Under the pieces are notes generated by a model, which did not search any database, was not told the origin of the DNA, and worked only from the letters and a program-made list of their open reading frames with translations. 64,000 bases of DNA from Bolinopsis microptera. Taxonomy: Eukaryota; Ctenophora; Tentaculata; Lobata; Bolinopsidae. Of this stretch, positions 1 through 64,000 are shown piece after piece; positions within the stretch are counted from its first letter, which is position 1, and every line of letters begins with the position of its first letter. The position numbers were made by a program, and so were the translations under genes. The stretch covers positions 16,945,837 to 17,009,836 of the forward strand of contig NC_087073.1 in assembly GCF_026151205.1 (NCBI RefSeq), given 5' to 3'.

Positions 1-649
1 GTTACGTGCGTCTGCCTTTAAGTTTACATTACGAGGATAACGAATTTAAAAATTCTTCATTCCTACATCTTACTAAGGTAGTGTAAAAGAGAACTACCAC
101 GTGCAGCTGCACCAGTCTTTTCAGATGTACTGATATTGCGCAGATTACCGTGGATATATAAAAGTTTCTCCACTTTTTCCGTGCCTCTCGAGATCCCTCC
201 CCCCTCCTGCTTAAAAAACATTCATATGCTTATTACTTTATTATCCTAATAGATCATAGAAACAAAATAGTTTGGTGTTCTCAAACATGTGTAAATTACA
301 AGGTGAGATCCAGTGGCCACCCAAAACTGTAAAAATCAATTTAAAACATAAATATCGAAAGTAATAAATTATTGAAAAGTTTTGTTCATGAATTTACTTC
401 AAATCAACATTTAGTCTAGAAATCTAAAAATCTAGCAACCAATTTCAATCAAATGGCTGATGACTAACTTTTTAAGTTTTTAGTAGAGCAAGGTCATACT
501 AGCCCGAATTTAAGTCATGATCTCATTAATTCGCCCCCTCATTGTTACTTCACTTTCGTGGCTTGTTTAACTCTGATGCTGTTGCTGATGTCATGATTTA
601 CTCTTCTTATCCGGAAACTGACAATACTGTCACTATAACGCTAGCACTG

Positions 650-3600
650 TCACACTTCAGTTGAGTTCAACAGCCATGGTGTCCAAACATCATCTTTCTT
701 AGCTTCTTCGTTTTGATCCTCGAAAAACTTAGGCTCCACGGGCTTATGGTTTCGGTTTGAGTATGTTCTCAGGGTTTCATAAAGTTCGTCTGTCTCGGCG
801 CTGAAGCGCCAGGATAAGTCGTTGCTCTCAGTCACATCCCAGGAGAGATCAAAAAGCAATTTATCTTTAGTCATGCAGTCCAGGTTGAGGCACTTCAGCG
901 GGTCTGCAGCGTATTTTGTCTGGGTCTCTGCGTAGGCACGCATCTGCTGGCTAATGTTGGGGCTGATTTTGTAGTAGCTTGCATTTACCACTATATCTTC
1001 GTTCTGGATGGAATTGTCCTGGGAGGTTGAAAGCTGGTTAAGTATCTTAATAGGGGTGATGAAATTTGGTGGTGAGTCTAGACTATAAAGCATTATTCAG
1101 TGGTTCTAAAGGATGATTTAACATGGAGGGCGTTCAGTTTAATCTGCAGGTATTTATAGAGTTATAGTAACAGCATCAACTATCTTCAATCTAATAAATT
1201 GTTTCGTCAGGTACTTTTAATAAAGTTAATAAATTCATTTCTAAGATTATTCCCCTCTTAAAAGTAAACTCAAAGTTCGGAATACGGCTATCAGTGTCAG
1301 ACGACGAGATAAAATTGATTTTAATAATTGGTCTCAAATTTAGCATTAAATATTAATTAATATATATCAAGAAGGAGAAGAGTATGTTGCCTCTGGCTCA
1401 ATTATATTCACAGTTAAACTTTAGTTTTGCAATATGCTGTAAGAAGAGTTCTGTAGGATCCTATAACTAAAAAAGGCGTGGGCGTCGCCCAACTGGAAAA
1501 TAATATACATAAAACAGGGCGGGTCGGATTGTCAATGGTGTAAGGTTACCATTTGGCTGAATTTGATTGGCGCAACTGCAAAAATTCTCCTATGCCCTAA
1601 AAAATAGCCCCTGCATTTTTTTTGCGCGACAGTGAACTGAACCGGATTAAATTTGCAGTCGGTTCCTAAAACACATAAATAAAACTAACATCAATGAGAG
1701 GGTAGACTTGGTCGAAGTCCATGAAGGCAGCCTTCCCAACAATAAGCTTATATTTGCCCTTAATGATAGCTGCCTGGTTGAAGACAGGGTCAATGTCTAA
1801 TACCACGTGGTCGCGAGGAGCCTCTGCTTTCTGGGTCTCATCCAGCAGCTGTTTGAATGTCTCTGGACAATTGGGGAAGTTAAAATATATTTATCGGTAA
1901 CCAATCGCTGTCTTTAAATGGTGATGATTAAATTTCGGGAGCATCATGAACAAGGATTGTGGCCTTAACTCAATTTATGGGAAAGTCGCAAAACGGGTGC
2001 AGTGAATCAGTGATTATTTGTGTCATTGATTCGTTATAAAGTTATAATGCATAATTTCAATACAGGGTTATGCAAAAAGATTGATCAACGCATATCTAAA
2101 CAAACATACTATACTAAGATACTATGTACATTGCTTTCCTCACCTGAATGATCTATTCCATCAAGGTAAGGTTTTTTATCATCTTGAAACTGAAGTTCTT
2201 TCTTCAAAAGTCGTGGGTCAAGTTGAGCGAGACTGACGATAGTTGGGAACCAGTCAGATATATGGAACAGTCCATCGTACTTGACTGAGCTGTTTACCTG
2301 ACCTGAACATCACCAGACTCATTAATATTGTTACACATTTTCAGTAAACACAATTTACCTCAGGTTATTGACCTGTAGCTACTGACCTGACGCTGCTAAT
2401 AAGGTATGAACCAGCAAGTATTTACCTGGTGTAATTAAATGAGGTATTTTAATGAAAGCAGGGGTCCTAACACCACCCTCGTATAAAGTGCACTTTGCTC
2501 CTCTGAATGGCAGGTTGGAGCTGCCCAGACTCTCCCCACTCGGCATCATGAGATGTCCTGAAAATTGTAGATTCTATAATCTTATAATGAGAGCAAGTTC
2601 CCCTACATTCATGCACTATCCTGCCAAATGACCTTCATTTGGTCATGTTTTTGATGGTTATTACATATTATGATCTGTAACAGGTGGACTTACCACCATT
2701 GTCACTGAGGAATATGATGATGGTATTGTTTAACTGGTGGGTCTTCTCGAGAGCTGATGTTATCCGTCCTACACCATAATCCAAGCTAGTTATCATGGCG
2801 GCCATCTTCCGTCTGTTCTGTTCAATTGGACACTTTAATTCTAGCAAGAATTACCCGACCATATTCTACACGCTTGTAGTCCAACAATCACTCCGGGAGT
2901 ATTGAAACACTAAAATTAGAGCTAAGTGTCCCTACCTGCGAATACCAAAACGAAAACTACTAGTAAGAAAGAGGAACCTCATTCTCGATATCCTCATTTT
3001 GTGCGACGTCTTCGTCCATGGGGGTAATGGGCGCATGAGGATTCTGATAGGACATCACCATGAAGATGGGTTTAGGTTTGTCCTCATTTCGTTCTTGTCT
3101 GCACCTAACTTAAAGATTGCGTCACATCTTGTGGTAAATATCTTGCCGACCATACATTTTCCGGTAATTTGTTACTTTGGCATTCACTTAACTATAAGTA
3201 TATATACTTCTTATTAAGAAGTCTGCAAAAATTTGCGCAAATCTGCCAGATTAACTTTTTCAGACGAAAATGATCAAAATTTAGTTATAACTTTATAAAA
3301 TAATTTGTACCAATCTTACCGTCTCCTTGATCCTCATCGTTAACTGGAAAAGCTTCCTCTATGATCTGTACAGCTTTCTCAGTGAACAGCAGCTCCGAAA
3401 ATGTCCCATTTGGATCCTTGATAATCGTGTGATTAACTTTTGTGTCACCTGAAATGTGAGAAGGTTATCTTATTAATCGAAAGACTCAGATGAGGAGCTG
3501 TTGTATTTATAAAATCTTTATAAAACCGTCGGTTGCAGGGATTGTTGAGTTCAAATCTTGCCATCTTCGTTTGAGTTATCAAATTTAGACGGTATTGGTC

Positions 3601-6600
3601 GTATAATTTAAGTATTGAAGTTAAACTGTTGTGATCAAATTCGAATATAGGTCAAGATAATGACTTTGATTGCAGTTATAATATAACCTAAAAATAAACT
3701 TCGCATTTTTCGGATTTAAAAATTGTGAGGATGTTTAACTTTGACTGAAGAATATGACTCTTCATATTACAACAGAATCATGACAAGTATAGGGTTATCA
3801 AGTATCAAATTCTAACACCTTTAATGGGAATGGAGATTGTTTGAGTAAGTCTGATATAATAATGCTGTCTATCTGAGCAAAGAAATTCAGTTTGCATGAT
3901 GAGTGAGATGACAAGGAGTGAAGCCTGTAACTCCTTAAACCTTTCAACCGAGGAGAATTAACAAAATATTTGCATAATAATTCTGTGACTCTCACTGATA
4001 AGAAGCAGGATTGTTTTTTGAGAATCCGCATGTTTTTCTGGAGATCACATGAGATGCTCATCAATAAATTAAAGATATGATAAAGGTGCTTGCGTGTTAC
4101 TGCCAAATTGTGCGTGTCTTATAAAGTCAGAAACATGTTACTGATAAAGATGTACCAGTTTGCTTTAAAACCCCGGATTGCAGTAGAACCCCGCAGGACA
4201 TAGGAGGCAAGGTTCAAATTTGTTGACAATGTTTTCTAATAACTAATTGACTTGTGATTAACCCGGCCCAGTAGAAACAGTTTTCATTTAAATCGTAACT
4301 TTAATTTGGTTACTACTGGTTACTGACAAACCTTGATCAGATGCTATATCCTCAAACAGATCGTATCCCTTCCCAGACCTGGGACCTTCGTAACTCTGAT
4401 GACTCTTGTAGGTTGTACTCCCGCCATAAGTTCCATAAAAGTAGTCAAAACCCCGCCTGAACGTTTGATTATCAAGTTTCAGATTATATATTTCTTTACT
4501 ATCTGTGACAAAAAATTAATCATAAAGTTAACCCAACGTCGGACTAGTCGACTTAAAAGTAAGTTTTAGTGATTTTCTATTGGAAACCCTCGTAGAAGCT
4601 AAATTGGAGTTGCTAATTTGCAGTAGCGTCATACCAATAGTTTTTGTGGGTTGTACGTTTATTATTGAGCTAAAACTCAGAATATTTATCCATCGTGTAG
4701 TGTTTATCATACTAATATTTGTCGACATAACTCATAATATCACAATAATATAAATATCTCGAGGGAGTAACTGATGAATTAAGTGTCGCAAATAGCAAGT
4801 TGCAACGACAATTTCACACGAGATGATCGTTAGGGTGATGTGATATTAAATGATTTGAAGAGTTTGCTAATTAAATGATGAGGGTGCTCGATTAATGACT
4901 CGTTTAGCTTCATTTTGTGATGTGATGTGAACACATTGTCAGTTACAACTAAAACATCAAATATAGTCACATAATTGTGAGAGTTTTATTATATGTTTTA
5001 TCATTAGTCAGTGAAGATTGTGACATAAATTATCACTCACTAATAGTTGACAAAGATGGAATCAGATAGTACCTGGTGTGCCTATGTTACAAAGATATTA
5101 CATATTTCGTGCAATGCATATTGTGTCAATAAAGTTAAACGGGCTGAAAATCAACATGGTCGGATAAAACAATTTCATTTACCAAAGTCGACTTTTACTC
5201 CTTATCGGTGGTTATATGGTAACTGGCGGTTACTAATGGTTACTGATGGTTACTAATGGTTACTAATGGTTACTGATGGTTACTAATGGTTACTAATGGT
5301 TACTAATGGTTACTAATGGTTAATAATGGTTACTAATGGTTACTAATGGTTACTAATGGTTACTAATGGTTACTTATGGTTACTAATGGTTACTATTGGT
5401 TACTAATGGTTACTAATGGTTACTACTGGTTACTAATGGTTACTAATGGTTACTAATGGTTACTAATGGTTACTAATGGTTACTAATGGTTACTAATGGT
5501 TACTTATGGTTACTAATGGTTACTATTGGTTACTAATGGTTACTAACGGTTACTAATGGTTACTTATGGTTACTGATGGTTACTTATGGTTACTAACGGT
5601 TACTAAGGTTACTTATGGTTACTTATGGTTACTAATGGTTACTAATGGTTACTAGTGATGAAAATTAAGAAAGTAACGTCTGCTAACCGAGTCGGTGTCA
5701 TATCCCAGCCAGCAAAACCAAGATGCCACTTCCCTATCAGATAGGTTTTGTAGTCAGCCGTTTTGAGCGCCTGACAATATCAGCTGTCAACATTTCTAAT
5801 CAACTTGTAACTATTCCCAGCAGCGAATACTTCAATTTGGTTCACAAATTTTAAATACAGTTAAACCACCTAACTTATCTGAGAGAAAGTGCTCCTTTCA
5901 AAATAAATGTATCCCAGAATAACTTAAATTTAAAAAAGATTTGGTCATTTTCCCAACGAGAGCTGAATCAACTCATAATTATCACCTGATGTATAGTAGG
6001 AGATATATCAACTCATCATTAACAAAATACCTGAGGAAGGAGATACTCTGAGATGTCCAGACCGTGTTTGCTCCCGTAGTAGATAGCTCTACTGCCTCCC
6101 ATCCCATAGCGGAAAGGGTAGCGGCCGGTAAACAGGGCTGCTCGGGATGGACTGCACATTGGCTGGGTGTAGTGGCGTTGTAGTATGATACTCGAGCTGA
6201 AGGATGGATTTCTTAGAAAATTTACAAATTTAGGTATAAAAACCAACAATATATCGAAAAACCGAGTTCAGTAAAAAATACTGGGCCGAGTTTCTTGTTA
6301 CCACGTCACCGTATTCACTGTAATTGGATTTGCTCATTGATAAATCGTCTGCTTTTACACTAATTGATTCTTTGATTGTTAATTATGGATCGTTTTTGAA
6401 ACGTCCTGCACCGCCACCATCCGATCCTAGCAGTATAGTTTGGCGGCTCCTAAAAAGCGAAAAGTTTTGTCGGCTGCATTTAGAGCTGAGGAATTTATTT
6501 TCCCACTTTATTTATTGAGTCGAGGAAAACTGTTCTATAAACCGTGTAATTACCTGTTTATGTTAAAGAAAGAATTATTAAACTAACCCCATGTAGTAAT

Positions 6601-7476
6601 GTTTGAGTACCTTTCCAACACAGCTGAAAGACATACCTAATTGAATAAAATTTGCCGCACGTTTGCCCGCACATTCACAAATATTCGCCGCACTTTTCAA
6701 AAATATTCGCCGCACACTTGCTGCACATTAAGCGATTTTAGGTGGGATCACACTTTTCGCAAAATTTTGCCGCACTTATATGTTGCCTCGGGTGGGACAA
6801 TCGCTGATTAATCTCATTGTTGTGCTGCTTGAAATTTCTAAATATCATGTGAGAAGGAAAGAAGCATTTCTGAGGCTGAGGACATGCACTGGGTGTCTGA
6901 GTGTTTGTTACACATTTACTAAGGTAGTTAATGATTATATCTAGTAATTATGAGAGTAGCATGTAACGCAACATTAAAATGTTGCTTTTCCCAAGAAAAG
7001 ATCTTTGTCGTTTACACACGTCATGATGATTAAAAATATTGAACAGTAATCATAATTCCTTCGAATAACGACTATAACGACACACGGAAGTCGAAATTTC
7101 ACGAAAGTCCAAAGGAATTTCTTTTACAATTATTCACTTTCACTGGCTAATCTAGAAAGCAAGATCATTTCAGTATTAAAAGCGGAAAAACAAAGATCTT
7201 GCAGTTTCCACATTTAATAAATTAGCAGTCCTTGACTTGTCCTTACCTGGCTAATCTGTCTATGTAGGGAGTCTTGATGTCCCCATGTCCCTGATAACCC
7301 ACATCATTGTAACCCAGATCATCTGCTATGACCACCAGTATGTTAGGATGGGTGCGTATCAGCTCCTGCTTGGGACTCAGGACTATAGCTAGACTCACTG
7401 TAGTTACCACCACTATCAGTACTATGAACGCTATAAGCACGTGATCTGCGGACAGGATATGGTTAGAGGGCGTCAT
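650..7476 (-). CDS. Arylsulfatase B-like sulfatase, 11 exons
   Basis: Sulfatase, expected to hydrolyse sulfate esters of glycans in the lysosome or secretory route. Exons, in order of transcription: 7476-7247, 6196-6031, 5770-5688, 4456-4332, 3448-3320, about 3093-2978, 2817-2694, 2557-2426, 2302-2144, 1862-1690 and about 1033-650. Exon 1 carries a hydrophobic signal/anchor (IAFIVLIVVVTTVSLAIVL) and metal-binding ADDLG. Exon 2 holds YTQPMCSPSRAALFTGR, the CxPxR site whose Cys becomes formylglycine. Exon 3 has GKWHLG, exon 4 RGFDYFYG, exon 6 QNPHAP, and the exon 7/8 join gives SDNGG. The end has the family-typical DDVWTPWL. Phases agree at every join except the last, where the start of the terminal exon is uncertain. 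The exon 6 acceptor is an unusual AAG. Length is about 600 residues, slightly above the roughly 530 usual for ARSB, mainly from the N-terminal anchor. No broken reading frame is seen. Family confidence is high; the exact substrate is unknown. Confidence 0.93.
1034..1689. other. Last intron of the sulfatase gene
   Basis: AT-rich intron with no other gene visible. The donor GTTAGT at 1689-1684 is clear. Two acceptors, just above 1033 and 1018, keep phase 0. A site nearer 1085 would keep a Pro-Pro stretch that resembles the family but would break phase with this donor. Confidence 0.5.
5210..5655. repeat. 10-bp minisatellite (TTACTAATGG)n
   Basis: About 43 near-perfect copies of TTACTAATGG, with variants TTACTGATGG, TTACTTATGG and TTACTATTGG. 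It lies in intron 3 of the sulfatase gene and ends about 30 bases before exon 3 (5688-5770). On the transcribed strand it reads CCATTAGTAA, so it contributes several potential branch-point-like and AG dinucleotides close to splice sites. Confidence 0.97.
6560..6800. repeat. Degenerate GCCGCAC repeat block
   Basis: Several irregular copies of an AT-rich unit containing TTCGCCGCAC or TTGCCGCAC occur between 6650 and 6780, in sulfatase intron 1. No coding potential is visible. Confidence 0.5.
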
Positions 7477-7499
7477 TCAGTAATCTGGGGTAAGTTATA

Positions 7500-8440
7500 A
7501 TTATCATTATACAATCATGACTTATGGTTATGTTACAGGTGCCCCCGTAATGGGGATCCGCCGAATATAGTTTTCAACCATCTGTCATATGTCTAATGTC
7601 TATCATAAGGTGAAAGGATGCAAACTGTTCGGTTTCGACTGATTCGCATTTCGATTGGACTTATTGCCGAAGCACGCCTGTAACTATGAAGAAATATTTG
7701 AGTAGTCATTTATTTGATTATTAGTGAATGAGTGAATAATTTTGCCATACGATTTGATGGATTTTAAGTTAGGTGGTCGTTTATCGGCAGTTCTTGTGAC
7801 AGAAACTCTCATCAAATATTTGTTATGCAGAAACATTACAAATTTTACAAAATTTCCCATACTTTTCAACTCCTCCAAATGGCGCTTCCTCCTTGAGTTT
7901 GATCTTCTCAAACTAGATTTGGGATGAACTGCGAAATTAGCAACAGCTTCCCGTTTAACAAGCCTGTTATTATGTATGATAACATTAGGCGGCCAATCTT
8001 CCGCCAGAGGACCTTTAGCCGGTGACGCAATGTTATTTTTCTGGCGGCTGCGGCCCGGCCGTGAGCAAAACATGTAAAAGCGTACCAATGGTCGAGCAAA
8101 ATGCAAGCTGACAATCGTAAATAGCATGGACCAAAAGGCATTAGGCCTGCACTAGACACATCGGGCGAAATATTTGCACTTATTTATACCTTAACGTCAA
8201 TCAAGTTCATGTATAGTAATCACATCCGTCAACACATCGCCGCCTCTTTAGTTAGCACATTGTCGCCCAATTTGCTGCAATTACCTAACTTGGCAGCAAC
8301 TATGACCCTAGTTATCCTAACATCGGAAACTAGCCGTCTGCGCTATTTTCATTAACTATCACCAGTAATTCTAAACTACGAACAAGCCGTATGACGGCTG
8401 GTTTGTTAGCCGTTTGTTCTGTAAAATACCCAGCTCTTTA
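7500..8440. other. Spacer 5' of the sulfatase, no convincing gene
   Basis: This stretch lies upstream of the sulfatase start and should contain its promoter, but I recognise no core promoter elements. It holds overlapping open frames on both strands (7684-8127 and 7908-8159 minus, 7742-7927 plus) with no family resemblance; I do not call them genes. Confidence 0.5.
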
Positions 8441-8443
8441 GCT

Positions 8444-9332
8444 CTACCTACACGTGCAGTAGTCCAGTATACTGAACTCCTCTCTGAACCTCCAGTGGGG
8501 GCCGAACTCCTCCGCTAGGATCCCCAGATCATCAGGGTTGTTGGGTTTAAGGGCTGGTCTCCGTACCTGGGAGAGGTTTCTGTATTTGCCGGAGGTGCCG
8601 CGTCTTCTACCCATCCCTCCTGCTCATCAGCCCTGTACATTTCCCGTCATGTCACTGTGATAATCACGTGATAGCCACGTGTGAATTTAAAGTAGTTTCG
8701 ATTAGCTGATATTAACGTCTGAAACTAAAAATAGATAAAAAACGTTTGGTATGGTGTAAATTGGGTATGGTGTAAATTGGGTATTTGCGTTGTGGGACGT
8801 GGGTCTCCTTATAAATACCAAACGAAGTCTCAGTTTCTTTCAGTTTCTTCTTTCGGAAGGCTGTTAAAGAAACTAACTTTCCATCATAAGCTTTAAGTTA
8901 TACTGAGGTAACAGTATAACAAATGTGAATTTATTATTGAGCTACACATGACCATACAAGTACGTGTTGTTATACAATACAAGCTCTATAATACATGATT
9001 CAGGAAACCGCTTTTAACTGGACAAAATTTAGCCACAAAAATATAGCCACAAAAAAATGCAAGCTTAAAACTATGAGCCTCACGAAAAGCATTAACCGAA
9101 GCCTGCTATTTCACAGGTTGCAGTTCCTGTTGACTTCCACTGCACTGGTGGTTACTAATGGTAATTTGCAAATTATAGTTAATTACAGTTGAGTAATGGT
9201 TTCACAAGGTATGAGACCTTGCAGGTCTCTCCGACCATCCACCAGCAAGGTAAAAGCTACAATCCAAGTCAATAAACAGTACTGCGCCAAGAGTGCAACA
9301 GCTATACTGATGAGAATACAGATACCGTGGCC
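8444..9332 (-). CDS. 3' part of an unidentified membrane protein gene (two exons)
   Basis: Two exon-like pieces fit together. The first, 9332-9218, follows a TTTAG acceptor and encodes a strongly hydrophobic segment (ICILISIAVALLAQYCLLTW, then IVAFTLLVDGRRDLQ), long enough for one or two membrane passes. It ends in phase 1 at a weak donor, GTCTCA. The second, 8619-8444, follows a CAG acceptor in the matching phase. It encodes a basic start (GMGRRRGTSGKYRNLSQ), a stretch with NNPDDLGILAEEFGPHWRF, and ends CTCR before a stop. I do not recognise the family. If 8614 were instead a true start codon, the second exon alone would be a 56-residue protein. Earlier exons are not assigned; the exon-like blocks at 22-35 kb on the same strand are candidates. 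Function unknown. Confidence 0.45.
8753..8792. repeat. 18-bp direct duplication
   Basis: GGTATGGTGTAAATTGGG occurs twice in tandem, followed by a partial third copy. Confidence 0.8.
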
Positions 9333-9814
9333 CTAAATGTCGTGATTGAACATCATGAGCCAGGGCCAAGTGTTGAATTATTGATCAGTGAGATCACTGA
9401 TATAGTTAATTAGCTTAATTCTGGGGTACTGAATGTGGCATTTTCGTGGCTAGTGCAGTTTATTGTTTAGTGGCGTATTAGCAGATGATTAGCTCTAACT
9501 TAATATATGTTTAGTGGCGTATTACGGAGGCATGGTAATTGGTAAGATTTGGAAGTGTGCAGACTGTAGGTGTACTATTTAGTACCTTATATTTCCCTTC
9601 TGGATGTAAATAAAGTGTTTGAACTAAAATTGCAAAAGTAAAACTTCTGATGGTGATATGGTTTATGATTATCTTCTTAATGTCAAATAAATTGTAAATA
9701 TATAATTATATGATATGTAACGGCACAATTACAGTGGCTCAAGCGGAGGATGTTCATTATCCTGCACTAAGTTTAATAATGTGATAACTTATTAATTATG
9801 TGGTTATGAATTCA

Positions 9815-10145
9815 ATCAAACTCCTGGCTCGTTATATTAATTACTCCTGGCTCGTTATGGTTACTACTCCTGGCTCGTTATGGTTACTACTCCTGGCTCG
9901 TTATGGTTACTACTCCTGGCTCGTTATGGTTACTACTCCTGGCTCGTTATGGTTACTACTCCTGGCTCGTTATGGTTACTACTCCTGGCTCGTTATGGTT
10001 ACTACTCCTGGCTCGTTATGGTTACTACTCCTGGCTCGTTATGGTTACTACTCCTGGCTCGTTATGGTTACTACTCCTGGCTCGTTATGGTTACTACTCC
10101 TGGTTCGTTATGGTTAAGCTAATCCTGGCTCGTTATGGTTACTAC
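9815..10145. repeat. 23-bp minisatellite, about 14 copies
   Basis: The unit contains CTGGCTCGTTATGGTTAC followed by TACTC, and most copies are identical. Because 23 is not a multiple of three, the same peptide appears in all three plus frames, making open frames that are repeat artefacts. A diverged copy near 10115 closes the array. Confidence 0.97.
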
Positions 10146-10402
10146 GGTCTTTTTGAAAAGTTCCCCAACAGCTAATATTTGAACTATAAAACTGGAGTCA
10201 AAAAAGATGCAACTACAACCTGGATAGTGAAGATCACGCTTAAATTGGTAACCCTTGCACTAGAGATAATTGAATTTAATTGATAGTTCTAAAGTGAAGT
10301 TAGTTTGAACTTTGCAATTCCGCTTTGAAATACCAAACAATAAGGATAACTAAATTAGCAGTAAGAACTTGTCGCGTTTACGTAATATATATATAGCACA
10401 AT

Positions 10403-10447
10403 TTTGTAGCTTCATTTTCACATGGTATGTGAAAATGAAGCTACAAA
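10403..10447. repeat. Perfect 21-bp inverted repeat (hairpin)
   Basis: Left arm TTTGTAGCTTCATTTTCACA(T) is followed by a three-base loop and its exact reverse complement. It could be a MITE remnant or a hairpin RNA source; no flanking duplication was recognised. Confidence 0.9.
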
Positions 10448-10637
10448 GTTACTATAGGGCTAGGCGTACCAGCAAACAAATATTATTGCTGTGTTTTCGA
10501 TGTGTTGATAGCTATTCAATTTGTAAATATTTACATGCTGATCTTTTGGTTTTCACATAAAGCTAAATATTAATTGCATTTGTAGCCAGCTTAAAAATGA
10601 GACTGAGTATGAACTATAAATATGTTTGACGTAAGTA

Positions 10638-10661
10638 ATATATATATATATATATATATAT
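10638..10661. repeat. (TA)n microsatellite
   Basis: About eleven TA dinucleotides. Another short TA tract lies at about 12162-12187. Confidence 0.9.
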
Positions 10662-11680
10662 TCATCAATTGTGTATAGGCTGTCGCGCTATTTTAATGCC
10701 TCTTTACCGAAAACAGTTGACCAATATTTCCTTTTACTCCAGCTAGGAAGTGGCGTTATAACACAAGTTATATACAGAAACCTTATTAAATTATAAATAG
10801 AAACCTTATTAAATTGTCAAATATGTATTGTTAAAATACCATTATTTGAACATGTCAGAATTTGAAATATGCGACAACACGAAAGTTGTATATTGTCTCG
10901 AAACAACATTTACAAGCATGTGTGCTTTCACGTAATTTAAAGAAATTTGCCTTCTAAGGCATTCTTGAATCTATTCAGCGACACCCTTGCATCAATAATA
11001 AATGTCATTTATACTGCCAACGACGACTGTCGACTGTGCCATTGATAAAATTCAAAGAATATTTTTATCGGCGACGGCTAGTGCTACTCGGCACTCCCTC
11101 CTTATTATCAAACAGACTTCAAATTTAAGATGCTTAAGATTCATTTGAATGATATCACCATTAGCATTGACTTTAAGCAGCCATTCTACATTTCCGTACA
11201 AAACATAACCCAAATACTAGACGACATTTATACGCCAATGTCATGTGATAGCATTTGAATCAAATTTAATTTACAACCATATCATTATTAGGAAATGGAC
11301 GCTAGAATTGAGCTGAAGCAAAGAACTGATAAGTGCAGGTAAACTGATAATTCAAAGGAAAAGTAACTTTCATAAACTAAGAGGTACGATAGCTACAAAG
11401 TGATGAAAATTACATATCCAATTATAAGTTTCATGTATCATAATATGTCTCTGATGATTGCTACTTGATGATTGCTATCTCACCCCACAGGAAACTAGTT
11501 GGACACTTTGCATCACCACCTGTATTTGCTCCCTAATTAATTTACTCGAGCACTTTGTTGAAAGAAGAAGCACAGCTAGATCAGGCGATTTGAATATGTA
11601 TAATAACTGAAAGTTTGCTAACCAGTTTAAATTGGATAGGTAGATAAGCCAGTAGATTATAGCACTATAACAACAGCCAC
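10662..11680. other. No gene recognised
   Basis: AT-rich DNA. No open frame with convincing composition or splice context on either strand. Confidence 0.5.
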
Positions 11681-11684
11681 TAGT

Positions 11685-11800
11685 TACTAGTGGTAATAGT
11701 GGTAAAAGTGGTAATGGTGGTAAAAGTGGTAATAGTGGTAAAAGTGGTAATGGTGGTCATAGTGGTCATAGTGGTAATAGTGGTAACTAGTTATCACTAG
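11685..11800. repeat. 9-bp repeat (AGTGGTAAT/A)n
   Basis: About a dozen copies of AGTGGTAAT, AGTGGTAAA or AGTGGTCAT. The array is bounded on both sides by ACTAGTTA-like words (TTACTAGTGG at the left, GGTAACTAGTTA at the right), so the ends are near-inverted. Confidence 0.9.
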
Positions 11801-12339
11801 TGATTACTTGATTTAAAGTAGCAAGATAAACCAGTAGATTACAACAATATTCACGCAAACTACTTGCAGTCAAACATCTACCAAATTTTCCAATGTACCA
11901 CTACCAGACATTCGTCCAGAATGACTGCACGATAAAATTAAACTTGCTCGGACTTTTCAAAATTTTTGAACCATTGTTAATTTTAGTACTGGGCGGCGCT
12001 CAGCCAGTCATTCCGCCGAATTATGAACATAATAGCCTGGGGTTCCCAGATAATTGTTTTTTGAGAATGTGAGCTTTTTCACTATACCAAATTTGTTATA
12101 CTTTTAGGAATAATTAGTGAGTTTCGTCATAGTGCCATCTTACTATATATAAAGCGAGACGATATATATATATATATATAATATATATTTATCCGTGCCA
12201 TTTTACTGACACCACGGAATCAACTTTTACACGACTTTCCGCAGAAACCGTAAAAGATATACTACTGAAACTTTTTTGACTGGGTCAAATGCTTTAATGG
12301 CCTTCAAATCAGCATGAAAAAATAAAAAATTGGCCAAGA

Positions 12340-12480
12340 AATAGGAGTTTTAGAGCCCAAAATTTGGACCCCCAAGTAATGTCAAAAACGCGAATTAAAT
12401 AGGTAATAATTATTTTAGTCTCTTGAGTCTTGACACCACTTTAGGGTTAGACGGGTTCCTGCTAGTATTTAATAATGTGC
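12340..12480. repeat. Dispersed repeat, copy A
   Basis: Shares a block with 61050-61170 in the same orientation, including GTCAAAAACGC, AATTAAATA, TAATAATTATTTTAGT, TTGAGTCTTGA and TTTTAGGGTTA. Probably a fragment of one mobile element family; no coding sequence seen. Confidence 0.8.
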
Positions 12481-12784
12481 GGCTTTTGGAGTCAAAAAAG
12501 CAGCTAATTTGAGCAATAAAATAATGTCTGATGATTGGATAATATGCTACAACTTTTTCGGAAAGTTTCCTGTTCAAAGGGTTCCGAAAAATGTTGTTAG
12601 GATTGGAATGAGGGAAGTTTATTAAATATGTTATTCTATTTACTATTTTGCTACCTGAAATTATCGCTAAAAATCATCCTACAGTCAGTTTACGTGGCTC
12701 ATTTATCATTGTCGATGGCGCACGGCCTGAATGTTTGCCGGTTACTACTGTTATTTAAGTAGCTGATTAGTTGCCAGAGGAATT

Positions 12785-12816
12785 ATCGATTTGTCAACAA
12801 GAGTTGACAAATCGAT
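12785..12816. repeat. Short perfect inverted repeat
   Basis: ATCGATTTGTCAAC, a short loop, then GTTGACAAATCGAT. It lies just before the large minisatellite. Confidence 0.85.
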
Positions 12817-12894
12817 GTGTTATTGTATTAATAGTCCAGCCATATTGTCAAGTGTGTACTGACAGTGGCTAAGTTGGATGATCAATGATCATCT

Positions 12895-13490
12895 AGCTGG
12901 TTACTAATACTATTGGTTACCAGTGGTTACTTGTGATAACTAGTGGTTGCTAGCTGGTTATTAGGGGGTGTTGTTACCAGTGGTTACTTGTGATAACTAG
13001 TGGTTGCTAGCTGGTTATTAGGGGGGTGTTGTTACCAGTGGTTACTTGTGATAACTAGTGGTTGCTAGCTGGTTACTAGGGGGGTGTTGTTACCAGTGGT
13101 TACTTGTGATAACTAGTGGTTGCTAGCTGGTTACTAGGGGGGTGTTGTTACAAGTGGTTACTTGTGATAACTAGTGGTTGCTAGCTGGTTACTAGGGGGT
13201 TGTTGTTACAAGTGGTTACTTGTGATAACTAGTGGTTGCTAGCTGGTTATTAGGGGGTGTTGTTACAAGTGGTTACTTGTGATAACTAGTGGTTGCTAGC
13301 TGGTTACTAGGGGGTTGTTGTTACCAGTGGTTAATTTTGATAACTAGTGGTTGCTAGCTGGTTACTAGGGGGGTGTTGTTACAAGTGGTTACTTGTGATA
13401 ACTAGTGGTTGCTAGCTGGTTACTAGGGGGTTGTTGTTACAAGTGGTTACTTGTGATAACTAGTGGTTGCTAGTAGTGGTAACAAGTGGT
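12895..13490. repeat. About 58-bp minisatellite, about 10 copies
   Basis: Each unit contains CAGTGGTTACTTGTGATAAC, then TAGTGGTTGCTAGCTGGTTA, then a G-run followed by TGTTGTTA. The G-run varies between copies, so unit length is 57-59. It is internally built from GTGGTTAC and TAACTAGTGG words, the same core as several other arrays in the window. Confidence 0.95.
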
Positions 13491-14121
13491 TTCTGAATAC
13501 TGATTACTGATAGTAACTGGTACGGTTGGAATTGAAACTAAAGTAAGACAATGTAGTAGCTGCAATATTTATAATGTGTATAGAACGGTCAGCACATTAT
13601 ACATAACACGACAGATACCACATTCCTTCAGCACAGTATTCTAACGGGAGGACTCGAAAATGTATATGCACTTACTATTAAAGTATTACAGTATTACAGT
13701 ATTACGCCTCATAACGCTCTAATAGGGGTATTAAAATGGGTAATTCAATTAACAATTAGTATTGCCAGGGCCGGGTAAGCGTCAATATATAGCTTATAAA
13801 AGTACTTTGTTGCTTTGTGGATACATGTCTCGTTACAAAAGCTGCGCAAAATAATCTTTGTAATGAAAATGCACCATGATGGTGTTTAAGGTCCCTATAA
13901 TATATGAGTATAATATGAGTATAATGTAAGTATATGATATACAGATATGCAGTATCAAGTATGCACAGATTGTAAGATGAACGAAACGTCAGGATGAAGG
14001 TTAATAAGTACATATTGATCTCCGTCACAAAGACAAATTGTTAGGATATGATCTAGCGGTTATGATAGAGTAATTTGTGGCATTATAATCCAATTAATCA
14101 TTATCCGTATCGCATGATTTT

Positions 14122-14352
14122 GTAATAATTAAACTTATAATTAAGGAATAAGTCATAAAATTTAATTTTCAATGCCGTTCAAATCTTGTTAGATCGTACT
14201 GCAACACTATTTAGATTGCAACAAATTATATTTGCAATTTGGATAGTGTTGCAATCTAAATATAAGTGTTGCAGTACAAATCTAACAAGATTTGAACGGG
14301 ATTGAAAATTAAATTTTATGACTTATTCTTTAATTATAAGTTTAATTATTAC
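14122..14352. mobile_element. Palindromic MITE-like element, about 231 bp
   Basis: Two long arms are near-perfect reverse complements. The outer end reads GTAATAATTAAACTTATAAT on the left, mirrored on the right, and the arms continue through GTTCAAATCTTGTTAGAT into a short AT-rich centre with further self-complementary words. There is no coding capacity. It is a foldback or MITE-type non-autonomous element; a target duplication was not identified. Confidence 0.85.
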
Positions 14353-16620
14353 GACCCACATAGAGGACTATTCACTTAATAAACAACACTGCAGGTTCCA
14401 ATTCCAGGCAAGGTTATCCTCCAGCTCGAATAAAAGCAGATCCGCGTACAGAAGACGTAAATAAACCACAAAACTGAGAGAATTATCCCTAACTACAAAG
14501 CGGATCAGGGTTGAACATGACAATTAAACCTGAGAAAATCTTAGACCCTCTTTTCCCACGTGACGGCTTTACTTAATAATTGGGCTGTTTACCAATCCAT
14601 GGGCAGGTTGGCAGGTTGAAATGTTCGTTTTACTCTCATGATACCGATGGGGCAATTACGTGATGGCTCATTATCATAAAAAATGCGGCGGCTGGCTAAG
14701 TAATGACAATAACGTTTACATTAACGATTAAGTCATGTTCCTGTGGGCGGCAGAGAGAAAATATCACGTATAAGAGAACTAATTGTTCTGAATCCACAAC
14801 TTAACCGATACAATTAAACATAGATTGAAGGTAAAGCAGATTAAACGTAAAGTAGATTAAACGTAAATTGGATTAAACTTAAAGTCGATAAAAGGAAGTA
14901 TATCTGTATAAAAAAAAGAAAACGTCTGAGATTAAAGATAGCTACATATTATAATAGTGTAGTATTTTATTACATATTATAACAGTGTAGTATTTGTGCA
15001 GGTAGTAATTTAGGAGAGAGCACATATTTTGGTCAGACAACCACTGAAGTGAGACAACGTTTTAATGGACACAAGAGAAAATTTAAGTTTGATGCTGATA
15101 AGTCTTATACCTACTAAGTCAGCTTTATCGCAGCATTGTTTTAATGACCATCCGGAATCCATGAATCTTAAAAATTTGCTTTTGTTTAGAAATGTCCGGC
15201 AATGCAACTAGATAGGAAAGATCATCGTTTAATTTCCATATTCAGAACAAATATTTTGGGGATTAATAGAATTAAAGTGATAAGATGATAAGTTTAGATA
15301 TTTGTGTTGTGTCATTTACTCGCCTTTCTTTATTTTTGTCAGCATTTATGTTTTGTTTATGATTGGTGTCCCGTTACCCATGTGTTTTAAAATGTTTGCA
15401 TAATTTCTACGGTCTTACTTTTTCATGCATTTTTATTCAAATTTGATGACAATAAAAGCTTTCCATTCATATTAACTTTCACGTAAATTTTGGGATTTTT
15501 GTTTTTAAGACTGTTTTGTTTCACCTAAATATGAGTCTAACTTAATTATATTCAGAAGGTTCTCTAAAGATGAAATTTTATACTGTGTATGATTCGCGCC
15601 TCCCAAACAAACGTAAAATATTATAATAGCTGTATAACTTATAGGGATTTGAATTTGGGTGAAGCTTCGACACAAACAGGTCATGAGAAAATCCCAAGGA
15701 GTTTGAGTTTCTTCGCATGTTTTACTAAGTTTTCTAGCTATGTTAGTAAAACCTAGTAAAACAGTAAAACCTAGTAAGCTAGTATATATGTCCTCTCGGA
15801 GCATGCCAATTTAAATATTAATCTATGTAGTCTGGACCTTGATATGATGTTTGCAGGCGCGCCTCTTATCTGTCAACAGATAACATGACTACGAAAAAAA
15901 CAAAATATGCTAAAAACATTACAAACATCTCAGATAGCTAATCTACTAACATTACAAATATAGAAATTTCTACTAAAATTACATATATCTACTGACATTA
16001 CAAGCCTGGAATTTTGTTAGACCTTGTGTTTTCGTAGCAATTTGGTATTAGCTGTCAACGGATGACACTCGTACGTTGGACACTAATCAAGAAAGTTACT
16101 AAGCACACTATTAATGCATTGTTAACGCACAGTGGTCGCTTAACATACGATTGACTCATTCATAATTAGTCAGAGTATCTCTTCACTTTACTTGAGAAGC
16201 GTGTGTTAAACATCATGAAATAATATACTTACCTTATCTGCCCTTTTAATGAACGGCCCTTGCCCCTAATTAAAGCAATTTGTCCTCTACAGCTCATACA
16301 ACGTTAAAACTACTGCTTATTTCAGCTTGAATTGCGACCTTAACTTCCCATTTAATAATTTATTAAAAGACATAATATAAATCAGATGACTTGAAATTAT
16401 TAAGAATAAGCAAACAAAAACTCATTTAAGCGATTTGAGCGATTTAGCCTTCTTTTAGAGAAAGAAGGATAAGAAAAAACAATTCTTATGAAAATCAAAA
16501 ACAAATCTTATTGTCTATATTTCTGTTTATATAATGCATTTTATTTGGACACGAAGGGAAACACACTATGTTAGGCTTGAATCCTTCGTAAATAAACTAC
16601 ATCTTTAGAGCCTCAAATCA
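14353..16620. other. Gene-poor AT-rich stretch
   Basis: Contains two minus-strand open frames (15010-15207 and 15505-15804) without recognisable family features, and short repeats such as AAAGTAGATTAAACGTAAA. I do not call genes here. Confidence 0.5.
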
Positions 16621-16631
16621 TTTGTTATATT

Positions 16632-17100
16632 ATGGTATAGTGTTGAAAGTATTAAATATCTGTCTATAAATCATAAGTTCACAATAAAGCCTGCTTGTAT
16701 AGCGCACAGACTTGTCTATTCTCACCACTTATATCTTAACGAAGTCTTAATTTATTGCAGCGACAGTGACCAGGAACTCCTCCATTAGTAACATCTGACC
16801 AGCGTGTTTTTACTGGTGAAAATAAATGTCGCAAGTCGGCCAAACAATTATGTCACCTGCAGATGGTTATTGAAAGAGGAGTAAAGGAGAGGAGGTATAA
16901 AGATTTGAAGTGTTGTTGAAAGTATTAAATATCTGTCTATAAATTATAAGTTCACAATAAAGCCTGCTTGTATAGCGCACAGACTTGTTTATTCTCACCA
17001 CTTATATCTTAACGAAGTTATCTGACCAGCGTGTTTTTACTGATGAAAATTAATGTCGCATTTCGGCAAAACAATTATGTCACCTGCAGATGGTTATTGA
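16632..17100. repeat. Direct segmental duplication, about 275 bp apart
   Basis: The segment starting GTGTTGAAAGTATTAAATAT near 16640 recurs near 16914 with very few differences, through GCCTGCTTGTATAGCGCACA and TATCTTAACGAAGT. A shared tail (ACAATTATGTCACCTGCAG) lies at about 16840 and 17072. A related word, TAGTGTTGAAAGTATTAAA, also lies inside the MITE at 29070-29319. Confidence 0.85.
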
Positions 17101-17357
17101 AAGAGGAGTAAAGGAGAGGAGGTAAGATTTGCAGATGGTTATTGAAAGAGGAGTAAAGGAGAGGAGGTAAGATTTGCAGATGGTTATTGAAAGAGGAGTA
17201 AAGGAGAGGAGGTAAGATTTGCTGATGGTTATTGAAAGAGGAGTAAAGGAGAGGAGGTAAGATTTGCAGATGGTTATTGAAAGAGGAGTAAAGGAGAGGA
17301 GGTAAGATTTGCAGATGGTTATTGAAAGAGGAGTAAAGGAGAGGAGGTAAGATTTGC
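17087..17357. repeat. 45-bp minisatellite, 6 copies
   Basis: Each unit contains GCAGATGGTTATTGAAAGAG, then GAGTAAAGGAGAGGAGGTAA and GATTT. A single older copy sits at about 16858. As 45 is divisible by three, the minus strand carries an open 15-residue peptide repeat (LLYSSFNNHLQILPP), but there is no other sign of coding. Confidence 0.95.
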
Positions 17358-17454
17358 AACCAAAAAACATACCAACCCAGATTGGTTTCGGTTACATTTT
17401 GTATAATTTTGCAAAGTCTAAATTTGACTGAAACCACTACTATTTTTTCTGTAG

Positions 17455-17610
17455 AGACTAGTAGTTATAGTAGTAAATAGTGGTAACTAGTGGTGACTAA
17501 TGATTACAAGTGGTAACTACTGGTAACTGATGGTTACTGATGGTTACTGATGGTAACTATTGATAACTATTGATAACTAGTGGTAACTAGTGGTAACTAG
17601 TGGTGACCAG
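17455..17610. repeat. Degenerate 10-bp repeat (TAGTGGTAAC)n
   Basis: Imperfect copies of TAGTGGTAAC, TGATGGTTAC and TTGATAACTA. Related in sequence to the arrays at 11.7, 13 and 26.4 kb. Confidence 0.85.
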
Positions 17611-18603
17611 TAAGTACTAACAGTAAAGTAAGGGGCAAGGCAGGAGACTAATACCAGTAACATGGCTCCTACAGGTCACATACCAGGCAGCAATAGCCGG
17701 AATGTTTGCTGCTAACCACTCCTCAAACAATGCAGATCACAGAATTTCACTGCCACGTACTGACTGCAACAAAGCTAAGCGATCTACCCATAAACCGCTT
17801 CAGAGGTTTATCTGGGCGGGCTGGGTGATATTCAGATCATAACATCAGAGCTTACTAGTGGTAACCAGCGCTAATCAGTGAAATTGGGCGCTTGCCGGCT
17901 CATTATACGGATTATACATGATTTTTACCAGGCATAGCATAGTGTATGTCATTACTCTGCCAGGTCATATCTTTTAGCTGTGCAAACTGCATGTCATTAG
18001 TACTCTGCCAGGTCATATCTTTTCTGAACACATTATCAACGACTGGTTTTACGGCTTGTGATCAAGTAAGTGGGATTGTTGGCCAGATATCCAACGTGTA
18101 CATCCGATAATGGTTATTGGTGGTTGCCAGAAGTTACCAGTGGTGGTAGATAACGGTAAATAGTGGGAACTATAGATCTCCAACTTAGGCTGTCAGATAG
18201 CTATATTAATAGATTTACATAGATTTGAGAAAAGAAAAAGCTGTGGTATAAATCGGGTTTTGCGATAAATCGTGGCGTGGAATTGGTTCTGTAGGGTCAG
18301 GGAGCCCTAATCATGCCCGGACTAAAATAGTTTTAGCTGAACTGAGCAAGTGATGTCACGTCTGATGTGGGCATGTGGTGATTGGTGAAACTAGTCTTCC
18401 AGAGTTCTAGGGACTATAGACATGAACCGTTCAGAGGAAGCCTGTGGGTGGTTAAAAGCTCCTGCGACCCGCACGTTTTACCGCTCTCTTTTGCGAATAT
18501 ACTTGGCTCTTAGCAAAAAATAAACAAAGATGTTATTGTAGTAAAGCGAATTATTATATGCGATTACGTTTGGCTCCTTATTAAAAACAAAACAAAGATT
18601 GTA

Positions 18604-19942
18604 CAGGGTGGCCCATAAGTGACTACCCACACGCAACCTCTTAATAACTCACGTAATTCGTCTCCAAATTGCACCAAAATTTCAGAGATTATAGATATGG
18701 GTCAAACTTAGATTTCCTGAAAGTTTCGTAAGCCACGCCCAATTACAGTGGGCGTGGCGTGACACTCCCTCTTTTTCACTATTGTCTTCATAAAATGAGA
18801 ACGCTTTAAGCTAAGAACTCAAAATTTTTTGCACACATTTGGCTTGATAATTGAAAACTTTTCCAAAGGTTTCAAGTTCATTGGTTAAAATATGGCTGAG
18901 TTATGACCATTTTAAAATCCATCGGATATGTGATCCGAGCACTCAGTCAGTGATATTTGCACTCAATTAGTGATCTCGTCACCCAATCTGATCAAGAGTA
19001 AGGCGTTAGCGTGTATTAATGAGGTTCATTAGGCTTTGATTGGATACCGATGATGACTTTGCTAGAAAGGAAAACACAAATTTTTAGGATAAATCAATAA
19101 ATGAAATCAACCTCAAAGTAGGGATCCACATTCTGCTTCGACAGGAATGTGTTGGCGAAATCTATCCTCGATTGGAAATCACGGTCCAAAAGTTTGTGTT
19201 TCTTTGTGATTCGGTAGGCCCGGTTAGAAAGGTCTTGCTTTAGGATTCGCTGAAGGGTTGTTCTGCTGATGTCTAAGGCAGGAGCTCGTTTCCGGGTGCC
19301 AATCTTAGGTGTGTCCATCACGTCACCAACAACCATCGTGATGTTTTCTACAGTCCTCGAAGTTCGTCTTCTGCCGACTCTTCGCCGATCGTGTGCAGAA
19401 AACGTAAACTTGATCTTGTGATGAATGTCAAAGCAGCTTTTCCGGCAAGGGGGTGATCGGTTGAATTTCATCTGAAATTGTCGTTTAATCTGAGGGTAGA
19501 ACACCCCATTTTCTTTCTTCAGGCCCATAAGCAGGCTGCAACCAATCAAGCGGTGCATGTGAGCCAAACAGGCCATTAACCAAGTGACGAGATCACTGAC
19601 TGAGTGCTCGGATCACGTATCCGATGAGTTTTGAAATGGTCATAACTTAGCCATATTTTAACCAATGAACTTGAAACTTTGGGAAAAGTTTTCAATTATC
19701 AAGCCAAATGTGTGCAAAAAAGTTTGAGTTCTTAGCTTAAAGCGTTCTCATTTTATGAAGACAATAGTGAAAAAGAGGGAGTGTCACGCCACGCCCACTG
19801 TAATTGGGCGCGGCTTACGAAACTTTCAGGAAATCCAAGTTTGACCCATATCTATAATCTCTGAAATTTTGGTGCAATTTGGAGACAAATTACGTGAGTT
19901 ATTAAGAGGTTGCGTGTGGGTAGTCACTTATGGGCCACCCTG
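18604..19942. mobile_element. Tc1/mariner-type element with very long terminal inverted repeats
   Basis: The element starts CAGGGTGGCCCATAAGTGAC and ends with its reverse complement. It is flanked by TA on both sides (18602-18603 and 19943-19944), the duplication typical of Tc1/mariner insertion. The inverted repeats run about 365 bases each and are roughly 96% alike by eye; the left one has an extra 20-base internal duplication (CAGTGAT...TTAGTGAT). Total length is 1339 bp. The only ORF covers the N-terminal half of a transposase on the minus strand, so this looks like an internally deleted, non-autonomous copy. Confidence 0.93.
19094..19576 (-). pseudogene. Truncated mariner-like transposase, N-terminal part
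   Basis: 160 residues starting just inside the right terminal repeat. It shows a basic linker (HDRRRVGRRRTSRTVENI) followed by a helix-turn-helix-like segment (ALDISRTTLQRILKQDL) and RAYRITKKHKLL, the layout of paired-like DNA-binding domains in Tc1/mariner proteins. Full proteins have about 340 residues with a DDE catalytic domain; here the frame stops after FEVDFIY with no DDE region, and only about 100 bases separate it from the other repeat. It could bind the terminal repeats but should not catalyse transposition. Confidence 0.85.
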
Positions 19943-19944
19943 TA

Positions 19945-22100
19945 TTATAGTAAAACGACTTATGATTAACAATAAGCTGCAGTTAAAATCACAGGAAATG
20001 TGAGGTACACGTACATGTTTCTCTCTTACTTATGCATCCTATTGAGTATAGTAGTGTGTACATACTTATGTAGTTAGCTATACAAGTGATTCTCACCGTA
20101 ACAATTTTTGCAGCAGTACCACAATGGAGTGAACAAAGGATCTTATGTATAAAGATGGAACAAGAACAACAGAGCGCCGTAACGGAGAGTTGTAATTCTC
20201 CAGCCTGGTTTAATTATATCCCTCCTCAACGAAACTAGTTGTGTTCTATATCATAGCACCTTGCCTAATCGTACGGTATACAGGATGCTGGATGATCATT
20301 TACTCTGGGCCAACCTGGCACCTGCATTTTCTGATTTTGAACATTTTCTGATTGTGGCAAGTTCACTCCCTGAATAAAACAAAACAACGAAATTAAGGCC
20401 GGGCCTACTGGGGCGAAACAGGAGCTGTGCGCTGGTTGAGCGACCCTACAAAGTACAAACCTGCACAGTCTATAATTCTTTACTACACATATACTCTGAC
20501 ATCCTGCGGTGCCTTTTTGTCAACCATGAGCCAGCTAATTAATGTAATTGAAAGTACTGAGCTATTTATGCAAATGAAAACGAATTTTGTTCAATATCTC
20601 ATAAATAATAAATTTTCTTGGTCTTGCATGTCCTGAAGAACCCATTACGTGTAACTGTATCCATATTTCAATTAATACCCCCACACTCCTTTTGCCTTGA
20701 CACGACTCATCAATCATTATTGTGAGAGCAAGTTTGGCAAGGATTTTACAATGCTAGTCAATCAAAATGTGTACTGCAGATTTAAGGTACAAAAGAAAAG
20801 ATAAAGACGGTCATAAGGCTCTTAAACAATCGGCTCTTTCTTCTAATCTTGACAAGGAAATGATCTTACCATGGTAGTCAGTCGATATTTGAACGGCGCA
20901 TAGATTTTGTAAGATTTAAATAAAAAAAGATAAATACGTTCATAAGGCTCTTAAACAGTCGGCTCTTTTATCTGTTCTAATCTGCTTAAACGAATCAAAC
21001 TGCTTTTAAGTGTAGTGAAAGAACATACGCTCGAACTTTGGTGCTAACGACTCTTGTCGTCACACATTTGTAACTGATGCTACATTAATTTCAGACAAGG
21101 AACTTAACGTTGGAACGATATCAATGCACTTCTCAATTCAGCAAACAAGACAACCCTTGCGTGAACCAACATGTTCATTTGTCCACGGTTATACTAGGCC
21201 TGTAAGATGAAACTCACGACCAGTGTTTCTAGTATATAGCATGAGTAGTATTATCACACCGCTCAGCATAACCACTAACCAGTGTAATGATAATCAGCCA
21301 AACTATTTTCTCGTTTCAGCATTGTCCAGGACAATAGTTGCTCTGTTCCGCCTGTAGGTAATCACACTATTCAAACACACACTTATTGCTACAAAGCGTG
21401 ATTTCTCTGCTTTGAACTGTTGCTAAGCTAAAGCCCTTTCGGTCTGGACATAGTTCTAAATAATGATTATGGCGTTTAACTCTTAACAGTGATTTCTTCC
21501 GAATGAGTAAGGTGGAAATGTATAACACATGCCGTCCTTCAAGATTATTATATTGTTGTTCGTAGTCCCCCAGCATAGTGAACCTATGTTTCATTTGTGA
21601 ATGTTCTAAAGAAATAGATTCTATCATAAGGCGGCAGCCTGAAAGTGGTAGCTCAAATTGTACAATTCATGGGTGCTTATGCTGATGAGAGAATGGTTAT
21701 TGAATGATGTGGTTAGAGTCTGGGATCCAGTCTGGGGTCACTTACTGGTATGAACATTTAACAGAGAGTTTAGTGATTATTGGGTACCATGTGGTCTAAA
21801 GTGTGTCATCTAATCTGAGACTAATTTAATCATCATCATGATCACCACTTCGCCTGAAATTAAGTGCGAATGATTGAATATGGTAGTTAAACATTCTATT
21901 ACGTAAGATAGTGACATTTTGTTAAATACCACCCCGGTACTGGAAGTCATTAAGTAGCAGGGCTGGGAGTGGTACAAGCTTAAAGCACAGTTTGCACCAT
22001 TTAAAAAGGTTACCGCGCCTCTCGGAACTTCAGGAGATTATGCCCTTAAAATTCTCTGCAGAGTTGCAGACAAAGTGCACCAGACGAATATCTGACATCT
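19945..22100. other. No gene recognised
   Basis: AT-rich. Only short open frames (for example 21367-21627 minus) without recognisable features. A pair of related segments near 20795 and 20935 share GGCTCTTAAACARTCGGCTC. Confidence 0.45.
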
Positions 22101-22106
22101 AGTACC

Positions 22107-22158
22107 TGACTTCCAGTTTCACTTACTTCTAGTTCCACTTACTTCTAGTTCCACTTAC
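22107..22158 (-). repeat. 16-bp tandem repeat carrying three splice-donor words
   Basis: The plus strand reads CACTTACTTCTAGTTC repeated. On the minus strand this gives three successive GTAAGT donors directly behind the exon-like block at 22159. Confidence 0.8.
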
Positions 22159-22240
22159 CACATACGTGAGTTAGGATCTTCTTGAACTGCGTTCTCCTTT
22201 GCAACTTTTTTGATGTCATTAGCAACATCATCACGTTTCA
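22159..22240 (-). CDS. Exon-like block, LTHxCG family, member 1
   Basis: Minus-strand frame reading TSKKLQRRTQFKKILTHVCG up to a GTAAGT donor in phase 1. It resembles the blocks at 26455, 28908 and 33521 in the basic run, the Phe-basic-x-x-Leu spacing and the final Thr-His-x-Cys-Gly. The acceptor side is not clear, so the upper limit is approximate. A second frame is also open and ends at a stop across the donor (SRMW); the conserved LTHxCG frame is preferred. Family and function unknown. Confidence 0.4.
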
Positions 22241-22734
22241 AGAACCAGTACCAAGCTCAAAGTAGCAATAGGAACTGTTTATTTCCGCACCAAAACATCC
22301 GACAACAGCTAAATGACGGGTATATCAGAGAAGTAAGCATGGTGATTGGCGGTGATGGTTACGGTCATCACACCAGTGGAGTTATGTTAATCAGTCAATT
22401 TTAATTTTCAAGTCTTACTGTAAAACGGAAAAAAAAATAATCTAAGAAAACCACGATTCAGACACATCAACCATGAAAACAAATATGTGTGTGCATTAGC
22501 CACTAATATAACCTTCTAAAATAGCTGCTATCTAGTAGGTTATATTATTATATCCGCTAGCCTTACAATAAGATCCTTCGCACCAGTCAAGCAATTTCAA
22601 ATATTTAGGAGTCTAAGCAGAGGAGGCCAACGATCTTTATACCGGGAAAAGGTTTCAGAAACTATTCCTGAGGTTCCACCCCAGAACCCCTGCGATCTGT
22701 TCCAGAGATTAATGGAATGCTAGCTGCGACGGCG

Positions 22735-22805
22735 GTTACTCCTGGTTACCCCTGGTTACCCCTGGTTGCCGCTGGTTAGTGGTTACTCCTGGTAACTTCC
22801 TGTTA
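22735..22805. repeat. Short CCTGGTTAC repeat
   Basis: Several copies of CCCCTGGTTAC or CTCCTGGTTAC, sharing the GGTTAC core. Confidence 0.8.
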
Positions 22806-22979
22806 CTGCTGCCGTTTTAGTGCACTGGATTGTCTATCCCAAAAGCGTTCTCACTAATTTATCACTTTAAATTTAGTAAGTAACTAGAACCTATAAATAA
22901 TTATAATTATGTTTCTTCACTGCGTTACTTCGATCCACACATCCTAGTATTAAGTATTGGGTGCTCCTCAGTATTCAGT

Positions 22980-23160
22980 CACTTTAAAAGTGGTCACTAG
23001 CCGGCACTTTAAAAGTGGTCACTAGCCGGCTACTAAAAAAGCGTCCTCTTGGTCGTCAAACTCAAATTGGTCAAATTAAGAATGGCTACTAGGTGGTTAC
23101 TAACCGGCACTTCAAAAGTGGTCACTAGTCAGTAGCTGGTCACTAGCCGGCTACTGATAT
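22980..23160. repeat. Irregular repeat with AAAAGTGGTCACTAGCCGGC
   Basis: Three copies of AAAAGTGGTCACTAG plus related TAGGTGGTTACTAACCGGC words. Not coding. Confidence 0.85.
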
Positions 23161-23169
23161 GCTTGATGC

Positions 23170-24530
23170 TTATGACATGGTTATGCCGTCGGAATTTTAG
23201 TCTATGACCCATTATTCATTTTCCTTAGTTGCCACCCTCCACCCAAGCCAAATGGTGAAATTACATAATTCCACGTCAATTTGTTGATTGCCCGTAATTT
23301 GTCAATTGTGAAAGGAAGCCCCTTTTTGTCTAGTTGTTTCTAATAACGATTATAAGCCGTTCCACACTAAACAGTGGTTTCACGTCATTCTTTCCTCCGA
23401 ATGAGCAGTAAGCACAGAAATTCCTGATACTCACTATAAAATTATCTGTTACACTCCTGGCCAAATTAAAATGCATTATTGCTTCTGAACGTTAAAGAAC
23501 CTGCATCAAAAAAAAATATAAACAGTGCATAAAACAAGTAATGTGCCCGATATTTTGTAAAACAAGCAGACACACGCAGACTGAGGAAGTAAGGAACTCA
23601 TGACTATTTACTGTCGGCCAAGTGACGATGAAGTTGAATAGACAAATTTAACAAACCGTTTCAAGATGAAATCAATAATGCAAATGATTTCTATGTGTAA
23701 AATTTGTTAAACAAACGGAAAACCGTAAATATATTTGTGTACATTTAATACCTGGTAAATGAACGATAAATGTTCAGGAAATGTTTAGTAAATGTATAAT
23801 GAATACATAGTAAATGAGTAAATGTATGATAAAGACAGCAAGTACATATGAAAGTAATTGCGGGAAGGCAACACATGTTTTATGTCTTGCCAAAGAGCTT
23901 AAAAAGTAAAAATTATTACCTCCTACTACAAAAATTATATAGAAGAGTAGTGAGGAAAAACCAATAGTGCAATATTTTCAAAATGGAACTGATTTAAAAA
24001 ATTCTGTAAAATAATTTTATTTCAAAATTTATTCCATCCTTTCTTATGTCCATACTGCAGGAAACATTATCGAACAATGATTTCCGATTGGACTAATTAA
24101 AAACTGATTGAAAACATATTTTTGGAAAATAATTGGAAAATGATTGAAGCCACCCGGAATCTGATCAGGTCTGATGGATGAACAAAAGATCCTAGGAAAC
24201 ATCATACAATGCTAGATAATCAGGTTAATCCGACTAAAAAGCTACCCCATTCACGGGACAGCCAGTTTCCTGGCACTTCCCGCTAATGATGCTTCTTCAA
24301 GTTCACACCAGTGTAACCGAGGATGAAGACAGTCAAGCACGAGGAGCCCATCAAAGCAACCAACAATTAATTTGTAGTAATTTGTAGTAATTTGTAGTAA
24401 TCCGACTAAGCAAACAAGATTCACAAAAGCAATCACTACAAATAATCCGAGCTAATGCTCTGTATGTGTTTTTGTTAACCGGAGAACAATAATAATTAGT
24501 ACATAGCACAAGTATTCACTGTTAGCCTGG
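23170..24530. other. No gene recognised
   Basis: AT-rich. Includes a short TAATTTGTAG tandem (24366-24400) and the minus ORF 24251-24436. In another frame near 24300-24370 that ORF gives a hydrophobic stretch (LVALMGSSCLTVFILGY), but it has no usable splice or start context. Confidence 0.4.
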
Positions 24531-24547
24531 CCTAACATTGAACCAGG

Positions 24548-24692
24548 TATATACGATAACCAGGTATTACCAGGTGTTACCAGGTATTACCAGGTATTAC
24601 CAGGTATTACCAGGTATTGCCAGGTATTACCAGGTATTACCAGGTATTACCAGGTATTGCCAGGTATTACCAGGTATTACCAGATATATTCT
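24548..24692. repeat. 10-bp minisatellite (CCAGGTATTA)n
   Basis: About 14 copies of CCAGGTATTA with CCAGGTATTG, CCAGGTGTTA and similar variants. Confidence 0.95.
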
Positions 24693-24941
24693 CAGGCTGG
24701 TTAAAGTTCCTCCCTGTGGAATCAGGTCACCCAGCTGCGACTAACTTTACCAGCATCCAGGAAGGCAATTACGGTCGCCAAATAATTTGGGCTTTCATGA
24801 TAATCGTTTCAAAGGACATCGTAGGAAGGTTTGTGCAGCTAATGTTATGCTCAAGATAGACTGAATAAAAGTAGGGTATTACATGACGAAATGCTGTAGT
24901 GTTGGAGCAATAAATTCATTAAATTGCCAAGCATTTAAGAA

Positions 24942-25190
24942 TTGTGTAAACTCGTTGTACCGTGTAAAATGGTAGCTGTTACTAGAGGCAGTGACCACAG
25001 CCCCCTACGAAGAAGAAGAACCAAGGGGCCACGTAAAGTGCCAGGAAGACGACACCATGGAATGGTGAGATTATTGTCTCCTCAGAGGAGGAGGTCCCTA
25101 AAGGAACCTCCCTTGGAACCTCCCTACAGGAAATCCTTATAGGTCCCATGTCTAGGGCCCGAGACACGATGTATCACGAGGACAATCAGA
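24942..25190. other. GC-richer block open on both strands
   Basis: Within AT-rich surroundings, this block is GC-rich and open on both strands. The plus frame 24942-25142 is Arg/Pro-rich (RRRRTKGPRKVPGRRHHG). The minus frame 25167-24982 is acidic then hydrophobic (VVFLALYVAPWFFFFVGG). Neither is recognised. It may be an exon, but the strand cannot be decided from sequence alone. Confidence 0.3.
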
Positions 25191-25199
25191 ACCTGCTAT

Positions 25200-26330
25200 G
25201 AATCCTACAGCAGCCTCAAAAAGACAAATGAATATGAAATCAACATGTCATTTGGAGTACCAGCTCTAATTGTTATATCTCAATTAGAGCTTTAGAGGCT
25301 TTCATACGCGGCAAAGGTGTGTCTCTGTTCATCACAAACCTATGAATGTTAAATGCTAGTTATATGGTTATGGAGATATTCAACCAGATCCAAAAGAAGG
25401 AAAACCAAGTACTGACGGAATGGGCTAGTGTTGAAGAACAAAGTTGAAATGAGGAAATTCCCTTTTGGAAATGTTCAATGGAATTGTTCTTCAGTGTAGA
25501 TCTTGAATACATAAATCTGAATGAACAGTCTCACATACGATAATAGGTAAGAAATGCAAAAAATGGGTGGAACTAGTTAATTGGTCTGATGACTCAATTA
25601 CCTGTCCATTAGCTCTCAATTAGCTCACTCACACTGCTTAAGAATCAATCTCTCGTATCAAAAAAGAATTCCTCGGAACACATAAAAACGAGATCACCTT
25701 TACTTCATAAATATATGTCCGCCCACGTGACTATTTAACGGATCAACCAATGTTCATAATATGCTCTAATAAATGGAGTAAATGAGGGCATAAGATTGCT
25801 AGTACTAAAATCACTCACTGGTTAGTGGTTATATTTCAAACAAAATTTTTGCAAAATGCAGATGCAGATCAGGTTGATTTACATCCTTTTTATTTGAGAA
25901 CCACATGAATTATATCCAATCTTAATACAATAGTATGATAATTCTATAAGTCTATAGACTAGAAACACATTCTACTATCTTCATAATGATAAGACATCAG
26001 AACTATCTGTCATATCAGTACCTGTACCACAAGCAGTAGTTAAATAGTTGTCTAACTAGAGGGAATCAACACCATTGAAACAAAACAGGTATCAATGTCA
26101 AGAGTATAACCTGCTTATCTTAGTATCTTATAATCATCCAGACTGAATTCACATTTCGGCCATGTCACGAGAGTGTGCTTGGTACAACTGTGGCGTTTAT
26201 TGGATCATGAAAGTTATAATTTCAGCTCATAATTTTCATCAAGATGAATAAATGTGGCAAAGTTATTGGAAAACTTTTCTCAACTGCCTCCCGAGTCCGA
26301 CTAACATGGATATTTTGAAAAGATTTGGAG
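25200..26330. other. No gene recognised
   Basis: AT-rich. A short inverted repeat (AGCTCTAATTG ... CAATTAGAGCT) lies at 25262-25291. No coding signal seen. Confidence 0.5.
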
Positions 26331-26349
26331 CCTGTTACACAAGAGAGCG

Positions 26350-26440
26350 AACTAATGGGGTTGCTAGTGGTTGCTAGCAGTAACTAGCGGTTACTAGCGA
26401 ATTACTAGCGGCTGCTAGCGGTTACTAGTGGTAACTTGCA
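26350..26440. repeat. Degenerate TAGCGGTTACTAGC repeat
   Basis: Copies of TTGCTAGTGG, TAACTAGCGG and TTACTAGCGG, again the GGTTACTAG core. It lies just downstream (minus-strand sense) of the exon-like block at 26455. Confidence 0.85.
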
Positions 26441-26454
26441 CTGAGCCTACTTAC

Positions 26455-26543
26455 CGCATATATGTATCAGCTTATTTCGAAATCGTTGTCTTCTTTTGTC
26501 TTCTTCCTTTTCTCTTTGGGACCTTATCAATCGCCTGTAGTTT
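26455..26543 (-). CDS. Exon-like block, LTHxCG family, member 2
   Basis: 89 bases between a TCCAG acceptor and a GTAAGT donor on the minus strand. The frame reads NYRRLIRSQREKEEDKRRQR, then FRNKLIHICG, beginning in phase 2 and ending in phase 1. It has exactly the length and boundaries of the block at 28908-28996, and the two differ by substitutions that keep the basic/acidic pattern. Strongly charged, probably cytosolic. Family not recognised. Confidence 0.5.
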
Positions 26544-26907
26544 CTGGATACGAACATTGTGATTGTCATTATTGACGGTAACTGATAAAATAGTTATTAT
26601 CACGGGTCAAGATAAGCAAGGAACTATAGAATAATAAGATTCAGTAACTACACCATAAGGTAGGTTTCCACATAGAATACGCGATTTAAGTTAGCTATAT
26701 ATTACTAAAACGTCCGTGAAAACTTCAAAAACTTGTCAAACACGAAACGTTGCATCTCCTTGTTTACTCGAATAATTTTGGGCTCATCCAACTGCAACTG
26801 TGCTTAACTTACAAATACAAATGTAGAAATGTATAATGCAAGCAAAATTATTATGCACACTCAGTCATGAGTACTAGATACTAGAGGTTTAACCCAGTAA
26901 TCGACGG

Positions 26908-27027
26908 CAGTGGCGTAACAAAGGGCCCCGCAGGCCCCACTATGCGGGATTGGGGACTATTAGAGAAGAGGGGCGCTTTTTCACAGAATTGCTCACTAAA
27001 TGGTAACGTTAGTTGTTAACGCCACTG
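26908..27027. mobile_element. Small hAT-like MITE, 120 bp
   Basis: Ends are CAGTGGCGTAACAA and its near reverse complement TTGTTAACGCCACTG. CAGTGGCG is a common hAT-type terminus. Flanks ATCGACGG and ATCGATTG could be a decayed 8-bp target duplication. The interior is GC-rich (GGGCCCCGCAGGCCCC) and non-coding. Confidence 0.75.
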
Positions 27028-27426
27028 ATCGATTGGCCGGAATTAAAGAATCCAGTACTAAACCAACCCGGGTTTCATAAAAACAGTTCATGGTTTTGCA
27101 GTGTGAATCTTGTGAAAATTAAACTGAATAAACAACTTGACAACCGATAATACGAAAGCACTTAGAAATGAGTGGAACCAATTAATATGTCTAATGACTC
27201 TATTATATGGCTAAATCTGGCCTATGATCCATTATAACAAGGAGTAAGTAGAGTAAATGAGATCACGTGAATTCCAGTCCGATTATTCACTGTTAACTTA
27301 TGTTTAAACCTTAAATGCACAAACCTAGAAGATTCCTTTTATTCTAGTACCACAGTTTTAACACAACAGTAGGAACGTGTAATACTCTTAAAGTACAATA
27401 TAGAAATACATTTCCCCCTCTAAGTA

Positions 27427-27625
27427 CTGCAGTTAGTAGTATCTCTTTGATGAGCAGAGCGAGCAGTAAACTTCACGATGGAAGCTGCAGAACATGAAGC
27501 ACCTAACAGGGTAATGTGGAGTGCAGGTCTCGTAAACCAAGATAAGAAGTTACTGTGCAGGCCACTCAAACGACTAGGAGGAGACCTTTTCAAGTACCAG
27601 TAACTGCTGTTAGTAGTATCTCTCA
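27427..27625. repeat. About 20-bp direct repeats bracketing a short ORF
   Basis: CTGCAGTTAGTAGTATCTCT at 27427-27446 recurs with one mismatch at 27605-27624, on either side of the ORF at 27478-27603. This might be an insertion duplication or a local tandem copy. Confidence 0.75.
27478..27603 (+). CDS. Short ORF with CRPLxRLGGDLFKY motif
   Basis: 41 codons from ATG to TAA. The C-terminal half (LLCRPLKRLGGDLFKYQ) closely matches a minus-strand exon-like block at 54515-54570 (MWCRPLQRLGGDLFKYK), in DNA and in protein. The N-terminal half (MEAAEHEAPNRVMWSAGLVN) has no partner that I can see. Direct repeats flank it. It may be a small exon, or a transposed piece of one. Unidentified. Confidence 0.35.
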   Translation: MEAAEHEAPNRVMWSAGLVNQDKKLLCRPLKRLGGDLFKYQ

Positions 27626-28691
27626 GATACAGGGCAAGCAAACGACTTCTCACTTCTCATGTCAGCTATGATATTTCAATAAGATCTTATAGAAATATCA
27701 TAGATGATCACGATCACAATTAAGACTAGAACACAGCTGATTTACGTTTATAGCTAATATTCTGATCTTCATTGATTAGTTGGTTTCCTAAAAGTGGCAC
27801 GTTGATATCACCACAGTCTGTACTGTGTGTACGTTATTCACTAACCATGGTTATAGCTTCCAATATATCATACATTACTGCACAAACTGAATCTCTACTC
27901 AACAATATATAGAGGTCTACTAAAACTAAGGGACAATGAGAATGTTCACTATAGCAGTAACATATGAATTAAAGATGACTGAGCACCTCCAATTTCCTTA
28001 CAGTATCGCTGACAATAAATTCTAACTGCCACAATGCAATGACGCAACAAATAGTCTTACAGCATAAGACACGCTAATCATTACCAAACATGCTAATTAA
28101 TTTACGCCAATCATTACGATATTATGATAATTATTACCCAAAGATATTTGATATACCCAAAAGCTATACCCAAAGATATTTCATATACCCAAAAGATATA
28201 CCCAAAGTTTAACAAAAACTAAGATTTCCAATTATAATCTGGTAACTTTATTCAGCAAGTTCCGTCACGGTCCCACAAACTACACGAAACTGGCTAGTGG
28301 CTACTGAGTACTGGCTGATGCTTAAAACTTAAACTAAATGCGAATCTAAAAAACTTTGGGTCATGTTTTTTAATGTACAAATCCTGTCTTATGTTTTATT
28401 TTAACTTAATAAAAGCATGTGCATTATACTTTTAACTGAGTGTTAAATATCAAGTGAATGAAGGCATAGAGTGACAATTTATAATTGTAGTTTGCGGTGT
28501 ATTTGTGTGTCCCTTTTTCGGACAAAATCTTGTTAGTAAATTAATATTGGTCAATGGTCATTGGTGTATGACCATGTATAATAAATATTAGACGAAGCAA
28601 TCACTGACTGGTACTTAGTGGCCAGTGGCCTCTCAAATAACACAACTTCTAATTAGAAGCTCTAAAATATATTTTTGTTTGTTTGCCATTA

Positions 28692-28739
28692 ATGTCTCAA
28701 GTCTGAACTTCATAATTATGAAGTTCAGACTTGAGACAT
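28692..28739. repeat. 48-bp perfect palindrome
   Basis: ATGTCTCAAGTCTGAACTTC followed directly, through AT, by its exact reverse complement, with no loop. No similar sequence was recognised elsewhere in the window. Confidence 0.93.
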
Positions 28740-28907
28740 GGTTGTGAAAGTAGTCCCAGCTTTATAGGAGTACAAATTTAAGATAGAAATTGCCAAAAAA
28801 CCTTTTTCCGTCTGCACAGTCCTACGAGTCCCAAAAACGTGGATTTGGAGACGATAATCTTCATGCATGAAAACTTTCACTCGTGATCTTACTTAGTAGG
28901 TACTCAC

Positions 28908-28996
28908 CGCACAAATGAGTTAGATTATCTCTGAATTTTATTCTTCTTTTCTCTTCTTTGTCCTCTTTTCTCGATCTTATCAATAACAAGTAATTT
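28908..28996 (-). CDS. Exon-like block, LTHxCG family, member 3
   Basis: 89 bases between a TCCAG acceptor and a GTGAGT donor, minus strand. The frame reads NYLLLIRSRKEDKEEKRRIK then FRDNLTHLCG. It is the same length and phase as 26455-26543. A second donor-like GTAAGA lies about a dozen bases further on. Unidentified, highly charged, probably cytosolic. Confidence 0.5.
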
Positions 28997-29069
28997 CTGG
29001 ACACGAACATTGTCATTTATTTACTGACGATAAATGTAGGATAATTCAAATAAACACGAGGCTAAGTAT

Positions 29070-29319
29070 TAATGTATTCTGGGTAAAATTATCTTTATCC
29101 CGGTTGTTGCGACAAGTAAAAATGCTCTTATTAGGGAAAGGAGATTACTCGACGTTTCAATGTAACTACATCGTATTCATGATCTCAAATTATTTGTTAT
29201 ATAGTAGTGTTGAAAGTATTAAAAGTTTTAAAAACGTCGAGTAATCTCCTTTCCCTAATAAGAGCATTTTTACTTGTCGCAACAACCGGGATAAAGATAA
29301 TTTTACCCAGAATACATTA
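29070..29319. mobile_element. 250-bp palindromic MITE
   Basis: Two 88-bp arms (29070-29157 and 29232-29319) are reverse complements without mismatches that I can see; the outer end is TAATGTATTCTGGGTAAAAT. The 74-bp centre contains CTCAAATTATTTGTTATATA and GTGTTGAAAGTATTAAA, which match the duplicated segment at 16.6 kb. No coding capacity. The near-identical arms suggest a recent or gene-converted element. Confidence 0.93.
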
Positions 29320-30580
29320 CAACAATGCGACTCATAAATAATACTCCAATCCGGATTTTACACGCTAAGTATTAAGTAGACAAGGTACCTACGGTTTTAG
29401 AAAAGTTACGGTAAAATTCACAACAGGTCAAATTATCTGAAAACATCGGCCAAAGAAACACTAAAAATGATAAATTATGTCAAACTGCCCCAATAAATTA
29501 AAGCATTGCAGGCTTGCAGCAAGCCGCTTGCTATCACCCCCGTAGAAATTGGGTTGTCGGAATACCGTCACAATTTATACATTGTTCTCATTTTCCTACC
29601 ACTCCTATAAATATCTATATTTCCCTTTTGTTTAAAGAACATCTGGCTTCTTTCCCTGGACTAATGTTTAAATTATAGATGAAAAGTACATATATGTCTA
29701 TATGTATTCGTTATTCTTTGTAGGGGATTACATATTATGTTTTTGTTCCGACCAGATCTCGACGGTATTTGAACAAGATTCGACGGTATTGAAACGGTAT
29801 TAAGACGGGACCAATAGCAATGCTGTTACAATTAACCATGTCCTAATATCCTAGTGAGCTAGTGCTAAGTGCCGGAATGCAAATAATTCACCGTCTAAAA
29901 ACTCTAAACTACTTCAGATGTAAACCAGACTGCAAGCAAGGTTGATTACAACAACAAGCTTTTTAGCAGTTTAGATCAAACACGCGCCGAATCATTGTGT
30001 TGAAGCCCCATAAGTACCACTAAAATTGTTCGGTGCTATAACAGTGTTCTGACTAATAAACTAATAAAGCACTGTTAAACCTAAGAACTTGGCTCAATGA
30101 ATATTTTTAAACTTAAGTACTTAGTTTAACCTACTCCAAATTTAGAGCTCCTACAGTCCACTACACCTTGAGCGGACGTCAGGCTAATTAATAATTATGT
30201 ACGTTAGTCCACGAAACCTTTGTGGTACTAGAAAAATAATTACGTTCACTATTTCATAGATGACAGCTAGGAAGTTTGAAAGGGATCGGACTCAAAAAAT
30301 ATTTGCCGTACGATTAAAAGCTAATACGGGTCGAAAAAACTACGTTATAGTCAGAGTTATGAGGAAACTGATTCCACTTGTGATCTGGCAGTATACTGAC
30401 ATTAACCTACTAATTATAGATATCGGCAGACACAACAATCTCATTCACTAATCATGTCAATAAGTTCGGTAACAACCATAAACACGCATGAGTGACGTCA
30501 TATCATTACCCAATTATTCAATGTGATTTCCGGGATTAAAACCGCACGATTATTTAGAGATACATTTGCACTGCAGTGTG
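29320..30580. other. No gene recognised
   Basis: AT-rich DNA. The plus ORF 30260-30451 has no family features. Confidence 0.45.
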
Positions 30581-30584
30581 TACC

Positions 30585-30730
30585 AAGTCTAAGACTGAGT
30601 CTGCCGAGTCTTCAACAGAGTCTGTCGAGTCTTCAACAGAGTCTGTCGAGTCTTAAGCAGAGTCTGTCGAGTCTTAAACAGAGTCTGCCGAGTCTACAAC
30701 AGAATCTGTCGAGTCTTTAACCTTTTAACA
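30585..30730. repeat. 21-bp repeat containing GAGTCTGYCGAGTCTT
   Basis: About six copies of a 21-base unit (GAGTCTGTCGAGTCTTMAAC), decaying at the 3' side. It is in frame on the plus strand as QSLSSLK-type repeats, but with no wider coding context. Confidence 0.9.
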
Positions 30731-31137
30731 GAATCTGTTGAGTTTTTTAAAAAATCTACCAAGTCTATAAAAAAACTCTAGTCCACCGGTCATAATGAAT
30801 TTCTTCACGATAAGATAACAAATGACAAATAAAAGGGTCCCTCAGAGAATATCAAAGGATATAAAAATACAGCAATTCAACCACAATTACAACCTATCCT
30901 ATGGCGACAAACCACAATACAAGTACGGAGCAACAACAACGAGAACACAGCAAGCTCCATATTGTCATTCAGGTCACCAGAAGGACACCTAGTGACTAAC
31001 AAAAGAAACCTCGGATCAGGGTAACATGACCTGATGTGTAATGGCCTTATACCGGCCACTGGATCCGTAGTCGCTGGCTCGAGATAAATACCACGCCTCC
31101 TGCTGATGCCGCTCCTCGGACGTGGTATTATTTCACG

Positions 31138-31200
31138 GATCCGGTTTTGTTTCCATGGTTACCGCTTTTGTTTCCATGGTTACCGCTTTTGTTGCCATGG
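31138..31200. repeat. About 20-bp repeat TTTTGTTTCCATGGTTACCG
   Basis: Three tandem copies of TTTTGTTTCCATGGTTACCG or close variants, again containing GGTTAC. Confidence 0.9.
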
Positions 31201-31219
31201 TCGTTAGTGGCTGACCAGA

Positions 31220-31412
31220 CCAAGACACCCTGGGTCTGTGATCCTTCTTTATAATTGCTGGTCAAGTAGCCGGACTCAGCTGTCAGCTGTGGGTCTGTGA
31301 TCCTTCTTTATAATTGCTGGTCAAGTAGCCGGACTCAGCTGTCAGCTGTCGAGAAGGTCCTTCTTTATAATTGCTGGTCAAGTAGCCGGACTCAGCTGTC
31401 AGCTGTCGAGAA
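31220..31412. repeat. About 65-bp minisatellite, 3 copies
   Basis: Units contain CTTCTTTATAATTGCTGGTC and AAGTAGCCGGACTCAGCTGT, then CAGCTGT. The first two begin GGGTCTGTGATC, the third GAGAAGGTC. Confidence 0.95.
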
Positions 31413-31459
31413 GGACGTTTCAATTGGAACATATGTCTCATGTGTTAGAAAATACCAGT

Positions 31460-31524
31460 CAGGTATTTTGTGAAACTATTGTGAAACTATTGTGAAACTA
31501 TTGTGAAACTATTGTGAAACTATG
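31460..31524. repeat. 11-bp repeat (TTGTGAAACTA)n
   Basis: Five or more copies of TTGTGAAACTA in a row. Confidence 0.93.
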
Positions 31525-32900
31525 TAAGTCTAGGTTTTATAACCTGGTTTAACCATGGTGAGACATCACATCATTGGAACACAAAGATACTAATCGTGTC
31601 TTGTGAAAAGTGAAAATGTAAATAACTAAAATTTAAGGTAAGTAACAGTACTGTGAAACATCGTATGCTTAAACTACATATATTTATAGACCGTTTATGT
31701 GCTTTTACAGATTATTTGCTGTTACCTGCTTTATGGTATGTAAGTACATAATATCCAGTTTCTAGAGAAACTATACCAACCTTCTGGTCCTACTGTTACA
31801 GGTAAATTGAGCAACTTATTATCGAGCATGTTTATATAGTTTTTATAGAGTTATAGTAGCATTATGGTGAACATCAATCGTTCTGGTGTCTGTGAACAGT
31901 ACTAGATTTATAGCTATTATAACGTGCGATATGAAATCAACAAGTCAGTAATGATGGCATTCAGCTGAAGTCGCCCCAACTAGTCGGGTCACAAGTACGT
32001 CATTCTCATGTGTACATAACTACCATCAAACTATAAGTAGAACGTACGAAAGTTGTCGGGTCATTAAAATTTATAATTACTTCAAGCACGGTTTTATGCT
32101 GCTCGACAAAAATATTAGGCTTGAACACCCATTGACTGGCACCTTGAGCTAGTCCCCAATCAAAATGTTTCTGTAACTAAATCTGAGTCTTAGTATTAGG
32201 ATGCAATGAAACTATCAGACTACGATTAATGGGGACTTGCCACCCCATGGCAACATTAAAATTAAATTTACTATGTTACATCGTTTCCTCAATAAATGTA
32301 ATAGATATGTAGAGTTGTAATTTTAATTAGTTTAAAACTATAAAGTCTTAGAGCTGACTGCTTTGAAGGTCAACTTTAAATATTTTATTAGTTTATTTAA
32401 CAAAGCCTACACACATGTGTTTCAATAATATTATATGCCAGCAATTTAAATTGAGAACTTTCTACTTTCAGACTGTTTGATTTATCAATTCATTCCACCG
32501 AAGATTTCATAAGAAATCACATGCCATTAAAACATAGGCTTTTATTATCTTCAAGTCTCACTGCTGTTTAATTAACCCTGGTCAACCGTGAAATCACCTG
32601 ACATGGATATCTGATATTGTAACTCAGTATTATATTATACTATCTCATGTCCATAATAGAAACTTAACACTCCTTAACACTCCGTCCAGAGCTGTTTCAC
32701 ATATAATGGACATCTAGTCACCATTTACATTTTAATCGGGAGAGAATTTCATCAAGTGATCACTGCACCTGATGCAAGGATCTGTTCAGAACTCAGGTGC
32801 TTTTCCACTTCACGGCCTCTGAATTATGCAGAGATGTCTAGAGGAATAATTATACATTATATTTTAAGTATTACTTAGCATCTTGTAATGATTTTACCCG
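31525..32900. other. No gene recognised, one dispersed repeat copy
   Basis: AT-rich. At 32196-32277 it carries a copy, in inverted orientation, of a sequence found at 49885-49965 (GGGGACTTGCCACCCCATGG and CAACATTAAAA). Confidence 0.6.
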
Positions 32901-33025
32901 TCTGAGAATGCTTAGTGGACAGGTGTTGCTCAGTTGTCTGAGACTAGTGGAAACTACATATAGGTTACAAGGAGGTGAAGTTAGTAATAGCAAATCACAG
33001 CAGATCACGAGAAGTTACCATTGTT

Positions 33026-33345
33026 GTACAGGGTGGGCCAAAAGTCAGTGTGCAAACGTTGGGTCTTATACCTCCGCTGAGTTTTATATTTGAGAGCTGT
33101 TGCTTTGCAGAGTTTTATATTTGAGAGCTGTTGCTTTGCAGATGGCATACTGTACTTACTGGTGTATGTATAGCAAGGCAGTACACGAACAAGTGGCGAT
33201 ATATTTTTTATTGGGACATCACGTATAACAGTCAGTTGCGCGTGGTCCGAGAAATTGCAGCAGAATTTGCAGGCTTAACTTCGACAATTACCAATACGTT
33301 AAATTTTCGAACAATGGCTATTTCACCTCATTAAAACATTCCATT
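33026..33345. mobile_element. Possible decayed mariner-like remnant
   Basis: TACAGGGTGGGCCAAAAGTC at 33025 resembles the end of Tc1/mariner elements and the start of the element at 18604. About 220 bases on, the plus strand has VREIAAEFAGL, reminiscent of the helix-turn-helix of such transposases. A 31-bp direct repeat (with GAGTTTTATATTTGAGAGC) is at 33077-33140. No second terminal repeat was found. Confidence 0.4.
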
Positions 33346-33439
33346 CTGGTTTCACTTACCATGACTTACGACAATTAATGTAAAATGCGAATTAAAGTCT
33401 GGTTATTTAAAAGTTGTGACTTAAGTGTATTACTATTTT

Positions 33440-33520
33440 CACTTACCACACAACAAATGTGTACTACTAGTATCAGCACTTACCACACAACAAATGTGTA
33501 CTACTAGTTTCAGTACTTAC
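33440..33520 (-). repeat. About 39-bp tandem repeat that duplicates a splice donor
   Basis: ACTTACCACACAACAAATGT with GTACTACTAG and TATCAGC occurs twice, next to a third related CTTACCACACATGTG. On the minus strand each copy reads TGTGGTAAGT, so three consecutive donor-like sites follow the exon-like block at 33521-33595. Confidence 0.85.
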
Positions 33521-33595
33521 CACACATGTGAGTCAGTATCTCCCTGAACTGGTTGCTCCTCTTCCTCTTCCTGGATCTCACATAAAGCATATTCT
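33521..33595 (-). CDS. Exon-like block, LTHxCG family, member 4
   Basis: 75 bases between a TTCAG acceptor and a GTAAGT donor, minus strand, ending in phase 1. The frame reads NMLYVRSRKRKRSNQFREIL then THMCG. Its start phase matches the donor of the exon at 34755-34887, so these two can be spliced together in frame. Basic and probably cytosolic. The family is not recognised. Confidence 0.5.
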
Positions 33596-34754
33596 CTGAA
33601 CAGGGTTCCGCGAGTCAGCTAACTTCAAAATAGCACTTTAAATTCTAACATTTTATACAAAAGCAACAACAAGAACTAATAACGGAAAACAACAAAGCAA
33701 CCACCAAGATACCACGATACAACACACAATACGTTATCTATCCAGCAGTTGCTTCTAACAGTTAAATATTAAAGTTAGATTCCAGGAATCATGCCTGACA
33801 AGCAGTTGTCTGACAGTGCAAAAATTTGCGGTTTACAGCGCATACTTACCTACAACTAAACATATAACAAAAGATATTTTCAGTTACAGAAACTCGCGGA
33901 TATATTCGTCCTCGGAGTCACAGAACTCATGTGTACATCAGTTACATACAAGCTACTCTGCTGCATAAACTGAAGTGGTCACATTTGTAGCGAAGGTTAT
34001 TTTAATTAATTTTTGACACAGTTACGGTGAATTTATCAATAATTTGTTTGCCCACATTTCATCTTCGGCAATTATTGACTGGCGAATTAATAACCTTTTT
34101 CCGGTCTTTATCTGCAATGATGTCACACTTAAAATGTATCTACTTGACCAACGGCAATTCCTAGTGCACACAGACAGTAAACATGACGAGGAGCTTTATC
34201 ACTGAAACTAAAGTTTGAATATCTCCAGCTAAGCACTCTCTGTGATAAAAATGGTGCCGATATTTGTAGTTTTAACTTTTACAATTTCTGCATGGTGGTG
34301 GTGGTATGAATAAAACGGCAAGTATGTTATTTATGGTCTAAGAATGAGAAGTTATCAGCTGATTTTGATCTTAATCTAACTTGACCAGAATATATGAGGC
34401 TAACCGCTGGTTGAAGTGCCGCAGGGTAAAACAAAAATGCTGCGTGCTGAAGTGCCGTGGATGAGGTGCCGTGTGATGAAGTGCCGCGAGGAGAGCTGCT
34501 GCGTCATGCATTCACAACAAAAAACGAACTAACTCTTTACAGTTGTAAGCACGTTTTAGAGCTTCGTGTTGCTTTACATAACATCTCATAACTATAAGTT
34601 CATTAGCAGTGACAAATGTACCCACATTTTGCACCCTGCTGCCTGTTGAGTTTTATGCGGTCTTCCTGGCTTTTGAGAACTGTTGCGTTGCACCTCCGCA
34701 AGAATATAACCTACATCTACAATATCATCAAAACTTAAACAATAGGTTACTCAC

Positions 34755-34887
34755 GTATTGATGGCATGGGAAGTCTCTTTTTGGTTTTTAGATTATCGAG
34801 GGAGTTCTGTATTTCCTTTTCTGTGCTTTCTTGGATGTCTTTGATGCCGTTTCCTATCGCCACTTCACTTTCGGTCATCTGACCTAA
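34755..34887 (-). CDS. Putative first coding exon of an unidentified gene
   Basis: On the minus strand an ATG follows closely after TTTTAGGTCAG and opens a frame (MTESEVAIGNGIKDIQESTE, then KEIQNSLDNLKTKKRLPMPSI) up to a good GTGAGT donor in phase 1. Composition is that of a cytosolic coiled or amphipathic N-terminus with no signal peptide. It joins in phase to 33521-33595. It may be the start of the gene whose paralogous exon-like blocks lie at 22-29 kb, and perhaps of the membrane part at 9 kb, but those links are inference. Confidence 0.5.
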
Positions 34888-34924
34888 AATTGCACCATGT
34901 CAACAGTCTACCGAAATAGAATAC

Positions 34925-35572
34925 AGACATACCAAGAATATCACCATGGTGACAGCACGTATTCATTGCAAGAATATCACCTTGGTGACAGCATGTATTC
35001 ATTGCAAGAACAGCACGTATTCATTGCAAGAATATCACCATGGTGACAGCACGTATTCATTGCAAGAACATCACGTATTCATTACAAGAATATCACCATG
35101 GTGACAGCACGTATTCATTTCAAGAATATCACCATGGTGACAGCATGTATTCATTGCAAGAATATCACCATGATGACAGCACGTATTCATTGCAAGAACA
35201 GCACGTATTCATTGCAAGAATATCACCATGGTGACAGCATGTATTCATTGCAAGAATATCACCTTGGTGACAGCATGTATTCATTGCAAGAACAGCACGT
35301 ATTCATTGCAAGAATATCACCATGGTGACAGCACGTATTCATTGCAAGAACAGCACGTATTCATTGCAAGAATATCACCATGGTGACAGCACGTATTCAT
35401 TTCAAGAATATCACCATGGTGACAGCATGTATTCATTGCAAGAATATCACCATGATGACAGCACGTATTCATTGCAAGAACAGCACGTATTCATTGCAAG
35501 AATATCACCATGGTGACAGCACGTATTCATTGCAAGAACAGCACGTATTCATTGCAAGAATATTTCATAGCC
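34925..35572. repeat. 36-bp minisatellite with 282-bp higher-order unit
   Basis: The basic unit holds GTATTCATTGCAAGAATATC and ACCATGGTGACAGCAC; shorter units lack the ATCACCATGGTGACAG part. A block of about 282 bases starting near 35040 is repeated almost exactly from 35322, showing two-level amplification. It lies upstream of the putative first exon at 34755-34887 (minus strand). Open frames here are artefacts of the repeat. Confidence 0.95.
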
Positions 35573-35719
35573 AGTACGAATTGATCTGGTTCTTGAACAG
35601 ATAATTTCCGACATAAAACATGACCAAATTGATAAATAAGTTAATATTTTAAATGATCTTATTGATAAATTGGCGGATGTAAGATAAGACTACTGAAACA
35701 TGCACATGTTATCACCATT

Positions 35720-35772
35720 GTATATCACCATGGTGACACCACGTATCACCATGGTGACACCACGTATCACCT
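35720..35772. repeat. 21-bp duplication related to the 36-bp array
   Basis: ATCACCATGGTGACACCACG occurs twice in tandem, an outlier of the neighbouring array with CACC in place of CAGC. Confidence 0.9.
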
Positions 35773-35779
35773 AGTTACC

Positions 35780-37780
35780 AGGTTACAGTAGCCACTACCC
35801 ACCTAATGACACAGCCTTGTACTCCATCAACCGCGTCAAACCAGAAAATAATCCGACCAAAGTTAATCTAATATAACAGGTATAAGGACTGACTGTAACG
35901 CCTTCCAACTGGCTCGATCTCTTTGTTTTAATAGGCTTTATTGGGGGATAAAAATTAGGACAATTCGCGGTTTCAAAACCTCCGTCTATTGTTCACTTAT
36001 CTCCGACGAAAATCGTCATTCAATCTGAATTATGGGACCATTATTCCAGCCGGATCTTTGAATGAGAATTGCATAGAATTAGGGTCGAACTAATTTTCGT
36101 TTTGGTAATTTGGGTCTCTGGAGAGGGATATTGGAATGAACTCAGCAACTTGCCGCTCTTAGATACGTGGGAGGGAGAACTGCTTATTAACTTAATCTTA
36201 AACTGTGTTCGAGGGAAGGGCTCACTTCAGAGGGGGGGGGGGGGGGGGGGGGGCTGACTTCAGAGGAGGATGGGGGCTCACTTTAGAGGCTATTTTTTGA
36301 AAAATTGTATTTACAGAGTTGACAATTGCATATTGCATATTGGGGAAGGAGTGTACAAAAACATTTACCATAAGTGCCCTTCCCCTTAACTACTTTAAAA
36401 ATGGTTTACTAGAAACCCAGTGAGCTTCTACTTTGACATGACATTTTGACAAGAAGGATTTACCCGACCAGCCTGATTAAGAAGTCACGACTATGTGGTT
36501 AATAACTACACTGGTTACATATTTACAAGGTTTAGCAGAGCCTACCACAGTACTAGGTTACCAAATATAACGAGCTACACGGTTATGAGCTCTGAGAAGA
36601 GCTCCATTTGATAGCATATTTAATCGTCACAGAGTGGAGCTCAAAGTATGGCTTCCTGAAACCGAAGTTGAATAACTTTAAGGGTAAACACATTTATCAT
36701 TCATCATTGAATTATAATAAGTAGTGAGATTAAATTGTAAGCTAAATTTATGAAATATAACTCTGCTCTTATTTATAATTATACCGCTGGTTCCTTATGA
36801 TCATATTAAAACCTCATTTGTTGGGTACCCTATCAAATTAGTGACATCGGAGGACAATATATTTCAAATTTTCATTTGTTCGTAACTTTATTCTTTGAGA
36901 ATTGGCATAAATGCCGATTAATTAAAAAGTCAATTTCAGGATGTAACTTAAGTAGATTAAATTTAATACTTTTTTAGGTAAATTCATGCAAAACTCCCTG
37001 TCAATATATATTACCCAAAATTGCCGGTTAATCGCAGAAAAATTAAATTAAATGTAATTTTATCAACTCCTTCTTACCTCAACTCCTTCTTACATCAACT
37101 CCTCCTTACCTCAACTCCCTTACTACTTAAGTAAGAAATTTCCAGCATATCAGTGCTCCAAAATTACCTATAAGTTCACAGCACATTAATCCCTTTCCTC
37201 CATTTTGAAATGAATCTTCGCTTCTTCAAATAGGGCCGGTGCGTCAAAGTATTTTCCTCCTTAACTTTAGGAAAGTCAAATAGTGCAAGTCAAAATTTTT
37301 CTTTTTCTACGTGGAATGTTCTTATAAAGTTATAATTACGTGTTTGTTTCACGCTGTCACCGATACGGTAATTATAATTATAGTAATGTTTCTTGCAGTC
37401 CAATAGATAATCAGTATATTTTAAAAAAGTAATTCTAAAGTCCTGGAAATTTAAAGTATCTACAAAACAGCGGAGTTTGCTTGGATCATGGTTAAAGAGG
37501 GTGTGGTTAGAAAACTGTTCAGACAGCGCTAAAAATGGAAAAAATTTAGGGCCACAATTAATCACTTAAACAGTTAATGCTAATGCTTGTAGTAGGAGAC
37601 AGTTAAAGAAAAACTCTGGGTTCCATAAATCGTTTAAAAAGCTTACCGTTTAGAAAGCTAATCTTAGATCTTGGTTGGTTTCAACTTTAGCTTTGCTAGA
37701 AGCAGTTTAGTAAAATTGAAACAAGTTGGCAACATTAGGAAACAAATTTGCTTTCCATCAGAGAAAAGCAATAAAAATAC
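35780..37780. other. Gene-poor stretch with poly-G tract
   Basis: A run of 22 G lies at 36232-36253. The minus ORF 37565-37290 has no clear family features. Short repeats of CTCAACTCCTTCTTAC are at 37060-37110. Nothing else is supported. Confidence 0.5.
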
Positions 37781-37794
37781 TTGACTAAACTAAA

Positions 37795-38121
37795 TCATTT
37801 AACCAATGACTCACAATCACACTGGTTGGGAACATTACTGAAAGTGACGCTGGGAATACTACTCCGAGTGTAGGAAGAGTGCCGCCTGCTTGCCTTCTCT
37901 GCGCTGCTTCTTATCTTGAAACTCCGGGTCATATCCAATATATATACCGATATAACAAACTTTAACGAAAAAAACAAAATCTGAGTTGTAATTTGACATG
38001 CCTGCCAGGTCTCAGACCATGCACCCTCCCAGTGCGGGTCTGATCCAGCATCTAGAGTTTCACAGTCTGAGTAATCTGGAGACCACTCGTGCTGGTATAC
38101 TACGTCACTTTCATGACACAT
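37795..38121 (-). CDS. Unidentified 108-residue ORF, possible small membrane protein
   Basis: Continuous minus-strand frame. It has an acidic, Trp-rich start (HEWSPDYSDCETLDAGSDPH, then WEGAWSETWQ), a hydrophobic middle (ILFFSLKFVISVYIL), then a basic Ser/Arg-rich tail (SSAEKASRRHSSYTRSS) ending CDCESLVK. This reads like an extracellular-membrane-cytosol layout, but the hydrophobic stretch is short and contains Lys, so it could be intron read-through between two exons. No family recognised. Confidence 0.35.
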   Translation of the reverse strand: MCHESDVVYQHEWSPDYSDCETLDAGSDPHWEGAWSETWQACQITTQILFFSLKFVISVYILDMTRSFKIRSSAEKASRRHSSYTRSSIPSVTFSNVPNQCDCESLVK

Positions 38122-39064
38122 AACAGGGACACATTTTTAGTACCAATACGGAAGTAGTGAAGGGGCGAGTAGTGGCGTAATGTTACCATTTGGAGCCACT
38201 CCCCCCCTCAGAAATTTTTTGGCGCCACTACACACTACAAAAAATAAAAAACAAAGGTCAGGTCTTCTTTTGGTGCCTCCTACAGCTTTTTGCCCCCCTC
38301 CCCCTCCCCTCCTTGAGCTTTCTGTACCCAAATATTTATCGACCGAACGTTAAGCTAGCCGGGACATGGTAAATTTCCTGCTTAATAGGACGATTTTTCG
38401 TTTAAGAGACCTAAATTTCGGGAAAAAAGCGTCGGCCCCTCTGAAATATTAATCTGGATCTTTTAACATTCACAGAAAAATATCAAAATATGAAAGAGCA
38501 AACTAACAAAAATCACAATTTTCCTAGTCCTACATGATCTAAGGTTTCTGATAAGCGGTTATGGTTTTTCATCTGATTCTAAAAAGGTGATAACAATGTA
38601 ATTGAGTGTAAACCTTGAACTGTCTGATTACTCTTAGACATCAAATTACAACACTAAAAAAAAAACACTACTTCTGTTACCATTCTACAAAGTGAGGGGC
38701 ATCTGCATGCACCGATTAAAAGAAAAAGAGACAGAAAATAATCATCCTCATGAATGGTTTATTGATAAAGTGCGCTTCATTCACAAACCCAAATTAATTA
38801 AGACTTCCCCATAGAAAATATTGTCCGTCCTTGCACCTATAAAGATTCAAAGTCCCGGCGGACAGTGTTTTCCAGTTCTGACAATTACAGGATTACTGAT
38901 CCCCCCAACAGTAGAATTGTGGTAATACTATCCTGAGCCGGAAGCATATGTTCCGCTGGTGACCTGCAGCTAGTTCCAACTTTAACACTGTTATCAAGCC
39001 AGCAGTGAATTGTGACGTCATCAAAATTTTCAACAATTTTTATCGAGTCAGTGAATACAATTAC

Positions 39065-39116
39065 CAAGGATAAGAACAGATAAAAGTAGAACTGCAGTGC
39101 ACTTTATTACGGACAT
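39065..39116 (-). CDS. Signal-peptide exon of an unidentified gene
   Basis: On the minus strand, ATG opens a 17-codon frame MSVIKCTAVLLLSVLIL ending in phase 1 at a GTAATT donor, the usual form of a first exon for a secreted protein. Downstream, 38885-38990 is open in more than one frame (one contains DDVTIHCWLDNSVKVGTSC) and may hold the next exon, but no acceptor gives a convincing join. Confidence 0.35.
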
Positions 39117-39588
39117 TGTGCCTGTGGGCCAATCAAACACCTCCATATCATTTGAAAATTAAGCACCAGTTTCTTAGACATTGAAATAAAAAGGTGTAAA
39201 CGCGGGTATCAGCAGTCAATCTGAAAAAGCAAACAAATTAAATGAAATGAAATTAAATACGAAACACAAAAGCAGTTAACATAAATATTAATCATATTGT
39301 AATTAATTCTAATGTAATATGTTGATGTAAATTTAAATTTACAATGAAACCACAAAAATGTCATGCTGTAATCGTTAAGATTTAAAAAGTTAAACATTAA
39401 AATATAGCTATAGTCCGTGTATGGACTACTCATGATAATCGCAGAGCTCCACATTATATTATATCCTCGTCTTGTGAGAATAAGGGATTAACATTGTCAA
39501 TATTAGAGCAGCTGATTCACTGAACCAGGGCCCTTATCACCTGGGTAAGTATTATTTATACTATCTCGTCGTGCTCCTATATACTTAT

Positions 39589-41080
39589 ATAGCTATCAGA
39601 AGTTTCATTTATTGGTTTGGATCTATTTCCCGGTGATCTTTACGGTAACTGTAACCAAGTTTATTACTTGTTCTTGATTGTTCTGCTGCGCATTTTAACC
39701 TCACTGCATATCTTAAGTCAGAGTGTCCAATTCTGGTCCCAAGATCTGGACAAGGCACTCAAACTTGGGTCACAGCCTCGTCCTTATCAGATAAGATTGC
39801 TAAAATCTCCCCAGCTGACGGTCTGTGTTGAACATGTGTTTGCCAACAGATTTGAGCAAGATTTCTCAGCTTACCATACAGTGGGTTTGCGTTAGTTGCA
39901 AAGCTGGGCCTGGTACTGTACGTTTCATGGTTCGAAAACATTTCGTGGAGGAATTCGTGCTTCTTAATTTTGGGATTGGTCGATTTTATTTTCTGAAACT
40001 CATCCACCCATACATTTGACTTTTTATGAAGGGCGAGCCAGACAATAAGTCCAAACTGATAAATATCTATTTTACACGGAAAGTTAGCACGTGCAGTAAT
40101 GTTCTGTTTCTGTACGTCACTGTAACTCACACCATCCCTCAGTTGAACAAACCATTCAGGGGGGAGGAAGGAGGGGGTGCTACCCTTCAGTGTGAACACT
40201 TCTCCAGGACTCAAAGCCACTGCAAACCCAAAGTCTCCCAGAATAAAGGATGTTTTCAGACGCGCCTTCACGAATATGTTGTCTGGCTTTATGTCACAGT
40301 GTATGATGATCTTGTGTTGGTTTCCTCTTCTGTTTTTCTGGAATTGTTGTTGTCATGAATTTGCGATACAAATTGATTAATAACGAGTGAGCTTCACTTT
40401 TAGTTTTATTTTTTAGATTAAAATTTTCTGCATCTGCTGTGGAAACACGCAAATCCACAAATTTTAATAAAAACTTCTCCCATGTTTTTTATAGAATTTA
40501 AATTTATAGCAGTCAATAAATTGGAATAAAGATCAACCTTGTGAAGGAAGTCCAGTGCTTTAGCAAGATCACGACAAATCTGCAGGACAGTGGCAGGAGA
40601 TAGGCATTCTTTGTGAGACATGAACTTGGAGAGCGACAATTCGTTGCAGTGGTTCATCATAATGTACCTGACATTATGATGCTTAATATTGACCATAATA
40701 TAAGGTATTGTAACCGTAGCAATACTACCATTTATGATAACTTTGTGGGTCTCAGGATGCACATTTTGGGATAGATCAAGTCCTAAGTTCCATTATTAGA
40801 TATAATATTTGGGCAAAAATATATAAGTGTGTAAGACTTTATGATATTCAATTTGTAGAACCTGCAGCGAGGAGGAGTAATGAGTTGGTCCTCTGTTTTT
40901 TCCCAGATAGCATCTCTCAATCACGCCCACCAAATTCTTGCAACTCTCCGACTTGGAGATGAGTAACTGAGGAACTGCACTAAATCTCGGTTACTGGAAT
41001 CACTGCTAGGTCTACATGATATTGTGCAATCTTTAGTCTGAATGATTTGAGGATGATTAATGTTACAATAAACTAGAAAA
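39589..41080. repeat. Segmental duplication, copy 1
   Basis: Matches 42119-43612 at an offset of 2530 bases. It is almost identical over the first 1.2 kb, then increasingly interrupted by substitutions and small indels toward 41080. It contains copies of the last three exons of the receptor kinase gene. Confidence 0.97.
39759..41015 (-). pseudogene. Duplicated kinase exons (partial copy)
   Basis: Copy of the receptor kinase exons for the catalytic half. The terminal exon (40337-39759) keeps HCDIKPDN, GDFGFA, PPEW and the C-terminal HRPSAGEIL. The exon before it (40782-40538) is also open. The third copied exon (about 40860-41010) has lost one base in its QFLQLL region and gained one in an A-run, so its frame is broken. 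It lacks all N-terminal exons and has no start of its own. It differs from the intact copy by a few residues (for example Lys-Ser-Asn against Lys-Ser-Asp). It could be a pseudogene, or an alternative 3' end of the upstream gene. Kinase identity is certain; expression is not. Confidence 0.8.
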
Positions 41081-41590
41081 TAGATTACCACACGTGGGGA
41101 TAAACACGCCATGTAGAATTAAAAATTGCTAAAATCACTAAAAATTGCTGTTTTCGTCATTTTCTGTCAACTTTAGAGTGCCGTTGTGATTACATTTCTT
41201 CTTGAAATACTTTGAAACTTCGCATGCTTATCAAGCTATATATAAAACAATTACATGCAAAAATTTACGGCGATTCAATATTGGATGCGCACGCAACGTC
41301 CGCTCAAAGTTTGCACGTGCGAAAGGTGACAATTTTGCTCATTCGTGATTTCCAACAAATTCTGCTTTGCCACGACAGTTTAATGTCATTATAAATGAAT
41401 TTAATGCCAACTTGAATGAGTATTAAGTGGCATATTCAGTCAGTGATCGACCGATATGCTTACCTAAACACAAGGAAATGTTTTTAAAGGAAAAATTTCG
41501 AAATTGTTGAAACTTCCTCCTTATTAATGAAGATATCAGTTTATATTTCGACTTTATAAAGTACCCTGACTTTATAATCAAAAAGAGATG

Positions 41591-42120
41591 ATATTTGACC
41601 AAAACCCATAATCATGGGTAGAGTGGACCGCTGCCAGTGTCTCTCTTTCCCAAACAAAAGGAAATGATATTAATTTGATTGACCGTTCTCAAATGCAAAA
41701 TGATACCGAGAATGAAATCGGTCGCTCGCTTTTCCCATTCATTTACAATTGTACCTAATAGATTAAGAAGAACTACCCAAAGGCAGCTGTACTCGGCAAT
41801 GAAGATTCAATAAACTTCAGCTTGTTCAATAAGTAATAACTACCACCCTTGTCCCTTACCCCGAAATACTAGGTATCGACCCGAACGCAACCCAAATTCA
41901 AAGAGATTTTTACAGCATCTGATTGATGTAATCAATCGAAACTTATTTATACAATTCGTAAGCCGTGAATGAATGGGAAAAGCGAGCGACCGATTTCATT
42001 CTCGGTATCATTTTGCATTTGAGAACGGTCAATCAAATTAATATCATTTCCTTTTGTTTGGGAAAGAGAGACACTGGCAGCGGTCCACTCTACCCATGAT
42101 TATGGGTTTTGGTCAAATAT
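41591..42120. mobile_element. 530-bp palindromic element with about 152-bp inverted repeats
   Basis: Starts ATATTTGACCAAAACCCATA and ends with its reverse complement; the arms run about 152 bases (41591-41743 and 41969-42120) and appear identical. The interior of about 225 bases is non-coding. TA at both ends fits a Tc1/mariner-like target. It lies between the two kinase copies, and its right end touches the first base of copy 2. A fragment of the same end recurs at 58597-58622. Confidence 0.93.
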
Positions 42121-43612
42121 AGCTATCAGAAGTTTCATTTATTGGTTTGGATCTATTTCCCGGTGATCTTTACGGTAACTGTAACCAAGTTTATTACTTG
42201 TTTTTGATTGTTCTGCTGCGCATTTTAACCTCACTGCATATCTTAAGTCAGAGTGTCCAATTCTGGTCCCAAGATCTGGACAAGGCACTCAAACTTGGGT
42301 CACAGCCTCGTCCGTATCAGATAAGATTGCTAAAATCTCCCCAGCTGACGGTCTGTGTTGAACATGTGTTTGCCAACAGATTTGAGCAAGATTTCTCAGC
42401 TTACCATACAGTGGGTTTGCGTTAGTTGCAAAGCTGGGCCTGGTACTGTACGTTTCATGGTTCGAAAACATTTCGTGGAGGAATTCGTGCTTCTTAATTT
42501 TGGGATTGGTCGATTTTATTTTCTGAAACTCATCCACCCATACATCTGACTTTTTATGAAGGGCGAGCCAGACAATAAGTCCAAACTGATAAATATCTAT
42601 TTTACACGGAAAGTTAGCACGTGCAGTAATGTTCTGTTTCTGTACGTCACTGTAACTCACACCATCCCTCAGTTGAACAAACCATTCAGGGGGGAGGAAG
42701 GAGGGGGTGCTACCCTTCAGTGTGAACACTTCTCCAGGACTCAAAGCCACTGCAAACCCAAAGTCTCCCAGAATAAAGGATGTTTTCAGACGCGCCTTCA
42801 CGAATATGTTGTCTGGCTTTATGTCACAGTGTATGATGATCTTGTGTTGGTTTCCTCTTCTGTTCTTCTGGAATTGTTGTTGTCATGAATTTGCGATACA
42901 AATTGATTAATAACGAGTGAGCTTCACTTTTAGTTTTATTTGTTAGATTAAAATTTTCTGCATCTGCTGTGGAAACACGCAAATCCACAAATTTTAATAA
43001 AAACTTCTTCCATGTTTTTTATAGAATTTAAATTTATAGCAGTCAATAAATTGGAATAAAGATCAACCTTGTGAAGGAAGTCCAGTGCTTTAGCAAGATC
43101 ACGACAAATCTGCAGGACAGTGGCAGGAGATAGGCATTCTTTGTGAGACATGAACTTGGAGAGCGACAATTCGTTGCAGTGGTTCATCATAATGTACCTG
43201 ACATTATGATGCTTAATATTGACCATAATATAAGGTATTGTAACCGTAGCAATACTACCATTTATGATAACTTTGTGGGTCTCAGGATGCACATTTTGGG
43301 ATAGATCAAGTCCTAAGTTCCATTATTAGATATAATATTTGGGCAAAAATATATAAGTGTGTAAGACTTTATGATATTCAATTTGTAGAACCTGCAGCGA
43401 GGAGGAGTAATGAGTTGGTCCTCTGTTTTTCCCAGATAGCATCTCTCAATCACGCCCACCAAATTCTTGCAAATCTCCGACTTGGAGATGAGTAACTGGA
43501 GGAACTGCACTAAGTCTCGGTTACTGGAATCACTGGCTGGTCCGTACACTGATATTATGTTGCAATCTTTAGCTCTGAGATGGAGATATGAGGATGGAGT
43601 TATGTTACACTA
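42119..43612. repeat. Segmental duplication, copy 2
   Basis: The copy that belongs to the intact kinase gene; see copy 1 at 39589-41080. Its low-coordinate edge coincides with the end of the palindromic element. Confidence 0.97.
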
Positions 43613-46600
43613 AACTAGTAAACCAGACTAGACTTAACCAGACAACTCGGAGACCTGGGAATTTAAAGCGATCGTCATGTCAGCGATCAAATATTGAAAC
43701 ATTTTATGGAAAAAAATAACATATTTATGATTCCCAAGAACATACTGTGATTTGTTGAAGATGGAGTTGATGACTTTAAGCTCCATCCCATGTTGCTCAC
43801 ACTGGGATTCTGAGAAGATTTTTAGAACCACATGCTGAGATCTGACGAACTTACCTCCATAAAACCCATTCATGACTCCAAACCTCGCTTTCAGGATTAT
43901 CTGATGAAAAATGGGGAAATGGTATAAGCTTTTGTCATGATCAGAATGGGAAAGTTTGCTTGCAATGCACATCCACAGCTAAACTAACTAGAGTCTTTTA
44001 AAATACCTCTCTGTCGGAGAGTAGATTAGCAGTTTTCTCCGACTTAATTGCAAATCCTGCTAAACCTAGAGCCTCTATTTTGTTCCATTCGATATAGGAG
44101 TTCATTTTTCCGAGGTTGCCACTTTTCTTCACTGAAGCAAAAAAATCATCATAAACTATAATTATGATAAAATTATGATAAAATTAAAAATGAAAAGTGG
44201 CGTATGGAAGATCGTGGAATTTTTATTTAAAGGTTGCAGGACTTCATTTTCACCAGTTTCATTGTCAACGCATTGTTACTTGCAAAATTATCTCAAGCCA
44301 CGCAAACCATATGACCGGGCATTTCTGGCTGAGATCGAACCAGAAATTTTAGTAAATGATTGACTGGGTAAAAAATAAAAACTTACAATTTCGTCCATAC
44401 TTTACAGCACAATAGCGTCCGAGTCCGACAGCAATAATTAAAAAGACGATCACTGCTGATCCTGCTAAAGGTTTGATAAACCTGAAGTTCAGACCAATTT
44501 CAACTTGACAGTTCTTTTCCAGATCCCCGTAAAATTCGTTCAGAGCTGAAAAAATATTTTTGTACGGTCAATCGAGTATGTTGCAGTACGATCAGAAATT
44601 CAGTTGATTGAAATATGCTATAGTTGATTTGGTAAACAAAGCAACAGCCCAACTTATAACTATATGAGTTGACCAGCCTCGCAGCCTTTGTTCTACCCTA
44701 TTTCAGCTATCAGAACAACAATGAAAGATTACATTTTCTAGTCAGACTTGTGAAACGATCGGACAAATCCAAGATTGTTCCTCATTGGCACGTGCCCGAA
44801 TTTAATTCTTCCGATTGATTTCTTGCAAGTGCTGCGTTAGCATTTCAATTATGAAGCATTACGTCAAAGCCTGGAGGGGTTGTTCAAAACATATAAGTGA
44901 TACGATCGAAAAGCAGGAGCTTTCAAAATACTTGTGTAAATCTTCTTCAGCTTACATCAAAGAGACTCGACATAACATTGCAGCTTTAACATCGAGACTA
45001 CATTTTCTTCACTTTTTATTGTTCGTGTTCTCAAGTAGTGCCCAGAGCTGTTGCGTAAATGCAAATTCAGTGCAGCGGATTCTCTATCGACTATTGGTAC
45101 AGAATAAAATTCAAAAAGCATAAATTGTACTTTGTTTTTTTCGTTGCAGTTTATAATGCTACCACAGCCGCCGTTGATTGTGACAGACCTTGTTTAAACG
45201 GACATTGTTATTATATCTTATTGGACTTCATTTGGACAGACATTATTTGGACGAATGGACGCTGGAGGTGTTAATAATGTCCGTTTAAACAAAGTCTTTC
45301 CATTCAATGTAATTTTCAATGGTTGGCAAGATATAGGTAATAATTTTGGTGTGTTTAAAAGCTTGCTGTATAGTGGACGAAAAGACACGAAACCGAATTT
45401 GGGTGATTCGCAAATTTTAGGTTCACCGATATGCATCTGATAGGTGCGATAGGCGACCGATATAAAACGGAAAACCTAAAATCCGGCTGTATTGGTCAGT
45501 GGAGGGAGCTGGATCAAAATTTCCTCATCCTTGTTTTGTAATATAAAAAAGTAAGAAGCAGTTTGACAAGAAATTTAGGCTAAGGGTTTATACTTGACGT
45601 TACTTCGCGTAGAGCGACTCTGTCTTGCTACTTAAGGCATAAGTTGGTTTATAAAGAAGCGAGCGTAATACTTCCTTGTGTTTCAATTGTAATATTGATT
45701 CAGTTGGGGAAGGGTATTTGCACTCATTAAAAAAAACGTGCATTAAAATATCTGGTTTTACAGTACCAATCTAAGAATTTAATTCTTATCTGCGAGCCTA
45801 TCGGTAAACCGGATTTTCTGTATAACTTTTTTAAACGATATCTCAATGACGGAAATACCTGCGCAGTTTCTACGTCTTGACACTATGTCACCATGTCTAT
45901 GATAGCAGTTGCAGGATGCTAGACGCTGTATGTAAGGCCTCACTGCATCACACTGAGCTTCTCCGCATGACTTTTTATCTTTATAATCTTGGTAGCATGA
46001 TGATAGTATCTCGTTTGTTGTGGAATTCATGTAGTGCTTTCCACCGTCACACTCTGCGAGGTCATTATTTTGCTTTATAACTTAACAAACGGAAATACTA
46101 TTAGTATTACTGCAATCACGAACAAATAACGCACAAATTGCAGTAATAATATTCCATATAAATAATTTACTGAGTACTATACTAATAAACTAATAAGCTA
46201 ATATTAGATAGGCGCTTTGAGATCGGAGTAAAGTAAAGTATAACAATTGAATCGTTAGTTTTCTTTGTTTCGATTGTAGATAGTAATAGTATATTAAATA
46301 GCTGAAATATTCCAGTTCATAATTGAAATTCATTGTAAGGGTATAAGCGACAGAAATACAATTTCTACGTCAGAACATTAAAATGAGTTAGATCATGACT
46401 ATGACAATATGATGATTGATGAAGTTATGTTTTACCATTTTGGAAGCAGTTCCTTGCAAATTTTTGGGTTTTCTGGCAAGTCTCCCTCGTTTTAGGGTTT
46501 TCACATTTGCATGGCAAAATATTTGCCAAGTTTTGTAAGCTTCCAGTTTCTGGATCCTGCAAAACAAAACTCGTGAGCGAAGGATTAGTTTTAAAAGCTT

Positions 46601-48911
46601 TCTTTATGGCATACATCCAATCTAAATGTTACTTTTCATGAAGGAATCAATGGAGCTTGCAAATGTAAAGATATCCAAGAAAAAATATTATAATATTATA
46701 AAGGGTTTAACCCGGCATGTCCTAAGTTATAATTTTTGTCCCAGATGCTAGTCTTTTCGGCTTTCGCTCATCCATACCCTAAAGCATACTCTGGACAAAC
46801 ACATCCAAGCTATATGACCCTGATTTTGACGTAAATCTGTCTTTTAAAACCATCGCCAAAAACCTATTCTTATTAAGTTATAACATCCACTCAGAGATTC
46901 AGTGATACAGATTGAGAAAGTTAAGGCACAATTTTACCACATGAGCCCTTGTCGCTGCTGTGTAGCAACCGAGAGAGCAACGCAAGTTTCCATTTTCTGA
47001 GCAATTCTTGTAAGAATGGGCAGCTTTACCTCCCGGAGCGTACACTTCTAGTCTTGTTGTGTCACAAACTGGAAGAAAACTCTTTGAAATTAATATTGAT
47101 AAATATTCGCTAGAGTAAAGCACCATGTATCATGTCAATAAATAGTGGCGTGGTGTAAGTTTTGTGCATTCACTGCGATCAAAATTAAAGTTAGAATAAA
47201 ATGGCTCACAGCATCTTCCGTTTCCAGGACAACTGAGGCAGTTTCTAGATGCGTCCTCACTGTAGGTCCTTGTCTTGCAATGATTACAAGATTTGCTTGT
47301 AGTATCATAGTGTTCACCAGCAACACAGTCAGATATTTCCTCTGAAACATAGTCAAGTGAACCTTCTGGCTGCGCTTGGCATTTAATAATGTAGAATGTA
47401 ATTTAACACCAAAGCTTTCGTCAGTATTTTGTATGATAAAAATCAGATTTCTGCTTGGCTTTTAATATTGTATTTGTGATTGTAAACTTTGACTTGATCA
47501 ATATGTCGCATGTTCACTGTTCGGATTTGTAAAACGATTCACTCGTTAATATGCAATTCTACAGGGATGTTATTGACGGCAGCATGGCTACTTCTCCTTC
47601 CTCTCTCAGCAGCGTCACTCAGCTGCCACAACAAGAAATGTAAAGGAACCACAAACTACACTAACATCCTGATACCCTGTGACAACTCAGTTAACAAATG
47701 TAGCTACAACAAGACTGGATACCCAGTTTGTGTTCCCAATTCCGAAGGAACCGGTGTGAACTGTAAGGGCAGATTCAAGTGTAGATATGATCAGGACTCT
47801 GGGGAAGCGTACTGTTCGAGCAGTTCGGCCTCCTGGCAGTGTTACGATCAGAAGTGTAACGGGACGAGTCAGTTTCAGGAGATGAGTCTGAAGTGTGACA
47901 ACAAGGACAACTACTGCTCCCACAACGGCACAGGGTTCCCAGCCTGCCGAGCTACCAAGTGGGGCGGCAATGGAGTGAGCTGTAATGGCGAGGATTGTAG
48001 TGTTGAGGAGGGTACTGGTGAGGGCTACTGTGTCTCCGCTTCTAAAACTCTGTATTATATCTGGGGAGGTGTAGTTGGAGGGGCAGCCCTTATGTCAGCT
48101 TTACTTTACTTGATCATCAAGTGTGTTAGGAGAGCAGAGCATCAACACGAGGGGACAGGTACAGAGACTGAGAGACTTGTCCCGGACAAGACTGATTACA
48201 GACGGAGATTTAGTGGGAGTGAACGACCAAGAGGAAAGTGGGAGGTTCGTGCCGGGGAAGCATCGGAAACAGACCATATTTATGCTAATGTTTAGTGGAT
48301 ATAAAATCTTACAATATAAGGGCCTGAATAATTTTGAATAAGTGAACTTGTAAAATTGCTTTGATAAGAAATAAAACGTTAAAAATTGGGTTTTATATAG
48401 CTAATAGAAAGCCCGTGGTCACAGGGAGGAAAGTAATAGTATTCTGTGGTAGTGAGTTTTTATTGCATCAAAAAAAATCCGTCACAACCGAAGATATGGC
48501 CGATTAAAATGTAGCTCGCACTGAACACAACGTAATTACCACAAAACCGATCAGAATGTCGCTCGCAAATCGTGCGCTTTTGAACACCGTTACCATGGTT
48601 ACTATGCAGCTTCCTATTTCTCATCCAATTTGCACGTAGGCTTTTGTACAACAATTACCATGGTTGCTATGCAACTTCCATTTCTCATAAAATTTTCACG
48701 TGGACAGAACATAATTCTTTGAATTATAATAATGATAAATTATAATAACATAATTCTTTGAATTATAATAATGATATAGCATAACAATCGTTGAATTTAA
48801 CTTTGATCAACATCCAAAAACAAAAGAACCTTTTTTAAAAGAACAAACAAACCTTGTCGAGTAACTATGATGAAAGTGGCAACGAGGTGAGCTAATATCC
48901 AATAGTTCATC
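42289..48911 (-). CDS. Receptor-like protein kinase with Cys-rich ectodomain
   Basis: Exons in order: 48911-48855 (signal peptide MNYWILAHLVATFIIVTRQ), 47374-47174, 47068-46938, 46556-46436, 46053-45859 (four Cys-rich ectodomain exons; the first has CNHCKTRTYSEDASRNCLSC, like GCC2/GCC3 or TNFR-type repeats), 44545-44387 (helix AGSAVIVFLIIAVGLG), 44131-44007, 43900-43746 (FGVMNGFYGG loop, VVLKIF with the ATP Lys, helix-C GMELKVIN), 43574-43392, 43312-43068 and 42867-42289 (HCDIKPDN, GDFGFA, PPEW, HRPSAGEIL). All catalytic residues are present, so it should be active. HCDIKPDN looks more like Ser/Thr or TKL kinases than typical receptor tyrosine kinases. Most joins keep phase; the one between 43392 and 43312 does not with the sites I found. 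The subfamily is not recognised. Confidence 0.88.
45185..45297. repeat. Inverted repeat in a kinase intron
   Basis: TTGTTTAAACGGACATTGTT at 45189 is mirrored by AATAATGTCCGTTTAAACAA at 45273, with about 60 bases between. It lies in the intron before the membrane-helix exon and could form a hairpin or be a small MITE. Confidence 0.75.
47567..48295 (+). CDS. Small type I membrane protein with two Cys-rich modules and a YxN tail
   Basis: Uninterrupted 242-residue frame. The in-frame ATG at 47510 is less likely than 47567, where a clean signal peptide starts (MLLTAAWLLLLPLSAAS). Two homologous modules follow, each with the pattern C-x4-C, C-x5-C, C, C, C (first: SCHNKKCKGTTN...CDNSVNKCSYNKTGYPVC; second: QCYDQKCNGTSQ...CDNKDNYCSHNGTGFPAC), with Asn glycosylation sites. 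Then comes one helix (GGVVGGAALMSALLYLII), a basic stop-transfer and a 55-residue tail ending ETDHIYANV. YANV fits a Grb2-type SH2 site (YxN) if phosphorylated. AATAAA lies at 48371. The gene sits wholly inside intron 1 of the receptor kinase gene on the other strand. Family unknown; probably a cell-surface adhesion or signalling protein. Confidence 0.78.
   Translation: MLLTAAWLLLLPLSAASLSCHNKKCKGTTNYTNILIPCDNSVNKCSYNKTGYPVCVPNSEGTGVNCKGRFKCRYDQDSGEAYCSSSSASWQCYDQKCNGTSQFQEMSLKCDNKDNYCSHNGTGFPACRATKWGGNGVSCNGEDCSVEEGTGEGYCVSASKTLYYIWGGVVGGAALMSALLYLIIKCVRRAEHQHEGTGTETERLVPDKTDYRRRFSGSERPRGKWEVRAGEASETDHIYANV
48368..48376 (+). terminator. Probable polyadenylation signal of the nested gene
   Basis: AAATAAAAC lies about 75 bases after the stop codon of the 47567-48295 frame, a sensible distance for a 3' UTR. 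Confidence 0.5.
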
Positions 48912-49600
48912 TTAACGATTCCAGAAAAACGGTGACATCAAGTTAATACACTTTCATGTAGCGTAACTCGAATATCTGATATCAAACATAACATGTTAAT
49001 ACTGTGGAATGATGAGTTTATCAACTTGAAAGATGTACTCTAACTTTAAGGCTCTTACAATCTTACAATCACAGGTGCCCATAAAGTAAATACCTGTAAA
49101 ATTGTGACCCTCCAGCTGCACATATAATCACTGATTATAATTAGTAATTGTCGGAGCTGTTATATTAGTGTTCACTGTTTAGCACTGACTCATGTGATTA
49201 TTACGAAGGCAGGTGCAAATCAAGCTTGGTAAAGGATCTACCGTCCGCGACTGTAGCAACTTGTCATTACATCCCTTTATCAAGTTATCAAAAGGGATTT
49301 GCTTTGGCAGGGTGCTGTGGATAGAGTTCACCTCAGTGGAACTGATCGATCCCAAAATCCAAACTATAGAAGAGTCCAATATCCAATATGAGAACCTGAA
49401 TATATTCTATTGCTATTGACTACCCTCACACTACGGACCTTACTTCTTTCCTCAGTCACACTCTGTTCATTTCTTCTTCCCGTATGGGTATTGGGTTCAC
49501 ATATAATAGTCCTCGAATGTATTGCACGTAAAAAAAATGTGCGATTGATTGAAGCATTAGTTACTTAGTTAGAATCTTTGAACTTTATGCTTTTGATAAC
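48912..49600. other. 5' flank of the kinase gene
   Basis: Should hold the kinase promoter; none is recognised. At 49179-49419 both strands are open (minus STEVNSIHSTLPKQIPFDNL, plus overlapping) in DNA of more coding-like composition, perhaps a retroelement scrap. I do not assign it. Confidence 0.35.
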
Positions 49601-49614
49601 TGTCACTGATATTG

Positions 49615-49638
49615 CCCCCCCCCCCCCCCCCCCCCCCC
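49615..49638. repeat. Poly-C tract, 24 bases
   Basis: Uninterrupted run of C followed by ACCCTCC. It is similar in size to the poly-G run at 36232-36253 and prone to assembly length error. A shorter G-run lies near 50591. Confidence 0.95.
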
Positions 49639-49884
49639 ACCCTCCAGAGGGCAGCCTGTAGTCTGTAAACGGTATAATCACACCGAATTTAATACTGAAG
49701 CATAACCTTGCTATGCCACACTTGTAATGCAGTTGCAGTCCCCACCACAGTTCGGGAAAACGAACCCCTAAAAGGTGCTGAACTCCACGAACTAGACAAT
49801 AAGTAACCGTACTGGTTATGACATGACATATTTTAATACTTTCCACACTACTATATAACAAATAATTTGAGGAAACGATGTAAC

Positions 49885-49965
49885 AGAGTCGATATATTTT
49901 AATGTTGCCATGGGGTGGCAAGTCCCCAATCCCCATACATCGTGGTCCGGTAGTTTCATTGCGTC
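49885..49965. repeat. Dispersed repeat, inverted relative to 32196-32277
   Basis: Contains TTTTAATGTTGCCATGGGGT, GGCAAGTCCCC and TAGTTTCATTGCGTCCTAATA, the reverse complement of the 32.2 kb sequence with scattered differences. Confidence 0.85.
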
Positions 49966-50089
49966 CTAATATATGTGATTCTGGGATTTCGATTGGACAA
50001 TGCTGCATTGCTGGGAGCTGGTTGACTAATATCTGTTCATAATACGTGTCATTCGTCAGAAACAACAATCACCAACAAGAATGGGATGC

Positions 50090-52050
50090 AGTCGGGCTTC
50101 GTAGATCACGGTACAACAAAACATCGAATCATCCAACATGAGCAGAATGTATCTGGAAACAAAGACTTACTGTACCAGTATAAATGCTCGTATTGTATTT
50201 CACGTTACAAAATACAAAGGACCAGGTTGATTAATAATCTAGGCTAATTAACGTGTCAGAACCAGATTATTGCGCTGCAGCAGTGGGCGACAAAGGGGCT
50301 CACTGATCACTCACCGGGGCGCGGCAGGTGGTCACTAGCAAAACAAGGGTGCAACAAAATAATAAGCATGCGTGAATATACGACCTGTAAACTGTAAGTA
50401 AAGGTTTACTGCACATGATAGCATCTCACACTATTCAAGATCGTAACTCATGAGAACATTTTCTGTTGAACGGAAAATGAACTACCAGCTATCAAGATGA
50501 AGAAGCGTCTCATGAATGAGAGGACTCTACGATCGTGGACGAATCTGAAAATTACATCTCATAGAAGATTCTACAAAAGAAGGATAAAGAGGGGGGGGGG
50601 ATGCCAATTTGTAATAACAATATGTGGTATGTATATATGGTATATGCTGATTGCTGAAGTAGTCTAAATCAGAACTATGTCCCTTAGTTATTGTGTCCTG
50701 TAGTTTTGCCCATATGAATAACCACAAGGATACGGTAAAGAAAGTCACTTAGGGCGCCAAGACAGGCACTAAGGGAGCCAAGTCGGGTTTCTTTATCTAT
50801 TGTAAACAGTCTGCACTATGCAATGGTGACTGTATAAAAGGAGGTGCATACTTCAAGTCTACAAAAAGTACTCCGCTAGTTTAAAGTCGGTTAGTTTTTC
50901 AAATAATTATATTATTATTATATCGGGTCTCAATAAGAGGTCTCGACTGCATAGGTATCAAACCTTGGCAAATGGCAATTATCGGTAATTTTCCTCTGGC
51001 CCGGAGTCAGCTGACCCTAGGGACCATAAACCGATAAAGGCGTAGAGAATGTGTGTATCTACAAAAGTGGTTGTTTTTACAAGAGGCAGGGCTTGCAGTG
51101 CAAGGGAACAAAAACAGGAGAAACAATCACAAAGTGTATATTATATAACTTATTATTATTATTATTATATTATTATAACTTTTATTTAGCAAACATTGTA
51201 CTATTTCAATGCGACAAGTTAGACACACCTCTCGATTTTATAGCCTTACATAAATTATGCGGGTTTTAACACGACAAAAATGATTCTCAAAAGTGTAGAA
51301 TTTAGGACGACCGACTGTGAGGTAAAGTTCTGATGATAATTGCAAATTGTAATTTTATAATATGTATACAGAGTACAGACTAGCGGACTTACCATCCATA
51401 ATTATGTAATATTGATTTGGGGGATAGGTAAACAAATTTAAAGCTAGGCAAAGCTTAAGCTATTAATTGGTATAAATAAAAAGTGTATAAGTAAGTAATC
51501 AGGATCCAGGACCGGGGTCCGGGAAGCTCAATAAACGTAATTTATTCCTTATCACTTAAATGGTTGGAGAAACATAAAGCCGACAGAATTAAGACCGGAG
51601 TTAAACTTGTACCTTAATCCCAAATCGATGTTATTATGTAGTCACGTTTGACTGTTCAACTAAACGGCTATAAGATTATTTCCAGCCTCCGTTGAGTTAA
51701 GATTAAGATCTACATTATATTTATAGGTGCAGTTTAGATAAACATTATTTTGTTCGGAAGCGAATAGGTCTGAGATATGATTCTCAAAGTAATATTATGT
51801 TATGTACCCAACAGAGATACCTGGATGTATAATTAGATTCTAGAAAATTCAGGACATGGTACGAAGGATAGGAAAAAAATTAAAAACCAATCGGATTAAT
51901 TGATGATTTAGTCTCTCAATTAAGAGTTAAAGTTCAGCAACTGATATTCGACACGGGTCACTGAACTGTCGGGTGAGCAGCTTTTGGTTGTGGTTCCCAA
52001 TTACCTTTTATAAAATAAGCAGAATTTTGGTAGAAAAACAAAAGATAGAG
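50090..52050. other. No gene recognised
   Basis: AT-rich DNA with (TTA)n near 51150-51175. No coding feature is supported on either strand. Confidence 0.5.
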
Positions 52051-52081
52051 CATAAATGCAATGGTTCGTTTCAGCAAGGTT

Positions 52082-52370
52082 ATAAGAAACTGAGCAGGAG
52101 TAGTAGAAACTGAGCAGGAGTATTAGAAACTGAGCAGGAATATTAGTTAGTTAGCAGTAAGTGAGGCTATTATAGAAACTGAGCAGGAGTATTAGAAACT
52201 GAGCAGGAATATTAGAAACTGAGCAGGAGTATTAGAAACTGAACAGGAATATTAGAAACTGAGCAGGAATATTAGAAACTGAGCAGGAATATTAGAAACT
52301 GAGCAGGAATATTAGAAACTGAGCAGGAATATTAGAAACTGAGCAGGAATATTAGTAAGTTACTACTAAT
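52082..52370. repeat. 20-bp minisatellite (ATTAGAAACTGAGCAGGAAT)n
   Basis: About 13 copies of ATTAGAAACTGAGCAGGAAT or the GAGT variant, interrupted once by a segment with TTAGTTAGTTAGCAGTAAG that recurs at the end of the array. Confidence 0.95.
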
Positions 52371-52399
52371 TCATAATTAGGAGTATTAGTTAGTTAGCA

Positions 52400-53880
52400 A
52401 TAAGTCATAATTAGGGGTGGTGGAGATAGTGTGTGTACTTATATTCTACTACTATATAGCATATAGGTATTCTATTATATAGAATGTAGTCTCAAGAGAA
52501 GCTAAGTCTGTGAGCAAAATTCAATACGAGTTTTGTCTGTTTTCTGGGAAAGCTTTCAATTCCTCGGGAACAAACAAAAAACCGTAAAATACTGGACGAG
52601 AGTTGTACAATACTGAAACATTCGACAACCATGCGCTTGTTGTGTTGTTATATTGTTATGTTGTGTGTTGTTGTGTTGTTGTGTGGTGAGACCCATGTAT
52701 TACACAATGACTACACAAGTATTAGCACTGCTGGAATAAGGTTCAAACAACTTTCGAATCGTTACCATTCTACGGGAACAATGGATCAAAGATTTCTAAT
52801 GTGCTGAGTATGCTGTACTTTATGAGTTTACAGTATAAACGATTCTTTGTACAGAGGTGGTGGGGTGCAGGGGGCCGGGGAGTCAATTTAACATTTTGTC
52901 TTTGGGATAAATGAAAATAAAATCGATTTCGCCTAGATACAAATTTTCATTGTCCTTCTTGAATTGGAAAAGGGCTGGCGAAGAAATACGTTAGAAATGA
53001 GCCTGCAGGAGGTTCGGTTTTTCAAATCATCAAGATTATGAGCTACAATTTCAAACCAGGCTAGCAGGCTACTAAATATTGACACCAAAAACCACATCAT
53101 CGAGTTTAAGTGCGTAGTTGTTCCATCGGAATCCTGACACTATTTCTCTTTTTGAACGGTGAGTAGATAATCTCAGTTTGGCCGTATAATTACACATATT
53201 AATTAGTAGAGGAGATGAACAGAGATGAGGATCTCGTATTATGAATTTAACCGCTACCACTGTTGAGTACCTGAGTAATGGTTGGTTCAGTAGTTGGGTA
53301 GTTTAAATGATTTTATAAATAGTTCGATCCACGACAAGGCACGCTAGTATATGGTATAGCTGAGACTAAGAGAGTTAACTGATGATTTAGATACATGATT
53401 TCGGATAATGATGAATCACTCTACACTCGACTTTCACGTGATTTATTTAAACACGTTCTGTAAATAGCCCTGAGGGGTTATTCAAAGCTATAATCCTCCA
53501 CTGATCTTACCGCAAACCTAACCCTAACCCGATCCATAACTGAAGTGTTTGCTTAAACCCTAACCCCAACGAGAAATTAGACACAATTTCTTATATGTAG
53601 TTATATTGTAATGGCACGTGATCAAAACAGTTTTTCGCCGATAATTCACCAGGGGAGCATCTTATCATGTGGGGTGATTCGGAATCAGCGTTCACCAATC
53701 TCGAGAACGGCCGTTCGAGGGTGAGATAGAACTTGAAATAAAATATTTGAACAGAAGTGATGAACATCCATGTGTTGATTGTCTAAATGTGCTTGACAAG
53801 GAATTACACCTGGTATCACTATAATCACCAAATACAAGGGGTATTATCTGCTCCAAAAGTACTAAAGTAAAAAAGATGCT
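52400..53880. other. No gene recognised; dispersed repeat
   Basis: AT-rich. At 53510-53700 there is a block related to 61620-61780 (GTGATTCGGAATCAGCG, CACGTGATC, and CCTAAC-type words). The run CCTAACCCTAACCC near 53517 is too short to call telomeric. Confidence 0.6.
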
Positions 53881-53885
53881 CTGTC

Positions 53886-54305
53886 ATGTATTACAGAAGT
53901 CACATTTCACAATATATATACACGACCAGTTCTTTAGAAAACAGGCACGATTTCGAGTGCAAGCCTGATAGAGGCTGTAATTGTGAGGGTTCTAATTGTG
54001 ATTCTGGTTCTGTAATTACTGGTGTGGGGGTGGATGATACAGAGGATAATGGAGATGCAGTGCACCCAGAGTGCAAGGGGGCACTAGGGAACTTGATTGC
54101 GATCTTTCGTGACGGTGCGGTTTGCCAATTTGCCGTGTCAAATTGGCAAAAAACTGTAACTTCTTCCGACACAAAGTGTTCATTGTCCAATAAGAATCCT
54201 GTCATGCTGCTACCATATCAGCATATCGTGTTACTCTCGTGGTTGCCACATGACAGCTTACCTAACTGCTATTGGACAGCGCACTTTTGTCACGTGACGA
54301 TTTAG
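53886..54305. other. Region open on both strands, probable exon
   Basis: Both strands are open. The plus frame 53886-54305 contains ECKPDRGCNCEGSNCDSGSV. The minus frame 54205-53900 has EEVTVFCQFDTANWQTAPSR and a Ser/Thr/Pro-rich run (PLSSVSSTPTPVITEPESQL). The minus frame composition looks more like a protein linker, and minus-strand exons lie next to it at 54515 and 54851, so I favour minus, weakly. No family recognised. Confidence 0.35.
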
Positions 54306-54514
54306 TTATTGATACTTATTGAGTAGAGTATTTAATAAATCACATTTATCAAATACAATACTCCGTAAATATCGATGTCGAAGAAGACGCTTGCGTTCTA
54401 AAAGGAGTAAAATATAATATTATGTTAGACCCGACCCATGCTGTTCTCTCAAACTACATATATGTAAGGATATGAATTGTGAGCTGAGAATCTAATTTTG
54501 TACTTACTTGTACT

Positions 54515-54572
54515 TGAAAAGGTCTCCTCCTAGTCGTTGGAGTGGCCTGCACCACATAGTAACTCCTTTCTC
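54515..54572 (-). CDS. Exon-like block with CRPLxRLGGDLFKY
   Basis: The minus strand reads VTMWCRPLQRLGGDLFKYK up to a GTAAGT donor. It is nearly the same as part of the plus-strand ORF at 27478-27603. The upstream limit is uncertain. Function not recognised. Confidence 0.4.
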
Positions 54573-54850
54573 CGGTGTATTAGACCTAATTTTGTTTAAG
54601 CATGAAATCCAGTCCTTCTCGCTGGCTAATATTGGTCACGTTATTTATCAAGTGACTGTACCTCGTGACTGCATCAATCGGTTACCACCTGCCTGACAAA
54701 TTGGTGCCGTACCATAATATCATTAATTATCCATCCCTCTTCATTTTTGAATAACTCATTTTTAACCCTAAATTAATGATAAATAAATAACATGATCAGA
54801 AATTGCGGAGGATAAAGAAGGAGACGGCGGAGATAAACACGAGTTTGCAC

Positions 54851-55532
54851 TCAGTTGCAGTATGTCACTCCATCAATGTTGTCCACTCGGTGACTGGTCT
54901 CCTGATTGCAATCTTCGTTTATGTTCTGTGAAAAATTACAATATTTTGTAAATGTAATGTGAATCACGTAAAGACATTTTTTAATTTAAGGGAAAATGTT
55001 GATTCATTTCTTGACAATTTGTCATAAAGCTTGTTTTGGAGAGGCTAGTAGGGAGTCAGGGACACCGGCTCCTGTCTGGGAGCGGAGATTCGGAGAGAAG
55101 TAAGAGTTCTGGTAGAAAGGTTGGCAGAATGACAGTGGTACACTCCTTCCATACGAGAATGGAGCTGTAAATCCGTATGCAGGTGATACCTTATTCATTG
55201 GAGGTGTTTGGGCGAACTGCCATCCATCACTATCCGCAGAATGATCATGTGCTCCAGCTGAGCTCGAGTGGGCACTTTTATCGGTACTTACACTGCAGTC
55301 TGCTCTACGGCCTCAAGGACAGACATGAACCTGTAGTAAACCTGCATTCGCATCAAATGTTTATTACATAATAAAGTTATATAAACGATAATAATATATC
55401 AAATAATATCATTAAACAACAAACCTCCGGGCATATTTGTGGGGTGGCGGTGTTCTTCCTGTCTGACTCAGCGGGCAGGAGGTAACCTGAGACACCTCAC
55501 AATGTGGGAGTGTCGAACTCGAATGAGAACAG
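54851..55532 (-). CDS. 3' exons of an unidentified gene, receptor-tail-like
   Basis: Three minus-strand exons keep phase. 55532-55425 reads CSHSSSTLPHCEVSQVTSCP then LSQTGRTPPPHKYAR and ends at GTTTGT. The next starts at 55292 (STDKSAHSSSAGAHDHSADS, DGWQFAQTPPMNK). It may end at a GTATCA donor (55190) and join 54925-54851 (NINEDCNQETSHRVDNIDGV, then TYCN and a stop). Alternatively it reads on without a donor to a stop at 55022 (through SPAYGFTAPFSYGRSVPLSF and QNSYFSPNLRSQTGAG), which would give an alternative C-terminus. Ser/Pro/His-rich composition suits a cytosolic tail. No start or membrane segment is visible up to 55.7 kb, so upstream exons may lie beyond the plus-strand gene that follows. 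Confidence 0.5.
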
Positions 55533-55708
55533 CTGAGATATTAGCAGGTTCATCTAGATAAGGAGACCTTATAAACAGTAATCTTAATATGATATATCGG
55601 TCGGTTTAATATATGTTGGTATTCATTAATATTGCTTAGCAACGCTGTCCGATTCCCCTAAAACCTACCATTTCTCCCGTACCCTCTTACAATTCGTTCA
55701 CAGTTATC

Positions 55709-57328
55709 ATGCTTCTGTTTTTTGGTATCGTAACTCTGCTGTTCACACCGTATGATGGAGCCACAGGGAGTTTAAATAAGATAAAAGCACTGAAGTTTTC
55801 TAGTAACAGCTACATCCGGTACAGTCCTGACATGAGTCCTCTCACCAACATCTTCTCGATCTGTGGGTGGGTAAAGGACATCGGGTCATCATCATACCGG
55901 ACAATCCTTATGTATTATAATAGTATTGCTGAGCTGATAATATTTACCGATGGAAGTCACATAGCTCTCTTTGGATCATATCAACACCTACAGAGCAAGT
56001 TCTCTGTAGCGAAAGGCCATTGGCATCATGTCTGTAGTACGTGGAGTCTAGAGTCTAGGTCTCACAGTTATTACGTGAATGGAGTGCTGTTAGGGTCACG
56101 ACAAACAACAGCAGGAAGGACACTGAAAACGGGTGGAGAGCTCACTCTAGGAATGTACGGTAGTAGTTATCCTTTTGATGGAGAGATGATGTATCTCAAT
56201 GTGTACGCTAAAGAGCTGTCCTCTAGCGAAATAGCGAGTATAGTGGAGAAGGGAATGTGTAATGTAGAGACAGATAAGCACGAGTCTTCTCGGGTCATCA
56301 AATGGGAGGAACTGGTAAAGCTAAGAAGGACCGGAACTATCACTGACGTATACATAGACGAGTGCCTTGTCCAACTTGGATCATCATTTGATCAAAAGGT
56401 AGCAAAGCTGGAAGGAGCAGAGAGGAAACTGAACGAAACAGCTGATGAGTTGACGGAGACACGACAAAAGTTGAATGCGACTATTGTTGAGCTGACAGAG
56501 ACCCGAGAACAACTGAATTCGACACTTGATGGCTTGACGGAGACCCGACAAGAATTGAATGCGACCCTGGACGAGCTCAAGGGGTTACTGGCCAAACAAA
56601 ACAATACTTGGGACTGGAATATCTTCCTATCAGAACAATTCCTGAACGAGACCTTCACAACGGAACACGCTCAACTGCTTCGCTCAAGCTGGGAAGATGC
56701 GGCAGGTAAAAATACGGTGTAAAAGTTTTTTTTGAATGGCGAAAATAACAGCTTTTATCGTTTATAAATCGTTTACTCGGTATGACTATTAGTTCCAAAT
56801 TTTTGGTTATAAATTCAACAACATTCTGCTTACAGTTACATAACATTTACAAATCTCAAATCTCAATTATTTCAGAGAGACTCGTTGGATTCACTCTCAC
56901 AGATAAGCTGATCAAACTATTGGATTTCTTCGACCCCGTTGAAAACAGGCCGTGGTCAATGTTGTACTCTGAAAACTATCTCAACCAAGTTTTTACCCGG
57001 GAGATGGCAAGGAGATTGACAAACATTTGGGATGGGATAAGTGGTCATTAGAAATCTTTATATTTTATCAAATTCGTTTTACTTTCACTAATTTACTTAT
57101 AATAGGATATAGAGCAGGCTGAAACCTACCTCACAAAGGGGAAACACTAACAAGAGTCGAACTCTCCGCTAGATATTTAAACACTGATCGGGTCATTACA
57201 AATGTATACAATACTAATAGTTTGTAAATTCTTTTATTTCAGAAAAGTTAGTAGGAGTAAAGATGACAGAGGAGGTGATTCAGTTGCTCAAATATGTTAC
57301 CGATAATTCCAATTGTGGGAATTCATAA
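55709..57328 (+). CDS. Secreted LamG/pentraxin-like protein with coiled coil and duplicated C-terminal module
   Basis: Three exons: 55709-56705, 56876-57043 and 57243-57328, phases consistent, 416 residues. Residues 1-20 are a signal peptide. Residues about 25-190 form a concanavalin A-like/LamG fold with pentraxin-type marks: FSICGWV, GHWHHVCSTW and LNVYAKELSSSEI. About residues 230-290 carry 14-residue heptad repeats of the type LTETRQKLNATIVE with Asn glycosylation sites, likely a coiled coil for oligomers. The end holds two related roughly 50-residue modules; exon 2 opens ERLVGFTLTDKLIKLLDFF and exon 3 EKLVGVKMTEEVIQLLKYV, each following a WEDAAG or WDGISG. The donor of exon 2 (GTCATT) is weak. 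Expected to act outside the cell, perhaps in glycan or microbe binding. The C-terminal module is not recognised. Confidence 0.82.
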
Positions 57329-57329
57329 T

Positions 57330-58010
57330 TGAGAAGCTTCTGACATTTACAGCACATCTCTTCTGCTACAACGGACATTTGGATTTCGGGGACTAAAACA
57401 CATTTAAGTCTAATTTAGACAATCTACATTATCAATTATACCCAACTTATCATATAATATATATATACATATCATATAATTATAATTTATGTGAGATAAA
57501 AGTGAAACCAATAGGCATAGATGATAGAGGGAATCAAGAGTGGTACGAAAGCAAAATAATATATTGCAAAATCCATTGGCATTAATATCATTATTATCTC
57601 ATCGCCATTTCTTCTAAGTCTTATCTCTTCTTTGCTGTTTGCATTTCCTTTTTTACTTTTATCATTAATATGGGACCAGGGGCCATGGGCCATGGGAGTG
57701 GCCTAAAAAATTTATTGGTGATCTAAAAAATTAGATCGGACAATTTGAAATTACCGGGGATGTTCAGCCTGAATTTTTGTAATCACATTTGTGTCTTTGT
57801 AATCACATGCTTGTCGCTTACTTTACAAATACGTGCATGATTTTTGGGAAAAAATGTCTACTGCATGACATTGTCATTATAATATTTTTTGTCGTATTCT
57901 TTGTTCTTAAAAATGTTGTATTCACGAATACCAGCTGGCAGTCAGAAATATATTAAAATTAGAAATTGCTGAATGAAATATTAAAGTTTTGCAACTTTTT
58001 ATGAATACAC
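57330..58010. other. 3' flank, no gene recognised
   Basis: AT-rich, with ATATATATACATATCATATA words near 57460. No supported coding feature. Confidence 0.5.
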
Positions 58011-58019
58011 TGACTTACT

Positions 58020-58575
58020 TGACTTAAGGCGGTTAGTGTTCTCGTGATCCATTGACAACAGTTCTCCACAGCTTTCTGTCCTCCATCAGTCTAGCTATCT
58101 CATCTACTGACTTCAGCCCAGTATCTGCTTTTAGGTTATCTAGTAGTGTTAAGTAAGGTCGCCCCCTGTTAGTATCATGCCCATGACTCGGCCCGGCTTC
58201 CGGAGGATCACTTTGTTCAATGTCAGCTCCGGATGTCGGTGAGCATGACCTGCGAGTCTGAGCCTTCGTTGGGTTATCTTGGAGCTGACTTTGGGAAGAT
58301 CACCGTACAGACTGTGGTTGCAGACATGGTCTCGATATTGATTGATGTTAAGCGCCATTCTTACCATTCGCGTATAGCAACCATCAACCATGCCTCTTCG
58401 TCATAGTTCAAGTTTCGGAACCGTATTAACGGGTGATACTCGTAAAATATCTGGTCCAACTCGGCGCGCGTCCTGGTAGGTTGTAAACCTACAAGAACCG
58501 TACAACAGCACCGACTCGACTAGTGCTGTAAACACTTTGATCTTGATAGACTTCCTAAGCTTAGAATTCCAAAGT
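58020..58575 (-). pseudogene. Non-LTR retrotransposon, 3' end of reverse transcriptase ORF (decayed)
   Basis: Minus-strand fragments in shifting frames: IKIKVFTALVESVLLYGS (typical end of the RT thumb region), then LYGDLPKVSSKITQRRLRLA and GHAHRHPE, then RGRPYLTLLDNLKADTGLKS and VDEIARLMEDRKLWRTVVNG before a stop. The RRLRLAGHxxRHPE and DRKLWR words are widespread in animal LINE ORF2 C-termini. At least one frameshift lies near 58185 and the middle is scrambled. The element is 5' truncated and inactive. Confidence 0.88.
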
Positions 58576-58596
58576 TTTTTTAGTACAACTTACATT

Positions 58597-58622
58597 CTAT
58601 GATTATGGGTTTTGGTCAAATT
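58597..58622. repeat. Fragment of the palindromic element end
   Basis: ATGATTATGGGTTTTGGTCA followed by AAT matches the terminal bases of the element at 41591-42120. No partner arm was seen nearby. Confidence 0.75.
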
Positions 58623-58639
58623 AAATATAGGGATAATTA

Positions 58640-59840
58640 AGAAAGGGGTTTCTGAATGCATAGGGAGGACCGGGTAATTGCTCCACATTACATATTGTGT
58701 GTAGGTAGTGCGCCATCGACAGTGAGCCGCGCGTGCCGACTGTGGGATGGTTTTTTAGCGCTAATTTCGGCCAGCACAATTTTCTTCAAACAAATAGATA
58801 TTAAGTATTCTTCCCGAACTCTGATTGCAACAAAAATTGGTAAGCTTACTCATAGACTTACAAGAAATGTGTCCGAAAAGTTTAAAGCATATCCAACCAT
58901 CAAACATTATGTTACAGCTAAAAGCAGTGTATTTTGCCCCATTTTGATCACTATATCAACTCCGATATCCACCAAATTTTTCGGACAGTTGTAAAAGCCC
59001 TATTGGAAGATCGTCATCAATTTTTAGAATGATCTCACTCAAGGAACTGAAGATATATCCAAATAATACGACAAAAATCAACGAATTTGGTCAAATTTGG
59101 TCAAATTACGCGACTTTTACAGCTAATTTTGCTCCAAAAGCCGCGCACCATCAAATATGGCACCTAGGCAAAACTCATTTATCTTTCCAAAAAGGTATGA
59201 AAAATTTGGTATTGTGAAAATTCTCACAGTCTCTAGAAAACAATGGTACAAAAATTTTTAAAATCCGAGCAAGTTTATTTTTATGGTGCACCTCCTACTG
59301 TGTGCCTGTGGCTGTTGCACACAAGTGAGTGGCTTTTTTGTTCTTCCATAGCTTTGCAGCCAACAGAAGGAACAGTCTTTCAAATTTTAAGAAGATTCTA
59401 AAATGAAGATACATGAAAATGAGGATCGCGACGTGAGCAGTGAGACAACCGAAACGTGCACACCGGCCGCACAATTGCGTAAGTAAATTTTGTAGAAGTG
59501 CCTAGTCAAAATTCGAAAATATTTTATTGACAATTTCATTCGTTCCATTTAATTTCACCTAACCATCAAACCATGGGTCTTTTTACTAGATGCATAGCTA
59601 GAGATACTGCAATCGCGAGGGCTCTGGTTAGTATAAATGCGCGTGCTATATCCCCTGCAGCTCCATCGGCAGAAAGCACATCTAATTTGATACGTATGAA
59701 ATATGTCTATAACTTCTGCACTTAATTTGGAGGACTTCGCCGCTTCGACGCGTTGCGCAAACTATCATTCTTACTTCGCATCGAAGTATTAGTAAGTAAC
59801 CTGACGAGATCGTTGCTTTGTTAATTCGCAGAGCAACCAT
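58640..59840. other. Unassigned, probably repeat-derived
   Basis: Open frames at 58656-58994 and 59029-59217 (plus) show no family features. Low-complexity TTTTGGTCAAATT-like words and GC islands (GTGAGCCGCGCGTGCC) suggest old mobile DNA. Confidence 0.4.
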
Positions 59841-59849
59841 TATATGTTA

Positions 59850-60234
59850 ACATGTTAACCTGTTAACCTGTTAACCTGTTAACCTGTTAACCTGTTAACC
59901 TGTTAACCTGTTAACCTGTTAACCTGTTAACCTGTTAACCTGTTAACCTGTTAACCTGTTAACCTGTTAACCTGTTAACCTGTTAACCTGTTAACCTGTT
60001 AACCTGTTAACCTGTTAACCTGTTAACCTGTTAACCTGTTAACCTGTTAACAGGTTAACAGGTTAACAGGTTAACCTGTTAAGGGTTAACCTGTTAACCT
60101 GTTAACCTGTTAACCTGTTAACCTGTTAACCTGTTAACCTGTTAACCTGTTAACCTGTTAACCTGTTAACAGGTTAACCTGTTAAGGGTTAACAGGTTAA
60201 CAGGTTAACCTGTTAAGGGTTAACAGGTTAACAG
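59850..60234. repeat. 8-bp satellite (GTTAACCT)n with strand switches
   Basis: About 45 copies of GTTAACCT. Since GTTAAC is itself palindromic, the array can continue as AGGTTAAC; the later part alternates between CCTGTTAACC and GGTTAACAGG with TTAAGGGTTAA joints. It is highly self-complementary and ends against a 30-bp inverted repeat. Confidence 0.97.
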
Positions 60235-60316
60235 GCCTTTAAAAAAATTTGGCGGCCAAATTCTGAAAAATGCCAGGCAAATTTTGGAATTTGGCCGCCA
60301 AATTTTTTTAAAGGCC
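60234..60316. repeat. 83-bp inverted repeat with 30-bp arms
   Basis: GGCCTTTAAAAAAATTTGGC through GGCCAAATTC is mirrored at the right end by a perfect reverse complement. The centre is AT-rich. It sits directly at the end of the GTTAACCT satellite. Confidence 0.92.
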
Positions 60317-60469
60317 TAACTCAAAATTCCAATACAAAACTTAAGGTCAAAATGCGATTCTACGTTGATTCTGAAAATTTCATGTAAAAATATTGAAACC
60401 CTATTGAGTTCTATTGTTTTGAGCGAAATCAGTTTCGCAAATATCGCGAACTTGACATACGTTGCATGC

Positions 60470-60505
60470 CACTTATCGCGCGCGAAGCGCGCGCCGCCGA
60501 AGGGA
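60470..60505. repeat. GC-rich self-complementary patch
   Basis: TCGCGCGCGAAGCGCGCGCC, a CpG-dense hairpin-forming word in AT-rich surroundings. Confidence 0.7.
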
Positions 60506-61049
60506 TATTGGGATACGAAACATGTATCAATCGCGAACTGAGATATGAACGATTTTGTTCATTTTTTGCGATTATTATTGAACACAGAATCCACAGTTAG
60601 GTAGATACTGAGCTGATAATCATAGAGGATGTGTAGTATAGGCTTACCTTCCACATAGAGTTAGTTTCATTCAAAAATATTGATATTTGACCAATTTATG
60701 GGCCAAAATCGATCAAATTTGGTGCGTATACCCAAATATGGTCATATGGTTTTTTGGCTCATAACTCGGTCATTTTTTGTCCAATCTTAATGAAAATTCA
60801 TATACGAGTTCAGGGGACCACTAGCTACAAGTAAAGCACATAAAATCTGGTTTTTGGGCATGTTCAGGCTATTTGGCTAAATTGGGCCTAATTTGGACCA
60901 AATATGGGCGTGGCTGGCCCGCGGGCACCGTTTGGCGGTCCGGGTCCGGGACCCCCTCAAAAGTTTGGTCACCGGTCCTAGTTTGTTGGTCAACTGCTAT
61001 CTCGAAACAAAGTTTCACAAAAAAATCAGGGTAAACCCATATTGACCCC

Positions 61050-61170
61050 CAATATAGCCCAAGTGGTGTCAAAAACGCAAATTAAATAAGTAATAATTAT
61101 TTTAGTTTTTTGAGTCTTGATACCATTTTAGGGTTATACGAGTTGATGCTATGGCCTATGTGCTAGTATA
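61050..61170. repeat. Dispersed repeat, copy B
   Basis: Counterpart of 12340-12480. It shares CAAAAACGCAAATTAAATA, TAATAATTATTTTAGT and TTTTAGGGTTA. Confidence 0.8.
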
Positions 61171-61254
61171 TTTAACCTGTGGACCGGCCGGCGGCCGTAG
61201 GTTATTTATAGACACATAAGCAGCTGCGGCGGAATGAAAAGCTAGGCTGTTATG

Positions 61255-62440
61255 GTGTAGCGCGGTGCGTTACTGTGCCGCGCCGCGCACTCAATCAGGC
61301 TTCTCACTTCTCTCTAGATCGGCGAGATGCGCTACTGTGCCGCGCCTAGCTGAGATAAATTTACATCGTCAATTAAGCTAGGCTGAGGCGGGCTGTGCGC
61401 CGCCTAGTGCAGTAATATATGATATTTGTTGCGCGGCACAGTTTAGTTTTTAGTATTGCATCGTACGCGTACTTATTACAGCATAGGTGTTAGTTTTCTA
61501 AAATAATAATGTTAATTTCAGTTTGACCAGACCAACTAGATTAATTGGTATATCCGATATCAGTCTTAATTAAATTTGTATAACCATGAACACAATCCCT
61601 CACAAAAGCATATACTGAAACTTTACCCCTAACAATAAATTAAACTAACTTCCTTATACGGTCATATCACGTGATCGAGACATCTTTCCGCCAATATCTT
61701 GCTAGTAGATCATTTTAACCCTAGCTGTAGCTATGTGATGGGGGTGATTCGGAATCAGCGGCCAAAAAAATTGAGTCCAACTCGGCGCGCGTCCTGGTAC
61801 AGGTTGACCATTGTTAATGATCTGGCCGCGCCGCGCACTCAATGAGGCTTCTCACAGCGACACTCGCTAGATCGGCGAAATGCGCTACTGTGCCTCGCCG
61901 AGCTTTGTATCACGTTGTGACCCCCACGGTCGTTTCACTACGATACAGGGGAGCCGCGCACTTCGTGCGCGGCGGGTCATACAACGTATGACAACTGACA
62001 AGCCGAGCTGCGATGAATTGACATCAATTAACCGTCAAGGCTAACTGCTGCTGACTGCTGCTGACTGCTCGTCAATTAACCGTCAAGGCTAACTGCTGCT
62101 GACTGCTGCTGTCGTGCGCGCGCCATTTGCAGCAGTTAGCAGCAGTTAGCAGCAGTTAGCAGCAGTTAGCAGCAGTTATAGCAGCAATTAGCAGCAGTTA
62201 GCAGCAGTTAGCAGCAGTTAGCAGCAGTTAGCAGCAGTTAGCAGCAGTTAGCAGCAGTTAACAGCAGTTAACAGCAGTTAACAGCAGTTAACAGCAGTTA
62301 GCAACAGTTAGCAGCAGCTTCTTTGCAATTTAGTTTCCCTGTGTGTAGCGTTTCTACGATACAGGGGAGCCGCGCACTCATGCGCGGCGGCCGCTCATAC
62401 AACGTATGACAATCGGCGCGGCACAGACTTGTAGAAAGCC
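61255..62440. repeat. GC-rich dispersed repeat cluster
   Basis: Two internal pairs. CCGCGCCGCGCACTCAAT with TCTAGATCGGCGA and TGCGCTACTGTGCC occurs at about 61277-61345 and 61827-61895. TACGATACAGGGGAGCCGCG with CATACAACGTATGACAA occurs at about 61938-61990 and 62353-62413. CCAACTCGGCGCGCGTCCTG at 61780 is shared with the LINE fragment at 58459. These look like pieces of one or more GC-rich mobile elements around the satellite. Confidence 0.85.
62110..62320. repeat. 10-bp satellite (GCAGCAGTTA)n
   Basis: About 20 copies of GCAGCAGTTA with AACAGCAGTT variants. Just upstream, a shorter array of GACTGCTGCT words (62040-62110) is the complementary sense, so the two arrays face each other across GTCGTGCGCGCGCC. 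Confidence 0.95.
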
Positions 62441-62449
62441 GCAACTTCT

Positions 62450-64000
62450 TACTTGTGCATGTGAAACAAATAAGTCACTTAGTACGCAAAGACTCATGGT
62501 TATGTGAAACTTCCGGGTATACAATTATACTTTTCAAGACAACTGTCTCGTAAGGTGCTATGTGAGGGCTCCCTTTTACCAATACAACATTGCTTTGTAT
62601 TGTGTATTACATTAGCTAATAATAATTTATAAGACAGGTTATTATATCAAATAGGTTACTAGCAATACTTTGATCATGATAGCTAACAATTATAATTTAA
62701 AAGTGGTCTTACAACTTCATTTAGTTGAGATTCATAGATCTCAAAAATCGATTAATAAGAATGAAATAGACGGACATGAATTTGTATTACACAATTTCTG
62801 TGAGATTATGTTTTATGAAGATTATGTTATTACCACACAAAGGAGACGACTGACAATATAATAAGTTTAGATTAGATAAGTTAGATTATTTGATATTGAT
62901 TTAATAAGTTGAGAGGATTTTTTTACCCACTTTTTAAAATTTGTACCATTTTTATAACATTTAATCTATTGTATTGGTTTATTCATTTTTCGAAGCTGTC
63001 TATCCTTATAGCTAGACAATTACCATTGCTGAAATTATCTGTATACCGTCGAAACATTAAAAAGTAATTTAATAAGGTGAGATAAAACGATAAACGCCAA
63101 AATATTCTAAGTTACACTACCTATCTTATTTGTTTTTCATAATATATATAAGGGAATGCTTACGATATTTGTAGAATGTGTCTTTTTTTTTTTCATAACT
63201 GAGCTTTAAAATTTATCCGACTTTCTTGATTTGATTTGATCCACAGTCCATGCATTTGTATTTAAAAGAGAGCTCAGCTTATATTTTTACTTGCTATATA
63301 TATAATATAGTCTCATCATACTTTAAAATCAAATCAAATCTCTAAAAGTAAAGTAAGTTAATACTGTTCTTGTGAATCTTGAAAAATGTGGGTCATACAT
63401 GTTTTACAGTTTGGCACATAGTATAATAGTATAGTTACATCAGCCAAGGTCAATTTGGTGCAAAGTCCGAGCATCCTTTGTTATATGATAACTTGCCTCT
63501 TCATCTTAACTCTCGAGACCTTGCATCCTGCCAAGATATAGCTACAGTGCAGTGGTTACCGGGCTCTCAAAGCTGAGAAAATGCCCTGAAGTTGTGGTAT
63601 ACACTATCTTGAAGCACCAGTTTATATTATACCTCGATGTTGAGTATTCTTAACTGGTGTGTTTGGAGTTCAAACCTGTTGGTTGGACGGTGTTATCTTT
63701 ACAGGAAGGCAACAGAAACGTCAGCTTCACTGGCGTGGGCAGAAAATAAATTGTTTAAGTTGGCTGCTAGTTATGAAACCTTTAATCAAATAATATTGTT
63801 TTTTTATACTACTTAAAGGGTGTTTATAAATTTTATTTAGTTTTCTATTGAATTTATATTGAATTTTTATATAGGGTAATTGTTATATTGTGTGTATATT
63901 GTTTGAATAATTTTTCTTTATTGAAAAAAATAATATTGTTTTTAATGCTCTATTTGTATTTAAGACTCTTCATGACTTGCAGCAACATTCTAGATAAATC
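62450..64000. other. No gene recognised
   Basis: Plain AT-rich DNA. The short plus ORF 62670-62861 lacks family features. No repeats of note. Confidence 0.5.

Follow-up and report, generated by a model that had tools for sequence, protein, structure and literature searches.

Lysosomal and endocytic cargo receptors of the LAMP type carry YxxPhi or acidic dileucine signals in their tails. EGF-like domains have six cysteines, with a CxC between the fourth and fifth cysteine positions. The STMC6/Shisa-like adaptors (WBP1, VOPP1, WBP1L, CYYR1 and TMEM92; Pfam WBP-1) have an ectodomain with a six-Cys pattern, and the STMC6 layout, as outlined in PMC11399591, consists of a signal peptide, a Cys-rich domain, one helix and PPxY. 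As for gene arrangement in ctenophores, PMC8527503 counts 14,265 protein-coding genes in Hormiphora and reports 2357 genes nested in introns.

We analyzed 64,000 nucleotides of the ctenophore Bolinopsis microptera (NC_087073.1, positions 16,945,837 to 17,009,836), hereafter the window. A gene encoding a Cys-rich membrane protein lies there inside an intron of another gene, like the nested genes described in PMC8527503; as far as tested, only the identity of the pair differs from what that account describes. The protein belongs to a family that shares with the STMC6/Shisa-like adaptors a signal peptide, a Cys-rich ectodomain and a single helix, as well as PPxY in some tails, but differs from them by its eight-Cys modules, which are tandem in some members, and by the lack of PPxY in the window protein. 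The family module resembles EGF-like domains in being Cys-rich and in a GxGxxC ending at its sixth Cys, whereas the window modules are devoid of CxC and the EGF_3 profile match in the family falls below its cut-off. A C-terminal YxxPhi, found in 3 of 13 family tails, in one of them as GYQNF, is reminiscent of LAMP-type receptors; in contrast, no sequence match of the window protein's ectodomain to such receptors was found in Pfam or the PDB, and in the window tail the Tyr follows Ile instead of Gly.

A cysteine-rich membrane protein predicted from an intronless frame

The plus strand of the window holds a 261-aa ATG frame at 47510-48295, open throughout; in 500 dinucleotide shuffles of positions 46000-50000, the longest ATG frame was 186 aa, with a mean of 84. 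The start codon is probably Met20 (47567), because the hydrophobic signal begins right there. On the evidence of the open frame and of homology to family members, the likely coding sequence would thus be 47567-48295, or 242 aa, and the first 19 codons would be upstream sequence. Hydropathy delineates a signal peptide region at 47567-47623, MLLTAAWLLLLPLSAASLS, and a membrane helix at 48062-48127, the highest 19-residue hydropathy of the protein being 2.09, at residues 188-206. Two modules of eight cysteines each are located at 47624-47815 and 47840-48031, with Cys spacings of 4,12,6,9,10,5,10 and 4,12,6,9,11,4,10, respectively. They are 41% identical, all eight cysteines are common to both, and their consensus is C-x4-C-x12-C-x6-C-x9-C-x10/11-C-x4/5-C-x10-C.

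The tail after the helix comprises a basic stretch, then ETERLV (48164-48181), which a motif scan identifies as a variant acidic dileucine-type signal (ExxxLV), and finally a C-terminal YANV (48281-48292), which is compatible with both YxxPhi (sorting) and YxN (SH2). An AATAAA polyadenylation-type hexamer is present at 48370-48375, 75 bases past the stop. Asn glycosylation sequons are found at residues 49, 67, 117 and 139 of the 261-aa frame (P0001), and an additional one, at residue 16, precedes Met20. From these features we infer that the gene product is a type I membrane glycoprotein, which would be expressed, glycosylated and disulphide-bonded. A preliminary description of the locus, made from the sequence alone, had reported an intronless gene, a signal peptide, two homologous Cys-rich modules, a membrane helix and a YANV end; all of these are borne out here, the coding part lying in one open frame.

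Two more features of the window were spotted by eye. The first is an intronless 337-aa frame at 55709-56722, which begins like a signal peptide, resembles LamG/pentraxin and ends in a tail rich in repeats. The second is a tandem-like tract at 52090-52360, with units gaaactgagcaggaatatta.

The host kinase gene

The host gene is encoded on the minus strand. By joining frames, with exon borders chosen by hand from the sequence, we obtained exon 1 (48853-48910, encoding a signal peptide and also based on a scan of hydrophobic starts), a Cys-rich exon 2 (47174-47374), exon 3 (46938-47068), exon 4 (46436-46556) and exon 5 (45859-46053). With GT/AG borders, these five exons form one open frame of 235 residues, which places the nested gene inside a predicted intron 1 (47375-48852, 1478 nt). 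This intron encloses the whole nested frame plus its AATAAA. Exon 1 is the least certain, since further hydrophobic ATG starts exist on the minus strand on both sides of the chosen one; all those listed in a scan of 47370-53000 lie at 48522 or above, beyond the AATAAA of the nested gene, so that the nesting stands for any of them. The position given in the preliminary description, between exons 1 and 2 of a receptor kinase and on the opposite strand, is thus the one we obtain.

A kinase C-lobe exon containing HCDIKPDN and DFG is located at 42292-42843, as judged by sequence reading, Pfam and genome matches. Using a hand-joined query in which exons may be missing, Pfam assigns the kinase part to Pkinase (1e-23) with a better score than to PK_Tyr_Ser-Thr (1.1e-15); the joined ectodomain has no Pfam match at E<=1. 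The catalytic loop, HCDIKPDN, is one that we take to be of the Ser/Thr type.

The kinase exon block is tandemly duplicated (39587-41000 and 42117-43600, spacing 2530), and the host region therefore contains two copies of the C-lobe exon. The first 300 nt of the two blocks are 99% identical, as are the proteins encoded by the kinase exon. Between both kinase copies lies an inverted repeat (41591-41746 and 41965-42120), with arms of 156 nt that are 99% complementary and 218 nt apart; it resembles a small mobile element.

A family of eight-cysteine modules

We searched the B. microptera genome with three queries: the whole window protein, a two-module stretch of a relative and a single-module relative. 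At least 19 distinct family loci, window included, have E<=0.01 in one or more of these searches. The whole-protein query yielded at least 34 matches at E<=10, the best outside the window at 3.8e-20; C6:12652826 (E 0.057, two stops) and C4:13534153 (E 0.55) were set aside from the family count. Judged by sequence similarity, the window gene is one member of an unnamed family expanded in its genome, not an isolated oddity.

The coding part lies in a single open frame at 13 of the 19 loci; five others look intron-split and one has an in-frame stop. Among the 13 single-frame loci, a C11 member (135 aa) has no visible membrane helix and a C3 member has no ATG ahead of the signal in that frame. These counts bear on the question of a retrogene origin from an intron-bearing parent, as does the module tree. 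Resolution in this tree is low, with 10 open branches among the 28 inner ones, and the two window modules are joined at 63/79 only. The member at C5:4090.5k (L010 1041-1330) carries an in-frame TAG at the module start and is a probable pseudogene.

Module number varies widely, with 11 and 7 modules in two tandem C7 genes, two in the window gene and one in each of the other members read. The pattern C-x4-C-x(8-16)-C-x6-C-x(9-10)-C-x(10-13)-C-x(4-10)-C-x(8-11)-C describes both window modules and 20 more modules of four other genes, although it was derived from the very sequences on which it was tried. Departures occur: the fourth Cys of C8.6645 is separated from the fifth by 8 residues, and an additional Cys is present near the seventh in some members. 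The five module pairs compared between the two tandem C7 genes, out of seven possible ones, have dN/dS ratios of 0.10 (with a saturated dS of 3.0), 0.16, 0.27, 0.56 and 0.18. On these C7 pairs the family is under purifying selection, which we count as support for our preferred explanation, given below. For the window gene against a C7 module, dN/dS was 0.26 at a saturated dS of 2.7 and the value is not usable; the comparison of the window gene's own two modules likewise gave no usable value.

A relative with up to 11 tandem modules, together with the four sequons downstream of the likely start of the window protein, would suit an adhesion or structural surface protein, that is, an extracellular linker whose tail serves for turnover only. 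Considering the small size of the nine aligned single-module members (135-298 aa), we regard such a role as distinctly improbable.

Comparison with described domains and folds

The Cys pattern had been described as matching no known family, and profile searches agree with this statement: the window protein matches 0 Pfam families at E<=10, and PDB searches by sequence, single and profile, returned nothing below E 0.4. When ten family members were run against Pfam at E<=1, ten families came up, all of them weakly and under their cut-offs; cut-offs were compared for nine of the ten members, the first one having no family at all. The best of these weak matches, PIF3 (E 0.0025, 18.4 bits for a cut-off of 22.2), is found in one member only. 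EGF_3 (E 0.012, 16.3 bits for a cut-off of 28.5) is likewise matched by one of ten members and not by the window protein, whose modules, with eight Cys and no CxC in either, do not follow an EGF-like Cys pattern.

Two AlphaFold models built from the two window modules alone have mean pLDDT values of 59 and 55, and Foldseek returned nothing below E 1.9 with either; we therefore claim no fold. For one of these low-confidence models, the top two fold matches, both non-significant, were merozoite surface protein 1, which is presumably EGF-like, and a domain of the EGF-like type. For the second model, no EGF-type match was present among its 17 fold matches. Outside the B. microptera genome, prokaryote genome contigs and viral contigs were each scanned once, and no relatives appeared. 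A word search of the literature, covering titles and abstract starts, brought up no paper on such a family among those listed, from which we do not conclude that none exists.

The WBP-1 profile was matched by one of the ten members (E 0.007, 17.5 bits for a gathering cut-off of 28.1) and not by the window protein; the match spans the module end, helix and tail start (residues 71-128) rather than the whole module. This match, and a layout in which a signal peptide precedes a Cys-rich domain and a single helix, with PPxY in 5 of 13 tails, would fit transmembrane adaptors of the Shisa/STMC6 kind: the ectodomain would bind other membrane proteins while the tail steers them, and NEDD4-type ligases would be recruited by the members with PPxY, a motif that the window member would have lost or never had. 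We consider this unlikely, in view of a match below the curated cut-off in a single member, of eight Cys per module, of the tandem modules in some members and of a window protein without PPxY.

Sorting signals in family tails

Tails could be compared for 13 of the 19 loci, after exclusion of the helix-less member, of four that were not assembled across introns and of one with a stop. PPxY is found in 5 of 13 tails, versus a mean of 1.4 in shuffled tails; [DE]xxxL[LI] in 4 (shuffled, 0.29), or in 6 when extended to [DE]xxxL[LIV] (shuffled, 0.46); and C-terminal YxxPhi in 3 (shuffled, 0.11). In none of these four cases did any of 2000 shuffles score as high. At least one of PPxY, [DE]xxxL[LI] and C-terminal YxxPhi is present in 10 of 13 tails, compared to a mean of 1.8 and a maximum of 6 in 5000 shuffles, and absent from 3 of 13. 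When a single tail is kept per close group, the count is 7 of 10 (0.62 expected from shuffles), and 6 of 9 (again 0.62) once the window tail is removed, with 0 of 5000 shuffles as high each time; since the motif classes were picked after the tails had been viewed, these counts are not clean probabilities, and the enrichment is suggestive rather than a test. YxxPhi at any place in the tail (8 of 13 versus 5.2; 135 of 2000 shuffles as high) is hardly above chance. A Tyr occurs within the last five residues of 7 of 13 tails (3.5 in shuffles; 57 of 2000 as high). The window tail has an AP-sorting motif (YxxPhi or [DE]xxxL[LI]) by virtue of YANV; it contains neither PPxY nor a strict [DE]xxxL[LI], and ExxxLV and YANV are its only signals.

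The preliminary description had taken YANV for a YxN-type SH2 site, so that the protein would be a surface signalling receptor whose phosphorylated tail (pYANV) recruits Grb2-type SH2 adaptors. YANV does include YxN, and so does the GYQNF end of the C13 locus member. Across the family, however, YxN is at chance level (2 of 13 tails versus 1.8 in shuffles) and missing from 11 of 13 tails, the ITIM motif [SIVL]xYxx[ILV] occurs in 0 of 13 tails versus 0.95 in shuffles, YANV fits YxxPhi too, and the catalytic loop of the host kinase reads as Ser/Thr-type. Signalling through SH2 docking is therefore improbable, and the enrichment of sorting signals leads us to prefer trafficking. The proposal that both nested and host proteins are surface signalling molecules thus holds for the surface character of the nested protein and is not supported for its SH2 signalling site.

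Our preferred explanation, to which we assign a probability of about one half, is that the window gene encodes an endocytic receptor or trafficking adaptor sorted by AP adaptors, and that it became nested by chance. Family proteins would present 1 to 11 copies of the disulphide-rich eight-Cys module, followed by the membrane helix and the tail. The most likely role of the modules would be to capture a ligand or a partner protein outside the cell; the sorting signals of the tail, in the window protein ExxxLV and the C-terminal YxxPhi, would then take the protein and its bound cargo into clathrin-coated vesicles, from which both may go on to endosomes. Proteins that signal or adhere carry sorting signals too, and this tempers an endocytic interpretation.

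Sequence upstream of the start codon

A possible splice or trans-splice acceptor AG is located at 47563-47564, shortly before the likely start of the window gene; it had been noted before the family was surveyed for such sites. Among the 16 of 19 members surveyed, with starts hand-chosen as the Met before the signal, all 16 have a YAG within 20 bases before the start, versus 7.0 in shuffles and with 0 of 1000 as high. The more demanding combination of YAG and a pyrimidine-rich stretch is absent from the window gene but found in 10 of 16 members, versus 3.5 in shuffles, of which 1 of 1000 scored as high. YAG before the starts would be equally expected from 5' introns. A search for the terminal part of the spliced leader of Hormiphora, allowing up to 2 mismatches, gave 24 matches versus 21 for the reversed pattern, and that leader was therefore not found here.

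Does the nesting have a function?

We may also hypothesize that host and nested genes form a functional pair, in which the kinase gene is tuned by antisense transcripts from the nested gene or both proteins cooperate, a link that the preliminary description had thought conceivable. The two genes are on opposite strands, the nested frame lies entirely within the inferred transcribed region of the host, and antisense transcription competition is raised as a possible control in the account of PMC8527503. Yet host paralogues do not share the arrangement. Host ectodomain exons match one locus on C2 (16.80 Mb) and two on C3 (19.15 and 19.58 Mb), all three of which are also matched, at E<=1e-5, by the kinase exon, whose other matches at this level are its two copies in the window. 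At these three paralogues, no module gene was found among ATG frames of at least 90 residues in stretches that extend to about 2.8-3.8 kb upstream of exon 2, and the nearest family member genome-wide, among the matches listed, is about 0.7 Mb off. Nesting is also common in Hormiphora, going by the figures in PMC8527503. We therefore view a functional pair as very improbable.

Ten more loci match the host ectodomain only (E 5e-4 to 0.1), and by coordinates all listed family members are more than 1 Mb away from these. Kinase-type motifs near other family members were looked for by pattern at 13 loci, and none was found; this is weak evidence, as a single strict pattern was used. The two C3 paralogues (L030 at 19.15 Mb and L031 at 19.58 Mb), about 430 kb apart and near-identical by eye, look like the product of a recent duplication, or else of duplicated assembly.

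The simplest explanation is that the nesting arose by chance, and the arrangement would then have no function of its own. A compact single-exon gene may have entered intron 1 of the kinase gene by chance insertion or duplication. The nesting as such looks ordinary for a ctenophore-type genome.

Implications

A broader possibility, tentative and to our mind rather doubtful, is that the disulphide module has not been described before and has expanded in ctenophores, borne by endocytic receptors with 1-11 modules and interchangeable trafficking codes (dileucine, YxxPhi and NEDD4-type PPxY). Compact single-exon members would be able to land in introns of other genes, and members would share a splice or trans-splice acceptor before the start. 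If this is true, Cys-rich surface receptors built by a ctenophore would plug into the common sorting machinery of animals, namely AP complexes and, via PPxY, NEDD4-type ligases. The family would then illustrate how new ectodomains can be joined to old tails, and would offer testable modules for asking how comb jellies sense material or take it up.
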